From Pseudomonadota bacterium (lineage in GTDB: Bacteria; Pseudomonadota; Gammaproteobacteria; Burkholderiales; Methylophilaceae): 64,000 bases of DNA. Where the stretch lies: contig JAKQTN010000033.1 of assembly GCA_029563075.1 (NCBI GenBank), positions 62,001 through 126,000 on the forward strand, in the 5' to 3' direction. Positions 1-64,000 of this stretch are shown one piece after another. Each line of letters starts with the position of its first letter. Position 1 is the stretch's first letter. Below the pieces are notes generated by a model. The model did not search any database. It was not told where the DNA came from and was given only the letters and a program-made list of their open reading frames with translations. The position numbers and the translations under genes were made by a program.

Positions 1-334
1 TGCTGGCACTACGCTCATCTATCGCATGAATACGATGATGCAGCGCATCAATCAAGGCTTTGCGGCGTTTTGGGTTATCCAGCAAATCATCCTGCAAATA
101 CGGGTTGCGAGAAACCACCCATAAATCGCCCAGCACCTCGAACAGCATGCGCGCACTGCGGCCGGTTTTGCGCTCGCCGCGCAGTTCGTTCAGAATATCC
201 CAGATATCTTCGCCCAGGAACCGGATAACGATTTCGCGGTCTGAAAACGAGGTGTAGTTATAAGGAATTTCGCGTAAGCGGGTTGCTGGAATGGGTTCAG
301 CTTGAAGAAGGTCGGCAGGAATAGGCGCGTTCAT
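1..334 (-). CDS. DUF3683-type FAD/FMN-binding oxidoreductase, N-terminal part (runs off window edge)
   Basis: Reverse-strand reading from ATG at 334 gives [111 protein letters not shown]..., open to the window edge; matches the N-terminus I know for this family. Confidence 0.75.
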
Positions 335-389
335 TAAGTGTGATCATACTCGTGGCAAATTAAAGGCGGATTATATCATGCTGTAAGCC

Positions 390-424
390 GCGTAATAACT
401 GCAAACTCGCAGTGGTTATTACGC
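390..424. repeat. Inverted repeat GCGTAATAAC-N15-GTTATTACGC between divergent genes
   Basis: Perfect 10-bp arms at 390-399 and 415-424. Confidence 0.7.
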
Positions 425-458
425 ACCGTTTTGCTGCAAAAAGCGTTAAAATCGGCGC

Positions 459-953
459 ATGCCCATGTTGAAAAAATTGATCGTTCCATTTGCCATTTTG
501 GCCTTGCTAGCGTTTTTGGTATTTAACCTAAGCAGGAACCCGCAAGCACCTGATGTCACCTTTACCACCATCCAAGGTAAACAAATCAGCATGGCCGATT
601 TAAAAGGGAAAGTGGTTCTGGTAAATTTCTGGTCGACCGATTGCAGCAGCTGTATTAAAGAGATGCCCAGTCTGGTTAACACTTATAACGCTTACCAAGC
701 CAGGGGGTTCGAGGTGATTGCAGTAGCCATGCCTGATGACCCGCCCGCACAGGTGTTGAATTACGCAACACAAAAAGCATTGCCCTTCCCCGTGATGCAC
801 GATGGCTTCAGTGAAATTACAAATAAGTTTGGCGGTGTAAATCTAACCCCCACCGCTTACATTTTTGACAAACAAGGCAAGCAATTACAATACAGCGTTG
901 GCGAGCTGGATTTTGCCAAATTAAATCAATTACTTGATAGAGAGCTTAGCTGA
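459..953 (+). CDS. TlpA/ResA-family thioredoxin-like protein
   Basis: N-terminal TM then thioredoxin fold, STDCSSCIKEMPSL (CSSC), GGVNLTPTAYIFD cis-Pro region. Confidence 0.9.
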   Translation: MPMLKKLIVPFAILALLAFLVFNLSRNPQAPDVTFTTIQGKQISMADLKGKVVLVNFWSTDCSSCIKEMPSLVNTYNAYQARGFEVIAVAMPDDPPAQVLNYATQKALPFPVMHDGFSEITNKFGGVNLTPTAYIFDKQGKQLQYSVGELDFAKLNQLLDRELS

Positions 954-1363
954 TGTTGTGGATTAAGGCGCTGCATCTTATTTTTGTGACCAGCTGGTTT
1001 GCGGGGCTGTTTTATCTACCCAGGCTTTTTGTCAACCATGCCATGGTCTGCGATGAAGCCACGCTTGAACGCTTAACCATGATGGAACACAAACTCTATC
1101 GATTCATGATGCCGTTAGCCGTTCTGGCCATCGTATTTGGGCTATGGTTATGGCTAGGTTACGGCATTACCGGGGCATGGATGCATGTCAAGCTGATATT
1201 GGTTGCCGGCTTGATTGCTTACCACCTGTATTGCGGCAAACTCATGCGCGATTTCAAAGCTGGCAACAATACCCGCAGCCATGTCTGGTATCGCTGGTTT
1301 AATGAAATTCCTGTGTTAATATTGTTTGCGGTAGTTATTCTGGTGATAGTTAAACCGCTCTAA
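953..1363 (+). CDS. HemJ/CopD-like membrane protein (putative protoporphyrinogen oxidase HemJ)
   Basis: MLWIKALHLIFVTSWFAGLFYLPRLFV...; four TM segments and conserved His; typical HemJ N-terminus. Confidence 0.85.
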   Translation: MLWIKALHLIFVTSWFAGLFYLPRLFVNHAMVCDEATLERLTMMEHKLYRFMMPLAVLAIVFGLWLWLGYGITGAWMHVKLILVAGLIAYHLYCGKLMRDFKAGNNTRSHVWYRWFNEIPVLILFAVVILVIVKPL

Positions 1364-1370
1364 AGGCTCC

Positions 1371-2126
1371 ATGGATATTCTAAATTCGGACTGGCTGATC
1401 AAGATGCTTGAGAAATCAAGCCAGACGCCGCATGAGCGCTTGCTGGGCCTGTTTGATGTTCTAGATGACTGGCTAGAAGCACCCAATATCCGGGAACAGG
1501 TGCGTAATGAATTTTCCGCAACGACGCAGGCACCCCATTTACGAGACTTTTTAACCGCTGAAGCCGCAAAAGCAGGCGCGGCCATGCCGGAAATGCTGGC
1601 AAATCAGCTCTACTTTATGGCCGTTGCCGCAACACAAGAAAAATTACAGGCCAATAACCATGCGTACATGCGCCATGCCAAAAACGCTGCGAATGCCCTG
1701 ATTTCCGCGCAAACAAAAAAAGCGTTTCGCATTACAAAACCATCAGCGTATGCAATCGCCGCCAGCTTTGCGGGCACCATGATTGTTGCCGGATTCTTGC
1801 TGATGCTGAACTCAAGCCTAGCCACGAAAACACAACAAATTGCCTTCTCGGAACCACTGGTACAAACCGTTTCGGCCAGCTCAGAATCAATCGCCAGCCC
1901 GGAACAAACTGCGGCCCTGATTGCACGCATTGAGCAGATGCGTCACGGCACCTGCTACTATTTCGAGGCTTTACAGCTGCCGGATAATCTCAAAGGCATT
2001 TACATCAACATTGTAGTGAATGGGCAGGTTTCCACCGATCCATACGAACAAAAAATTGCCATGGAACTGATTGAAAAAACCCGCTGTAACTATACCCCCA
2101 TGCTGATGGCCAACTCCACTAGCTAA
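1371..2126 (+). CDS. Single-pass membrane protein with TetR ligand-binding-domain-like N-terminal region
   Basis: 251-aa ORF; helical N-terminal ~120 aa, one TM segment (AYAIAASFAGTMIVAGFLLML), C-terminal domain with two Cys. Confidence 0.7.
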   Translation: MDILNSDWLIKMLEKSSQTPHERLLGLFDVLDDWLEAPNIREQVRNEFSATTQAPHLRDFLTAEAAKAGAAMPEMLANQLYFMAVAATQEKLQANNHAYMRHAKNAANALISAQTKKAFRITKPSAYAIAASFAGTMIVAGFLLMLNSSLATKTQQIAFSEPLVQTVSASSESIASPEQTAALIARIEQMRHGTCYYFEALQLPDNLKGIYINIVVNGQVSTDPYEQKIAMELIEKTRCNYTPMLMANSTS

Positions 2127-2137
2127 GTTAATAATGA

Positions 2138-2167
2138 TTGCAGCCGCTCTATACTGTCTAGTATAAT
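2138..2167 (+). promoter_or_regulatory. Candidate promoter TTGCAG-N18-TATAAT with overlapping palindrome TATACT-gtct-AGTATA (2150-2165)
   Basis: -10 ends 6 nt before the ATG of the TetR gene; palindrome overlaps promoter core. Confidence 0.55.
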
Positions 2168-2173
2168 CCACGT

Positions 2174-2737
2174 ATGTCTGTATTACGCGAAAAGATACTC
2201 AGCACCGCTACCAGCCTGTTTCAAACACAGGGCATTAATTCAACCGGCGTAGACAACATTGTTGCAGTTGCCGGCACCACTAAAATGACGCTGTACAAAT
2301 ATTTCCGCACCAAAGAAGCGTTGATACTGGAAGTGCTGCAAAAAAGCCAGCAAGATTTTCAACACTGGCTGGATGAAAAACTTAATTCCAGCAGCAAAAA
2401 ACCCAGCGATAAAATTCAGCTGTTATTTGATTACATTGAAGAATGGATCAGTTCTCCAGAGTTTATTGGTGTCGCTTTTATCAAAGCCTCAGCTGAGTTT
2501 CCTAATGAAGAAAACCCGATTCACCAGCTTTCATCGCAGCAATCGCGAGAATTCAGGCAATTTATAAGCAAACTCGCGACTGAGGCAAATATCAAAGATG
2601 CCGAAGGCCTGGCGTTGCAATTATCATTATTATTTGAAGGCGCCGTGCAGGCTGAGCAGATGCAGCGTGGTTCCGGTGCGATGAAATACGCCAAAAGTGC
2701 AGCTAAAATACTGATTGACGGCGCCATTAAAACCTAA
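2174..2737 (+). CDS. TetR/AcrR family transcriptional regulator
   Basis: N-terminal HTH: LREKILSTATSLFQTQGINSTGVDNIVAVAGTTKMTLYKYFRTKEALILEVL. Confidence 0.93.
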   Translation: MSVLREKILSTATSLFQTQGINSTGVDNIVAVAGTTKMTLYKYFRTKEALILEVLQKSQQDFQHWLDEKLNSSSKKPSDKIQLLFDYIEEWISSPEFIGVAFIKASAEFPNEENPIHQLSSQQSREFRQFISKLATEANIKDAEGLALQLSLLFEGAVQAEQMQRGSGAMKYAKSAAKILIDGAIKT

Positions 2738-2818
2738 GATTAGGCTTGCTTAAGTCTCCGCTTGCTTTAACTACCTCTGCTACAAGATAATATCGTTTTA
2801 ATCTAAATCGATATTCAC

Positions 2819-3772
2819 ATGCATATTCTCATTTGCGGCTCGCTCGCTTTTGACACCATTATGGTGTTTCAGGATCAATTTAAAAACCACATTCTGCCCG
2901 ATAAGATTCACGCCTTAAGCGTGGCGTTTTATGTGCCTGAAATGCGCCGTGAGTTTGGCGGCACCGCAGGCAATATTGCCTACAATTTACAATTGCTGGA
3001 TGGAAAGCCGCTGATTATGGCTACCGTGGGTCAGGACTTTGGCCCATACACCCAATGGCTGAATCAAAACAACTTAAACACAGCCCATATCAAGCAAATC
3101 AACGATAGCTTTACCGCACAGGCATTTATTACCACCGATATGGATGACAATCAGATTACCGCGTTTCATCCCGGCGCGATGATAGAATCGCACCAGAATA
3201 GCGTGAAAAATGCGAATGATGTAACGCTGGCAATTATTGCGCCTGATGGTCGCGATGGCATGTTTCAGCACGCGCGTGAATGCTTTGAAGCCGGGATTCC
3301 GTTCATGTTTGACCCTGGACAAGGCCTGCCGATGTTTAATGGTGAAGAATTGCTTCACTTTATTGAGATGGCAACCTATCTGGCTGTGAACGACTACGAG
3401 TCTCAAATCATTCAGGACAAAACAGGGCTTAACCTGGAACAGCTTGCTTCTAAGGTAGAAGCCTTAATTGTAACTTTAGGTGGCAATGGTTCGCACATTT
3501 ATGCGGATGGTCAACGTTTTGAGGTTCCATGCGTTGAGGCAGACAAGATTGTCGACCCGACGGGTTGCGGTGATGCATATCGTGCGGGTTTGCTGTATGG
3601 CATTGCCAATGGCTGGGACTGGCCAACCTGCGGCCGACTGGCTTCCACCATGGGGGCGATTAAAATCGCAAGCCGCGGCGGACAGAACCACAAACCGACA
3701 CGTGAAGAAATCGAAAACGTTTATACACGCGCACTTGTCCAACAAGTAGCGGTCGAAGAAAAACTGGCTTAA
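2819..3772 (+). CDS. PfkB-family carbohydrate/adenosine kinase
   Basis: GGTAGNIAYNLQLLDGKP and DPTGCGDAYRAGLLYGI signatures. Confidence 0.92.
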   Translation: MHILICGSLAFDTIMVFQDQFKNHILPDKIHALSVAFYVPEMRREFGGTAGNIAYNLQLLDGKPLIMATVGQDFGPYTQWLNQNNLNTAHIKQINDSFTAQAFITTDMDDNQITAFHPGAMIESHQNSVKNANDVTLAIIAPDGRDGMFQHARECFEAGIPFMFDPGQGLPMFNGEELLHFIEMATYLAVNDYESQIIQDKTGLNLEQLASKVEALIVTLGGNGSHIYADGQRFEVPCVEADKIVDPTGCGDAYRAGLLYGIANGWDWPTCGRLASTMGAIKIASRGGQNHKPTREEIENVYTRALVQQVAVEEKLA

Positions 3773-3797
3773 TATAGCATTTATTTAGGAGCAACTC

Positions 3798-4250
3798 ATG
3801 GGAATTTTGAAACTATTACTGATAGCATTTTTAGCTGTTTTTTTAGCCGCGTGCGCCAGTTCCAACTCCGGTAGCGTATACAAGCGCGATGATGCACGCA
3901 AAGTGCAAACCGTAAAAACAGGCGTCGTTGAAAGCGTGCGTACCGTTAAACTGGAAGGCACTAAATCACCTGTCGGCACAGTGGCAGGCGGCGCGGTAGG
4001 CGGTATTGCCGGCAGTTCCGTTGGGCATGGTCGAGGTAGTGCGATTGGTGCAGTTATTGGCGCAGTGGCAGGCGGTATTGCAGGTTCTGCAATTGAAGAA
4101 GGCGTGACACGCAAAGATGCTATTGAGATCACAGTAAAACTGGATGGCGGCGCCATGATTGCGATTGTACAAGAGGCGGATGAAGAGTTTCACCCGGGCG
4201 ATAAAGTGCGCATTGTGGAAGGTGGCGATACGTCTCGCGTAACCCATTAA
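3798..4250 (+). CDS. SlyB-like glycine-zipper outer-membrane lipoprotein
   Basis: Lipobox LAACAS; GAVGGIAGSSVGHGRGSAIGAVIGAVAGGIAGSAIEEG 2TM glycine zipper. Confidence 0.85.
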   Translation: MGILKLLLIAFLAVFLAACASSNSGSVYKRDDARKVQTVKTGVVESVRTVKLEGTKSPVGTVAGGAVGGIAGSSVGHGRGSAIGAVIGAVAGGIAGSAIEEGVTRKDAIEITVKLDGGAMIAIVQEADEEFHPGDKVRIVEGGDTSRVTH

Positions 4251-4261
4251 TCAATATCCTG

Positions 4262-4294
4262 TTGTCATTATTTAGTCATTTAATTTTCATCATT
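4262..4294 (+). promoter_or_regulatory. Putative PHO-box-like triple 11-bp direct repeat
   Basis: TTGTCATTATT / TAGTCATTTAA / TTTTCATCATT in exact 11-bp phase, resembling the PhoB consensus CTGTCATAAAT-type half sites. Confidence 0.5.
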
Positions 4295-4309
4295 CATTCA
4301 CGCTAACTG

Positions 4310-4346
4310 CATACCATCTCTCCAAATCACAAGGAGAGATGGTATG
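4310..4346 (+). promoter_or_regulatory. 14-bp perfect inverted repeat covering SD and start codon of the downstream gene
   Basis: CATACCATCTCTCC-AAATCACAA-GGAGAGATGGTATG; right arm contains GGAG and ATG (4344-4346). Confidence 0.85.
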
Positions 4347-5093
4347 TTTGAAAAACAGTTAGCACTAACACAAAATTCGCAGCAGAAGAAGCTTTATCTC
4401 AGCCTTGCACGCAGCTCGGCTGAAGTCGCCGAAGCGCAGCGCCTGCGCTATAAGGTGTTTGCCGAAGAAATGGGGGCAGCGCTTTCCGGCACCGGCGGCT
4501 TGGATATTGATGGATTTGACACATACTGTGATCATTTATTAGTACGTGAAAGTGCAACCAACCAAGTTGTCGGCACTTACCGCATTTTATGCCCGCATCA
4601 GGCCAATGAAGCTGGCGGATATTATTCTGCCGGGGAGTTTGATCTAAGCCGGCTGGCGCATTTGTTCAAGAGTACAGTGGAGGTTGGGCGCGCATGTGTG
4701 CATCAAAACTATCGCAACGGCGGTACCATTACAATGCTGTGGGCTGGCTTAGCCAGATACATGCAGATGCATCATTATGAATACATGATAGGATGCGCCA
4801 GTGTGCCGATGCACGACGGCGGGCATATGGCGGCAAGCCTGTACCACAAACTGAAAGATGAGTGCTTATCGCCTTCAGAGTATCGTGTATTTCCTCACAA
4901 CCCATTGCCAATGGCCTCGCTAAATAAAGAAATGCAGATAGTCTGCCCACCACTGATCAAAGGCTATTTGCGCCTTGGCGCCTATATTTGTGGCGAACCG
5001 GCATGGGATGCCTATTTCAACTCGGCCGATATGCTGGTAATGTTACCTTTATCTAGAATCAACAGCAGATATGCATCGCATTTCTTAAAATAA
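4344..5093 (+). CDS. OlsB-like GNAT acyltransferase (ornithine N-acyltransferase family)
   Basis: LRYKVFAEEMGA, DIDGFDTYCDHLLV, VEVGRACVHQNYRNGGTITMLWAGLARYM, IGCASVPM; followed by an OlsA-type acyltransferase. Confidence 0.85.
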   Translation: MFEKQLALTQNSQQKKLYLSLARSSAEVAEAQRLRYKVFAEEMGAALSGTGGLDIDGFDTYCDHLLVRESATNQVVGTYRILCPHQANEAGGYYSAGEFDLSRLAHLFKSTVEVGRACVHQNYRNGGTITMLWAGLARYMQMHHYEYMIGCASVPMHDGGHMAASLYHKLKDECLSPSEYRVFPHNPLPMASLNKEMQIVCPPLIKGYLRLGAYICGEPAWDAYFNSADMLVMLPLSRINSRYASHFLK

Positions 5094-5858
5094 TTGCAGA
5101 AAAGTAACCCCTTTACAAGACTTTATCGAATATCGCGTATCGTTATTCACACGATTAGCGGGTTATCAATCGCGGCTTTCGTGCTGCCTGTCATCAAGCA
5201 AAACACCAGGCTTATCCTGATTCGGTGGTGGTGCGGCGGATTGCTGCGCGCATTCAATATCAAGGTGATCACTTACGGAGAGCGGCCATCGCCAGATATT
5301 CAGGGTGTGATGTTTGTGGCAAACCATATTTCCTGGTCAGATATTCATGCCTTAAACAGCCTGATACCGCTGCGTTTTATTGCAAAATCTGACATCAAAA
5401 GCTGGCCGGTATTTGGTTATCTGGTTACAAAAGCCAATACTTTATTTATCGACAGAGACAAACGACATGAAGCGGGTCGCATTGTAGAGATTACTGCCGA
5501 AAGCCTGATGGCGGGCGACAACCTATGCTTCTTTCCAGAAGGCACTACGACTGACGGCTCTGGCGCAGAGGGCGCGCTGGCATTGCCTTTCAAGAGCAGT
5601 GTGCTACAGGCGGCCATCAGCGCGAATACACATGTTTGGCCCGTGGCAATACGCTATGTAAATGAGGAGGGTGGCATCAATACAGAAATAGCCTACGCCG
5701 GGGAAACCACTTTGGTTGAATCCATGCAAAAAGTACTTAAGCAAAAAAATCCAGTCATAGAATTACACTTCCTGGAACCAATAAATTCTGTCGGGCAAAA
5801 CAGGCGGGATTTGACTCAGCGCGCATACGACGCCATTGTCACTAGGCTAACTTCCTGA
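5094..5858 (+). CDS. 1-acyl-sn-glycerol-3-phosphate acyltransferase (PlsC/OlsA-like)
   Basis: NHISWSD (HX4D) and FFPEGTTTDG motifs; TTG start overlapping end of the previous gene region. Confidence 0.9.
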   Translation: MQKSNPFTRLYRISRIVIHTISGLSIAAFVLPVIKQNTRLILIRWWCGGLLRAFNIKVITYGERPSPDIQGVMFVANHISWSDIHALNSLIPLRFIAKSDIKSWPVFGYLVTKANTLFIDRDKRHEAGRIVEITAESLMAGDNLCFFPEGTTTDGSGAEGALALPFKSSVLQAAISANTHVWPVAIRYVNEEGGINTEIAYAGETTLVESMQKVLKQKNPVIELHFLEPINSVGQNRRDLTQRAYDAIVTRLTS

Positions 5859-6669
5859 CACGATCCCTTGCGTCGTGATCAATCTGTGTGATGGCACCGG
5901 TCTCCAGGCACATTGCTGTGAGCTGACCGCCCCATAGACAGCCTGTATCCAGCGCATGAATATTATTACGCTGGTGCAGGCCCAGTGCAGACCAATGCCC
6001 GCAAATAATATTATCCTGTGCTGACAGCCTGTCTGGCACATCGAACCAGGGCATATAGCCTTTCGGAACATCCTGCAATTCGCCTTTGAATTCAAATTCC
6101 ATTTCACCTTGCGCGGTGCAAATACGCATACGGGTCATGGCGTTAGTGATGACTCTATACCTTTCGATGCCAGCCAAATCAGCATGCCAGCGATTCGGCT
6201 TGTTGCCGTACATATTCGCCAGAAAATGGGGGTAATGATCAGCCTGCAACTGCACCTCTATCTCACGCGAGCAAGCCAGTGCGTCATCTACGGTCCACTG
6301 TGGCAGCAAGCCCGCATGCACCATGACATAGCCATTTTCGGCAATCAATAACGGCTGATAACGCAGCCAGGTCAGTAATTCATGCGCATCAGGCGCATCA
6401 ATAAGGGCCTGCAGTGTGTCGTATTTATGCGCTGGCTTTAACTGATGGGCAACCGCCAGTGCATGCAGATCGTGATTTCCCAGCACCATTTTGATGGATT
6501 GTTGATGCTGATAGCACCAACGCAAGACTTCGAGAGAGCCACTACCGCGATTGATTGAATCACCCACCAGCCACAACTTATCATGCCCGAGGTTAAATTT
6601 CAGGCGCGATAATAACGCAGTAAAAGCGTGATAACAGCCTTGAATATCCCCAATTGCGTATGTTGCCAT
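5842..6669 (-). CDS. apaH: Symmetrical bis(5'-nucleosyl)-tetraphosphatase
   Basis: MATYAIGDIQGCYHAFTALL, VGDSINRG, VLGNHDLHALAVA, VHAGLLPQW; natural start at 6669 rather than the ORF-track start 6732. Confidence 0.93.
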   Translation of the reverse strand: MATYAIGDIQGCYHAFTALLSRLKFNLGHDKLWLVGDSINRGSGSLEVLRWCYQHQQSIKMVLGNHDLHALAVAHQLKPAHKYDTLQALIDAPDAHELLTWLRYQPLLIAENGYVMVHAGLLPQWTVDDALACSREIEVQLQADHYPHFLANMYGNKPNRWHADLAGIERYRVITNAMTRMRICTAQGEMEFEFKGELQDVPKGYMPWFDVPDRLSAQDNIICGHWSALGLHQRNNIHALDTGCLWGGQLTAMCLETGAITQIDHDARDRVRKLA

Positions 6670-6670
6670 G

Positions 6671-6951
6671 TTAAGGAGCCTCTGATTAAGTCCCACATGA
6701 CCACGACAACGGCTTTGCGGGATGAGATGCAAGGAAAGTTTTGATGTGAATGATTATTCCCTTCGCGAGGAACTTGACACCGCAGATCGCCCGCAAAGCC
6801 TTGTCCCAAAAGGGTTGCATTGAAAATGAGTGCTTACGTTGTTGCACTCCTTGGTGTCGTAGAATAACTACGGCCTGCGTCGTGCGCCTGGTAATCATCT
6901 CATTTTCAATAGCAACATGGCTCATGGCGGACTTAATCAGAAGCTCCTTAA
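6671..6951. mobile_element. MITE-like non-coding element with 23-bp terminal inverted repeats including flanking TTAA
   Basis: Left TTAAGGAGCCTCTGATTAAGTCC (6671-6693); right GGACTTAATCAGAAGCTCCTTAA (6929-6951), one mismatch; internal inverted repeats 6705-6721/6790-6805 and 6817-6830/6899-6910. Confidence 0.75.
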
Positions 6952-6961
6952 TATTACCAAT

Positions 6962-6996
6962 AAAAAAAGCCGCTTAAGTTTATATTAAGCGGCTTT
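6962..6996 (-). terminator. Rho-independent terminator for the cytochrome c5 gene
   Basis: Stem AAAGCCGCTTAA/TTAAGCGGCTTT with T-tract on the minus strand. Confidence 0.85.
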
Positions 6997-7012
6997 GGTC
7001 GAATCAATTTTA

Positions 7013-7582
7013 CTAGCTTGCTGGTGCTGCTTCTGTAACGGCCGCTGGAGCGGCTTCAGCAGCCGGTACAGTTTCTGCGGGCTTAGCCGGCGCCGGCGGC
7101 GTAAAACTCGCCCCGGCAGCATTGGCCATATGTGCAACTGCATTGGCAATCTCGCCATCAGTTAACCCGGGGTTGCCACCGCGTGCGGGCATAGAACGGA
7201 TACCGTTAGTAGCGTTCTTAATCAGCGTTTCATAACCTTGTGCAATACGCGGTTCCCACTGGCCTTTATCACCATGCTTGGGCGCGTTCATCAGCCCTGC
7301 TGCATGGCACATAGCGCACACGGCAGTGTAAACCTCCTCCCCGCTTTTATCTGCATGCGGCCCTGCATCAGCCTTAGCAACTTCAACCGTTGCCAAAGGT
7401 TTAATATTTTCGTCTGATTTTGCTGCGACAGGCTTTGCTGCATCGGCTGGCGCGGTTTCTTTAGTGTTTGAAAAATACGCAAACAATGAAATTAATATTG
7501 TAAACGCTAAAATAGTGCCAGGAATCGCAATGATTAACTGCCAAAAACTAGAACCTGAATACCCTTCACCTTTATCACTCAT
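7013..7582 (-). CDS. Membrane-anchored cytochrome c5-type protein
   Basis: N-terminal TM, AVCAMCHAAGLMNAPKHGD heme motif, Ala/Pro-rich C-terminus. Confidence 0.9.
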   Translation of the reverse strand: MSDKGEGYSGSSFWQLIIAIPGTILAFTILISLFAYFSNTKETAPADAAKPVAAKSDENIKPLATVEVAKADAGPHADKSGEEVYTAVCAMCHAAGLMNAPKHGDKGQWEPRIAQGYETLIKNATNGIRSMPARGGNPGLTDGEIANAVAHMANAAGASFTPPAPAKPAETVPAAEAAPAAVTEAAPAS

Positions 7583-7725
7583 CGCTATTAGTTCCCTAAC
7601 AAATAAAAACTGAATTATACCTGCTAATTAATTAGCTCTACTAGTACGCGGGAGTCAAAACTGCCCAATAATCAAAAACAAATACTATTAAAACAATACC
7701 GCTTTGTTATAATGCGCCATCAATT

Positions 7726-7802
7726 GCGCCCGTAGCTCAGCTGGATAGAGTGTTGGTTTCCGAAGCCAAAGGTCGTGGGTTCGACTCCCGCCGGGCGCGC
7801 CA
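7726..7802 (+). tRNA. tRNA-Arg (anticodon CCG)
   Basis: GCGCCCG...CGGGCGC acceptor stem, anticodon loop TTCCGAA, T loop TTCGACT, encoded CCA. Confidence 0.95.
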
Positions 7803-7807
7803 GAAAA

Positions 7808-8707
7808 TTATAGCTTCCAGTAATGGTCTACCAGTAATGCTGCAAATAGCAACGTCAGGTAAATAATGGAATACCTGAATGTGCGCTTGGCTAAATCATC
7901 AGAATATTTTCTATATAAACCAATCACATATGCCAGAAAAATAGCATCCAGCAACAATACAGATATTAAGTAAATCAAACCGCTCATGCCCAATCCGTAA
8001 GGCATAAGCGAAACAGCGACTAAAATCACAGTGTAGAGCAGGATATGTAACAGTGTAAATGCCTCGCCGTGCGTTACCGGCAACATCGGCATGCCTACTT
8101 TGGCATATTCTTCACGGCGATAAAGCGCCAGAGCCCAGAAGTGTGGTGGCGTCCAGGCAAAAATAATCAGGAACATGATGAGGGATTCCGGTGCTACGGT
8201 ATTGTTCACCGCAGCCCAGCCAAGTATCGGCGGCATTGCACCGGAAGCGCCGCCAATCACAATATTCATCGGCGTAGCAGGTTTTAAGAATACGGTGTAA
8301 ATAACCGCATAACCCACGAAGGTTGCAAATGTAAGCCACATGGTGAGCGGGTTAACGAAGATATAAAGAATGGCCAAACCGACACCTCCGAGAATGGTCG
8401 CGAATATGGTCGTTTCGGCATGGGATACCTGGCCTGTCGGTAGCGGGCGAGCACGTGTGCGTGCCATGACTGCATCAATTTTGTGTTCTATTAAACAGTT
8501 GAAAGCCGCTGCAGCGCCGGAAGAGAAAGCGATGCCAACGGTTGTTGCAACCAATAGCGGCCAAGGCACCATGCCTGGCGTGGCGAGAAACATGCCGATA
8601 ACCGCAGTAAATACGATTAATGCTGTCACACGCGGCTTGCATAATGCATAAAAGCTTTTAAAACTGGCTCTTAACGCCTGCAACTTGTTTGGTAAACTTG
8701 CGCTCAA
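7808..8707 (-). CDS. ctaB: Protoheme IX farnesyltransferase
   Basis: [51 protein letters not shown]. Confidence 0.95.
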
Positions 8708-8735
8708 TTAATACTCACTTTAATTTAAATTAATG

Positions 8736-9731
8736 TTATGTTGCTAAACGACTCGCTGTTATTTTCGAATTCAGTATTACTAAAATAACCACCAGCATTG
8801 CTGCGCCTAAGTTATGCGCCACCGCCAGCACCAATGGTAAATGCAACAACAGATTTGCAATGCCCAAGCTGATTTGTAAGCACAGCACTGCTAACAGGGC
8901 GATACTCAGCATTTTTAATTGTGTCTGCTTTAACCCGATAATGGCTAAAAACCCAAAATAAATTAATGTAATCACTGCGCCGATACGATGTGTCCACTGT
9001 ATCGCGGTAAGAGAGGCCAGGCTTAAATTGCCGCCATCGGCACTTTGCCCTAATTCCCGCATCAAGTGAAAAGCATCTTTAAAATCCATTGCTGGCATCC
9101 ATGCGCCATGACAGGTTGGAAAATCTGTACAGGCTAACGCCGCATAATTGGTGCTGGTCCAGCCGCCCAAAAAAATCTGCATCAGCAATACAACCAAGCC
9201 AAATCGAATTAACCAGCGCGTGTGATTTGGATGTACTAGGCTGGCAGAATAATAGCCCCAATGCCGATGCACTATCCAAACCAGCAAGCCCAATGTTGCC
9301 ATGCCGCCAAGTAAATGTGCACTTACAATTGCCGGTTTAAGCAACATGGTCACGGTCCACATACCGAGCATGGCCTGGAATATGACGATTCCCAGTAAGG
9401 CAGTCGTTAGCCATGGTGAAGTTTTAACCTGTTGTTTATTCTTCCATGCCAATATAAATAATGCCAGCACTACCAGCCCCAGCGTGCCCGCAAGATAACG
9501 ATGTATCATTTCTTTCCAGGCCTTCGCTGTTTCTAGGGTGCTGTCAGGATAATTGGCCTGCGCCTGTGCAATCGCAGCTTGGCTCTCTGGCACGGTGAGC
9601 GTGCCGTAACAGCCCGGCCAATCGGGACAGCCCAACCCTGCATCTGAGAGACGCACATACGCGCCCAACACCACCACGCAAAGTGCCATCGCCGCGCCTA
9701 ATAGCGCCAATCGCTTAAACATCAAGTTCAT
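8736..9731 (-). CDS. ctaA: Heme A synthase (COX15/CtaA)
   Basis: VVVLGAYVRLSDAGLGCPDWPGCYG, HRYLAGTLGL, ACTDFPTCHGAWMP, WTHRIGAV. Confidence 0.95.
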   Translation of the reverse strand: MNLMFKRLALLGAAMALCVVVLGAYVRLSDAGLGCPDWPGCYGTLTVPESQAAIAQAQANYPDSTLETAKAWKEMIHRYLAGTLGLVVLALFILAWKNKQQVKTSPWLTTALLGIVIFQAMLGMWTVTMLLKPAIVSAHLLGGMATLGLLVWIVHRHWGYYSASLVHPNHTRWLIRFGLVVLLMQIFLGGWTSTNYAALACTDFPTCHGAWMPAMDFKDAFHLMRELGQSADGGNLSLASLTAIQWTHRIGAVITLIYFGFLAIIGLKQTQLKMLSIALLAVLCLQISLGIANLLLHLPLVLAVAHNLGAAMLVVILVILNSKITASRLAT

Positions 9732-9732
9732 A

Positions 9733-10347
9733 TCAGGCAGCCCATGAGTATTTCAGCAAGCGGATCAAGTCCTTGCGAATTTCCGCCGCTGGTGCAGTCG
9801 CCAGGTAACTCATCATGATATGCCCGAGTGGATCAACCAAATACAGCCGGTTTGACTGCGTGGCTGTTTCACCTTCCAGATCAAACTGCTGACCAAGCTT
9901 TGTAATGTTATCGGCTGGCTGGTTGATAATAACCAAATCCGGGTAGTCTGCTTTGATTTTACTGACATCCTGTGTATTGGTGATTAATACGCGCTGGGCC
10001 CGTGGCATATCTTTGTACAATGACACGTGCAGCTGGCGCATGATGTGAAGCTTTTCCCGGCATGCCTGCTCACAAGTGTCAGCCACATAGACCATATTCC
10101 ACTTGTCAACCCAGAATTTCGAAACTTCCTTGCCATCACTGTCCTTTAACGTTTCCACCCGCTCAATTAAGCGCGGCGGCATGACCAGCTCACCATAGCT
10201 CTGGCCGGTCGGCTTCCAGTTTAATTTATACATCATGACAACAACGACAATAGGCACCACAAAAAATATGGCCATTAGCACAAATATAATGCGCCCCTTG
10301 CGTTGCAGGTTATCTGGATTGATCTGGTTGCTTAACTCTGTTTGCAT
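9733..10347 (-). CDS. SCO-like thioredoxin-fold cytochrome oxidase assembly protein
   Basis: N-terminal TM; VADTCEQACREKL CxxxC; located between SURF1 and ctaA genes. Confidence 0.7.
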   Translation of the reverse strand: MQTELSNQINPDNLQRKGRIIFVLMAIFFVVPIVVVVMMYKLNWKPTGQSYGELVMPPRLIERVETLKDSDGKEVSKFWVDKWNMVYVADTCEQACREKLHIMRQLHVSLYKDMPRAQRVLITNTQDVSKIKADYPDLVIINQPADNITKLGQQFDLEGETATQSNRLYLVDPLGHIMMSYLATAPAAEIRKDLIRLLKYSWAA

Positions 10348-10374
10348 AAATCGCTCTTTATGATTAATTTGTGA

Positions 10375-11148
10375 CTATTTAATTCGTTTAAAACTCATAT
10401 ACAGATAGATGGCAATTGCTGCAAAGGCAAAGCCAAACCATTGATAAGCATAGCCCAAATGCGTTGCAATGCGCTCTGCCGGCATCTGCCAGTTCCGCAC
10501 AAAACCGCCTGCATTGCTTTGCGCATCCAGTTTAATAATCACCGGCAGTAGTTTCAGCGGAACAATTTTCTGGTATCGCCCCATATCCAGATGTTGCCAA
10601 ACCAGTTGCCATCCTGGATTTTCCTGATTGGGCGTGGCTGTATCCTCAAGTGTAAATATTTTTTTGCTTGGCAACCATGCCATGCCTTCCACTTGCTGTA
10701 TACCGGCGGGCGTATCAAAGACAGGAACATCCGTATGCGTAGATTTACCTGCAATCCAACCCCGGTTGACCAATACATATTGATCAGCTCCTTCAATGCT
10801 TAGCGGGGTGAGCACATGATACCCGGCGATGCTATTTTCAACCTGGTTATCAACCAGAATCTGATATTTTGTCGCATATTCACCGTTTGTTTTTACTTTT
10901 TGATATTGCAGTTTTTCTGACGAATGAATATGCTGCGACAGCTCCGGCAGCTCATTTTTAACACTCTGCTGATATTCCTTCTGAATCTCCTGCTTAAGCG
11001 CGGCTTTTCCATATTGCCAGAAGCCCAGTTTCACAAACAATGCAACCAGCGCCAGCATCATCAACATTCCTATCAAGCTTGGCTTAAACTCGTAGTGCAT
11101 AAACTTAAATTGCATTTCGGCTGTTCCAGTCGCATAATAGGCCATCAA
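10375..11148 (-). CDS. SURF1-family oxidase assembly protein (start may be internal, e.g. MQFKF or MHYEF)
   Basis: GFWQYGKAALKQ, VLVNRGWIAG, GYAYQWFGFAFAAIAIYLYMSFKR. Confidence 0.88.
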   Translation of the reverse strand: MMAYYATGTAEMQFKFMHYEFKPSLIGMLMMLALVALFVKLGFWQYGKAALKQEIQKEYQQSVKNELPELSQHIHSSEKLQYQKVKTNGEYATKYQILVDNQVENSIAGYHVLTPLSIEGADQYVLVNRGWIAGKSTHTDVPVFDTPAGIQQVEGMAWLPSKKIFTLEDTATPNQENPGWQLVWQHLDMGRYQKIVPLKLLPVIIKLDAQSNAGGFVRNWQMPAERIATHLGYAYQWFGFAFAAIAIYLYMSFKRIK

Positions 11149-11153
11149 TTCGA

Positions 11154-11366
11154 TTGGACAGAGCCATGCTAATAAAAATTGCCATTGTGCTAACTTTAAT
11201 TATTATCGTTGCCAGTTTGTTTTCAGCGTTGTTCTTTCTTGCGAAGGATAAAGGTACTAGCGACCGCACTGTGAAAGCACTCACTTTCCGTATTGTTTTA
11301 TCCATCACGTTATTTATTCTTCTCGTCATCGGCGGATATTTTGGACTGATTGGCCATTCATTGTAA
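11154..11366 (+). CDS. Twin transmembrane protein (DUF2909-like)
   Basis: Two TM helices: IAIVLTLIIIVASLFSALFFLAKDKGTSDRTVKALTFRIVLSITLFILLVIGGYF. Confidence 0.75.
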   Translation: MDRAMLIKIAIVLTLIIIVASLFSALFFLAKDKGTSDRTVKALTFRIVLSITLFILLVIGGYFGLIGHSL

Positions 11367-11381
11367 GTGCTGATTGTAAAC

Positions 11382-11415
11382 AAAAAAGGGCGGTGCTATA
11401 GCATCGCCCTTTTTT
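11382..11415. terminator. Bidirectional terminator between the twin-TM gene and ctaE
   Basis: AAAAAAGGGCGGTGC-tata-GCATCGCCCTTTTTT. Confidence 0.85.
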
Positions 11416-11426
11416 GCATCCTTACG

Positions 11427-12335
11427 TTACAGCCAGTATACAAATATAAACAAACCTAACCAAACAACATCAACAAAGTGCCAGTACCATGCCACCCCTT
11501 CAAAACCGAAGTGATGCTCCGGCGTAAAATGACCTTTCATGCAACGTAACAAAATCACGATCAGCATGATGGTACCAAGCGTAACATGAAAGCCATGGAA
11601 ACCTGTCAGCATAAAGAAGGTGGCGCCATAAGCACCTGAGCCCAAAGTCAAGCCCATCTCTGTATAGGCTTCATGGTATTCAAGCGCCTGACAGGCCAGG
11701 AATGCAATACCCAGTGCCACCGTCAATGCCATACCGACAACTAACTGCTTACGGTTATTCTTGATCAAGCCCCAATGTGCCCAAGTGATAGTTGCACCAG
11801 AGGTAAGTAAGATAATAGTATTTACCAAAGGCAAACCCATCCAGTGCATGGGTTTGAAATTCGCAGGAGGCACATATTCAGCACCAAGCACGTTGCCGCC
11901 TGGACCCGTTGATGGCCAAGTTCCAAGAAAATCTTTGTATGGTGTAATATCAGGCGCATAGCTTGCCAACTCAGGAACTGACAGCACGCGCATATAGAAT
12001 AATGCGCCAAAGAAGGCAGCAAAAAACGCCACTTCAGAGCAAATGAATACAATCATGCCGAAACGGAAAGACTTGTCTTCCCAGTTTTTGTATTTGCCGG
12101 ATAGGCTTTCGCTGATAACGGCGCCCATCCACTTAAAAACCATCCATAAAATGACTGCGGTGCCAAAATACATCATCCATTTGCCCGGGGTCTGGAGATA
12201 GGCCAGATCTTTACTTCTATCCATAGCAACTGAAAAAATAAAGCCCGTAGCTAACAACAATATTCCAGCAGACAGCACCGATGGATACAGGCTGCCATGT
12301 GGAACAAAATAGTGATTTTTTGAATGCGTTGCCAT
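11427..12335 (-). CDS. ctaE: Cytochrome c oxidase subunit III
   Basis: HYFVPHGSLYPSVLS, FGFEGVAWYWHFVDVVWLGLFIFVYWL. Confidence 0.96.
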   Translation of the reverse strand: MATHSKNHYFVPHGSLYPSVLSAGILLLATGFIFSVAMDRSKDLAYLQTPGKWMMYFGTAVILWMVFKWMGAVISESLSGKYKNWEDKSFRFGMIVFICSEVAFFAAFFGALFYMRVLSVPELASYAPDITPYKDFLGTWPSTGPGGNVLGAEYVPPANFKPMHWMGLPLVNTIILLTSGATITWAHWGLIKNNRKQLVVGMALTVALGIAFLACQALEYHEAYTEMGLTLGSGAYGATFFMLTGFHGFHVTLGTIMLIVILLRCMKGHFTPEHHFGFEGVAWYWHFVDVVWLGLFIFVYWL

Positions 12336-12403
12336 GTATTAACTCCCAAGCTACTGATTATTTAAAAATTATTATCTCAATCTCAACAACATAAAACAAA
12401 CCA

Positions 12404-12997
12404 TTAATTTTTCACTGCTTTAAAGAAAGAGTACGACAATGTCATCTCTTTCACATCCTTCGGCAACGCAGGGTCAATAAAAAACCTGAGCGGCATTTCC
12501 TTAGTTTCTCCAGGCTTCAGCCCCTGGTTCACAAAGCAAAAACATTCAATCTTCTTAAGATATATTGAGGCTTTACCTGGCGTCACGCTAGGTATCGCAT
12601 GGCCAGCCACAATTTCACTTGTGATATTTTTTGCCTCAAATATCACGGTTTCAATTTGTCCAGGATGCAAAGTAATCGCATTTTGCTTGGGATAAAAATT
12701 CCATCCCAAGCCTGGCATGACCGCTGCAACAAACTGCACGGTGACCATTCTGCTAGTATCAACTTTAGCCTTTGCTAAGGTAGCAGCCGAATTTTCTGTT
12801 TTCCCATTTAGGCCTGTGAGGTCACAAAACACATCATACAAAGGCACCAACGCAAAGGCGAACAGCAATGACCCTGCCACCACCCACAACATTTTTAATG
12901 CAAGCCTTGTATTTGCCTTATCATCTTTTTGCCTGCTGATTACAATTGCTTCAGTTGCTTCTTCTACCGAGCCGCCACTTTTATTTATATCTTCCAT
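12404..12997 (-). CDS. ctaG: Cytochrome c oxidase assembly protein CtaG/Cox11
   Basis: FVAAVMPGLGWNFYPKQ, VTPGKASIYLKKIECFCFVNQGLKPGETKEMPLRFFIDP; likely start MEDINKSGG at 12997. Confidence 0.93.
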   Translation of the reverse strand: MEDINKSGGSVEEATEAIVISRQKDDKANTRLALKMLWVVAGSLLFAFALVPLYDVFCDLTGLNGKTENSAATLAKAKVDTSRMVTVQFVAAVMPGLGWNFYPKQNAITLHPGQIETVIFEAKNITSEIVAGHAIPSVTPGKASIYLKKIECFCFVNQGLKPGETKEMPLRFFIDPALPKDVKEMTLSYSFFKAVKN

Positions 12998-13098
12998 ATT
13001 GTAAATATCGAAGCGACATACCAAATAACTGCAATTACACCTAAAACGATGGCGATATTCCTGTTTTTCGCTTGCCTGCCTGCTTTTTGATTATCCAT
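12985..13098 (-). CDS. 37-aa single-TM small protein, putative cytochrome oxidase small assembly protein
   Basis: Reading 13098 to 12985 gives MDNQKAGRQAKNRNIAIVLGVIAVIWYVASIFTIWKI*; lies between ctaD and ctaG and overlaps the ctaG start by 13 nt; absent from the ORF track. Confidence 0.75.
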   Translation of the reverse strand: MDNQKAGRQAKNRNIAIVLGVIAVIWYVASIFTIWKI

Positions 13099-13139
13099 TT
13101 AATTGCGAGGCTTAAGGTAATTCAGCCTCGTCTTCCCTT

Positions 13140-14732
13140 TTACTTAACAACAGGTTGATCAGTAAAGCTATGGTATGGCGGTGGAGATGATAACGTCCAC
13201 TCTAGACCCTCTGCGCCCTCCCACACTTTGTCGGTGGCTTTTTTACCACCTTTGATGCAACTCACAATATTGTAGACAAATAACAGCTGTGACAACCCTA
13301 ACACAAACGCTGCAATCGATGAAATCATGTTGAACTCGGCGAATTGCAAGGCGTAGTCCGGAATGCGGCGTGGCATACCAGCCAACCCTAAGAAGAACTG
13401 AGGGATGAAGGTGAGATTAAAGGAAATGGCTGTTAGCCAGAAATGCAATTTACCGAGTTTCTCGCTATACATGTGCCCGGTCATTTTTGGCAACCAGTAA
13501 TACACGCCCGCCATGATACCCATGATGCCGCCGGCGAACAGTGTGTAGTGGAAATGCGCCACCACGAAATAACTATTGTGATATTGCGCATCAGCCGCAA
13601 CGTCTGCAAGCACTAAGCCGGTCAAACCGCCGATACCGAATAAGATAATCCAGCCCACCGCAAACAGCATAGGAGTTTCAAAGCTCATGGAGCCTCTCCA
13701 CATGGTTTTAATCCAGCAGAAGAACAATACGGCCAGCGGCAGCGAAATTGCCATCGTGCTATACATAAAATAGAGCAACGCTGGCACAGGCATACCCGCT
13801 GTAAAGAAGTGGTGCGCCCATACAACTACTGACAAAGCGCCAATTGCCCATAATGAATAAACCTGCGCTTTGTAGCCATACATTGGCTTACGTGAGAAGG
13901 TTTGCAGAATTTGCGGAATGAAACCCCAAACAGGCAAGAGCAAAATATATACTTCTGGATGTCCAAAGAACCAGAACAAGTGCTGGAACAGAATTGGATC
14001 GCCGCCGCCGGCAGCATCAAAGAAGTGCGTGCCAAAGTGACGGTCAGTTAAAAGCATCGTGACAGCACCAGCCAACACTGGAATCGTTGCAACAAGCAGG
14101 AAAGCTGTAATCAGCCAACCCCATGCAAACATCGGCATTTTCATGAGGGTCATGCCAGGCGCACGCATATTGAACAGCGTAACAATAATATTAATCGACC
14201 CCATAACGGAAGATATACCAAGCAGGTGAACTGAGAAAATCGCAAAATCCACGCCGATACCGCCTTGTAAAGAAAGCGGCGGATAGAATGTCCAGCCGGT
14301 AGCCAGCGCACCATCACCGATACCAAACAGCGCCAAGGTAAAGGGCAGCGTCAGCAGAATCGCAGCCGGAGGCAGCAGCCAGAAGCCCCAGTTATTCAAG
14401 CGCGGCAGCGCCATATCTGGCGCACCGATTTGCAAAGGAATCATCCAGTTTGCAAAACCTGTCGCTGCGGGCATCAGCGCTGCAAAAATCATGATTAACG
14501 CATGAATACCAATAAGTTGATTAAAAAAATCAGGGTTCATCAACTGTAAGCCGGGCTTAAACAGTTCTGCACGAATACCCAGAATCATGGAACCGCCAAC
14601 CAAAAACATGATTAGCGAAAAAGTAAGGTACATCGTACCAATGTCTTTGTGATTGGTGGTGGTTAACCAGCGCATAATTCCCGTAGGGTGGTCATGATGC
14701 TCTTCGTGATGTGCTACCGTTACTGTACTCAT
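13140..14732 (-). CDS. ctaD: Cytochrome c oxidase subunit I
   Basis: WLTTTNHKDIGTMYL, WFFGHPEVYILLLP, HHFFTAGMPVPALLYFMYSTMAISLP, VVAHFHYTLF. Confidence 0.97.
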   Translation of the reverse strand: MSTVTVAHHEEHHDHPTGIMRWLTTTNHKDIGTMYLTFSLIMFLVGGSMILGIRAELFKPGLQLMNPDFFNQLIGIHALIMIFAALMPAATGFANWMIPLQIGAPDMALPRLNNWGFWLLPPAAILLTLPFTLALFGIGDGALATGWTFYPPLSLQGGIGVDFAIFSVHLLGISSVMGSINIIVTLFNMRAPGMTLMKMPMFAWGWLITAFLLVATIPVLAGAVTMLLTDRHFGTHFFDAAGGGDPILFQHLFWFFGHPEVYILLLPVWGFIPQILQTFSRKPMYGYKAQVYSLWAIGALSVVVWAHHFFTAGMPVPALLYFMYSTMAISLPLAVLFFCWIKTMWRGSMSFETPMLFAVGWIILFGIGGLTGLVLADVAADAQYHNSYFVVAHFHYTLFAGGIMGIMAGVYYWLPKMTGHMYSEKLGKLHFWLTAISFNLTFIPQFFLGLAGMPRRIPDYALQFAEFNMISSIAAFVLGLSQLLFVYNIVSCIKGGKKATDKVWEGAEGLEWTLSSPPPYHSFTDQPVVK

Positions 14733-14769
14733 CGTGCTCTCCTGATTGCCAATTTAATACTAAAATAAA

Positions 14770-15945
14770 TTATTGTCGTGCCGCTTTAACTTGTGACGGC
14801 TGCACCACATCACCTACGCTATTACCAAGCGCGTTACGCTCATATGTAATCACTGCAGCAATTTCTGTATCATTCAGCGTCGCTTTCCAAGCCGGCATCA
14901 CATTCTTACCATTCAGCACACGATCCATATGGCTATCTGGAAGATACTTACCATCCTCGCCAAAAATTGGACTTATTGAAATCTTGCTCCCAGTTATTGC
15001 AGGGAACGCTGGAGGCAAGCCAGCACCAGTAACCTGGTGACATACCGCACAGTTTTTCTCATAAACCTTTTTGCCCTCAGCCATCAAGTCTTCCTTGGTC
15101 CATTCTTTATCCGCACCAGCTATGGCTTTAGCCTGCTCTTCTTTCTTCGCAGCCACCCAGGTCTTGTATTCCTCCATTGATACCGCATTTACTACCACTG
15201 GCATGTAGCCATGGCCCTTGCCGCACAATTCTTTACATTGGCCACGATAGGTACCGGGTTTCTCCACCTGTACCCAAGTCTCACGAATGAACCCGGGAAC
15301 AGCAAGCCTGGACGAGCCAAACTGTGGCACCCACCAGTTATGCAGAACATCGCTTGCTGTCATCAAAATCCGAACCTTCTCACCCACAGGCAATACGAGC
15401 GGATTGTCTACTTCGAGCAAGTAATTTTCGCCTTTATCTGCGGCATTATTCATCTGGTCATTGGTCGTCGTTAAATTGCTGACAAATTTAATGCCCTGCG
15501 CATCGCCATCCAGATATTCATACTGCCAGCGCCATTGTGAGCCAGTAATTTTAATGACCATGCTGGCTTTATCGCGCGTGTCTTCCATCATCACCACACT
15601 GTGGTAAGCCGGGATACCCATAATTACAAAATCGATTAACAATAAAATCGCAAATGGAATCAGTGTCCAGAAAATTTCAACCGCGGTGGAAGGTGCTTTA
15701 TCAGCAACGGCCTTATAGCCTTTACTTTTGCGGTGCGCGAAAATTGAATAAATCATGATGGCCAGCACGGACAGGAAAATCGCCATCGAAATAAGCATAA
15801 ACTTATTATGAACATGCAATGTGTCTAAAGCCATTGGCGTGACCGGCTCCGGGAAGTTCCAGCTATAATCAGCATAAGCACCGAGCGAGGCCAGTAATAT
15901 TCCGAGACCAAACCCAACTTTTTTCAACACTTGCATAACGCTCAC
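14770..15945 (-). CDS. ctaC: Cytochrome c oxidase subunit II with C-terminal cytochrome c domain
   Basis: ITGSQWRWQYEY, VLHNWWVPQFG, GTYRGQCKELCGKGHGYMPV CuA site, CAVCHQVTGAGLPPAFPAI heme site. Confidence 0.96.
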   Translation of the reverse strand: MSVMQVLKKVGFGLGILLASLGAYADYSWNFPEPVTPMALDTLHVHNKFMLISMAIFLSVLAIMIYSIFAHRKSKGYKAVADKAPSTAVEIFWTLIPFAILLLIDFVIMGIPAYHSVVMMEDTRDKASMVIKITGSQWRWQYEYLDGDAQGIKFVSNLTTTNDQMNNAADKGENYLLEVDNPLVLPVGEKVRILMTASDVLHNWWVPQFGSSRLAVPGFIRETWVQVEKPGTYRGQCKELCGKGHGYMPVVVNAVSMEEYKTWVAAKKEEQAKAIAGADKEWTKEDLMAEGKKVYEKNCAVCHQVTGAGLPPAFPAITGSKISISPIFGEDGKYLPDSHMDRVLNGKNVMPAWKATLNDTEIAAVITYERNALGNSVGDVVQPSQVKAARQ

Positions 15946-15972
15946 TCCAAAATCAAATTTAATTAAAATTTT

Positions 15973-16461
15973 TCAGCTTACATTTTTAAACTTTTGTTTT
16001 AGTTCTCTTGCCAGTGCGACACGCTGCTCATCGTCAATCAAGTGTCTGCCGAATTCAATTTCTTTGCCATGCGACCCTATAAACAGACCGCTTTTGCCTT
16101 GACTGTTTACCACAGCGCGCACACTGACTTGCGTCCAGTATCGCTGAAAAACCGTTATACTGGAATTTTTATAGCTTTTCTTTTCCACTATGACTTTGTC
16201 TTCTTCTATCGCGATACTTTCATAATCGCTCGCATGCAGGTAAACATAGTAAAAAGCATACGCGAAAGCCGCCAGTTCCAAGCCCGCGAATGGCAACACC
16301 ATCCAGGCGCCCAGACGCGCAAATCCCAGCGCGATCAGCAAGGTTACAACCGCCATAGCCGCAAGCAACTTGATACCACCATCTAGCGATAACGAATTAT
16401 TCGGCCTTGCTATGATTTTGTAACCCAAATCGAACACGGCCATACACTTGTCCTTGGTCAT
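15973..16461 (-). CDS. DUF2244 domain-containing membrane protein
   Basis: KIIARPNNSLSLDGG..., two TM, ALARELKQKFKNV C-terminus; first gene of the oxidase operon. Confidence 0.75.
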   Translation of the reverse strand: MTKDKCMAVFDLGYKIIARPNNSLSLDGGIKLLAAMAVVTLLIALGFARLGAWMVLPFAGLELAAFAYAFYYVYLHASDYESIAIEEDKVIVEKKSYKNSSITVFQRYWTQVSVRAVVNSQGKSGLFIGSHGKEIEFGRHLIDDEQRVALARELKQKFKNVS

Positions 16462-16536
16462 GCAAACTTAAATTAAAATTGCTTGCAATTTTCTTTGACA
16501 GCAACTTTCGTTTATAGCTTTTTGACATGCGTCATT

Positions 16537-16550
16537 TTGACGCAGATCAA
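16537..16550. promoter_or_regulatory. Candidate FNR/ANR box
   Basis: TTGACGCAGATCAA, one mismatch to TTGAT-N4-ATCAA; upstream of the minus-strand oxidase operon. Confidence 0.5.
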
Positions 16551-16670
16551 AAAATAGCATAAAAAACTTAGACCAACAAGCAAAAATTTACATTTTGTAA
16601 CAAATGTTGCAGCTTTAGTCTGAGCCTGCCATTTGGCAAACTTAAACTTAATGCGCTTGAATAAAACGAG

Positions 16671-16757
16671 TGGTGCCGGGAGGGGGAATCGAACCCCCAC
16701 GTTGTCGCCAACGCGGGATTTTGAGTCCCGTGCGTCTACCAATTCCGCCATCCCGGC
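16671..16757 (-). tRNA. tRNA-Leu (anticodon CAA)
   Basis: GCCGGGATGGCGGAATTGGTAGACGCACGGGACTCAAAATCCCG...TTCGATTCCCCCTCCCGGCACCA, long variable arm, encoded CCA. Confidence 0.95.
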
Positions 16758-16806
16758 TGAGGTATAATTACAACGAAGACGCACATTATAACAAGCAAAA
16801 GGCATT

Positions 16807-17835
16807 ATGCGAACACAAGATTTCGATTTTTATTTACCAGACACGCTCATCGCCCAGCATCCCGCCGCTAAGCGCAGCGCCAGCAGACTGTTGCACTTGA
16901 ATGGCAGAACGGGACATATCGAGGACAAGCTGTTTGTTGATTTGCCTGATTTTCTATCCGCAGGCGATTTGCTGGTTTTTAATGACACGCGCGTCATCAA
17001 GGCACGGCTGTTTGGCCATAAAACCACGGGTGGCACGCTAGAAATGCTGGTTGAGCGGGTATTAGGCACGCACCATGTACTCGCGCATATCCGCGCCTCG
17101 CGTGCGCCGAAGGCAGGCACAAAACTTAAATTAGCCAATGCGTTTGAAGCGGAAGTCATTGACCGTGATGACGATTTGTTTCATGTGAAATTTTTAAGCG
17201 AGACATCTGTGCTGGATTTACTGGAGCAATACGGTGCCTTGCCTCTGCCACCTTATATTACGCACACAGCCGAATCCGATGATGAAGAACGTTATCAAAC
17301 CGTGTACGCCAAACATGCCGGTGCGGTTGCTGCGCCTACTGCCGGGCTGCATTTTGATGAAACCATGCTGAACACAATAAAGGCAAAGGGCGTCAATATC
17401 GCCTATGTCACCTTGCATGTGGGGGCGGGCACATTTCAACCGGTGCGCACCGACATGATTACAGAGCATAAAATGCACAGCGAGATTTATCATATCCCGG
17501 CCGAAACGGTTGCGATGATTGAAGCCACCAAAGCCAAAGGCGGCAATATTATTGCCGTAGGCACTACCAGCTTGCGCGCTCTGGAAAGCGCCGCACGACC
17601 TGGCAAGCTCCAAACCGGCATGGGAGAAACGGATATTTTTATCACGCCCGGCTTTTCATTTAAAATAGTCGATAAACTTGTCACCAATTTCCATTTACCC
17701 AAAAGCACCTTGCTCATGCTGGTGTCTGCCTTTGCAGGGTTTGATCACATTAAAAATGCTTATGCACACGCGGTAAAACAACAATACAGATTTTTTAGTT
17801 ACGGCGATGCCATGCTGTTGGACAGGGTAGATTGA
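16807..17835 (+). CDS. queA: S-adenosylmethionine:tRNA ribosyltransferase-isomerase
   Basis: [62 protein letters not shown]. Confidence 0.97.
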
Positions 17836-17917
17836 ACAATGCAGTAAAAGCGATGACTAATGTGAATGCTCCAATTCAACACCAGACAGAAACCACCCTC
17901 AGGAACTTTATTATCAG

Positions 17918-18799
17918 ATGAAACCATTTAAACGATTATTAATAAGCACAACCATTGCATCTGCATTCATGACGGTCAGCCCACTGCAGGCACAGGTGCT
18001 GCCGGAGGCGTCGCTAGGCATTAAGATTCCGCTCGCAAAAAAACCGACTACACGCCCGATGACGGTGGCGTATGTGCCTGGACTCAGGCACTATTACATT
18101 GCGGATGGCGGCCTGGCGCCGATGGGTTCGGAAACTGAAGCGCCAGTATCCAAATCGCAAATCCATGCCTATGACGATAGCGGAAAATACGTTAATTCTG
18201 CCAAGCCTGGTTACGATAACCGCTCCATTTATTACAACCCGAACACCGACAAATTAGAGATTATTACCTATAATATTTCTAGCGAGGTTGGCTTTAGCCC
18301 CAATACCGGCCTGTATTCAATTAATTTAAGCGAGACTGGCGAAGTTACAGACTCATCCAGTGAAATAATGCAGTTTAACCCGGCATTTGGCAGTGCGGGC
18401 ACCATGCCGACCTATGATGCCGAAAATCAACGTTATTTCGCAAAACAGGGACGTAGCGACAAGGTGTTTATTGTCGACCCAAAGCAACGTGACAAATTAG
18501 GCGAAATTACGCTGGACCTGGCAAAAGCAGGTGCAGCGCACGACGACATCAGCGATCTATTTGCAGCATATACCGGCATTAAAGGTGAGGAGCTGATTCT
18601 GCTGGACATTGACCACAAGGCTGCGCTGGTGTTTGACCTGACAGGAAAATTTATCGCAAAGAGCGAATTGCCGAAAGATTTGAAACTGCGTGCTCAAAAC
18701 CACTACAACGGCCTGGGCTATGCAAATAACATGCTGTTTATTTATCAGGAAAACGAAGGTGAGTTTGGTGCGTATTATGGTTTTAAGATCATGAAATAG
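17918..18799 (+). CDS. Secreted protein of unknown function (beta-propeller-like composition)
   Basis: Signal peptide ...MTVSPLQAQ; repetitive YD/NP-containing beta-rich sequence. Confidence 0.6.
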   Translation: MKPFKRLLISTTIASAFMTVSPLQAQVLPEASLGIKIPLAKKPTTRPMTVAYVPGLRHYYIADGGLAPMGSETEAPVSKSQIHAYDDSGKYVNSAKPGYDNRSIYYNPNTDKLEIITYNISSEVGFSPNTGLYSINLSETGEVTDSSSEIMQFNPAFGSAGTMPTYDAENQRYFAKQGRSDKVFIVDPKQRDKLGEITLDLAKAGAAHDDISDLFAAYTGIKGEELILLDIDHKAALVFDLTGKFIAKSELPKDLKLRAQNHYNGLGYANNMLFIYQENEGEFGAYYGFKIMK

Positions 18800-18811
18800 A
18801 TTGAGGCAATT

Positions 18812-18851
18812 AAAAACCGCGCCGGAAAAAACATCTGAGCGCGGTTTTCTT
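18812..18851. terminator. Bidirectional terminator between convergent genes
   Basis: AAAACCGCGC ... GCGCGGTTTTCTTT. Confidence 0.75.
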
Positions 18852-18866
18852 TAGATCAAGGCGTAA

Positions 18867-19370
18867 TTACTTACCAAGTGCACCAGCCAGTTTGCCGGAC
18901 ACCATACCGAATACCGCACCAAGCACTGTAGAAACCGCCACCAGCAGCACAGGGTTTGACATATCCATGGCTGTCGCATTAGCAGCCGTACCAGCTGTAA
19001 GCGCCAAACCAGCAGTTGCCGCATAGCCATACACGTTAGCCGGCACTACAGAAAGCAAATTGCAACCTGCCACAGCCACCAGAGGGAATACCGTCACGGC
19101 AATAATCACCGGCGCGGCCAAAGCGCCTAAACCACCCAGCATGCCAGAGCTTACCAGGTACAATGCAATGCCCGCCATGACAGCACCGAAGATCATGCCT
19201 GCGATTGTTTTTTGCAATGCAGCGTTGTCGCCGCCGGTATGGAAATAGCAGCCCCAGGCAATAAAACCAACCCAAACCAAAGCTACGCTAGCGAGTGGAT
19301 TTAACGCCAGAAATGCCCAAACGCCACCGAGTACAGCAATACTTAAAGCTAATGCAGTTAACTTCGACAT
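18867..19370 (-). CDS. DUF1097-family membrane protein
   Basis: WVGFIAWGCYFHTGGDNAALQKTIAGMIFGAVMAGIALYL; hydrophobic, multi-TM. Confidence 0.8.
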   Translation of the reverse strand: MSKLTALALSIAVLGGVWAFLALNPLASVALVWVGFIAWGCYFHTGGDNAALQKTIAGMIFGAVMAGIALYLVSSGMLGGLGALAAPVIIAVTVFPLVAVAGCNLLSVVPANVYGYAATAGLALTAGTAANATAMDMSNPVLLVAVSTVLGAVFGMVSGKLAGALGK

Positions 19371-19554
19371 ACTTTATCTCCCTAAATTAAAAGGTAAAAC
19401 TCTTGTAAAAATAATGTGTTGAGAATTACAGCCAGTAATTTCAGTTTGGCGAAGCTACGATGAACCAGTGAACTACACCAACTTCAATCAGCAGACTTCG
19501 GGCAGTCTAGCCTCATTTTGGTGCAATTGACAAGCGTTTTTATGGAGGATGAAA

Positions 19555-20178
19555 TTAATTAAGGGAGGCCTGATTGATCTTTGTGCTGTAGTCCCAGTGT
19601 TTGCGCCACGCACCAAGCACCAGGTTGGGATACTGCGGTTTACCGAGACTGCCGTTATATCGACCCAAAGCACGATATAAGTCACCTTTTTCTATGTCGA
19701 TATAATGGCGTAATATCGTGCAGCCGTAACGCAGATTCAAACGCATATTAAACAAGTTCTGATCCGGAGTGCCTATGCTCTTCACCCAGAACGGCATCAC
19801 CTGCATATAGCCGCGCGCGCCGACGCTGGACACCGCATATTTTTTAAACCCGCTCTCCACCTGTATCAGCCCCAGAACCATTTGCGGATCTAAACCTGCG
19901 CGTGTTGCCTCGTAATGTACCGATCTTAAAAAGTCTTCACGGTACGCTTGATCCGGGAGGCGTTTTTTTAGACGCTGCGACATTTCATTCATCCAGACCT
20001 GACCTTCGATCTCGCTCCCAAACACCAGCTTGGGCGAAGCCAAATCACTTACTGATTTTTGCATCATCGCCTTAACGCTGTTTGAAAGCGGCTCTTCTCT
20101 CTGATTGCCTGCATGACACAGGGATGCCACGCCTATCAGCAACACAAGACAAAGTTTCTGTAAATTCTGTTTAAGCAT
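19555..20178 (-). CDS. Lytic transglycosylase (SLT domain)
   Basis: [75 protein letters not shown]. Confidence 0.9.
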
Positions 20179-21877
20179 TTATCTCAGATTTAATAAATTC
20201 GATGACTTCAGTAACAAGCAAATTCTGTGCCTCAACCGCATTTCTCGCTTTATATTCTACTTTGCCTTCGGCAAGCCCGCGCTCACCCACCACAATTCTG
20301 TGCGGAATACCTATCAGGTCGCTTTCGGCAAACATGACGCCGGGCCTCTCGCCACGGTCATCCAGCAGCACATCCATGCCCGCTTTTTTGCAGTATTCAT
20401 ACAATTGATTTGCGGTATTTTTCACAAATTCACTTTTATCCATGCCGATAGGGCAAATCACCAGCTCAAACGGCGCCATGCTCAGCGGGAAAATAATGCC
20501 TTTTTCGTCACTCCCCTGCTCAATTGCGGCACCCACAATGCGCGAAACGCCAATGCCATAACAACCCATTTCCATCACTTGTGATTGACCATTTTCATCC
20601 AGATATGTTGCATTCATCGCTTGGGCATACTTGGTACGCAGTTGAAAAATATGCCCCACTTCAATGCCGCGGCACAAGCTCAGCTTGCCTTTGCCGTCCG
20701 GACTGGCGTCGCCTTCCATCACGTTGCGAATATCCGCTACCAAGCTGGGCTCTGGCAAGTCGCGGCCGAAATTCACGCCGCTCAAATGGTATTTCGGCTT
20801 ATTGGCGCCGCACACAAAATCACTCATATTGGCAACAGTCTTATCTACAATCACCCTGACATTGCTGCCCACGCCAACCGGGCCAATAAAACCTGGAGGA
20901 CAGTTTAAATTAGCACGAATCTCTTCTTCAGTTGCAAATCTAAAATCATCCAGCACTTTTCCGGTTTTCACCTCATTCAAGTTATGGTCGCCACGCAGCA
21001 AGGCCAAATAAAATTTGTCATTTGCCACCAATGCAATCGCCTTCACCGTGCGCTCAATGCTTATTCCAAGCAGCTTCGCCACATCTTCGCATTGAGTTTG
21101 TTTGGGCGTTTCAACCTCCTGCATGGTCTGGCCGGGAACCGCTCTGGTACTGGCTTCCGGCAACGCCTCTGCAAGCTCCACATTGGCTGCATAATCCGAA
21201 TCTTCGCAGTAAGCCAGTGCATCCTCGCCGCTATCCGCCAGCACATGGAACTCCTGCGAGCCTTCGCCCCCGATTGCGCCGGAATCCGCCTTCACCGCGC
21301 GAAACTTAAGCCCGAGCCGCGTAAAGATATTACTGTAAGTCTGGTACATCTGCGCGTAGGTCTGTTGCAGCGACTCAAAATCAGCATGGAAAGAGTAGGC
21401 GTCTTTCATCATGAATTCGCGCGCGCGCATCACGCCAAAACGCGGGCGAATTTCATCGCGAAACTTGGTTTGAATCTGATACAAATTAATCGGCAATTGC
21501 TTATAGCTGTTGATTTCGCGGCGCACAATGTCGGTAATCACTTCTTCGTGCGTCGGGCCAAAACAAAAATCGCGCTCATGGCGGTCTTTTATTTTTAGCA
21601 TTTGCGGGCCGAACACGGCCCAGCGCCCGGTTTCATCCCACAACTCCTTGGGCTGTACAGCCGGCATCAAAAGCTCTAAAGCGCCGGCTTTGTTCATCTC
21701 GTCACGCACAACAGCTTCCACCTTGCGCAATACACGCAAACCAAGCGGCATCCAGCTATAGAGGCCATTGCCGAGCTTTTTAATCAGGCCGGCACGCACC
21801 ATCAGTTTGTGCGAAATCAGTTCGGCATCAGCTGGAGCTTCTTTTTGGGTGGCAATAAAAAATCGGGATGCGCGCAT
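20171..21877 (-). CDS. proS: Prolyl-tRNA synthetase
   Basis: [91 protein letters not shown]. Confidence 0.97.
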
Positions 21878-21956
21878 AAAATCTCTAATTCAATAAATAG
21901 GCTGAATTTTAACGGTAAACGCTGATTAAGTCAGCCGAAATTAATACGCAGGCGGC

Positions 21957-22613
21957 TTACTTTTGCGGGTTGCCAATCTTCACTGATCGCGCCTTGCCAA
22001 TCGGGCTGTCATCTGGAATATAACCTGATTTCCATAAAGAAAAAGGCGCAATGGTAGCGGCATGGCCGTTATCATAAAACCAGCTGTCTACCGCGTATCT
22101 TTCGCCCGATTTAATTTCGCGAATCACCGCTGTGCTATGCGGCCAGCCCGTAACAAAGAAATTGCGCGTGCGGATGTCTTCAATCTCGTGCAATGGCATC
22201 AAGCCTTGCTGTTTCAGTAGCCGCATATAGGTAGTTGAGTTGATTGCCTCGTCATTGCAATCCTGTTGACCTGAATAACCGGCATTATCAAACGTTCCCG
22301 CCCGGTCGGCAGAAGTACCCACTTTCCGCCCAACCAGCGCTTCCAGCACGCCAATCGCTTGTGCGATCTTTTTACGTTCATCTTCGGCATCGATGGCTGG
22401 ATGATTGAATATCCCGGACACGGCGCTCCACTCCTGCGTGGTGAGTGAGGTTTTCGACACCTCCGCACAGCCACCGCCCTGACACACTTCGAACTGGTTT
22501 AGCTGAGGCGTTTGATGAAAAATACGTGAAACATCTGCCAAAGCGGCCTGCGCCGATGCATTGCAATACAAAACCAGAACGCTAGAGGATAACAGGCTTG
22601 TCAGAAACTTCAT
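21957..22613 (-). CDS. Secreted protein with possible transglutaminase/BTLCP-like Cys-His-Asp triad
   Basis: Signal peptide; QQDCNDEAINSTTYMRLLKQQGL ... WPHSTAVIREIKSGERYAVDSWFYDNG. Confidence 0.6.
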   Translation of the reverse strand: MKFLTSLLSSSVLVLYCNASAQAALADVSRIFHQTPQLNQFEVCQGGGCAEVSKTSLTTQEWSAVSGIFNHPAIDAEDERKKIAQAIGVLEALVGRKVGTSADRAGTFDNAGYSGQQDCNDEAINSTTYMRLLKQQGLMPLHEIEDIRTRNFFVTGWPHSTAVIREIKSGERYAVDSWFYDNGHAATIAPFSLWKSGYIPDDSPIGKARSVKIGNPQK

Positions 22614-23091
22614 TTTTATTCGCGCCCGTTAACGGGAAATGCTGTTCCAGCGCTGCGCTGATTTTTTCAATGCCATGCAGAACGCCGGCTTCGAACTCGC
22701 CTTGCCTGAACAACACTTCCATCTCATGGCAAATCGCTTCCCAGCCGTCGTGCCCGATATGCTGGTCTATTCCCCTGTCGGCCACAATTTCCACATCGCG
22801 GTCAGCCAGTAGCAGGTAAATCAGCACGCCATTGTTATATTCGGTATCCCAGATGTTCAGGCGGCCGAATAGCTCGATCGCACGTTTTTTCGGTGTCTTT
22901 TTGCAAATAATTTCATAGGGATGCAAGCCCGCCTCAACTACAAAACGGATTTCCCCGGCGTGCCTTTTCTCGCTTGCTGTAATGGCCTTTTGGATTTCGT
23001 GTAGCGCGATCGCAGAAAAATAGCGCCTGACCTGCCACGGGTTGCTGAACATGTGTTTAAAAAAACGGGCTATAGGGTCTTGTCGTTTCAT
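22582..23091 (-). CDS. TPM domain protein (short form)
   Basis: MKRQDPIARFFKHMFSNPWQ..., LFGRLNIWDTEYNNGVLIYLLLADRDVEIVADRGIDQHIG; start at 23091 overlaps stop of upstream gene (TAATG). Confidence 0.85.
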   Translation of the reverse strand: MKRQDPIARFFKHMFSNPWQVRRYFSAIALHEIQKAITASEKRHAGEIRFVVEAGLHPYEIICKKTPKKRAIELFGRLNIWDTEYNNGVLIYLLLADRDVEIVADRGIDQHIGHDGWEAICHEMEVLFRQGEFEAGVLHGIEKISAALEQHFPLTGANKNEVSDKPVIL

Positions 23092-23957
23092 TACCAGTCT
23101 CCTGATGCACCGCCGCCGCCGAAACCGCCACCGCCGCCGCTGAACACGTCGCCCCCGCCGGGGCTCCAGCCACCACCGTACCCCCCCGGGGAGCCTCTCC
23201 CGCCGTAGCCGTTGATACCGCGGCTGCCCAACATCATGGTGATAAAAAACGCGACTACACCCAAAATTGCTGCGCTGCCTAAAGCCACGCCCAGCAACCA
23301 AACGACAGTGCCCATTAGTCCGCCATTTAAGGCGCTGCCGAAAAATGTGCCGAACATGCTGCGCAATACAAGGCCGGCAATCAGCCCGCCAAATAGCAGC
23401 ATGGGCAGCAAGTTCATGATATCCATGCCGCTGGATGCCGCGCGGTCAGGCGCTGGCAGCGGCTCACCATCCACCAGCGCAATCAGCTTGTCCACGCCCG
23501 CATCCAGGCCGCCGTAAAAATCGCCCTGCTTGAATTTGGGTGCTATAACCTCAGAAATCACGCGCTTGGTGGTTAAATCCGGAATCGCGCCTTCCAGGCC
23601 GTAACCGACTTCGATACGAATTTTACGGTCATTCTTTGCCACCAGAATCAGCAAGCCGTCGTCAGCTTTTTTGCGGCCGAGTTTCCATTTATCCACGACG
23701 CGCATACTGTATTGGGCAATATCTTCAGGCTGCGTGCTGGGAACGATGAGCAGCGCGATCTGGCTGCCTTTTTTCTGCTCGAAAGCCGTCAATTTAGCCT
23801 CTAGTGAAGCTTGCTCAGCCTGCGATAAAGTATTGGTTAAATCGGTAACACGCGTCTTTAGTGCCGGAACAGGAAGTACCTCAGCATGCACCGAGCCTGA
23901 TGCCAGATGCAGCATCAAGCCTAGCGCGCACAACCCAGCTTTGAATGTTGAAAACAC
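23091..23957 (-). CDS. YgcG-like TPM domain protein with Gly-rich C-terminus
   Basis: VTDLTNTLSQAEQASLEAKLTAFEQKKGSQIALLIVPSTQPEDI...; C-terminal GGYGGGWSPGGGDVFSGGGGGFGGGGASGDW. Confidence 0.9.
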   Translation of the reverse strand: MFSTFKAGLCALGLMLHLASGSVHAEVLPVPALKTRVTDLTNTLSQAEQASLEAKLTAFEQKKGSQIALLIVPSTQPEDIAQYSMRVVDKWKLGRKKADDGLLILVAKNDRKIRIEVGYGLEGAIPDLTTKRVISEVIAPKFKQGDFYGGLDAGVDKLIALVDGEPLPAPDRAASSGMDIMNLLPMLLFGGLIAGLVLRSMFGTFFGSALNGGLMGTVVWLLGVALGSAAILGVVAFFITMMLGSRGINGYGGRGSPGGYGGGWSPGGGDVFSGGGGGFGGGGASGDW

Positions 23958-23976
23958 GTGTTAGCTGAAACCCGGT

Positions 23977-24576
23977 TTACTTCTTGTCGCCAAACTCAAC
24001 TTTTGGAGCGGCAGAAATCGATTTTTCGTTTTCAACAGTAAACGAAGGCTTGGCTTTATAACCGAACATCATCGCGGTCAGGTTTTCCGGGAAAGAACGT
24101 ACGGCCACGTTGTAATCCTTGATCGTTTCAATATAGCGATTACGCGCCACGGCCACACGATTCTCGGTACCTTCCAGTTGCGCCTGCAAATCCCTGAAGC
24201 CCTGGTCAGCCTTAAGATTTGGGTAGTTTTCAGCCACCGCCATCAAACGGGATAATGCGCTGGTTAACTGACCCTGCGCTGCCTGAAATTTCGCAAAAGC
24301 CTCAGGATCATTCAGCAGTTCCGGCGTTACCTGCATGCTGCCCACTTTACTGCGCGCATTCGAGACTTCTGTCAGCACTTCTTTTTCGTGCTCGGCATAG
24401 CCTTTAACTGTTTCCACCAGATTAGGCACTAAATCGGCACGGCGCTGGTATTGGTTCAGCACTTCAGACCAGCTGGCTTTGGCTTCTTCATCCAGGCTCT
24501 GAAATTTGTTGTAGCCGCAGCCGGTTAAGGCCAGCGCTAAAGAAAAAATTACAATTTTTGAAATTAAATTTTTCAT
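23977..24576 (-). CDS. LemA family protein
   Basis: WSEVLNQYQRRADLVPNLVETVKGYAEHEKEVLTEVSNAR, ENRVAVARNRYIETIKDYN. Confidence 0.93.
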   Translation of the reverse strand: MKNLISKIVIFSLALALTGCGYNKFQSLDEEAKASWSEVLNQYQRRADLVPNLVETVKGYAEHEKEVLTEVSNARSKVGSMQVTPELLNDPEAFAKFQAAQGQLTSALSRLMAVAENYPNLKADQGFRDLQAQLEGTENRVAVARNRYIETIKDYNVAVRSFPENLTAMMFGYKAKPSFTVENEKSISAAPKVEFGDKK

Positions 24577-24649
24577 GGTTTTCCTTCAAAAGATAAAGTG
24601 AGCATACTCAAGGTAACATGTTTTAAGTATATTGCGTTCATTCGTTCGA

Positions 24650-25366
24650 TTACAAGCCCGATTCGCTGATTTTGGCCATGGTCGATTTTGCCAGACATAA
24701 ATCGTCCCATGCCTTGGCTTTGTCTGCCAGGTTGCGCAGCAAATAAGCAGGATGATACGTCACAATGACTGGCACGCCATGATATTGGTGCAGCTTACCA
24801 CGCAGGCTGGTCACCGTGGCATCCGAATTCAGCAAGGTTTGCGCCGCAAACTTACCCAATGCGAGAATCAGTTTGGGTTTAATCAGTTCTACCTGGCGCT
24901 TCAAATAAGGGCTGCACTGCATCACCTCTTCGCCATGCGGGTCGCGATTTTCCGGGGGGCGGCACTTTAGCACATTGGCAATGTATACATTTTCGCCGCG
25001 ACGGAGATCAATCGCTGCCAGCATATTGTCCAGCAGTTTGCCCGCCTGCCCCACGAACGGCTCGCCGCGTTTGTCTTCTTCCGCACCGGGTGCTTCGCCG
25101 ACAATCAGCCAGTCGGCGTTTTCATCGCCTACGCCAAACACGGTTTGCGTACGCGTCCTGACCAGCCCGCATGCCTGGCAACTCTTGACACAGGCCTGCA
25201 AAGCCTGCCAATCCATGCTTTCAATAGTCGCCCCGGGAGGAAATGTCGGCGCGCCTTCCAGGCTGATTGCTTTTTCATGTTTTTCTGCAGCTGCAGGCTG
25301 CGCGCACAACTTCCATTCTGGCAGCAATTCCAGCTCGCGCAATATATCTTCTCGCGTCATACTCAT
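24650..25366 (-). CDS. Uracil-DNA glycosylase family protein (type 4-like)
   Basis: [57 protein letters not shown]. Confidence 0.92.
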
Positions 25367-25376
25367 AATTTCATTA

Positions 25377-25853
25377 TCATAGCGCCAGCCCCATCAACAC
25401 CGCGTCTTCACGGCCCGATTTAAATATTTTTGGGTCCGCAGGGTAATATCCGCGACGCACCGCCATTTCGCAAAACCCCATATTTTCGTAAAGGGCGATA
25501 GCGGAAATATTACTTGGCCGCACTTCCAAAAACATATTCGCCGCCTTGTGATTTTTTGCGATTTTTAACATGTGTTCCAGCAAATAGCGCCCCAAGCCTT
25601 GTTTTTGATGCGTTTTTGCAATGCTTAAATTGAGCAGGTGCGCTTCATCCAGCACCATCATCATGAGTGCGTAACCAATCATTTCTTTATTCTCTTCCAA
25701 CACCCAGGCGCTGTAGCCGCTATTCAACGAATCGCTGAAATTGCCCCGCGTCCATGGGTGTGAATAAATCGTCGGCTCGATTTGCATAACCGCGTCCAGA
25801 TCGTCCATTTGCATGGGACGTAGCTGGTATTGCGGCTTTAACATTGCGCTCAT
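25377..25853 (-). CDS. rimI: Ribosomal protein S18-alanine N-acetyltransferase
   Basis: [57 protein letters not shown]; coupled to tsaB. Confidence 0.92.
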
Positions 25854-26539
25854 AAACGCTGCCCTAGCTCGCGTTCCCGCGTAGTGAGAGCGACGCGATT
25901 GCGAATATAAATCGGCGCGGCCTCGCTGGCTGGCTTGGCATTGCCCGCTGCAAGGGCAGGCAGCCCTAGCTGCAAAATAGCCTCTGCAGTTGGTGTGATA
26001 TCAGGCAATATCTGACTTAAATTCTTTGCATAAATTCTACTTAACACTTCACCATAAGCTGCCCAACCGCTTCCCACGCCCACCCAATCGCCACCATCAA
26101 GCGCTGGTGCGGCTTCCGGCTTGCATACGGTTGTTGCGCTTACTTCATGCCAAGCGCCATTTTGTTTGACATAAGCCGCATGGTAAATCTCGCCCATGCG
26201 TGCATCCAGACACGCGATGACTCTATCTTTACCGCTCGCCTCTGCCGCAGCCATTAAAGTATTGATGCCTGCCACAGGCAGATTGGCGCCAAACCCCAAA
26301 CCCTGCGCCACGCCGCACGCGATGCGCACGCCAGTGAACGAGCCAGGACCTGCACCAAACGCGATGCCGTCAAGATCGGACAGCTTAATCTCTGCTTCAT
26401 CCAGCAAAACCTGAATTCGCGGCAGAATCAGCTGTGATGCGGTCTGACCAACGTTTTGGTAGTGCGAGAATGACTTATCACCCACTTGCAAAGCGAGTGA
26501 CAGAAATTCAGTGGAGGTATCAAGGGCGAGGATTTTCAT
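25850..26539 (-). CDS. tsaB: tRNA threonylcarbamoyladenosine biosynthesis protein TsaB
   Basis: MKILALDTSTEFLSLAL, GIAFGAGPGSFTGVRIACGVAQGL, IACLDARMGEIYHA. Confidence 0.95.
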   Translation of the reverse strand: MKILALDTSTEFLSLALQVGDKSFSHYQNVGQTASQLILPRIQVLLDEAEIKLSDLDGIAFGAGPGSFTGVRIACGVAQGLGFGANLPVAGINTLMAAAEASGKDRVIACLDARMGEIYHAAYVKQNGAWHEVSATTVCKPEAAPALDGGDWVGVGSGWAAYGEVLSRIYAKNLSQILPDITPTAEAILQLGLPALAAGNAKPASEAAPIYIRNRVALTTRERELGQRL

Positions 26540-26551
26540 TTTAGATGCAAG

Positions 26552-26950
26552 TCATTCAGCCGCTATTTTGCCACGAAGTCGCTTGATTTGCCCGCGCAAA
26601 CTCTTGCTATCCACGCGCCTTTTTTGTGAAGCGCGCGTTGGCCGCGTGGCGTAACGTGTTGGTTTTACTTGGTTAGCGGCGTTGACAATCTCATGCAGAC
26701 GCTTAATCGCATCCTTCTTATTCGCCTCTTGCGTACGGTATTGCTGCGCTTTAAGAACCAACACCCCTTCATCGGTAATGCGGCTATCCTTGCTATTTAA
26801 CAAGCGCTCTTTTAGCCAATCGCTTAAGCTACTGGCAACGATATCAAACCGCAAATGAATCGCGCTGGAAACCTTATTCACGTTCTGCCCACCCGCGCCC
26901 TGCGCGCGGATGGCGGTGAGTTCGTATTCGGTTTCAGGAATTTCGATCAT
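26552..26950 (-). CDS. arfB: Peptidyl-tRNA hydrolase ArfB (YaeJ)
   Basis: AIRAQGAGGQNVNKVSSAIHLRFD, C-terminal basic tail RATQKKRVDSKSLRG type. Confidence 0.93.
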   Translation of the reverse strand: MIEIPETEYELTAIRAQGAGGQNVNKVSSAIHLRFDIVASSLSDWLKERLLNSKDSRITDEGVLVLKAQQYRTQEANKKDAIKRLHEIVNAANQVKPTRYATRPTRASQKRRVDSKSLRGQIKRLRGKIAAE

Positions 26951-28896
26951 TCTTTTTCCTGGAACTCCTCAGTAAAAAACGCTTCCACATCCGCCAGCTC
27001 TTTCGTACGCTTAAACGGCGGCAGGCTTTGCCAGATGCGCTTTCCGTAAGGTTTGGTGATGAGGCGCGGGTCGCAAATCACCAGCACGCCACGGTCTTGT
27101 TCATCGCGAATTAAGCGCCCTGCGCCTTGCTTGAGCGTAATCACCGAGTATGGCAGCTGATATTCCATAAAGGCGTTTTTGCCCTCAGCGTTCATTTTAT
27201 CAATACGCGCAGAGAGCACCGGGTCATCCGGCGGGGCGAACGGCAGTTTGTCGATAATCACCACACTCAGCGCTTCGCCGCGCACGTCCACGCCTTCCCA
27301 AAAACTCTGGCTGCCCACCAGTACCGCATTTCCGTGTACACGGAAGCGGTCCAGCAGTTCGGTACGCGTGCTTTCGCCCTGCAATAACAGCGGGTATTCC
27401 ATGCCATTAGTGGCAAAGGCCTCTTTCAGCAATGCATGGATTTCGCGCATGGCTTTGAGTGAAGTGCACAGTACAAAAGCGCGGCCCTGGCTGGCCTGAA
27501 TGACCGGCAGGCTGACGGCTGCCACGGCGGCGGCATATGCAGATGAGTTAGGATCCGGCATGCCAGCAGGCGCATATAATAAGGCTTGGCGGCCATAGTC
27601 AAACGGGCTTTGCCAATAGCCAGTCTCGGCTGCATGCAGGCCCATCTGGCTCATGTAATGACTGAAATCGCTTTTCACGGCGAGTGTAGCCGAAGTGAAA
27701 ATCCAAGCCCGCGGCTGCGCGCTAAGCTGCTTGCCAAAACTATCCGCTACGCTAAGCGGCGTGGCATGCAGTTGCACCGACTGCGTGAACACTTCTACCC
27801 AGCGCACCAAATTGGCATTCCCCGCTTTAATCCAGCTATTCAGCTGCTCGCCCAAGGCCTCGCCGCGCTGCCAGCATTTTTCCAGACCAGGGTCCCGTGC
27901 CGCCTGGCTTTCCAGCACTTTTGTGAGCTCGCTTAGCATGGTTTGCAGGTCGCTAAAGGCAGCCTCAAAGCCTTTTAATGCGAGCGCTTTTTGCACAGGC
28001 AAACGCGAACCTTCGTAAGCAAAAACCAGCCGAAAGTCTTTGCAGGCCTTTTCCAGCCTGGGAATGGCCTCGCCCAAAGCCACGCAATCCTTGGCCAGGC
28101 TTAAGTGCGCAATGGTAGCGTCACGCGCCAATTCCATCAGCTGACTGGTAGAAATATCCTCGCCAAAAAACAAACCTGCCACTTCGGGCAATTGGTGCGC
28201 TTCATCAAAAATCACCGTATTGGCACTAGGCAGCAACTCTGCCACACCTTCGTCGCGCAGCATCACATCGGCAAAAAACAGGTGATGATTCACAACGACA
28301 ACATCGGCCGCCAGCGCCTTTTTACGCGCCTCCATTACAAAACAGTCTTTATAGAAGCTGCAATCCTGGCCCAGGCAATTGTCACGCGTAGACGTCACAT
28401 TCAGCCATATCGTCGCGTTTTCCGGCACCTCAGTAAGTTCGCTTTTATCACCGGTTTTGCTGTTTTCCGCAAAGTTTTTAATCAAATGCACATATTTGGC
28501 ATCTTCACGCGAGGCAAACCGTCCGCTATTTGCTGCATTTTCTAAATGATAATGACACACATAATTGGCGCGACCTTTCAGCATGGCCACCGTTACAGGG
28601 ACTTTCAGGGCATCGCGCACATTCGGCAAATCGCGGTTGAATAGCTGATCCTGCAGGGTTTTGGTGCCGGTAGAAATAATCACCTTACCGCCCGAAAGCA
28701 AGGCTGGCACTAAATAAGCAAAGGTTTTGCCGGTGCCTGTGCCCGCCTCGGCCACCAGCTGTTTGTTGCCTTTGATGGCAGCCTCGATCGCCACAGCCAT
28801 TTCCAGCTGCTGCGCACGCTCCGAAAAACCTTCAATGGCTACAGCCAAGGCGCCATCTTGCTTAAATATTTGAGTAAGTTGTGAATTTTCTGACAT
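26947..28896 (-). CDS. DinG/YoaA-like ATP-dependent DNA helicase
   Basis: VAEAGTGTGKTFAYLVPAL, VIFDEAHQLPE, FWEGVDVRGEALSVVIIDKLPF, QGAGRLIRDEQDRGVLVICDPR. Confidence 0.93.
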   Translation of the reverse strand: MSENSQLTQIFKQDGALAVAIEGFSERAQQLEMAVAIEAAIKGNKQLVAEAGTGTGKTFAYLVPALLSGGKVIISTGTKTLQDQLFNRDLPNVRDALKVPVTVAMLKGRANYVCHYHLENAANSGRFASREDAKYVHLIKNFAENSKTGDKSELTEVPENATIWLNVTSTRDNCLGQDCSFYKDCFVMEARKKALAADVVVVNHHLFFADVMLRDEGVAELLPSANTVIFDEAHQLPEVAGLFFGEDISTSQLMELARDATIAHLSLAKDCVALGEAIPRLEKACKDFRLVFAYEGSRLPVQKALALKGFEAAFSDLQTMLSELTKVLESQAARDPGLEKCWQRGEALGEQLNSWIKAGNANLVRWVEVFTQSVQLHATPLSVADSFGKQLSAQPRAWIFTSATLAVKSDFSHYMSQMGLHAAETGYWQSPFDYGRQALLYAPAGMPDPNSSAYAAAVAAVSLPVIQASQGRAFVLCTSLKAMREIHALLKEAFATNGMEYPLLLQGESTRTELLDRFRVHGNAVLVGSQSFWEGVDVRGEALSVVIIDKLPFAPPDDPVLSARIDKMNAEGKNAFMEYQLPYSVITLKQGAGRLIRDEQDRGVLVICDPRLITKPYGKRIWQSLPPFKRTKELADVEAFFTEEFQEKE

Positions 28897-29027
28897 GGCT
28901 GAAATTATCCCATGAATATGGACGGTGATTTTACGAACCTAAATAAAGTATTGCGTTATGCTGCATATCTTGTTAGCCTTACGTTGCTGTAAAGTTTCAA
29001 TTCTGTCATTACTTTTAGGGAGGATGT

Positions 29028-29318
29028 ATGGATTTAGGGATGATTATTCAGTTAATAAGCGGCGCAGTTGGCGGTAACATCGCTGGCAGCCTGATGAAAA
29101 ACGCAAGCATGGGCACTGTGCTAAACTCAGTGATTGGTATTCTTGGCGGCGGTTTGGGCGGTCAATTACTCGGCATGCTGGGCATAGGTGGCGCTGCAGC
29201 AACGGGTGGCGGCATGGATATTGCTACTATTATCGGCCAAGTGGCTGGCGGTGGGGTGGGTGGTGGCGTATTGTTAGCCATCGTCGGCATGATTAAAAGC
29301 GCAATGGCGAAGCAATAG
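29028..29318 (+). CDS. Small glycine-zipper-rich membrane protein
   Basis: GGAV/GGG repeats with hydrophobic segments; good SD (GGGAGGA). Confidence 0.7.
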   Translation: MDLGMIIQLISGAVGGNIAGSLMKNASMGTVLNSVIGILGGGLGGQLLGMLGIGGAAATGGGMDIATIIGQVAGGGVGGGVLLAIVGMIKSAMAKQ

Positions 29319-29331
29319 CCATCAATCAAGT

Positions 29332-29362
29332 CTGCCCTGATCAACAATCGGGGCAGGTTTTC
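29332..29362 (+). terminator. Terminator after the glycine-rich small protein
   Basis: CTGCCC-N13-GGGCAG followed by GTTTTC. Confidence 0.6.
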
Positions 29363-29375
29363 AGTTTTAATTCTC

Positions 29376-29921
29376 ATGAAACATTTAATATTTTCAGCGC
29401 TATGTTTTTTTGCAGGCTTTGCTATCCCCGCGATGGCAGAACAGGCTGTATCTGAAAATGTAGCCGGGGTAACACTTTATCACGTGGATGAAAACAGCAT
29501 TCAGACACGATCCAGCAGCTGGCAGGACAAAGCGCAGGATGTGCTGATTAACGCATTAAGCCTGACCGGCATTAAATACAAATATGGTGGTAAATCACCT
29601 GAAACAGGCTTCGATTGCAGCGGTTTTGTGCGCTATGTGTTTCGCAATGCGGCCAATTTAACCTTGCCGCCTACCGCGCGCGCCATTAGCCAGATCGGAA
29701 AGACTGTCAAAAAAGACGAATTGCAGCCGGGTGACTTAGTGTTTTTTAATACACTCAAGTCCGCGTTTTCGCACGTTGGGATTTATATCGGCGACAACAA
29801 GTTTATTCACGCCCCCAGCACCGGCAAGGTGGTACGCGTAGAAAGCATGCAAGATGGCTACTGGGCCAAGCGCTTTAACGGCGCCCAGCGCTTAGATAAT
29901 GAAATTGAAAAGCTACATTAA
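29376..29921 (+). CDS. NlpC/P60 (C40) peptidoglycan hydrolase
   Basis: YKYGGKSPETGFDCSGFVRYVF, PGDLVFFNTLKSAFSHVGIYIGDNKFIHAP. Confidence 0.95.
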   Translation: MKHLIFSALCFFAGFAIPAMAEQAVSENVAGVTLYHVDENSIQTRSSSWQDKAQDVLINALSLTGIKYKYGGKSPETGFDCSGFVRYVFRNAANLTLPPTARAISQIGKTVKKDELQPGDLVFFNTLKSAFSHVGIYIGDNKFIHAPSTGKVVRVESMQDGYWAKRFNGAQRLDNEIEKLH

Positions 29922-29983
29922 AGCAAGCAGCCAAAAATCCAATAACTAATACGGCGCGATTGCTGCTGTGCCAGAGGCTAAAA

Positions 29984-30448
29984 CTATTCGTGAAATTTGG
30001 CCAGATCTCCTGGCTTGCGCAGCATTTTGTCCACCTCGCCCAAATGCAGTTCTTCCTGGTAAATCATTTCCCTGGCATATTCTTCCAGCATGACCGAATC
30101 GCCCTCAACCAGTTTTAGCAACGTTTTGTAGGCATTCAACGCTACCGATTCATGTGCTAATGATTCACGTAAAATATCACCAATGTCATGATTGTGCGTC
30201 TCTAACAACGGCCCTATGGAAAGTGATGGATGGCCGCCCAGATGCGTAATCAGTTCGCCCGCTTTATCCGCATGCGTAAGCGACTCGGCGGCCTGACCGC
30301 GCAGCCAGGATACGATGGGAATACGATTATATCCAAACACCATCAATGCATAGTGCGTGTAGCGCACCACCCCTGCCAACTCCAGTTCCAGAATAGTATT
30401 TAGCGCTTTTATAACTGCTGTATTGTTTGCTTGCTTCGCCATTTTCAT
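29984..30448 (-). CDS. Bacterioferritin-like ferritin protein
   Basis: NTILELELAGVVRYTHYALMVFG, AAESLTHADKAGELITHLGG, YQEELHLGEVDKML. Confidence 0.9.
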   Translation of the reverse strand: MKMAKQANNTAVIKALNTILELELAGVVRYTHYALMVFGYNRIPIVSWLRGQAAESLTHADKAGELITHLGGHPSLSIGPLLETHNHDIGDILRESLAHESVALNAYKTLLKLVEGDSVMLEEYAREMIYQEELHLGEVDKMLRKPGDLAKFHE

Positions 30449-30514
30449 TCTCCTTTAACTTACAGTACTGCCAATAATACACCTTGCGATTCCACACCGT
30501 GTTGGTATTTGATC

Positions 30515-30790
30515 TTATCGATCACTATGCCCCAAATCACGCGCCGGCGCTATCACATCGCGAATAAGCTGCTTGAGTTCTTTCGATTCCGGAAATCGCC
30601 CTGCCTCTTTGCGTGAGAATATCACCGCACCATTCAGCCGCACCTCAAACACGCCGCCCGTGCCGGGCAACAGGCTTACCGCCGCCAGCTCTGCTTCAAA
30701 TGTCATGAGCAGTTCCTGTGCCAGCCACGCCGCCCGCAGCAGCCATCTGCACTGCGTGCAATACTCAATCTCCACCCGATCATTCCTCAT
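30515..30790 (-). CDS. SelT/SelW/SelH (Rdx) family protein, Cys form
   Basis: MRNDRVEIEYCTQCRWLLRAAWLAQELL..., TGGVFEVRLNG, RFPESKELKQLIRD; start at 30790. Confidence 0.88.
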   Translation of the reverse strand: MRNDRVEIEYCTQCRWLLRAAWLAQELLMTFEAELAAVSLLPGTGGVFEVRLNGAVIFSRKEAGRFPESKELKQLIRDVIAPARDLGHSDR

Positions 30791-30946
30791 GTCCACCCTT
30801 GTCTTTGACCCACATTTTTGCTCCTGCTCTATTAAAATTACTTGAAATAGCGCAAAATGAACCATTGCTTTATTGTAAGCTCTTAGCTTAGCGTTGCCAT
30901 CAGTTCAAATGCAACAATTCAATAGTTTTGATAAAAAAGGGTATGC

Positions 30947-32371
30947 ATGCGGTCTTCTTTTGAAAAATTTGGTTTTATCGGCTCAGGCATCCTGATCGGT
31001 GTGCTTATCAGCCTTAACTTTTCCGCACTGGCGGAAAAAGTCGCGCCGTCACAATTGCCAATAGACGATTTGCGTGTGTTTGCGGAAGTGTTTGGCAAAG
31101 TCAAAAGTGATTATGTAGAACCGGTCGAAGACAAAAAACTGATAAACGAAGCCTTAACTGGCATGCTTTCCGGCCTGGATCCACATTCCACCTTTATGGA
31201 TGCCGATGCTTACAAGGATTTGCAGGCGGGTACGCAAGGCGAGTTTGGCGGCCTGGGCATCGAAGTGGCCATGGAAGATGGGCTGGTAAAAGTGGTTTCG
31301 CCCATTGAAGATAGCCCCGCTTACAAAGCTGGCCTGAAAAGCGGTGACCTGGTTATGAAACTGGACGATACGCAGGTGCGCGGCTTGACCTTGAACGAAG
31401 CCGTTAAAAAGATGCGCGGCAAGCCAGACACTAAAATCACACTCACTGTGTTGCGCAAAGGCGAACCGAAACCGCTTACCTTTAACTTGACGCGCGCCAT
31501 CATCAAAACACAAAGCGTCAAAAATAAATATATCGAGAAGGATTACGGCTACGTGCGCATTACCCAGTTTCAGGAACACACGGGCGAAGACTTAGCCAAG
31601 ACGCTTAAAGCCTTGCACGAGCAGAATAAAGGCCCGCTAAAAGGCCTGGTGCTGGATCTGCGCAACAACCCGGGCGGCTTGCTGGATGCTGCGGTTGGAG
31701 TATCGGCTGCCTTCTTGCCTAAAGATAATCTGGTAGTGTATACAGAAGGCCGCGTGGCCGACTCCAAAATGCGCCTTAACGCAAACCCCCTTGATTATGC
31801 GCGCCGTGGCAAAGGGGATTACCTAAAAGACCTGCCTGCCGACTACAAAAAAACACCTATCGTTGTATTGGTTAACGCTGGCTCCGCTTCGGCTTCCGAA
31901 ATTGTGGCAGGCGCTTTGCAGGACCATAAACGCGCGACGATTTTGGGAGCGCAAAGCTTCGGCAAAGGCTCTGTACAGACCATCCTGCCAATGAACAACG
32001 GCAGTGCCATCAAACTGACTACGGCACGTTACTTCACGCCAAATGGCCGCTCGATTCAAGCCAAGGGCATTGTGCCGGATATTATTGTAGATGACGGCTC
32101 TGACCAATCGAACAATCTGCACGAAGCTGATTTGGCCAAACATTTATCCAACCCAAAAGATGCGGATGCTAATGTACCTGCTGAAGTTAAAGATCCGGCC
32201 AAAGAAGCTGCCGCCAAAGACAAACTGAACGAGAAAAAATTTGCAGAGCAAAAAGGGCCGATCGAACCCGCCAGCGCAGATGACATTCAATTTGCGCAAG
32301 CTATGAATGTGCTGAAAGGTTTGCCGGTTCAGAAAACGCCAGAAATAAAACCGGTGGAAGCTACCAAATAA
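30947..32371 (+). CDS. ctpA: C-terminal processing peptidase (S41)
   Basis: PDZ GLGIEVAMEDGLVKVVSPIEDSPAYKAGLKSGD; LVNAGSASASEIVAGALQDHKRATILGAQSFGKGSVQ. Confidence 0.95.
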   Translation: MRSSFEKFGFIGSGILIGVLISLNFSALAEKVAPSQLPIDDLRVFAEVFGKVKSDYVEPVEDKKLINEALTGMLSGLDPHSTFMDADAYKDLQAGTQGEFGGLGIEVAMEDGLVKVVSPIEDSPAYKAGLKSGDLVMKLDDTQVRGLTLNEAVKKMRGKPDTKITLTVLRKGEPKPLTFNLTRAIIKTQSVKNKYIEKDYGYVRITQFQEHTGEDLAKTLKALHEQNKGPLKGLVLDLRNNPGGLLDAAVGVSAAFLPKDNLVVYTEGRVADSKMRLNANPLDYARRGKGDYLKDLPADYKKTPIVVLVNAGSASASEIVAGALQDHKRATILGAQSFGKGSVQTILPMNNGSAIKLTTARYFTPNGRSIQAKGIVPDIIVDDGSDQSNNLHEADLAKHLSNPKDADANVPAEVKDPAKEAAAKDKLNEKKFAEQKGPIEPASADDIQFAQAMNVLKGLPVQKTPEIKPVEATK

Positions 32372-32388
32372 ATTTTCATGTTCTGCCG

Positions 32389-32422
32389 AGCCCTGCTTTA
32401 TTATTAAAGCAGGGCTTTGTTT
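32389..32422 (+). terminator. Terminator after ctpA
   Basis: AGCCCTGCTTTA-ttat-TAAAGCAGGGCTTTGTTTT. Confidence 0.85.
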
Positions 32423-32485
32423 TATGATGGGCTCAAATAACAAATCTGCGGTGACATATTACCGGAATTGGATTAAACTCAATTG

Positions 32486-33109
32486 ATGTTATTGGACAAA
32501 TTAATTACTTCGTTTGACAAGGGGCTACGCACCATTTTTGCAGTCGGCATTGGCGCTAGACCGCGCCCGGATGCGCATTTGGAAGATGCAGCACTTGATA
32601 AAGCCAGCAAACACCATGCGGCCGCATTAATGCGGATTAACCATGTAGGCGAAGTATGCGCGCAAGCACTATATAGCGGCCAGGCATTAACCTCGCGTAA
32701 TCTGCAAATTGTAAAAGCGCTGGAACATGCAGCTGACGAAGAAACCGACCATCTGGCCTGGTGCGAAGCTCGCATTAAAGAACTTGGCGGGCGCAAAAGT
32801 CTGCTCAATCCCGTCTGGTATGCGGGCAGTTTTACACTGGGCGCAATGGCAGGTGCGCTGGGCGACAAATGGAACCTGGGCTTTCTGGCGGAAACAGAGA
32901 ACCAAGTATCGATACATTTACAAAATCATTTGAGCCAACTCAATGAAACCGACCTTAAAACGCGTACAATCCTACTCCAAATGCAGCAGGATGAAACAGC
33001 GCATGCACAAGAGGCCATCCAGCTTGGCGCGAGCGAGCTGCCCGCGCTAGTTAAGGCTGGCATGAGGTTCGCTTCTAAAATCATGACCAGAACCGCTTAT
33101 TATGTTTAA
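32486..33109 (+). CDS. coq7: Demethoxyubiquinone hydroxylase Coq7
   Basis: [56 protein letters not shown] di-iron motifs. Confidence 0.95.
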
Positions 33110-33132
33110 TCGTTTAAGGCAAATAATTTAAG

Positions 33133-33462
33133 GTGAGCATGCAAAAATTCAGTGATGTTTTACTTACACTCGATAGCGCCGATGACGTGCAACGCATTGA
33201 GCTTTACTATGAAAATGGCGAGCCTGCAGGAGTTATCGAAAACAAGCCTGGCAGCCAGGGCTCGATTAAGGTTTATAACCATTTGTATAGAATGTATGGC
33301 GGCATTACATTAGATGCCGCTGTTGAAGGATTAGCACTGTACGCTGAACACACGGAAGATGCCGAAAACTGCCCGGGCAAACACCCAAATGTAGACAGGC
33401 TACTAAACGTACTGGAAAACGAAGCGCCTTTAGACGTAAAGATTATTACGAACAATCCCTAG
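33133..33462 (+). CDS. DUF2322-like protein
   Basis: GSIKVYNHLYRMYGGITLDAAVEGLALYAEHTEDAENCPGKHPNVDRLL. Confidence 0.8.
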   Translation: MSMQKFSDVLLTLDSADDVQRIELYYENGEPAGVIENKPGSQGSIKVYNHLYRMYGGITLDAAVEGLALYAEHTEDAENCPGKHPNVDRLLNVLENEAPLDVKIITNNP

Positions 33463-33487
33463 CCAAAATATAGGGCTAGGGATTTTC
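33455..33487. terminator. Terminator-like hairpin between convergent genes
   Basis: ATCCCTAGCC-N9-GGCTAGGGAT followed by TTTC. Confidence 0.6.
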
Positions 33488-33901
33488 GGCAGTTCTTATC
33501 TCAAAGTCATGCGTGATTTCCACGCTTTTACTCAACATAATCGAAGCAGAGCAATATTTTTCTGCCGACAATTTCACCGCACGCTCCACTTGTGTCGCAT
33601 TCAAATTATTGCCGGTAACCACAAAATGCACATGAATTTTGGTAAACACTTTTGGGATTTCGTCTGCACGCGTCGCATCGATTTCCGCTACACAATCGAC
33701 AATCGGCTGACGCGCCTTTTTCAATATCGTCACCACATCAAACGAGGTGCAGCCGCCCATACCGATGAGCAACATCTCCATCGGGCGCATGCCGATGTTA
33801 CGGCCGCCGTTTTCAGACGCCCCATCAAGCACTACGGCATGTCCTGTCTCTGATTCGCCGACAAAACACACCCCTTCCACCCATTTCACACGTACTTTCA
33901 T
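33476..33901 (-). CDS. OsmC-family protein
   Basis: GMRPMEMLLIGMGGCTSFDVVTILKK, AVKLSAEKYCSASIMLSKSVEITH. Confidence 0.93.
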   Translation of the reverse strand: MKVRVKWVEGVCFVGESETGHAVVLDGASENGGRNIGMRPMEMLLIGMGGCTSFDVVTILKKARQPIVDCVAEIDATRADEIPKVFTKIHVHFVVTGNNLNATQVERAVKLSAEKYCSASIMLSKSVEITHDFEIRTAENP

Positions 33902-34383
33902 TATTTAACGTCCAGCAATTCAACATCAAATATTAAAATCGCATTTGGCGGAATGACGCCCCCTGCGCCACGTGCGCCGTAACCCATTTCCGGTGGAATA
34001 ATCAGAGTGCGCTTACCGCCGATTTTCATGCCCGCAAAACCTTCATCCCAGCCCTGTATCACCTGACCGGCGCCCAAAGCAAAATCAAATGGTTGTTTTC
34101 GGTCTAAACTACTATCGAATTTTTTGCCTTTTTTGTCGGCCGCTGCCGCATCATACAACCAGCCTGTGTAATGCACGCTGATGTTAAAACCGGGCTCGGC
34201 TTCGCGGCCTGTGCCAACCTGTGTATCAATTTTTTTCAGTTCTGTAATGTTGGTCTCTGTGATACTTTCAGTCATTGCGGGTTCCTGTGTAGTAGTTGTT
34301 GATTCGGCTTTGCAAGCATTGAGCGACAATGCAAAAGCACTTGCTAACAAAAGATTAAATAGCTTCATATTCACCTTAAACAT
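33901..34383 (-). CDS. FKBP-type peptidyl-prolyl isomerase (lipoprotein)
   Basis: ALSLNACKAE lipobox; VHYTGWLYD, FDSSLDRKQPFDFALGAGQVIQGWDEGFAGMKIGGKRTLIIPPEMGYG. Confidence 0.95.
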   Translation of the reverse strand: MFKVNMKLFNLLLASAFALSLNACKAESTTTTQEPAMTESITETNITELKKIDTQVGTGREAEPGFNISVHYTGWLYDAAAADKKGKKFDSSLDRKQPFDFALGAGQVIQGWDEGFAGMKIGGKRTLIIPPEMGYGARGAGGVIPPNAILIFDVELLDVK

Positions 34384-34461
34384 AAATATCGCTTAAACAA
34401 ATGAAACGCTATGATACCGCAAACTCATGCAAGTTCGCGCAACTACAACAAGACAACAGTC

Positions 34462-35880
34462 CTATGGCTGCTGATGCACCCATTCAATCAGCGCATCCTG
34501 GGCGCTTTTACTTGCAGCTGCATTCGCATGATTTACCAGCATCACCAGCACATGGCGATGACTGTTCGCATCTATTTCATAACCTGCAATGGCGCTCACG
34601 CCGTCTATCGAACCTGTTTTCAGGTGAGCACGGCCACTCGACTGGCTTTCATTTAGGCGCTTTTTGACTGTGCCATCTTGTGCCAAAATGGGCAATGACG
34701 CCATCAATTCCGGCATCACCGGACTATTGTAAGCGCTTACCAACATGCGGCCTAAATGCTCTGCACTGATGCGCTCGATGCGCGACAAGCCGGAACCGTT
34801 TTCAACCACCAGTTCATTAAAGTCAAAGCTTTTCGTCATGAGCCAGCTATTAATAGCGGCAACGCCTTTGCCTTCAGTCGCCGGCATGCAACTTCTCTCT
34901 ACGCCAATAGTCAACAGCAACTGGCGCGCCATCAGATTGTTGCTCCATTTGTTGATGTCACGAATCACATAGCCCAATGGATCAGAATACTGCACAAGCA
35001 CTTTAACCGCGTTGCCTGGTGTATCTTGCACCTTAAGCGCCCCGTTAAACTTGCCGCCAAGCTCACGCCACAGTTTTCTAAATGTGTAAAACGCATATTT
35101 TTCGTCGTTAAACACACTCAGCTCCAAATAGCGCTCGCCACAATCCGGCGAAAACGTGCCGTTAAATGTGACTACCGCCCTATTCTCAGGCGCTTTCACT
35201 GTATACCCAAACCGGCTACGCCAATCGCCGCAAGCTTCCTGCGAACGTTTCAAGTTGTTAACGATCTGGATTTCAGGCAGTTCAAACTCTTGGTTAATGC
35301 TCACACTATTTTCGTCAGCCGTAAACTTGAAACTGGTATTGCGCCCACCCACCAAAAATGCACTGGGCATGGCGTTATAAGCACGCCATATTTCATCATC
35401 AAACGTGCTTCTATCGCCGATATTTTTTGCAAAATAGCTTTTATCGAGAATTAAATCGCCTTTAATTCGCTTAACGCCAGCCTGTTGCACGCCCATCAGC
35501 AGACGCCAGAACTCCTGTGCCTTGAAGCTTGGATCACCATACCCTTTAATGATGAGGTTGCCGTTTAAGACACCTTTTTCTATATTGCCATCCCTATAGA
35601 CTTCCGTCTTCCAGCGATAAGCAGGCGTAAGCAAATCCAGTGCCGCATTGGTGGTCACCAGTTTCATTAGCGAGGCCGGATTCATGCTCCTATCCGCATT
35701 GTGGCTAAGAATCGGGCTATTACTCTCGACTGCCTGCACATATATCGCCACGTTTTGCTGTGGAATCCCTGCTTTTTTAAGCGCCTCAGCCACGGTTACC
35801 GGAAGTTCGGCATGCGCATGCAAACTGGCCAATATCAAGCTGGTGAAAACCAAGAACCTTCTCAATCCATATTCATTCAT
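34462..35880 (-). CDS. dacB: D-alanyl-D-alanine carboxypeptidase/endopeptidase (S13)
   Basis: MNPASLMKLVTTNAALDLLTPAYRWKTE (SxxK), NGSGLSRIERISAEHLG, HLKTGSIDGVSAIAGYE (KTG). Confidence 0.93.
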   Translation of the reverse strand: MNEYGLRRFLVFTSLILASLHAHAELPVTVAEALKKAGIPQQNVAIYVQAVESNSPILSHNADRSMNPASLMKLVTTNAALDLLTPAYRWKTEVYRDGNIEKGVLNGNLIIKGYGDPSFKAQEFWRLLMGVQQAGVKRIKGDLILDKSYFAKNIGDRSTFDDEIWRAYNAMPSAFLVGGRNTSFKFTADENSVSINQEFELPEIQIVNNLKRSQEACGDWRSRFGYTVKAPENRAVVTFNGTFSPDCGERYLELSVFNDEKYAFYTFRKLWRELGGKFNGALKVQDTPGNAVKVLVQYSDPLGYVIRDINKWSNNLMARQLLLTIGVERSCMPATEGKGVAAINSWLMTKSFDFNELVVENGSGLSRIERISAEHLGRMLVSAYNSPVMPELMASLPILAQDGTVKKRLNESQSSGRAHLKTGSIDGVSAIAGYEIDANSHRHVLVMLVNHANAAASKSAQDALIEWVHQQP

Positions 35881-37181
35881 ACAGAACTTTTTACCGCTGC
35901 TAAAGTGGCTTCCGCCATAAAATCAATTTCAGTTTCTGTAATCGTGTATGGTGGCATCCAATATACGGTGCTGCCTATCGGGCGCAATAGTAAACCCCGC
36001 TTTGTTGCAGCTTGATAGCATTGCCTGGCAAACAGCGCATTCTGAGTCATGACATCAAAGGCAAATATCATACCCTGATGGCGTATATGCCTGATTGGCA
36101 GGTCAGTGAGCACTTGCATTCTTGCTTGTATCAACGCTGATTTTTCACGATTCTCTTGTATGATCTGATCCGTTTCAAAAATCGCCAATGTCGCCAATGC
36201 TGCACTGCATGCCAGTGGATTGCCGGTGTAGCTGTGGCTATGCAAAAATCCTTTTGCCGTGCTGTCATCATAAAACGCCTGGTAAATTTTATCTGTGATG
36301 AGTACGGCAGATAAGGGTAAGTATCCCCCTGTAATGCCTTTGGATAAGCAGATATAATCAGCTGTAATATCTGCCTGTTCGCATGCAAACATCGTTCCAG
36401 TGCGCCCAAACCCCACCGCAATTTCATCAGCAATCAAATGCACATCATATTTAGTGCAGATCTCGCGTACTTTGTTCAAGTATATCGGGTGATACATGCC
36501 CATGCCCGCTGCGCACTGTACTAACGGCTCGACGATAAAAGCGGCTATTTCGTGATGATGCTCACTCACATACTGCTCGAGCTTTTCCGCACAACGCAAC
36601 GCAAAGGCTTCTGTACTTTCACCCACCTCGGCTAACCTGAAATCCGGACTGGGCATTTGCACTGACTGCATTAACAATGGCGCGTAGGTATCCTTAAAAA
36701 TCGCCACATCGGTCACCCCCAGCGCGCCCAATGTCTCGCCGTGGTAACTATTCTGCAGACTGATAAACTTTGTTTTGCTGTTTTTTCCGCTGTTGCGCCA
36801 GTAATGAAAGCTCATCTTGAGCGCAATTTCAGTCGCGCTTGCGCCGTCACTGGCATAAAACGCATGCCCTAAACCCGTAAGCTTGGAAAGCTTTTCAGAT
36901 AATTCAATCACAGGTTCATGCGTGAACCCGGCGAGCATTACATGCTCTAGGTTATCTAGCTGCTGCTTGATGGCATCCTTAATGCGCGGGTTATTATGCC
37001 CGAACAGATTCACCCACCATGAACTCACCGCATCCAGATAGCGCTTGCCGTCAGCATCGTACAGCCAGACGCCATCGCCCTTTTTAATCGGAATCAGCGG
37101 AAATTGCTCGTGCTGCTTCATCTGCGTGCAAGGATGCCACACAGATTGCAAGCTACGGTTAAGAAGCGCTTGATTAGTCAT
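35877..37181 (-). CDS. bioA: Adenosylmethionine-8-amino-7-oxononanoate aminotransferase
   Basis: SVWHPCTQMKQHEQFPLIPIKKGDGVWLYD, HLIADEIAVGFGRTGTMFACEQA, LSKGITGGYLPLSAVL. Confidence 0.95.
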   Translation of the reverse strand: MTNQALLNRSLQSVWHPCTQMKQHEQFPLIPIKKGDGVWLYDADGKRYLDAVSSWWVNLFGHNNPRIKDAIKQQLDNLEHVMLAGFTHEPVIELSEKLSKLTGLGHAFYASDGASATEIALKMSFHYWRNSGKNSKTKFISLQNSYHGETLGALGVTDVAIFKDTYAPLLMQSVQMPSPDFRLAEVGESTEAFALRCAEKLEQYVSEHHHEIAAFIVEPLVQCAAGMGMYHPIYLNKVREICTKYDVHLIADEIAVGFGRTGTMFACEQADITADYICLSKGITGGYLPLSAVLITDKIYQAFYDDSTAKGFLHSHSYTGNPLACSAALATLAIFETDQIIQENREKSALIQARMQVLTDLPIRHIRHQGMIFAFDVMTQNALFARQCYQAATKRGLLLRPIGSTVYWMPPYTITETEIDFMAEATLAAVKSSV

Positions 37182-37298
37182 ATATGGCTATTATGCCCTA
37201 CCCTCACTACAAATGGCACAACCGCAACCCAGCTCAGCTTTATTCCAAACACAATTGATTAACAACAATTTGTAACGCTTTGATTGTATTGATTTGTG

Positions 37299-37327
37299 TT
37301 GACTGTTTTTATAAAAATAGATAAGAT
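37299..37327 (+). promoter_or_regulatory. Candidate sigma70 promoter TTGACT-N17-TAAGAT
   Basis: -35 37299-37304, -10 37322-37327; upstream of the 37367 gene. Confidence 0.65.
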
Positions 37328-37366
37328 AGACATCCTAAATAACAAATCATTATATGGTGGACTGAA

Positions 37367-37774
37367 ATGCGCTATTTTTGGTTAGTTTTTCTTATATTGA
37401 CTAACGTGGCAACTTTATCCGGCTGCGTGGCAGCGGCTACTACCGCAGCCGGTGTAGGTGGCTCTGCAGCAATCACGCACACTATCAATGGAATCACCTA
37501 CCGCACCTTCACCTACCCGCCTGCTAAAGTCAGGATTGCTACCATCCGCGCATTGGAGCGCATGCAAATCAAACTAGTCTCCGATAGCATGCAAGAAAAA
37601 AGCAATATCCGCTTCGTAACCGCAAAATCAAGCGAACGTAGAATTGAAATTCAGCTGGAACCCATCAGCCCCAATACCACGCGCATGCGCGTGATTGCAA
37701 AAGGTTCTGGAATTTTTTATGATGCGTCTACCGCTGAAGAAATTATCCAGCAGACAAAGATTTCTTTAGGCTGA
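37367..37774 (+). CDS. DUF3568-like lipoprotein
   Basis: Lipobox TLSGCVAA; conserved small lipoprotein features. Confidence 0.7.
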   Translation: MRYFWLVFLILTNVATLSGCVAAATTAAGVGGSAAITHTINGITYRTFTYPPAKVRIATIRALERMQIKLVSDSMQEKSNIRFVTAKSSERRIEIQLEPISPNTTRMRVIAKGSGIFYDASTAEEIIQQTKISLG

Positions 37775-37786
37775 TCTTCAGCAGTT

Positions 37787-38362
37787 TTAATGCAGTGTTT
37801 TTTTCACGCTCGCTTCAGAGACCAACGGCATCTGTGTTTGTGCTTGAGCGACTGCGCCCATTTCCCAGGCGGCTTCCTTGCAGGTCAGCTGCAACATATT
37901 GCACAGCGCCAGAATAAGCTCCTGTGTTAAATTCATGCGTACCGTGATGCCTTCTAGGCATGGCATTTCAAGCATAAGCGGTTTCTGCGCCTGACGGACA
38001 AGGAGGACATTGGTCGCCAGCATGGCGCCATTGTTAACCATTTCTTTTCTAGGCTGATATTCGGTTGTAAAATCCATTTTCTGTAACTTTTCGGCCACCT
38101 GCATCTCGTGCTTAAACTGCTCTACTGCGCGCTCTGGCACCTCCTCTGCCTGAATAGACGTTGCAGTAGGGATATGTGCTTCGTTATTCAATAACTGCCA
38201 AATCCGCCTGGCCATACGATAAGTCAGCCATACCAACAGCTCAGAATTGTCCGCCAGCCCCACGCGCAGCAGCAACCTGTCCTGCTCGGCGTTATAGCCC
38301 AGATTGATCTGTTGAATTGCAGCTTCTGGCTGGTTTACAGCTGCTAGGTTTTGCTCTGCCAA
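37787..38362 (-). CDS. Conserved hypothetical protein
   Basis: 191-aa ORF: INLGYNAEQDRLLLRVGLADNSELLVWLTYRMARRIWQLLN. Confidence 0.7.
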   Translation of the reverse strand: MAEQNLAAVNQPEAAIQQINLGYNAEQDRLLLRVGLADNSELLVWLTYRMARRIWQLLNNEAHIPTATSIQAEEVPERAVEQFKHEMQVAEKLQKMDFTTEYQPRKEMVNNGAMLATNVLLVRQAQKPLMLEMPCLEGITVRMNLTQELILALCNMLQLTCKEAAWEMGAVAQAQTQMPLVSEASVKKTLH

Positions 38363-38407
38363 GATAGCTTCCTATCAATTTTTAATGTCATTTTTTATCA
38401 ATTTACC

Positions 38408-38435
38408 CTTGAAATTAATTTAATTAGCCCCAAGT
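38408..38435 (+). promoter_or_regulatory. Sigma32-type heat-shock promoter of groESL
   Basis: CTTGAAA-N13-CCCCAAGT. Confidence 0.75.
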
Positions 38436-38462
38436 TTAGCAATCAAGGCATGCGAGTGCTAA
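38436..38462 (+). promoter_or_regulatory. CIRCE element (HrcA operator)
   Basis: TTAGCAATC-N9-GAGTGCTAA, one mismatch to the TTAGCACTC-N9-GAGTGCTAA consensus. Confidence 0.88.
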
Positions 38463-38521
38463 AATGCCGCGTTGCCTAAGCAATTTAAAAACTTACATAG
38501 TAACCCATTAGGAGAAATTGA

Positions 38522-38809
38522 ATGAAAATTCGTCCATTACACGATCGCGTTATTGTAAAACGCTCCGAAGAAGAACGCACCACCGCATCAGGTATCGTCA
38601 TTCCAGATTCTGCCACCGAGAAACCAGATCAAGGCGTAGTGCAAGCCGTCGGCAACGGCAAACGTGACGACAGTGGCAAAATCATTGCGCTAGATGTAAA
38701 AGTTGGCGACAAAGTCTTATTCGGTAAATACGCTGGCCAAACCGTCAAAGTAGATGGCGAAGAATTACTGGTGATGCGCGAAGAAGACATCATGGCGATT
38801 GTTGAGTAA
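38522..38809 (+). CDS. groES: Co-chaperonin GroES
   Basis: [31 protein letters not shown]... Confidence 0.98.
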
Positions 38810-38957
38810 TTAAATGGTTACGACGACACATCGCGTTGTTGCTCAAATGCTATCAGGCCTGCTGTACTCAAATGTACTATCTGCGCCCGATGCGCTTTTC
38901 GCGCCTAGTGCTGTATTCGTCTCATCAGTTTAATTTCGTTTAACTTGATTCATTTAA

Positions 38958-40616
<1,659 letters not shown>

Positions 40617-40711
40617 TCCATTCTTCATTGCTTCAGTGAGGCATTGTTGGCTAGCCTCACTTTCGAACTGAAGTTGGATTTGCATTTTTAACCATTGCAA
40701 ATTCCAAAACT

Positions 40712-40740
40712 AAAAAGCCTCGCAATTGCGGGGCTTTTTT
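40712..40740 (+). terminator. groESL terminator
   Basis: AAAAAGCCTCGCAATTGCGGGGCTTTTTT. Confidence 0.9.
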
Positions 40741-40816
40741 ATGCCTCAAATAGATTGAGTAAAAATTACACTTAGTTTACACTTCGATGCAAGTCAGCTA
40801 CAAATTGACAAAGCTC

Positions 40817-40851
40817 AAAAAAAGCCCCGATTAAGGGGATTAAATCGGGGC
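40817..40851 (-). terminator. Rho-independent terminator of the putative sRNA
   Basis: Minus strand GCCCCGATT-TAATCCCCTT-AATCGGGGC-TTTTTTT; no minus-strand CDS ends here. Confidence 0.8.
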
Positions 40852-40962
40852 AAAAATGCCTCATCGTCTAAGGCTTCCGCTCAGGGAGGAAAGAAGCGGA
40901 AAGATAACAAAGTCTGAACTTTGCTACCATACGAACTCAGACTAATGCTGTTTGCCTTAGTT
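40817..40962 (-). ncRNA. Putative structured intergenic sRNA (minus strand)
   Basis: Closing stem CTAAGGC (40954-40960) / GCCTTAG (40868-40874); hairpin AGTCTGA/TCAGACT (40937-40943/40911-40917); hairpin TTCCGCT/AGCGGAA (40895-40901/40875-40881) with loop TCTTTCCTCCCTG; terminator at 40817-40851. Confidence 0.6.
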
Positions 40963-41035
40963 CCAGCTATTTCACTCTTTTTTCTGCTACTTCAAGTTGC
41001 ATAACTTTATCTATCAGCCATGCGATAATATCGCC

Positions 41036-43213
41036 ATGGAAACCCAATCTTCAATCCTCGCCGGCCTCAATGATAAACAACTCGAAGCTGTTACTTTGCC
41101 GCACCAGTCCGCACTGATATTAGCGGGCGCAGGCAGCGGTAAAACACGCGTACTCACCACACGTATCGCCTGGCTGATTCAAACCGGGCAGATTTCACCC
41201 ATGGGGCTGATGGCGGTCACATTTACCAATAAAGCCGCGAAAGAAATGCTCACACGCCTGACCAGCATGCTGCCCATCAATACGCGCGGCATGTGGGTAG
41301 GTACATTCCACGGGCTTTGCAACCGGTTATTGCGGGCACATCATCGCGAGGCCGGTTTGCCTTCCACATTCCAGATTCTGGATACGGCCGACCAATTATC
41401 TGCCATTAAGCGCATAATGAAAGCCATGAATGTGGATGATGAAAAGTTTGTGCCTAAGCAAGTGCAAGGCTACATCAACGGCTGCAAAGAAGAAGGTTTG
41501 CGCGCGCATGCCGTAGATGCCTATGACGCGCATTCGCAAAAGTTACGCGAAATTTACGAAGAATATGACAAGCAGTGCAACCGAGAAGGCGTGGCTGATT
41601 TTGCCGAACTGCTGCTGCGCTGCTACGAGCTGCTGGAGCGCGATGCACACATTCGTGGCCACTACCAAAACCGCTTCAAGTATATATTGGTGGACGAGTT
41701 TCAGGACACCAACCGCCTTCAGTATTTATGGCTGAAATTATTGGCTGGCGTGGATAACTGCATGTTTGCCGTAGGTGACGATGACCAGTCTATTTATGGC
41801 TTTCGCGGCGCGCGCGTGGGCAATATGCGCGATTTTGAGGCCGATTTTAATGTGCAGAATATCGTAAAGCTGGAAGAAAATTACCGCTCGCACAGCAATA
41901 TACTAGATGCCGCCAATGCAATCATTTCGCACAATAAAAACCGCTTGGGCAAAAATCTATGGACCTCGGCAGGCGCGGGCGAGCCAGTGCGGGTGTATGA
42001 AGCTTATAACGACACGGATGAAGCGCAGTTTATCGTCGATGAAATCAAAATGCTGCATGCAGAAGGTGCTGCGCTAGGCAGCATCGCCCTGCTCTACCGC
42101 AGCAACGCGCAATCGCGCATTTTGGAGCACGCGCTGTTTTCAGCTAGCTTGCCTTATAGAGTTTACGGTGGCCTGCGCTTTTTTGAGCGCGCCGAAATTA
42201 AACACGCTCTGGCTTACATGCGCTTAATCGCCAATGCCAATGATGATACCGCTTTACTAAGAGTCATCAACTTTCCTGCGCGCGGCATCGGCGCACGCAG
42301 CCTGGAGCAGTTACAGGAGGGCGCTCGCCAGAATGACTGCAGCCTGTGGCAGGCGGCGATTAACAAAGTAGGTAACGGCAAGGCTGGTGGCAAAGGCATT
42401 GAGGGCTTTGTCGCGCTGATACGCGACATGATCGACCAGGCTTATGGTATCACGCTGGCAGAAGTCGCCGAACTTGCAACCACTTTATCCGGCTTAAAAG
42501 CGCACTATCAGAATGAGAAGGAAGGTGAAGACCGTATCGCCAACCTGGAAGAATTGGTGACCGCCGCGGTAGCGTTTACCAACCAGGATTTTGGCAACCA
42601 CAACAATGTGGATGGCGATGCTGACTTTAGCTCAGGGCAAGACTTAATGACGCAATTCTTAACTCACGCCAGCCTGGAGGCTGGCGAACATCAGGCCGAT
42701 GTTGGCCGGGAAGCGCTGCAGCTCATGACGGTGCATGCCTCCAAAGGCCTGGAATTCAAAACCGTGTTTATCAGCGGTTTGGAAGAAGGCTTATTCCCGC
42801 ACGAACAAGCTGCTTATGAGCATGGCGGGCTGGAAGAGGAACGCCGTCTGATGTATGTAGCTGTCACCCGCGCCAGACAACGGCTTTACCTAAGCCATGC
42901 ACAAAGCCGCATGCTGCATGGGCAGGTGCGTTACGGCATCCCTTCACGTTTTCTGGATGAAATTCCCGAGGAACTGTTAAAACGCCTCAACACCAAGCCT
43001 ACGGCTAAAGTCTATGCCAGCCCAAGCATCCAGACATCCTCCACGAATGCCTACCCGTACAAAATCGGGCAAAGCGTTCGTCACGCCAAATTTGGCGAGG
43101 GCGTTGTGGTGAGTTATGAGGGCAATGCGGATAATCTGGTGATTAAAATCAACTTTGGCCGCGAAGGCCTTAAAACACTGGCAATGGAGTATGCCAGGTT
43201 AGAGAAGATTTAA
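41036..43213 (+). CDS. uvrD: UvrD/PcrA/Rep-type DNA helicase II
   Basis: LNDKQLEAVTLPHQSALILAGAGSGKTRVLTTRIAWLI, DEFQDTN, GDDDQSIYGFRGA, MTVHASKGLEFKTVFISGLEEGLFPHE. Confidence 0.92.
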   Translation: METQSSILAGLNDKQLEAVTLPHQSALILAGAGSGKTRVLTTRIAWLIQTGQISPMGLMAVTFTNKAAKEMLTRLTSMLPINTRGMWVGTFHGLCNRLLRAHHREAGLPSTFQILDTADQLSAIKRIMKAMNVDDEKFVPKQVQGYINGCKEEGLRAHAVDAYDAHSQKLREIYEEYDKQCNREGVADFAELLLRCYELLERDAHIRGHYQNRFKYILVDEFQDTNRLQYLWLKLLAGVDNCMFAVGDDDQSIYGFRGARVGNMRDFEADFNVQNIVKLEENYRSHSNILDAANAIISHNKNRLGKNLWTSAGAGEPVRVYEAYNDTDEAQFIVDEIKMLHAEGAALGSIALLYRSNAQSRILEHALFSASLPYRVYGGLRFFERAEIKHALAYMRLIANANDDTALLRVINFPARGIGARSLEQLQEGARQNDCSLWQAAINKVGNGKAGGKGIEGFVALIRDMIDQAYGITLAEVAELATTLSGLKAHYQNEKEGEDRIANLEELVTAAVAFTNQDFGNHNNVDGDADFSSGQDLMTQFLTHASLEAGEHQADVGREALQLMTVHASKGLEFKTVFISGLEEGLFPHEQAAYEHGGLEEERRLMYVAVTRARQRLYLSHAQSRMLHGQVRYGIPSRFLDEIPEELLKRLNTKPTAKVYASPSIQTSSTNAYPYKIGQSVRHAKFGEGVVVSYEGNADNLVIKINFGREGLKTLAMEYARLEKI

Positions 43214-43317
43214 GCAAAAAAACATATAAATCACATGCCCTACGAGGCACTGATTTGAAGAAGCGCTGATTTCAAAATGAATGGCCATGCGGCTTGCAGG
43301 GTATGTCTTTTAGTCGC

Positions 43318-44100
43318 TTATGCTGCGCGGAACACGTCGCGATAGCTCACGTACTGGAATGCGAGCATGAGCGCAGTAGCCAGCAATAAACAGCCAAACA
43401 CCACCATCGACATCAACACCTGGCCCAGCCCCGGAATAAGGCTGCTGATAATGCCTGCGACAATGCCTACACCCAGCATCAACGCCAGGATGCCAGCTGT
43501 CAGCAGCAGCCATGCGGCCGCCAGCGCAACCATGTATTGCAACGACCCGGCAATACTCGATTTAATCGCCTTCACCAGTTTGTAATCATTAAACGCTATC
43601 AACATGGGCGAAAACCAGGTCGCCATCATCAGTGGAATCAGCAGCAAGGTCAGCTTTAACAATAACGGAAACATTTTTTGCAGGAAATTCATCATCTGTG
43701 ATTCGGTCATCTCCGTTTTGTTTTGCGTCAGCGCAGCCAAGCCTTGCATGTCACTGTCCAGCACAAAGCTCACCACCATGGCATAGAGCAAACATGCGCC
43801 TCCCAGCGCCATCAATTGCGACATTTTGGGCTGAACATTCTGTACGATTTCGCCTAAGCTCTGCTTTTTTTTGTAATCCGCATTACGATAAAGCGTAATT
43901 GCAACCGCCAGAAAAATGGGCCAGATCAGAATACTGATGAACGCAAAAAACTGCAGGCCAGGAATTGATGGAATCATCATGAACAAGCCCACATAAGCCA
44001 GTGCCAGCAACAGCCATTTTCTAGGCGCCGTCCTAAATAGCGTTACGCTCTCGGTAACCCAGCTAATGCCTGTTTTGGTGCGTGATTCATGTATAGCCAT
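43318..44100 (-). CDS. BPSS1780-type multi-TM membrane protein
   Basis: Multi-TM; TWFSPMLIAFNDYKLVKAIKSSIAGSLQ. Confidence 0.75.
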   Translation of the reverse strand: MAIHESRTKTGISWVTESVTLFRTAPRKWLLLALAYVGLFMMIPSIPGLQFFAFISILIWPIFLAVAITLYRNADYKKKQSLGEIVQNVQPKMSQLMALGGACLLYAMVVSFVLDSDMQGLAALTQNKTEMTESQMMNFLQKMFPLLLKLTLLLIPLMMATWFSPMLIAFNDYKLVKAIKSSIAGSLQYMVALAAAWLLLTAGILALMLGVGIVAGIISSLIPGLGQVLMSMVVFGCLLLATALMLAFQYVSYRDVFRAA

Positions 44101-44114
44101 TAATACTCCTTGTC

Positions 44115-45083
44115 TTAATCATCCAAATCATCTGCATGATCAATATCTTGTTGCAAGATATATTGCTGCAATATTTTCTTGAAATGATTCGGGTCTTTTG
44201 TATGTGTCAACTCACCGTCCTGCGGAAAATAAAAATCATCCAACCGTGATAGCCAGAATCTCAATGCGGCGCGCCGTAGCATGGCAAGCCAAAGTTTCCG
44301 CTCTTGCGGCGAGAGCGGTCTCAGCGCCTCGTAAGCCGACAAAAATGTTTCCATCTTTTCTTCATCGACGCTGCCAATATCGCTACCGGTATGATGCAGA
44401 CACCACTCGTTCACTGCAATGGCCACGTCGTATAGCAATATATCATCGCAAGCGTAGTAAAAATCTATAAAGCCGCCTAATTGGTCGCCCACAAACAGCA
44501 CGTTATCGCGGAACAGATCGCCATGTATCACGCCGCGCGGCAACGCATGCACATCCAGTCGATGCTGATATTCCAATTCGCTTTGCAGCAATTGCTGGTC
44601 TGATGCACTCAGCTTAGGCATCACCTTGCACGCGGTGGCAGTACGCCAGTTTTCCCCGCGCTGATTCACGCCCGCTTGGGTAAAACCCTCACTCGCCAGA
44701 TGCATTTTTGCTAAAGTGACCGCCACTTGTTTTACTTGCTCTAAGTTGGGCGTTGCGATGTCTTCACCCTGTAAACAAGTCACCATCAGCGCCGGCTTGG
44801 CTTTCAGAAGATGCAGACTTGCACCATTCTTATCAGCTATCGGCGTGGGGCAAGGCACACCATGCTGCGCCAAAAACGTCATTAAATCAACGAAATACCG
44901 TAGCTCTTCTAAATTGCTTCTCTCAAAAACGGTAAGCACGTAGCGGCCATGCTCTGTAATGACAAAATAATTAGTATTGGTAATGCCCGCCGCAATGCCC
45001 CGCAGCTCGCGGATTTCGCCAATAGCAAAATCGCGCAGCCAATCGCGCACTTCATCTAAGGTCAGGGTGGTAAAAACAGACAT
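44115..45083 (-). CDS. thrB: Homoserine kinase (ThrB2 type)
   Basis: MSVFTTLTLDEVRDWL, ITNTNYFVITEHGRYVLTVFE, VIHGDLFRDNVLFVGDQLGGFIDFYYACDD. Confidence 0.92.
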   Translation of the reverse strand: MSVFTTLTLDEVRDWLRDFAIGEIRELRGIAAGITNTNYFVITEHGRYVLTVFERSNLEELRYFVDLMTFLAQHGVPCPTPIADKNGASLHLLKAKPALMVTCLQGEDIATPNLEQVKQVAVTLAKMHLASEGFTQAGVNQRGENWRTATACKVMPKLSASDQQLLQSELEYQHRLDVHALPRGVIHGDLFRDNVLFVGDQLGGFIDFYYACDDILLYDVAIAVNEWCLHHTGSDIGSVDEEKMETFLSAYEALRPLSPQERKLWLAMLRRAALRFWLSRLDDFYFPQDGELTHTKDPNHFKKILQQYILQQDIDHADDLDD

Positions 45084-45100
45084 ATTGCTCTACAGGAAAT

Positions 45101-45128
45101 AATTAAGAGGGCATCGCCCTCTTAAATT
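45101..45128 (-). terminator. Terminator-like hairpin downstream of the DUF2782 gene
   Basis: AATTAAGAGGGC-atc-GCCCTCTTAAATT. Confidence 0.75.
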
Positions 45129-45129
45129 G

Positions 45130-45495
45130 TTAAAATCTAAAAATGATCCATTTCGGAATGCTCAATGGCGGATTCGGGCCTACATTCACCCAGCCGCCCT
45201 CCTGGTCTTCTTTATGCAGATAGTAAGGCACACCGTGTTCCGGCGTTATTTTCATCATATACAGCTCGCCATTGACGCGGTATTCCTCAATCGTCTCGGC
45301 GCCTCTTTTGCGAATAGTCACTTGCGGCTCTGCTGTTCCATCCTCCAGCGCCTCACCGTCTGTAATTTTTGGCGGCGGCTGCACCTCTTCAAGCGGTTCT
45401 GCATTGGCCGGAGAATTGGCCGCCATGACATAGTGCGACAGCAGCATTGCGGGCAACACGCATAACAGCAATGTAGTTAATTTCAGTTTTTGCAT
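45130..45495 (-). CDS. DUF2782-family periplasmic protein
   Basis: Signal peptide; EPQVTIRKRGAETIEEYRVNGELYMMKITPEHGVPYYL. Confidence 0.85.
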   Translation of the reverse strand: MQKLKLTTLLLCVLPAMLLSHYVMAANSPANAEPLEEVQPPPKITDGEALEDGTAEPQVTIRKRGAETIEEYRVNGELYMMKITPEHGVPYYLHKEDQEGGWVNVGPNPPLSIPKWIIFRF

Positions 45496-45591
45496 CTTGC
45501 TCTCACCAAAGAATAGTTAAATCATTTTAACAAAAAGTGCATTAAAACGCGCGTCTTGTCTGCAAATAAACGTTTATAAATACAATAAGCA

Positions 45592-46320
45592 TTACAAATA
45601 AAGCTGAATCTGTTCTTCTGCCGGAGATAACTTGAATCCGCGCGTTTCATAATGCCTGAATATTGCTTCCACAATCGTTGCAGGATCATCAATGACCTGG
45701 ATCAAATCAAGATCATCGGCAATGATCATACCTTCATTTACTAAAGTAGTTTTAATCCAATCGACCAGACCACGCCAGAAAGGCTCACACACCAGAATAA
45801 TCGGTATTTTTAAGGTTTTACCCGTTTGCACTAAGGTAATCACCTCCATCAGTTCGTCCAGGGTACCAAATCCACCGGGCAGCACCACGTAGGCACTGGC
45901 ATATTTTACAAACATCACTTTACGCATGAAAAAGTGCTTAAAATTCTGGCTGATGTCCTGATAAGCATTTTCAGTTTGCTCATGCGGCAACTCGATATTC
46001 AGGCCGATGCTAGCCGATTTTCCGCCATAGGCGCCTTTATTGGCCGCCTCCATAATGCCAGGGCCGCCGCCTGAAATTACATTAAACCCTGCATCTGACA
46101 ACCGCCGGGCTATTTGCTCGGCCAGCTGGTAATAAGGACTGTCTGGCTGAGTGCGTGCGCTGCCAAAAATGGAAACGGCCGGCGAGATTTCTTTAAGCCG
46201 TTCCGTAGCACCCACAAATTCTGCCATAATCTCGAATGCATGCCACGACTCATGTCCAGTTAAACGACTACCTTGCAGATCGGGATCAGTAATTGTTGGT
46301 GTGTTTTTTGTAATAGCCAT
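45592..46320 (-). CDS. LOG-family (TIGR00730) protein
   Basis: SIFGSARTQPDSPYY, VISGGGPGIMEAANKGAYGG, VLPGGFGTLDELMEVITLVQTGK. Confidence 0.95.
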   Translation of the reverse strand: MAITKNTPTITDPDLQGSRLTGHESWHAFEIMAEFVGATERLKEISPAVSIFGSARTQPDSPYYQLAEQIARRLSDAGFNVISGGGPGIMEAANKGAYGGKSASIGLNIELPHEQTENAYQDISQNFKHFFMRKVMFVKYASAYVVLPGGFGTLDELMEVITLVQTGKTLKIPIILVCEPFWRGLVDWIKTTLVNEGMIIADDLDLIQVIDDPATIVEAIFRHYETRGFKLSPAEEQIQLYL

Positions 46321-46385
46321 AATTTAGGCGACCCTTGATTTGATTAAGTTTAAAAATACAAATTTCTAAACGAGACTAGGCGCAA

Positions 46386-46440
46386 AACAATTTTTAAGCG
46401 CGCCGCATATGTTTTATTATGTAAGCGATTAAAAATTGTT
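46386..46440. repeat. Inverted repeat AACAATTTTTAA-N31-TTAAAAATTGTT upstream of polA
   Basis: Perfect 12-bp arms at 46386-46397 and 46429-46440. Confidence 0.75.
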
Positions 46441-46476
46441 GGCAACAACGTATCGTAACAAAATTTGGATTTTTAC

Positions 46477-49257
46477 ATGAAAACATTGTTATTAGTGGAC
46501 GGCTCATCCTACCTGTATCGCGCCTTTCACGCCATGCCTGATTTGAGAAACCACCAGAACGAACCTACCGGCGCGATTTACGGCGTACTTAACATGCTGC
46601 GGCGTTTGCACAAAGATTATCCAGCGGATTATAGCGCATGTATTTTTGATGCCAAAGGCAAAACCTTTAGAGACGATATCTATCCGGAATACAAGGCTAA
46701 CCGCGCCAGCATGCCGGATGAACTGCGGGCTCAGATTGCCCCCCTCCACGAAGCCATTAAAGCCATGGGCTGGCCGATGATTGTGGAAGAAGGCGTAGAA
46801 GCCGATGACGTCATCGGCGCGCTGGCCAAACAGGCCGAGCGTGAAGGCATGCGCGTCATCATCTCCACCGGTGACAAAGACATTTCGCAATTGGTCAACG
46901 AGCACGTTACCGTCGTCAACACCATGCGCGATGCGTTCAGGAAAACCGATGAAATGCTGGATGCCGCAGGCGTAGAAAATAAATTCGGCATACCGCCCAG
47001 CCTGATGATTGACTATCTGATGCTGATCGGCGACACCTCGGACAACGTGCCGGGGGTGGAAAAAGTCGGCCCGAAAACCGCAGTAAAATGGCTAAAACAG
47101 TACGGCTCGCTCGAAAACATCATTACGCATGCCGATGAAATCAGCGGAGTCGTGGGTGAGAATCTGCGCAAAGCGCTGCCTTGGCTGGAAGTCTCGCGCG
47201 AACTCATTACCATCCGCTGTGATGTCGGCATTCAGGAAAAACTCAGCGACCTTGCCCCGCAGCCGCAAGACAAAGCCAAACTGGCTGAGATCTACGAACG
47301 TCTGGATTTCAAAACCTGGCGGCGCGAATTAGATCACAATCAAACGAATAACAACGCAAAACCCACTGCCCTGCAGACCAATATCCATGCGCCTTCCGGG
47401 GCATCTGTTTCTGACGATATATCCACAGAAAAACAATATGTTGCCAACAATTCACGCAACTACGGAACCATTCTGACCAATGACCAATTAGACCATTGGC
47501 TGGCAAAACTGCAGTCTGCGCCACTGGTGTGCTTCGACACCGAAACTACCTCGCTCGATCCGATGACCGCAAAAATAGTCGGCATATCGTTCAGCGTTGA
47601 ACCCGGCAGCGCTGCGTATTTGCCGCTCAAGCACGATTATTTTGATGCGCCGGAACAGCTTAATTTTGCTGAAACACTGGCTAAAATAAAACCAATTTTA
47701 GAAAGCCCAACCATCAAAAAAGTGGGGCAGAACCTGAAATACGATCAACATGTTTTAGCCAATCACGGCATTGAGTTAAATGGCATCGCGCACGACACCT
47801 TGCTGCAATCCTATGTATTTGAATCGCACAAAACGCACGGCATGGATGACTTGAGCGAGCGGCATTTGGGTATTAAAACCATCAAGTTTGAAGAAGTGGC
47901 CGGCAAGGGTGCAAAACAGGTTAGCTTTAACCAGGTGACGGTAGAGACGGCTGCCGAATACGCCGCAGAAGATGCAGATATAACCTTGCAGCTGCATGAG
48001 GCCATGTATCCGCAAATCGCCTCAGATACCAAGCTGGATTATATTTACAGCCAGATTGAAATGCCTGTTTCCAACATTTTATTTACCATCGAGCGCAACG
48101 GGGTGCTGATTGATTCAGTCATGCTGAATGCGCAGAGCAATGAAATCGGCATGAAACTGGTCAACCTGGAGAACCAGGCCTACGCGCTGGCAGGCCAGCC
48201 GTTTAATTTAAGCTCGCCCAAGCAGTTGCAGGAAATCCTGTTTGATAAACTGGGGATTAAACCCACTAAAAAAACACCTTCCGGCGCACCGAGTACAGAT
48301 GAAGACGTGCTACTGGAACTTGCGCTGGATCACCCGCTGCCAAAAGTTTTGTTAGAGTATCGCGGCCTGGCCAAACTCAAATCCACCTACTCTGACAAAC
48401 TGCCCAAGATGATTAACCCGCACACAGGTCGCGTGCATACCAGCTACAATCAGGCGGTGGCGATTACCGGACGGCTTGCCAGCTCTGACCCGAATTTGCA
48501 GAACATCCCCGTCAGAACTCAGGAAGGGCGCCGCATTCGTGAAGCCTTCATCGCGCCCAAAGGCAGCGTCATTGTCTCTGCCGATTATTCACAAATCGAG
48601 CTGCGTATCATGGCGCATCTCTCCCAAGACGCAGGCATGCTGCAAGCCTTTGCCAACAATGAAGACATCCACCGTGCCACCGCGGCCGAAGTATTTGGCG
48701 TTGAAAAAGAAGCCGTGGATAGCGAACAGCGCCGTTACGCAAAAGTCATCAACTTTGGCCTGATTTACGGCATGAGTGCATTTGGCCTAGCGCAAAACCT
48801 GAATATCGAACGCAGCGCTGCAGCAAGCTATATAGAACGCTACTTTGCGCGCTATCCGGGCGTGAGGGCATACATGGACAACACGCGCGCAATCGCCAAA
48901 CAACAAGGCTATGTGGAAACCTACTTCGGACGCAGACTTTGGGTGCCCACCATTAACAGCCCCAACGCCATGCAGCGGGCAGGCGCAGAACGCGCTGCTA
49001 TCAACGCGCCTATGCAAGGCACCGCGGCAGACCTGATCAAACTCGCCATGATAGCCGTAGATAAATGGCTAAAGGATGAGAAACTGCACAGCAAACTTAT
49101 CATGCAGGTACACGATGAACTCGTGCTGGAAGTACCTGATAAAGAATTGGAATTAGTAAAAAACAAATTGCCAGAATTGATGCAAAATGTCGCTAAACTT
49201 GATGTACCTTTGCTGGCGGAAGTTGGTATAGGCAGTAATTGGGAAAGCGCGCACTAA
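46477..49257 (+). CDS. polA: DNA polymerase I
   Basis: MKTLLLVDGSSYLYRAFHAMPDLRN (5' exo), CFDTETTSLDPM (3' exo), VSADYSQIELRIMAHLSQD, QVHDELVLEV. Confidence 0.98.
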   Translation: MKTLLLVDGSSYLYRAFHAMPDLRNHQNEPTGAIYGVLNMLRRLHKDYPADYSACIFDAKGKTFRDDIYPEYKANRASMPDELRAQIAPLHEAIKAMGWPMIVEEGVEADDVIGALAKQAEREGMRVIISTGDKDISQLVNEHVTVVNTMRDAFRKTDEMLDAAGVENKFGIPPSLMIDYLMLIGDTSDNVPGVEKVGPKTAVKWLKQYGSLENIITHADEISGVVGENLRKALPWLEVSRELITIRCDVGIQEKLSDLAPQPQDKAKLAEIYERLDFKTWRRELDHNQTNNNAKPTALQTNIHAPSGASVSDDISTEKQYVANNSRNYGTILTNDQLDHWLAKLQSAPLVCFDTETTSLDPMTAKIVGISFSVEPGSAAYLPLKHDYFDAPEQLNFAETLAKIKPILESPTIKKVGQNLKYDQHVLANHGIELNGIAHDTLLQSYVFESHKTHGMDDLSERHLGIKTIKFEEVAGKGAKQVSFNQVTVETAAEYAAEDADITLQLHEAMYPQIASDTKLDYIYSQIEMPVSNILFTIERNGVLIDSVMLNAQSNEIGMKLVNLENQAYALAGQPFNLSSPKQLQEILFDKLGIKPTKKTPSGAPSTDEDVLLELALDHPLPKVLLEYRGLAKLKSTYSDKLPKMINPHTGRVHTSYNQAVAITGRLASSDPNLQNIPVRTQEGRRIREAFIAPKGSVIVSADYSQIELRIMAHLSQDAGMLQAFANNEDIHRATAAEVFGVEKEAVDSEQRRYAKVINFGLIYGMSAFGLAQNLNIERSAAASYIERYFARYPGVRAYMDNTRAIAKQQGYVETYFGRRLWVPTINSPNAMQRAGAERAAINAPMQGTAADLIKLAMIAVDKWLKDEKLHSKLIMQVHDELVLEVPDKELELVKNKLPELMQNVAKLDVPLLAEVGIGSNWESAH

Positions 49258-49269
49258 TGACGCATTAAC

Positions 49270-49953
49270 CTACACGGGCTCGTCGCGTTGCAATGCGCGA
49301 TAGCCTTGAATCATGCGTACTAGATGCCAGACCCCTGCTATAATGACTACCAAACCACCTACCGCAAGGCATTTCATAAAAAAGGGGTCAAATATCCATC
49401 CAAATAATTGTCCATATACCTCATAGCCGGTGCCAAGACCATCTTTGAAGCTGTTTTTAATTGAGGTAAAAAACCCAGCTAGCACAATAAAAAAACCAAC
49501 CCCTGCCAATATGGTGGCATCCCAAAATGCTTTCACTTGCCATGCAAAATGACTGTGCACCCAATTTTGCTTACCTGGAAAATTATGATGCTTAAACGCC
49601 ATAGCCATTGCAATTAAAAAAGCAATGCCCCCGGTTATACCCCCAAAAAAAATTAGGATGTAAATCTGCTTAGCTATCGATTTGTCTAATTTTATTTCAG
49701 CCTGCTCTTTCGGATCGGGCTTCTCGTTTTCTTTCATAAACTTAACGCGCTCTATTCTGTTTTGCAGACCTAGCTGCGCCTGCTCTTCTCGTGCGGCCGC
49801 CTCGGCCTTTAGGTAGGCAACACCACAGCTTGGGCATCCCCACTCAGGCGCATTATCAGCAGGTTGGCGCTTGTAATGGCACTTGATGCATGTCTTACCA
49901 TCAAACTCAAGCTCCAATGCATTTGAAATTTCAGCAGTTTGATTATCGTGCAT
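49270..49953 (-). CDS. Zinc-ribbon multi-TM protein of unknown function
   Basis: CIKCHYKRQPADNAPEWGCPSCGVAYLKAEA then three TM segments. Confidence 0.7.
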   Translation of the reverse strand: MHDNQTAEISNALELEFDGKTCIKCHYKRQPADNAPEWGCPSCGVAYLKAEAAAREEQAQLGLQNRIERVKFMKENEKPDPKEQAEIKLDKSIAKQIYILIFFGGITGGIAFLIAMAMAFKHHNFPGKQNWVHSHFAWQVKAFWDATILAGVGFFIVLAGFFTSIKNSFKDGLGTGYEVYGQLFGWIFDPFFMKCLAVGGLVVIIAGVWHLVRMIQGYRALQRDEPV

Positions 49954-50023
49954 ACCAAAACTTTATTAAAGAATGCAACTATAATAACCGTCAATTTAAT
50001 GATTCTCAAAGAACTATAAACAT

Positions 50024-50119
50024 ATGCGCCAACTATTCGGCATCCATATCATCGGCGATGAAATTCTCTTTGGCAAACGACAAGACGCGCATTTAAGCAA
50101 AGCAATTGAGTGCGAATGA
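50024..50119 (+). pseudogene. 5' remnant of a molybdopterin-binding (CinA/MoaB-like) gene, 31 codons
   Basis: ATG at 50024 reads [47 protein letters not shown] is the N-terminal signature of this family. Confidence 0.6.
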
Positions 50120-50388
50120 ACTGCCGCTCCAACTGCGGCGCTTGCTGTATCGCGCCTTCCATCAACAGCCCCATCCCCGGCATGCCGAATGGCAAACCTG
50201 CCGGTGTGCGCTGTGTGCAACTGGATGAAGAAAACCGCTGCATGATTTTCGGCAAACCCGAGCGCCCTGCTTTCTGCGCCAGCTTGCAGCCAAGCGAGGA
50301 AATGTGCGGAGAAACGCGTGAATATGCAATGATCTGGCTGGGCAAATTAGAGTTGCTTACCACACCCCAATTTAAAGCTAAAAATTAA
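50116..50388 (+). CDS. YkgJ-family cysteine cluster protein
   Basis: [60 protein letters not shown]. Confidence 0.92.
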
Positions 50389-50466
50389 ACAAAAAATTAA
50401 CGGTTAGTAGTGTCAAGTCTTAGCGATTGCGTATAAAATAGGCAGCTTTCTGCAAAACAATAATTA

Positions 50467-51492
50467 ATGCAAATCGGCCATCACATTTTAAAGAATAATC
50501 TTGTCGTCGCACCCATGGCGGGTGTGACGGATAGGCCTTTCCGCATACTTTGCAAGAAGATGGGCGCTGGCCTTGCAGTTTCTGAAATGGTGACTTCCAA
50601 TTCGCTCCTCTACGGCAGCGAGAAAACGCGCCGCCGAGCAAACCACGAAGGTGAAGTGGCGCCAATTTCAGTCCAAATTGCGGGTGCCGACCCGAAAATG
50701 ATGGCGGAAGCCGCCAAATATAACGTGGATAACGGCGCGCAGATCATCGACATCAACATGGGCTGCCCAGCCAAAAAAATTTGCAATGTCATGGCAGGCT
50801 CGGCGCTGCTTAAAGATGAACCGCTGGTAGCGCAGATTCTTAAAGCTGTCGTGGGCGCAGTCGATGTGCCTGTGACGCTAAAAATACGCACCGGCTGGGA
50901 CAAACAAAACCGTAACGCAATACAAATTGCCAAAATGGCCGAAGATATCGGTGTGCAGGCACTGGCCATGCACGGCCGCACCCGCGCTTGCGCCTACTTG
51001 GGCGAGGCCGAGTACGACACCATTGCCGCAGTTAAGCAAGCGATTCAAATTCCGCTGATTGCGAATGGCGACATCACCACGCCAGAAAAAGCGAAATTCG
51101 TGCTGGATTACACCGGTGCTGATGCGGTGATGATTGGCCGCGCCGCGCAAGGCCGGCCATGGATTTTCCGTGAGATTGAACATTACCTCAACACAGGCAC
51201 GCACTTATTGCCGCCGACTGTAGATGAAATCCGCACTGTGATGCTGGAGCATCTGCATGACCTGTATGCCTTTTATGGCGATTTAACAGGCATGCGCATG
51301 GCGCGCAAGCATATCTCGTGGTACACAAAAGGGTTAGCCGGCTCAGCGCAATTCCGCCACAACATGAACACGCTACAAACCATTGATCTACAATTGGGTG
51401 CGATTAATGACTTTTTTGCAGAACTCAGAACCAAAAACGACCGCCTGGTTTACTCAGACGAAAACCTTTCACCAGAGGCATTGGCAGCATAA
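50467..51492 (+). CDS. dusB: tRNA-dihydrouridine synthase B
   Basis: VVAPMAGVTDRPFRILCKKMGAGLAVSEMV, IDINMGCPAKKICN, MHGRTRAC; followed by fis. Confidence 0.96.
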   Translation: MQIGHHILKNNLVVAPMAGVTDRPFRILCKKMGAGLAVSEMVTSNSLLYGSEKTRRRANHEGEVAPISVQIAGADPKMMAEAAKYNVDNGAQIIDINMGCPAKKICNVMAGSALLKDEPLVAQILKAVVGAVDVPVTLKIRTGWDKQNRNAIQIAKMAEDIGVQALAMHGRTRACAYLGEAEYDTIAAVKQAIQIPLIANGDITTPEKAKFVLDYTGADAVMIGRAAQGRPWIFREIEHYLNTGTHLLPPTVDEIRTVMLEHLHDLYAFYGDLTGMRMARKHISWYTKGLAGSAQFRHNMNTLQTIDLQLGAINDFFAELRTKNDRLVYSDENLSPEALAA

Positions 51493-51494
51493 CC

Positions 51495-51725
51495 ATGGCA
51501 AACAAACTGGCAGACTGCGTAAACAAATCTCTGGATGAATACTTCGCACATCTTGATGGCGAGCCGCCACATGCCATTTACGACATGGTGTTATGTTGCG
51601 TAGAAAAGCCCATGATCGAGTATGTTCTCAATAAAGTAGGCGGCAATCAAAGCAAGGCGGCTGAAATGTTAGGCCTAAACAGAAACACTTTGCGCAAAAA
51701 AATGGCGCAGTACAACCTTCAATAA
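51495..51725 (+). CDS. fis: Fis-family DNA-binding protein
   Basis: VLNKVGGNQSKAAEMLGLNRNTLRKKMAQYNL HTH. Confidence 0.95.
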   Translation: MANKLADCVNKSLDEYFAHLDGEPPHAIYDMVLCCVEKPMIEYVLNKVGGNQSKAAEMLGLNRNTLRKKMAQYNLQ

Positions 51726-51751
51726 ATTTTCATATTTCTTAAGAGTATTAC

Positions 51752-53335
51752 ATGGCTGTGATTAAAAGAGCACTCATTAGCGTCTCTGACAAATCAGGGA
51801 TACTGGAATTGGCGACCGCGCTAACCAAACTGAACGTCGAGATCCTTTCTACTGGCGGAACCGCCAAACTGTTTCGCGACAACAATATCCCGGCAACTGA
51901 AGTCAGCGACTACACCGGCTTTCCTGAGATGCTGGATGGCCGCGTGAAAACGCTGCACCCCAAAGTGCATGGCGGCATTTTAGGCCGCCGCGATTTGCCT
52001 GAACACGTGCGCGCCATGCAGGCACAAGGCATTCCCAATATCGACATGGTGGTGGTGAATCTGTACCCATTCGAAGCTACCGTGGCCAACCCCGACTGCA
52101 CACTGGAAGAAGCGATTGAGAACATTGATATCGGCGGCCCGGCCATGGTGCGCTCTGCTGCCAAAAACTGGAAAGACGTTGCCGTGCTGACAGATGCCAG
52201 CCAGTATCAAGCCGTTGTGGACGAACTTAACAGCACCGGCGCACTTTCAGAAAAAACTACGTTTACACTCTCTGTTGCCGCATTTAACCGCATCAGTAAT
52301 TACGATGGCGCGATTAGCGATTACCTTTCCAGTTTTAACCAGGATGGCACACGCAATCCTTACCCAGCACAGATGAATAGTCGCTTTGTGAAGCTGCAGG
52401 ATTTACGCTACGGTGAAAACCCGCACCAAACAGCAGCATTTTACCGTGACTTATGTCCAGCACCAGGCTCACTCGTTACGGCACAGCAGTTACAGGGCAA
52501 AGAGCTCAGCTATAACAACATTGCCGATGCCGATGCGGCTTGGGAAGCGGTAAAGTCGTTCAAAACGACTGCTTGTGTGATTGTGAAACACGCTAACCCA
52601 TGCGGCGTGGCTTTGGGCAAGGATGCGCTTGAGGCTTATAGCAAGGCATTCCAGACTGACCCTACCAGCGCGTTTGGCGGCATTATCGCCTTCAACACCA
52701 CACTGGATAAAACTGCTGCTGAGGCCGTATCCAAACAGTTTGTAGAGGTGTTGATTGCACCTGAATATACCAAAGAGGCTTTGGCGGTGTTTGCAGCAAA
52801 GGCCAATGTACGTGTGCTTAAAATCGCGCTGCCAAAAGGCGGCAATACGCCGTGGGAGCAAGGCCGCAACTCGCATGACAGCAAGCGCGTGGGTTCAGGC
52901 CTGTTGATTCAAACCGCTGATAACCATGAAATTAGCACATCTGACTTAAAAATCGTCACAAAAAAACAGCCAACGCCTCAGCAAATGGCCGATTTGTTAT
53001 TTGCATGGAATGTTGCGAAATATGTGAAATCCAACGCAATTGTGTTCTGCGGCAACGGTATGACACTGGGTGTGGGCGCAGGGCAAATGAGCCGCGTGGA
53101 CAGTACCAAGATTGCCGCGATTAAAGCGCAAAATGCTGGCTTGTCACTTAAAAATTCAGTGGTCGCATCCGACGCATTCTTTCCGTTCCGTGATGGCATA
53201 GACGTGCTGGCAGAGGCAGGTGCAAGCTGTGTGATTCACCCGGGCGGTAGTATGCGTGATGAAGAAGTCATTGCCGCGGCAGATGAGCTTGGCTTGGCAA
53301 TGGTAATGACAGGCATTCGCCACTTTAGGCACTAA
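51752..53335 (+). CDS. purH: Bifunctional AICAR formyltransferase/IMP cyclohydrolase
   Basis: [72 protein letters not shown]. Confidence 0.98.
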
Positions 53336-53338
53336 CAT

Positions 53339-54607
53339 ATGAAAATATTAGTTATCGGCAACGGTGGACGCGAACATGCGCTTGCCTGGAAAATTGCACA
53401 AAACAAAGAAGTTAGCCGCGTTTATGTCGCGCCGGGCAACGCAGGCACAGCGCTTAATCCAGACATGATGAACGTGCCTATTTCTAGCGTCCAGGATTTA
53501 CTTGAGTTTGCACAAAAAGAACAGATTCACCACACAATCGTTGGACCGGAAGCACCGCTCAGCCAAGGCGTTGTCGATGCGTTTCGTGCTGCTGGCCTGA
53601 AAATTTTCGGGCCAACCAAGACCGCTGCACAGTTAGAAAGCTCAAAAGACTTTGCCAAAGCCTTTATGGTAAGGCACAACATCCCTACCGCTGCCTATGC
53701 CACGTTTACCGATGCAAAACTCGCACATGACTATGTGGACCAGCAAGGCGCACCCATCGTCATCAAAGCCGATGGCCTGGCTGCCGGCAAAGGTGTCGTG
53801 GTGGCGATGTCTAACGACGAAGCGCATACGGCAATCGATGCCATGCTGTCGGATAACAAACTGGGCAGTGCAGGTGCCCGCGTGGTGATCGAAGAATTTT
53901 TAGCCGGAGAAGAAGCCAGCTTTATTGTGATGGTGGACGGCAAAAACATTTTGCCGCTCGCCACCAGTCAAGACCACAAACGCTTATTGGACAGCGACCA
54001 AGGCCCGAATACGGGCGGCATGGGCGCATATTCACCTGCGCCAGTTGTTACGCCCGAGATTCATGGCAAAGTCATGCGCGAAATCATCCGTCCCACTGTC
54101 GAGGGCATGGCAAAAGACGGCATCCCCTACACAGGCTTTCTCTATGCCGGCCTGATGATTTCACCAAACGGTAACGTGAAAACCCTGGAATTCAATTGCC
54201 GCATGGGCGATCCGGAAACGCAGCCGATTATGCTACGGCTGAAATCTGACTTTGTAGCACTCGCGGAGCACGCGATTAACGGCACGCTCGATAAAATTGA
54301 AGCGGAATGGGACAGGCGCACCGCGCTTGGTGTAGTGATGGCCTCAGCCAATTACCCCGATGCACCGCGGCTGGGTGACGAAATTACCGGGCTGCCGAAA
54401 GAGTTAACCGATGCGCAGGTTTTTCATGCGGGCACTCAGCTTAAAGATGGCAAAGTCGTGACCAGTGGCGGGCGTGTGCTGTGCGTCACCGCGCTCGGTG
54501 AAACAGTAAAATTCGCCCAGCAGCAAGCTTACCGCATCATTGAGGAAATTAAATTTGATGGTGCGCAATACCGGACAGATATTGGCTATCGTGCGATTAA
54601 AGGTTAA
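53339..54607 (+). CDS. purD: Phosphoribosylamine-glycine ligase
   Basis: MKILVIGNGGREHALAWKIAQN, IKADGLAAGKGVVVA, LEFNCRMGDPETQPIMLRL. Confidence 0.98.
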   Translation: MKILVIGNGGREHALAWKIAQNKEVSRVYVAPGNAGTALNPDMMNVPISSVQDLLEFAQKEQIHHTIVGPEAPLSQGVVDAFRAAGLKIFGPTKTAAQLESSKDFAKAFMVRHNIPTAAYATFTDAKLAHDYVDQQGAPIVIKADGLAAGKGVVVAMSNDEAHTAIDAMLSDNKLGSAGARVVIEEFLAGEEASFIVMVDGKNILPLATSQDHKRLLDSDQGPNTGGMGAYSPAPVVTPEIHGKVMREIIRPTVEGMAKDGIPYTGFLYAGLMISPNGNVKTLEFNCRMGDPETQPIMLRLKSDFVALAEHAINGTLDKIEAEWDRRTALGVVMASANYPDAPRLGDEITGLPKELTDAQVFHAGTQLKDGKVVTSGGRVLCVTALGETVKFAQQQAYRIIEEIKFDGAQYRTDIGYRAIKG

Positions 54608-55516
54608 ATGATTTTGAACACGCAAGCAGTTTTAGATTACCTGCAAAACTTACAGGCAAAAATTGTAGAAGCCATAGAACTGGTCGATGGCAAGAATTTC
54701 CTGCAGGATAGCTGGCAGCGCCCGGAAGGCGGCGGCGGAACATCCTGCCTGCTTGAAGAAGGCAACGTATTTGAACGTGCTGGCGTGGGTTTTTCGCACG
54801 TCATGGGTAACAAGCTCCCGCCTTCCGCCAGTGAGGCGCACCCGGAGGCTGCTGGACGCCCATGGGAAGCCATGGGCGTGTCACTGGTATTTCACCCGCG
54901 CAATCCCTATATTCCCACCGTACACATGAATGTGCGTTTTTTTGTGGCGAAAGCGCAAAACAAGACAGATGCAGATATCTGGTGGTTTGGCGGCGGCATG
55001 GATCTCACGCCCTACTATGGCTTTGAAGAGGATGCTGTGCATTTTCACCGCACCAATAAAACTGCATTAGATGCTTTTAATCCAGCTTATTACCCAAAAT
55101 TCAAAAAAGAATGCGATGAATATTTCTACCTTAAACACCGCAAAGAACCGCGTGGCATAGGCGGTATCTTTTTCGATGACTTTAATGAATTAGGCTTTGA
55201 AAGAAGCTTTGAGATGATACGCGCAGTTAGCGATAGTTTTCTGAACGCTTACCTGCCTATTGTGCAACGCCGTAAAGACACGCCTTATGGTGAGCGCGAA
55301 CGCGACTTTCAAGCTTATCGGCGAGGCCGCTACGTGGAGTTTAATCTGGTCTATGACCGAGGTACTTTATTCGGTCTGCAATCTAATGGCCGTACCGAGT
55401 CCATACTGCTCTCCATGCCGCCGATCGTGAAATGGCGTTATGACTGGAAGCCTGAAAACGGCAGCGCAGAAGCCAAACTTTACACCGACTTTTTAATTGA
55501 TAAAAACTGGTTGTAA
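54608..55516 (+). CDS. hemF: Oxygen-dependent coproporphyrinogen III oxidase
   Basis: [79 protein letters not shown]. Confidence 0.98.
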
Positions 55517-55574
55517 TTTCTAGCCGTTCATTTGCATTTTGTGGCTATAATTCTTCTACTCTAGGGAGAATAAA

Positions 55575-56906
55575 ATGCAGGCATTAGAAGAAATCGTCGC
55601 CACATTGTCAGGCATCGTGTGGGGGCCCATTATGCTGACGCTGCTCGTTGGCACCGGTTTATACCTCACCATCATCCTGAAAGGCATGCAGTTTCGCGCC
55701 CTGCCGCATGCATTCCGCCTCATTCTGCATAAAGACCACGGTCATGAAGGCGACATCAGCCATTTTGCCGCGCTGATGACCGCATTAGCCGCCACAGTGG
55801 GTATCGGCAATATTGTCGGCGTCGCCACTGCCATTACCATGGGCGGCCCGGGCGCCGTATTCTGGATGTGGGTAACTGGCCTGGTCGGCATGGCCACCAA
55901 GTATAGCGAAGCAGTACTCGCTGTGAAGTATCGTGAAAAAGGCGCACACGGTATGCGCGGCGGGCCCATGTACTATATTTCCAAAGGGGTAGGTTTGCCC
56001 TGGTTAGGTGCCTTGTTTGCCATATTTACCGCCTGCGCGGCTTTCGGCATCGGAAATATGACGCAAGCCAATGCAACCGCAAAGATTTTCGAGGCTACTT
56101 TTCACATTCCTACCGAAGTCACGGGAATCGTGCTCACGCTGCTGACTGGCTTGGTGATACTGGGCGGTATCCGCACCATCGGCAAATTCACCTCATTTCT
56201 TGTGCCATTTATGATTGTGATCTATGTGGGTAGTAGCCTTTGGGTGTTAATGTTAAATGCCAGCCAAATTCCGCATGCATTTCAGCTGATCTTTTACCAT
56301 GCGTTTAATCCGGCTGCTGCCTCCGGCGGCTTTGTGGGCGCAACAATTGCCGCCGCCATGCGCTTTGGTATTGCGCGCGGTGTATTTTCCAATGAATCCG
56401 GTTTAGGTTCTGCACCAATTGCGGCAGCGGCAGCACGCACCAATGACCCGGTGAAACAGGCTCTAGTCAGCATGACGCAAACCTTTATCGACACCTTGGT
56501 CGTGTGCACCATGACAGCATTGGTCATACTCACCGCAGATAGCTGGCTCCAAGGTGTGAATGCCGCCAGCCTTACCAGTGCGAGCATGGCGGAAACACTG
56601 GGCGAATCAGGCAGTTTCATCGTTGCGATTGCTACGGCGCTATTTGCCTACTCCACACTGATTGGCTGGAACTATTACGGTGAAAAAGCCATTGAATACC
56701 TGTTTGGCGAGAAAGCCATCCGTATCTACCGCGTGTTCTTTACTGTCGCGGTGATGATTGGCGCAATGGTCAGCCTGGAATTTGTGTGGAACTTCTCCGA
56801 CCTGATGAACGGCATGATGGCGATCCCCAATTTGATCGCACTTTTATGGTTATCCCCAATTATTCGTCAAGAAACTGTACGCTATTTTTCATCCCTTAAA
56901 AAATAA
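55575..56906 (+). CDS. Alanine/glycine:cation symporter (AGCS family)
   Basis: ALAATVGIGNIVGVATAITMGGPGAVFWMWVTGLVGMATKYSEAVLAVKYRE, ARGVFSNESGLGSAPIAAAAA. Confidence 0.94.
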   Translation: MQALEEIVATLSGIVWGPIMLTLLVGTGLYLTIILKGMQFRALPHAFRLILHKDHGHEGDISHFAALMTALAATVGIGNIVGVATAITMGGPGAVFWMWVTGLVGMATKYSEAVLAVKYREKGAHGMRGGPMYYISKGVGLPWLGALFAIFTACAAFGIGNMTQANATAKIFEATFHIPTEVTGIVLTLLTGLVILGGIRTIGKFTSFLVPFMIVIYVGSSLWVLMLNASQIPHAFQLIFYHAFNPAAASGGFVGATIAAAMRFGIARGVFSNESGLGSAPIAAAAARTNDPVKQALVSMTQTFIDTLVVCTMTALVILTADSWLQGVNAASLTSASMAETLGESGSFIVAIATALFAYSTLIGWNYYGEKAIEYLFGEKAIRIYRVFFTVAVMIGAMVSLEFVWNFSDLMNGMMAIPNLIALLWLSPIIRQETVRYFSSLKK

Positions 56907-56912
56907 GGATCC

Positions 56913-58268
56913 ATGAGTATGCATCATCGTAGCACCTGGAAAAACCGCTGGACTTTCATGCTGGCTACTGCCGGCTCGGCGATTGGCCTAGGCAACATCT
57001 GGAAGCTGCCTTACATGATTGGCGTCAATGGCGGCAGCGCGTTTGTGCTGGTATTCATTGCTTGTATTTTTCTGGTCGGTATCCCGCTGATGATGACTGA
57101 AATCCTGCTTGGTCGCAGGGCACAGAAGAATCCGTATGACGGCATGCTCAAACTCGCCCAAGAGGCGCAAGTGTCGCACTATTGGAAATATCTGGGCGGC
57201 ATGGGCATGCTGACTGGCTTGCTGATTCTAGGATTTTACAGCGTGATCGGCGGCTGGGTATTAAGTTACATCATAGAAGCAGCTAAGAACAGCTTCAGCA
57301 ATATTACAGCGGCGCAATCCTCTGCAAATTTTGATGGCCTACTGGCTAGTCCAGTAAAATTATTGTTCTGGCACACCGTGTTTATGTGCATGACCATGGG
57401 CGTAGTAGCACGCGGGGTGAATTCCGGTCTGGAAAAAGCCAACAACATTCTGATTCCTGCCTTATTTGCAATTTTGCTGGTGCTGCTCGGCTATAGCATG
57501 TCGGTCGGCGATATGCAGACCGCGTACCAATTCATGTTCAAGCTGGATTTCTCCAAAATCACGCCTGTAGCGGTTTTATCAGCACTAGGACATGCCTTTT
57601 TCTCACTCAGCTTAGGCATGGGCGCCGTCATGGTGTATGGCTCATACCTGCAGCGCCATGTCTCCATCGCACGCACGACCATTTATATTGCACTGGCAGA
57701 CACCGCGCTCGGCCTGCTTGTTGGCTTGGCGATTTACGCACTGGTGTTTGCAAACCATTTGGCTCCCAATGCAGGACCTGGCCTGATTTTTCAAACGCTC
57801 CCTATTGCCTTTGGCCACATGCCGTGGGGCAGTTTCACCGGCACACTGTTTTTTATGCTGGTAGCATTTGCAGCCTGGACATCCGCCATCTCTCTCGTCG
57901 AGCCGGCAATAGCCTGGATAACAGAAAACACTTTGATCAAGCGCCGTACGGCTGCATGGGCAATAGGTGTCGTAGTTTGGTTGCTGGGCGTTGCAGTGGT
58001 GCTTTCATTCAACGAATGGAAAGACATTAAAATTATATTCGGACTCAACATTTTTGAAACGCTGGACAAGCTCACTTCTACCATTCTGCTGCCTTTGGGC
58101 GGCTTGCTGATGGCGGTTTTTGCTGGTTATTACATGAAGAGAGACCATGTTCAGGATGAGCTTGATTTGAAAGCCACAGCCTTTAAGTTATGGCGCATCG
58201 CCAATAACATTATTGCACCGATTGCAATTGCTGCAGTGTTCTTATACCTGTTTGGCGTGATCAAATAA
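56913..58268 (+). CDS. Neurotransmitter:sodium symporter (NSS) family transporter
   Basis: WKNRWTFMLATAGSAIGLGNIWKLPYMIGVNGGSAFVLVFIACIFLVGIPLMMTEILLGR. Confidence 0.95.
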   Translation: MSMHHRSTWKNRWTFMLATAGSAIGLGNIWKLPYMIGVNGGSAFVLVFIACIFLVGIPLMMTEILLGRRAQKNPYDGMLKLAQEAQVSHYWKYLGGMGMLTGLLILGFYSVIGGWVLSYIIEAAKNSFSNITAAQSSANFDGLLASPVKLLFWHTVFMCMTMGVVARGVNSGLEKANNILIPALFAILLVLLGYSMSVGDMQTAYQFMFKLDFSKITPVAVLSALGHAFFSLSLGMGAVMVYGSYLQRHVSIARTTIYIALADTALGLLVGLAIYALVFANHLAPNAGPGLIFQTLPIAFGHMPWGSFTGTLFFMLVAFAAWTSAISLVEPAIAWITENTLIKRRTAAWAIGVVVWLLGVAVVLSFNEWKDIKIIFGLNIFETLDKLTSTILLPLGGLLMAVFAGYYMKRDHVQDELDLKATAFKLWRIANNIIAPIAIAAVFLYLFGVIK

Positions 58269-58280
58269 AAATTGATCAAT

Positions 58281-58305
58281 AAAAAAGCCAGCTAAAAAGC
58301 TGGCT
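58281..58305 (-). terminator. Terminator between convergent NSS transporter and cytochrome c genes
   Basis: AGCCAGCTaaaaAGCTGGCT with T-tract on minus strand. Confidence 0.8.
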
Positions 58306-58340
58306 CCTGAACTTCAATTCACTTGAGTCTTACATTAAAC

Positions 58341-58652
58341 TTATTGTGACAAAACCCACTGGACGATTGTTTTAATATCTTCGTCTTTCACTTGCGGGCT
58401 GTTGGCCGGCATTGGCATAGGACCCCAAACACCGCTACCACCTGCTTTAACTTTAGCAACCAATTTAGCCTCGGCGCCTTTGTCGCCTTTGTATTTAGCC
58501 GCAACATCCTTGAAAGATGGGCCTAATACTTTTTTATCTACACTATGACAAGCTAAGCAGCCACTCTTTTGTGCCAATGCTTGATTTGCAGAAGCCTGGC
58601 CTGCCATTAACAAAGAACCTGCCACGGCAATACCTACCAATAACGCTTTCAT
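58341..58652 (-). CDS. Small periplasmic class I cytochrome c (c551/c552-like)
   Basis: MKALLVGIAVAGSLLMAGQASA signal; KSGCLACHSVDKKVLGPSF; start at 58652. Confidence 0.92.
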   Translation of the reverse strand: MKALLVGIAVAGSLLMAGQASANQALAQKSGCLACHSVDKKVLGPSFKDVAAKYKGDKGAEAKLVAKVKAGGSGVWGPMPMPANSPQVKDEDIKTIVQWVLSQ

Positions 58653-58739
58653 GCTATCTCCTTGAATTTTTATAAAAATATGCAATTCTTGCAACATATA
58701 TCATACCGATTATCCGTAAATACACAATAGTCTTTAAGG

Positions 58740-60761
58740 TTAGAGCAAGGCTGACAGTTGCTGCAAATTATCCACGACGGGCAAACAGACAACGCCTTTA
58801 CATACCCAGGCGTTGACATCATTTGAACAATTTCTTTGTAAAGTTTGCGGTAAGTCTTTTAGCGTCTCATCCAGATAAAAAAACAAATGATGCGGTTGAT
58901 ACACCTGGTTCATTTCGCTTCGCCAAATTTCCATTTTTCTGGCTGGGCCACGCACTATCACCATGGTTGGGGGCGACAAAAATTCTTCCAAAGCATGACA
59001 CAGACTGGCACACGCGGCGGGGTTTCTGGCCATGCTTAGGTCAAAGGCTTTTAGTGTGCGTTCTGCAGCCTGCAGATAACGCGGCTCACCCAGAATATGC
59101 CCTAGCCGTTGCAGCGCGATAGCTGCAATACCGTTGCCATTGGGCGTAGCATTGTCATAGCCTTGTTTGGGACGATGGATCAAAGACTCATGCGAATGAC
59201 TGGTAAAGTAAAATCCACCACCCTCACTTTCAAAGCCTTCCAGTATGGCTTCAGCCAGGTCTTCAGCAAAACCCAAATCAACGGTGCGATAATCGGCTTG
59301 CAGGCATTCAATCAGGGCATCCAGCAGAAAAGCATAATCATCCAGATAGGCATTTAAATGCGCCTGATAATTTCCTTTTCCATCGTCCTTGCAAGTTGCC
59401 AGCAAGCGTTCGCCTACCCATAATCTTTCACGAATAAAATCTATGGCATTCTGCGCCAGCTTGATCCACTCAGGCCGATTAAACACGCGCCCTGCACGCG
59501 CCAACCCCTTGATAATAAGCGCATTCCAGGATGTGAGAATTTTATCATCACGCGCGGGGTGGGGCCGTTTTTCGCGCGCCAGGAACAATTTTTTTTGCGC
59601 ACTTAAAAGTAACGCCTCATCGGCATGCGCTGGAAGGCGCACCAAATAAGGATGCCAGGCATGCCCCTCAAAGTTCGCAGCACGGTCTAAGCCAAAGCAG
59701 CAGCTTGCTACTACAAATTCTTCTAGGGTAAGCAAGGCCTTCACTTCGTCCGGCTGCCACACATAAAACGCGCCTTCTTCACTATGCCCATGTGCATCCA
59801 ATGAATCCGCATCCAGCGATGAATAAAACGCACCGTGTGGCGATAGCATTTCGCGCTGCAGCCATGCAACGGTTTCCTCAGCTACTTGCTTGTAACGCGC
59901 GTCCTTGCTTATTTGCCAGCCATCTGCATACAGAAAAAGCAGCTGGCCGTTGTCGTAAAGCATTTTTTCAAAGTGCGGAATATTCCATCTTTCATCTACG
60001 CTGTAACGACAGAACCCGCCGCCAATCTGATCGTAAATGCCGCCATTCGCCATGGCTGATAGCATCTGCAAAGCCATGCTCTCTGCGCGTTTGTTGCCTG
60101 CTTTAGCCTGATGCAGCAGCAAGGTAACATCAGCAGGATTCGGGAATTTTGGTGCGCCGCCAAAGCCGCCATGCTCAAAGTCGAAGCCGCTTTCCAGAGA
60201 TTGAAATGCCAGCTTAATCGTGCTTTCACTCGCGCTTAAGGTGCTGCTGGGGGTTGGGATGGTATGTTTGAGCGCATCCATTAACTGACTGTTTTGCACC
60301 GCCAAATCGGCCTTACGTTCATGATAATACTGGGCAACGCGCGGGATTAGATCGGCAAATCCGGGCAATTGGTAGCGCGCTGTTTTAGGAAAATAAGTGC
60401 CGGTAAAATAAGGCTCTTGATTCGGCGTTAAAAACACCGTAAGCGGCCAGCCACCACTTTTATTTGAAAGCATGTTGTGTGCGGTTTGATAGATCTGGTC
60501 AATATCCGGACGTTCTTCACGATCCACTTTTATATTAATGAAATGCGCATTCATAATCGCCGCAACTTCAGGATCTTCAAACGATTCATGCGCCATGACA
60601 TGGCACCAATGGCAGGCCGAATAACCGATTGAAAGCAGAATCGGCTTGTTGCGTTCGCGCGCTAAAGCAAGTGCTTGCTCACCCCACGGATACCATTCCA
60701 CAGGGTTATCAGCATGTTGCAGCAGGTAAGGGCTTGTTTCCTCTGCAAGATGGTTGCGCAT
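58740..60761 (-). CDS. DUF255 thioredoxin-like / YyaL-type protein
   Basis: [63 protein letters not shown]. Confidence 0.95.
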
Positions 60762-60766
60762 GAGGC

Positions 60767-61705
60767 CTAAAGCGTTTCTATAAAGTACTCGGCACTAATC
60801 ACATGCGTGCGACCTGGGTTGATCACCACCATATTTTCCAGCGCATTGGTCGTTTCTACACACAAGGTCTTGCGCCATTCATCCGACTCGCCCATGTCGC
60901 CCATCTGTGCTGCCTTTTCGGCTCCAGGGCTCCACACTACGGTCGTATCACTGCCTGATTTCGCTACATGAATAATGCGGTTGTATCCCGTGTCGTGTAT
61001 AGCACAATCACTGCTGTGGTTGATGAACACACGGTCAAATTCACCTCCATCAAAAGTGAGCGAATTATGCTCGACTTGACGCTCATATTTGAGAATTTTG
61101 TCAGCATACACACAATCTTGCATCCCAGTAACTTTGACATTCTCAATATCGCTAATGTTGAGATACGTATGAAATGCCTCGCCAATCACAAAAGGGTGAT
61201 CTGCTTTGTTGGTAGTCGACATATTGATACGCAGCCTGCGCCCAACGGTAATAGTAACAGTAAGCACATAAGGATATGACAGCTGGCGCTTTGCCTCCGG
61301 CGTCTCCATCATCTCCAAAATAATACGTGTAGCGCCGGTGGGGGTGGCATCAATATCCATTACACGCCAGGGTATCACCCGCGCAAACCCATGCGGGCAA
61401 AAGGTACTATCAGTTGGATGCGCCCCAAACCAAGGCCAGCAGATAGGCACGCCGCCCCTTATAGAGCGGCCTTTTATAAACCGGGCATTGCTGGAAAGCC
61501 ACAACACAGGCTGAGCCAGAAACTTAGGTTGCCAGCTAATAATATGCGCACCTTGTAGCGCAATCCTTGCAACCGCGAGAGGATTATCAATTTCCAGATA
61601 CTGCAAGCCGTCTTCATCCTGCGTTTGCACAACGTGGGCATGAAGTTTCAATCGCGGCTGTGTTTCAGGTAAGTTTTTTTGTACTGTCGCTTCCATATCC
61701 GTCAC
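60767..61705 (-). CDS. D-hexose-6-phosphate mutarotase (aldose 1-epimerase family)
   Basis: [42 protein letters not shown]. Confidence 0.94.
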
Positions 61706-61713
61706 TTATCCAT

Positions 61714-63564
61714 TTAATGTTCAATTTGGCTCACATCGCGTACCGCACCACGCGCCGCGCTGGTGCTCATTGCCGCATAAGCGCGCAGGGCAGGCGATAC
61801 ATGACGCTCGCGATTTATTGGCTTCCAGGCCGCTTTGCCTTTGGCTTCCATTTTTGCACGGCGGTGCGACATTTCTTCATCACTGATTGCCAAATGGATC
61901 GTGCGATTCGGAATATCAATTTCTATCGTATCGCCCTCTTCCACCAAGCCAATCGCCCCACCTTCTGCCGCTTCAGGAGAAACATGGCCAATACTCAAAC
62001 CTGATGTTCCGCCTGAAAAACGCCCATCAGTCAGCAATGCACACGCCTTGCCTAAATCTTTCGATTTCAGGTACGAGGTTGGATAAAGCATCTCCTGCAT
62101 GCCTGGGCCGCCTCGCGGGCCTTCATAACGAATCACCACAACATCACCCGCTATAATTTTATCGGCCAGAATTCCTTCAACTGCAGCATCCTGCGATTCA
62201 AAAATACGGGCATGGCCGGTAAATTTCAATATACTGTCATCGACGCCCGCAGTTTTTACAATGCAGCCATCCAGCGCAATATTACCGTACAACACCGCCA
62301 AACCGCCATCTTTGGAATAGGCATGTGCTATATCGCGGATGCAGCCATTGGCGCGGTCTGTGTCCAGATCAGGCCATAGCATGCTTTGGCTGAATGCGAT
62401 GGTCGTAGGGATACCGCCCGGTGCCGCGCGATAGAATTTCTTTACATCCTCGTCAGTCGTCGTGGTGATGTCCCATTTATCCAAAGCCGCCCCCATACTG
62501 GCGGAATGTACGGTTGGTATATCACGATGGATTAAGCCGCCTTTGCTTAGCTCCGCCAAAATGCTCATTACACCGCCCGCGCGATGCACGTCTTCCATAT
62601 GGTATTTTTGTGTGGCAGGCGCAACTTTGCTCACACATGGCACTTTGCGCGAAATACGGTCAATATCACTCATGGTGAAATCCAGACCGGCTTCATGCGC
62701 CGCGGCCAGCAAATGCAATACCGTATTGGTTGACCCTCCCATCGCCACATCCAGGCTCATGGCATTTTCAAACGCTTTCAGCGTTGCAATACTGCGCGGC
62801 AATACGCTGTAATCATCTTGCTCATAATGGCGCTTTGCCAGCTCGACAATCAAACGCCCTGCCTGCAAGAACAACTGTTTGCGTGCACCGTGCGTTGCGA
62901 GCGTGGAGCCGTTGCCAGGTAGACTCAAACCCAGCGCTTCGGTTAAACAGTTCATCGAATTGGCCGTAAACATGCCGGAACATGAGCCGCAGGTGGGACA
63001 AGCCGAGCGTTCAATTGCCTCCGATTTTTCATCCGAAACTTTACTGTCGGCCGCCGCCACCATGGCATCGACCAAATCCAGCTTCAAGGTATCGCCTTGC
63101 CAAGTCACTTTGCCAGCCTCCATCGGCCCGCCAGAGACAAACACCACGGGAATATTCAAGCGCAAAGCCGCCATCAGCATGCCGGGCGTGATCTTGTCGC
63201 AATTAGAGATGCAAACTAACGCATCGGCACAATGCGCATTGACCATATATTCCACGCTGTCAGCAATCAAGTCGCGGCTAGGCAAGCTGTACAGCATGCC
63301 GCTGTGCCCCATCGCGATACCGTCATCCACCGCAATGGTGTTAAATTCTTTGGCCACACCACCTGCTTTTTCTATCTCGCGCGCAACCAGCTGGCCCAGG
63401 TCTTTAAGATGGACATGGCCAGGCACAAATTGCGTAAACGAGTTGGCGATCGCGATGATGGGCTTATCAAAATCGCCGTCTTTCATACCGGTGGCGCGCC
63501 ATAATGCGCGAGCGCCCGCCATATTGCGGCCATGAGTAGTAGTGCGAGAACGATATTGAGGCAT
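61714..63564 (-). CDS. ilvD: Dihydroxy-acid dehydratase
   Basis: [86 protein letters not shown]. Confidence 0.98.
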
Positions 63565-64000
63565 GGCAAATAATCCGTAAACTATGTAGCTTGTATTGAA
63601 AGCGTTATTTTAGACCAGCCAGCCGCAACACGCCAAAGAAATATGATGTAAAAGGATTGTAGGAGCCAAACCTGATTCAGAAACCACAACTCAACCTGCG
63701 GACGACCCCTGCCGTGCCAATTTCTATCCAACATATCCGTATAAAATATTGTCGGGTTTATCTTCAGAATACCTGCCCCGTAGACCTCATGGATATTAGG
63801 TTACAGAGCGATTATCTTGCTATTCATATTGGATGTTGCAGGCGCCAAGCTCCTTAAGGTATAGTTTCTCTGTTCAACGGTAAGGGCATTTTCATGAACT
63901 GTGTTGCTCAAACTTACTGTCAGCGCTTTTTTCTCCCGCCTACCCCAGCATTCAAGCAGTGCGCGCTAAAACGTGTCTCGCATGTCGGCGCATCTATAGG

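Follow-up and report, generated by a model that had tools for sequence, protein, structure and literature searches.

An RF02837 small RNA with an anti-Shine-Dalgarno loop and a probable RpoE promoter between groEL and uvrD of a Methylophilaceae genome

The minus strand between groEL and uvrD of a Methylophilaceae genome, within the 64,000-nucleotide stretch of DNA analysed here (the window), encodes, as judged from sequence comparison, a genuine small RNA (sRNA) of an already known family, RF02837 (anti-hemB), and not of a new one. Our best reading, with a probability of about 0.78, is a Methylophilaceae member of RF02837 that is induced by RpoE, acts in trans and blocks ribosome-binding sites through C-rich loops. 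New here are a conserved sigma-E-type promoter, a 5' hairpin and a link to the polA-engB locus. The window contains the following features:

38976..40616, plus strand: groEL, convergent neighbour of the sRNA (Pfam PF00118), in 48 of 88 Methylophilaceae loci
41036..43213, plus strand: uvrD, divergent neighbour, ATG at 41036 (Pfam PF00580/PF13361), in 87 of 88 Methylophilaceae loci
46477-49257: polA (Pfam), beyond uvrD
40937..40964, minus strand: sigma-E (RpoE/ECF)-type promoter motif, -35 GGAACT at 40964-40959, 17-nt spacer, -10 TCTGA at 40941-40937
40817..40930, minus strand: predicted sRNA transcript, ~114 nt, start placed from the -10 element; RF02837 spans 40902-40817
40903..40928, minus strand: 5' hairpin GGUAGCAAAG/CUUUGUUAUC, outside the Rfam model, double compensatory changes in 7 of 10 pairs (29 sequences)
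40875..40901, minus strand: anti-Shine-Dalgarno hairpin, loop UCUUUCCUCCCUG, CCUCCC at 40889-40884
40858..40874, minus strand: mini-hairpin GCCUUA-GACGA-UGAGGC, in the Rfam model structure
40817..40851, minus strand: intrinsic terminator with U tract and a second C-rich loop CCCCUU, CCCC at 40838-40835

The Rfam scan (cmscan) matches RF02837 at 40902-40817 (-) over the full model length (1-81) with 56.3 bits, above the gathering cut-off of 49.5 bits, and this is the single match across the whole source genome. An earlier, sequence-only reading had proposed a novel minus-strand sRNA at this place. All letters quoted in it are present in the sequence; the sRNA and its strand stand, and the novelty falls, since the matched family also contains ncS04 of B. 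cenocepacia, detected by dRNA-seq and Northern (PMC5688073). This RNA is 105 nt long, its 3' end has been mapped and a Northern blot supports it (PMC5688073, Table 1); it displayed no regulation across seven conditions, envelope stress not being one of these. RF02278 (Betaproteobacteria toxic sRNA) reaches only 19.7 bits at the sRNA locus, below its cut-off of 50, and Spot 42 (RF00021) has no match there (E up to 1). Homologues of RF02837 over the cut-off are found in 88 of 150 Methylophilaceae genomes and 190 of 300 Burkholderiales genomes; a class-wide search of 274 genomes found matches in 124 (14 over the cut-off), and 40 of the better ones (L214-L253) were examined as relatives outside Burkholderiales. 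Homologue counts for loop and promoter refer to 113 distinct Burkholderiales loci (84 Methylophilaceae, 29 other Burkholderiales).

Genera g14 and g16, streamlined Methylophilaceae with ~1.3 Mb genomes, possess no sRNA over the cut-off and retain rpoE in most cases. L244 (G610), L246 (G701), L247 (G587), L219 (G546) and L169 (G700) possess 2-4 RF02837-like copies ~150-350 nt apart, which suggests local duplication of the RNA. A c-di-GMP-I riboswitch (77.9 bits) is located at L215:2037-2121 (-), close to an RF02837 relative. The source genome may possess a second anti-Shine-Dalgarno sRNA at G000:C61:49586-49635 (-) (L062), a sub-threshold RF02278 match with 31 bits vs 50.

According to folding and covariation, the RNA is composed of a covarying 5' hairpin, the anti-Shine-Dalgarno hairpin, the mini-hairpin and the terminator, in this order. 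The 153-nt minus strand folds with -53.1 kcal/mol (z -4.5), and none of 200 shuffles folds as well; the z-score of a 92-nt core vs shuffles is also -4.5. The minimum-energy structure contains hairpin B of the sequence-only reading, which had recognised its anti-Shine-Dalgarno loop, and likewise the Rho-independent terminator claimed for this strand. In the 5' part GGTAGCAAAG pairs with CTTTGTTATC, and GCCTTA pairs locally with TGAGGC. Across 29 aligned relatives 96.5% of cells are paired in the four-helix structure, with 10 pairs doubly changed (reached by 0 of 500 shuffles) and 49 double-change cells vs a shuffled mean of 17. The covariation score is 0.204, again reached by 0 of 500 shuffles, with slid versions at <=0.073. 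The 5' hairpin (double changes in 7 of 10 pairs) and the terminator, of whose nine stem pairs three are doubly changed, contribute most of the covariation in this set. The anti-Shine-Dalgarno stem is invariant among the 29 sequences, and its arms covary at more distant loci (CCGC/GCGG, CCCGC/GCGGG, CCACGC/GCGTGG, CCACAC/GTGTGG, CCTGC/GCAGG); the mini-hairpin occurs in the covarying forms GCTTC/GAAGC, GCCATAT/ATATGGC and GCCCGAC/GTCGGGC. The loop CCUCCCUGA is constant in 107 of the 113 distinct homologues, the terminator loop reads CCCCTT or CCCTTT in 104, and the 5' hairpin is also present in most relatives outside Burkholderiales.

The three 3' hairpins, i.e. the UCCUCCCUGA-loop hairpin, mini-hairpin and terminator, all with covariation, and the CCUCCCUGA loop are shared with RF02837 and ncS04. 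In contrast, the Rfam model comprises neither the 5' hairpin nor the promoter, and the window locus is groEL/uvrD instead of engB/hemB. A micro-ORF that would begin at the predicted start (MVAKFRLCYLSASFLPERKP) was discarded, as its frame and length differ among relatives.

Upstream of the predicted start the minus strand carries GGAACT-N17-TCTGA, which matches the consensus for RpoE/AlgU-type ECF sigma factors and also conforms to the sigma-E regulon motif GGAACT(T)-N16-18-TCnnA. There are four exact GGAACT-N16-18-TCTGA matches genome-wide, and the three besides this one apparently lie within coding sequence (by inspection). Of the 113 distinct loci, 103 have GAACT at a distance of 53-105 nt upstream of the loop, vs 4 in a same-sized control zone. 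By group, it occupies the expected position in 81/84 Methylophilaceae loci, 22/29 loci of other Burkholderiales and 36/40 loci outside the order (control zones: 3, 1 and 5, respectively), and together with TCnnA at the right spacing in 74/84, 20/29 and 29/40 (control zones: 0, 0 and 1). The ten loci without GAACT include the Burkholderia-like L032, L033 and L050, perhaps with a changed promoter. L033 displays GGAAACTTTT...TATCATA in place of GAACT.

The genome possesses one clear rpoE (TIGR02939, 306 bits) and two ECF-like genes with weaker matches. Strict TCnnA was found upstream of only 3 of 30 family rpoE genes; with the -10 relaxed to TC, most of them carry (T/G)GAACT-N~18-TC upstream, so that it is chiefly the -35 box and the spacing that carry the rpoE comparison. 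GAACT-N~18-TC upstream of rpoE fits the expected autoregulation. From these motifs, the sRNA is probably switched on by the envelope-stress sigma factor RpoE. The sequence-only reading had pointed to a weak upstream sigma-70 promoter, TTGAAG; this was rejected as bearing no relation to the conserved element, which is instead GGAACT-N17-TCTGA at 40964-40937.

Downstream of uvrD, the window contains an APH-family kinase (probably homoserine kinase), DUF2782 and polA. The window's sRNA adjoins neither polA nor engB, and hemB is not beside it; its neighbours are groEL, for which the previously noted terminator of its own at ~40712-40740 is plausible by eye, and uvrD. The other Burkholderiales possess a divergent hemB and a convergent engB, with hemB adjoining 26 of 30 loci; this position is the source of the name anti-hemB and not part of the RF02837 model. 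Outside Burkholderiales, 26 of the 40 better matches adjoin polA and 27 adjoin engB (Pfam identities), the usual order being polA> sRNA> <engB. Because engB flanks both, this arrangement and that of the other Burkholderiales can be linked. Beyond Methylophilaceae the sRNA does not have uvrD beside it.

A constitutive, sigma-70-driven anti-Shine-Dalgarno sRNA of RF02837, with GGAACT...TCTGA as another conserved feature or the site of another ECF sigma factor, would agree with ncS04 being unregulated in seven conditions, with the lack of GAACT in some Burkholderia-like loci and with the two further, weaker ECF-like genes. We consider this unlikely, given that both boxes and their spacing are kept across Methylophilaceae and as far as the relatives outside Burkholderiales, no good sigma-70 promoter was found at the right place, rpoE has a similar motif upstream, and the AlgU-dependent ErsA occupies the equivalent locus. 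A plus-strand element, either a uvrD leader or a shared terminator, is suggested by the position upstream of uvrD; it is highly improbable, however, since the T tract follows the stem on the minus strand only, the minus strand carries both the RF02837 match and the promoter, and uvrD is replaced by other neighbours outside Methylophilaceae.

Just as improbable is the architecture drawn in the sequence-only reading, a 146-nt RNA with a closing stem (CTAAGGC/GCCTTAG), a three-way junction and a switching hairpin A (AGTCTGA/TCAGACT). The complementary letters exist, but both extra stems are absent from the minimum-energy structure and are paired in 66% of cells with no excess of covariation, the promoter would fall inside the RNA, and the conserved mini-hairpin, which takes the place of the closing stem, would be broken. 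The compensatory changes anticipated among homologues occur for the four-helix structure and not for the closing stem or hairpin A. The 5' arms of these two helices, GGAACTAA and AGTCTGA, coincide with letters of GGAACT-N17-TCTGA, and the alternative fold from which a switch had been proposed is part of the GGTAGCAAAG/CTTTGTTATC 5' hairpin.

Among known sRNAs, ErsA of Pseudomonas aeruginosa is AlgU-dependent, lies in the polA-engB gap and is an Hfq-assisted repressor of oprD and algC. The window's sRNA resembles it in sigma-E-class control, here at motif level only, and presumably in negative control of mRNAs; the polA-engB gap is shared by the relatives outside Burkholderiales, not by the window's sRNA. 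ErsA, compared by locus and description, differs in its 132 nt and its U-rich unstructured domain II. Xanthomonas sX13 (PMC3771888) is located downstream of polA and acts with C-rich loops on G-rich translation starts, Shine-Dalgarno pairing in trans being its demonstrated mode of action. Common to both RNAs are C-rich apical loops and, as would be expected for the window's sRNA, repression via G-rich motifs near start codons; the polA-linked locus is shared by the relatives outside Burkholderiales and is not adjoining in the window. sX13 has three C-rich loops vs two here, the mini-hairpin loop GACGA not being C-rich, is reported as Hfq-independent, and in the passages covered is given no sigma-E control. 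RF02278 double-hairpin RNAs (Bordetella S17 kin) share a CU-rich anti-RBS stretch, short length and a terminator. For related CU-rich sRNAs from Burkholderia and Bordetella, action at the ribosome-binding site has been either predicted or demonstrated. Spot 42 shares the polA-yihA(engB) locus in E. coli, but is CRP-controlled, not sigma-E-controlled.

Compared by locus and description, RF02837 likely shares descent with ErsA and sX13. The odds slightly favour RF02837 being the beta-proteobacterial branch of a sigma-E-dependent polA-engB sRNA of the Beta-/Gammaproteobacteria ancestor, with ErsA, sX13 and possibly Spot 42 as other branches, and C-rich loops blocking ribosome-binding sites under envelope stress as the ancestral function. 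If true, sRNA repression under envelope stress (RybB, MicA, ErsA) would be old and general, reaching most Betaproteobacteria. Our literature search found no regulator or function for RF02837, no paper naming this family and none naming both sX13 and ErsA. The conserved sigma-E-type promoter provides RF02837 with a testable inducer, and the polA-engB synteny bears on the kinship of polA-linked sRNAs: the sX13 paper asks whether such sRNAs elsewhere are related and act alike (PMC3771888).

As an RpoE-induced member of RF02837, the sRNA would be transcribed by RpoE-holoenzyme, activated by envelope stress, over ~114 nt (-) from GGAACT-N17-TCTGA, and transcription would stop at the intrinsic terminator. 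The RNA, capped by its 5' hairpin, would pair in trans with G-rich ribosome-binding sites through the CCUCCCUGA loop, perhaps together with the terminator CCCC loop; as a result a set of mRNAs would be translated less, probably with the participation of Hfq, whose gene is present in the genome. sX13 and the CU-rich RNAs of Burkholderia serve as the models from which we infer that translation starts are blocked in trans. The loop sequence complements ribosome-binding sites of the AGGGAGG type. Exact complements of its 9 nt included no convincing start site among the matches. AGGGAGG-N3-9-ATG occurs at 9 sites vs 2 in the reversed control, and three of the nine resemble real starts (aqpZ, a signal-peptide protein and a small membrane protein), making these tentative candidate targets; conservation of the aqpZ site within the genus is not strict. 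A candidate target in the window is located at 29017-29030 (+), where AGGGAGG immediately precedes the start of a glycine-rich protein of 96 aa, apparently a membrane protein.
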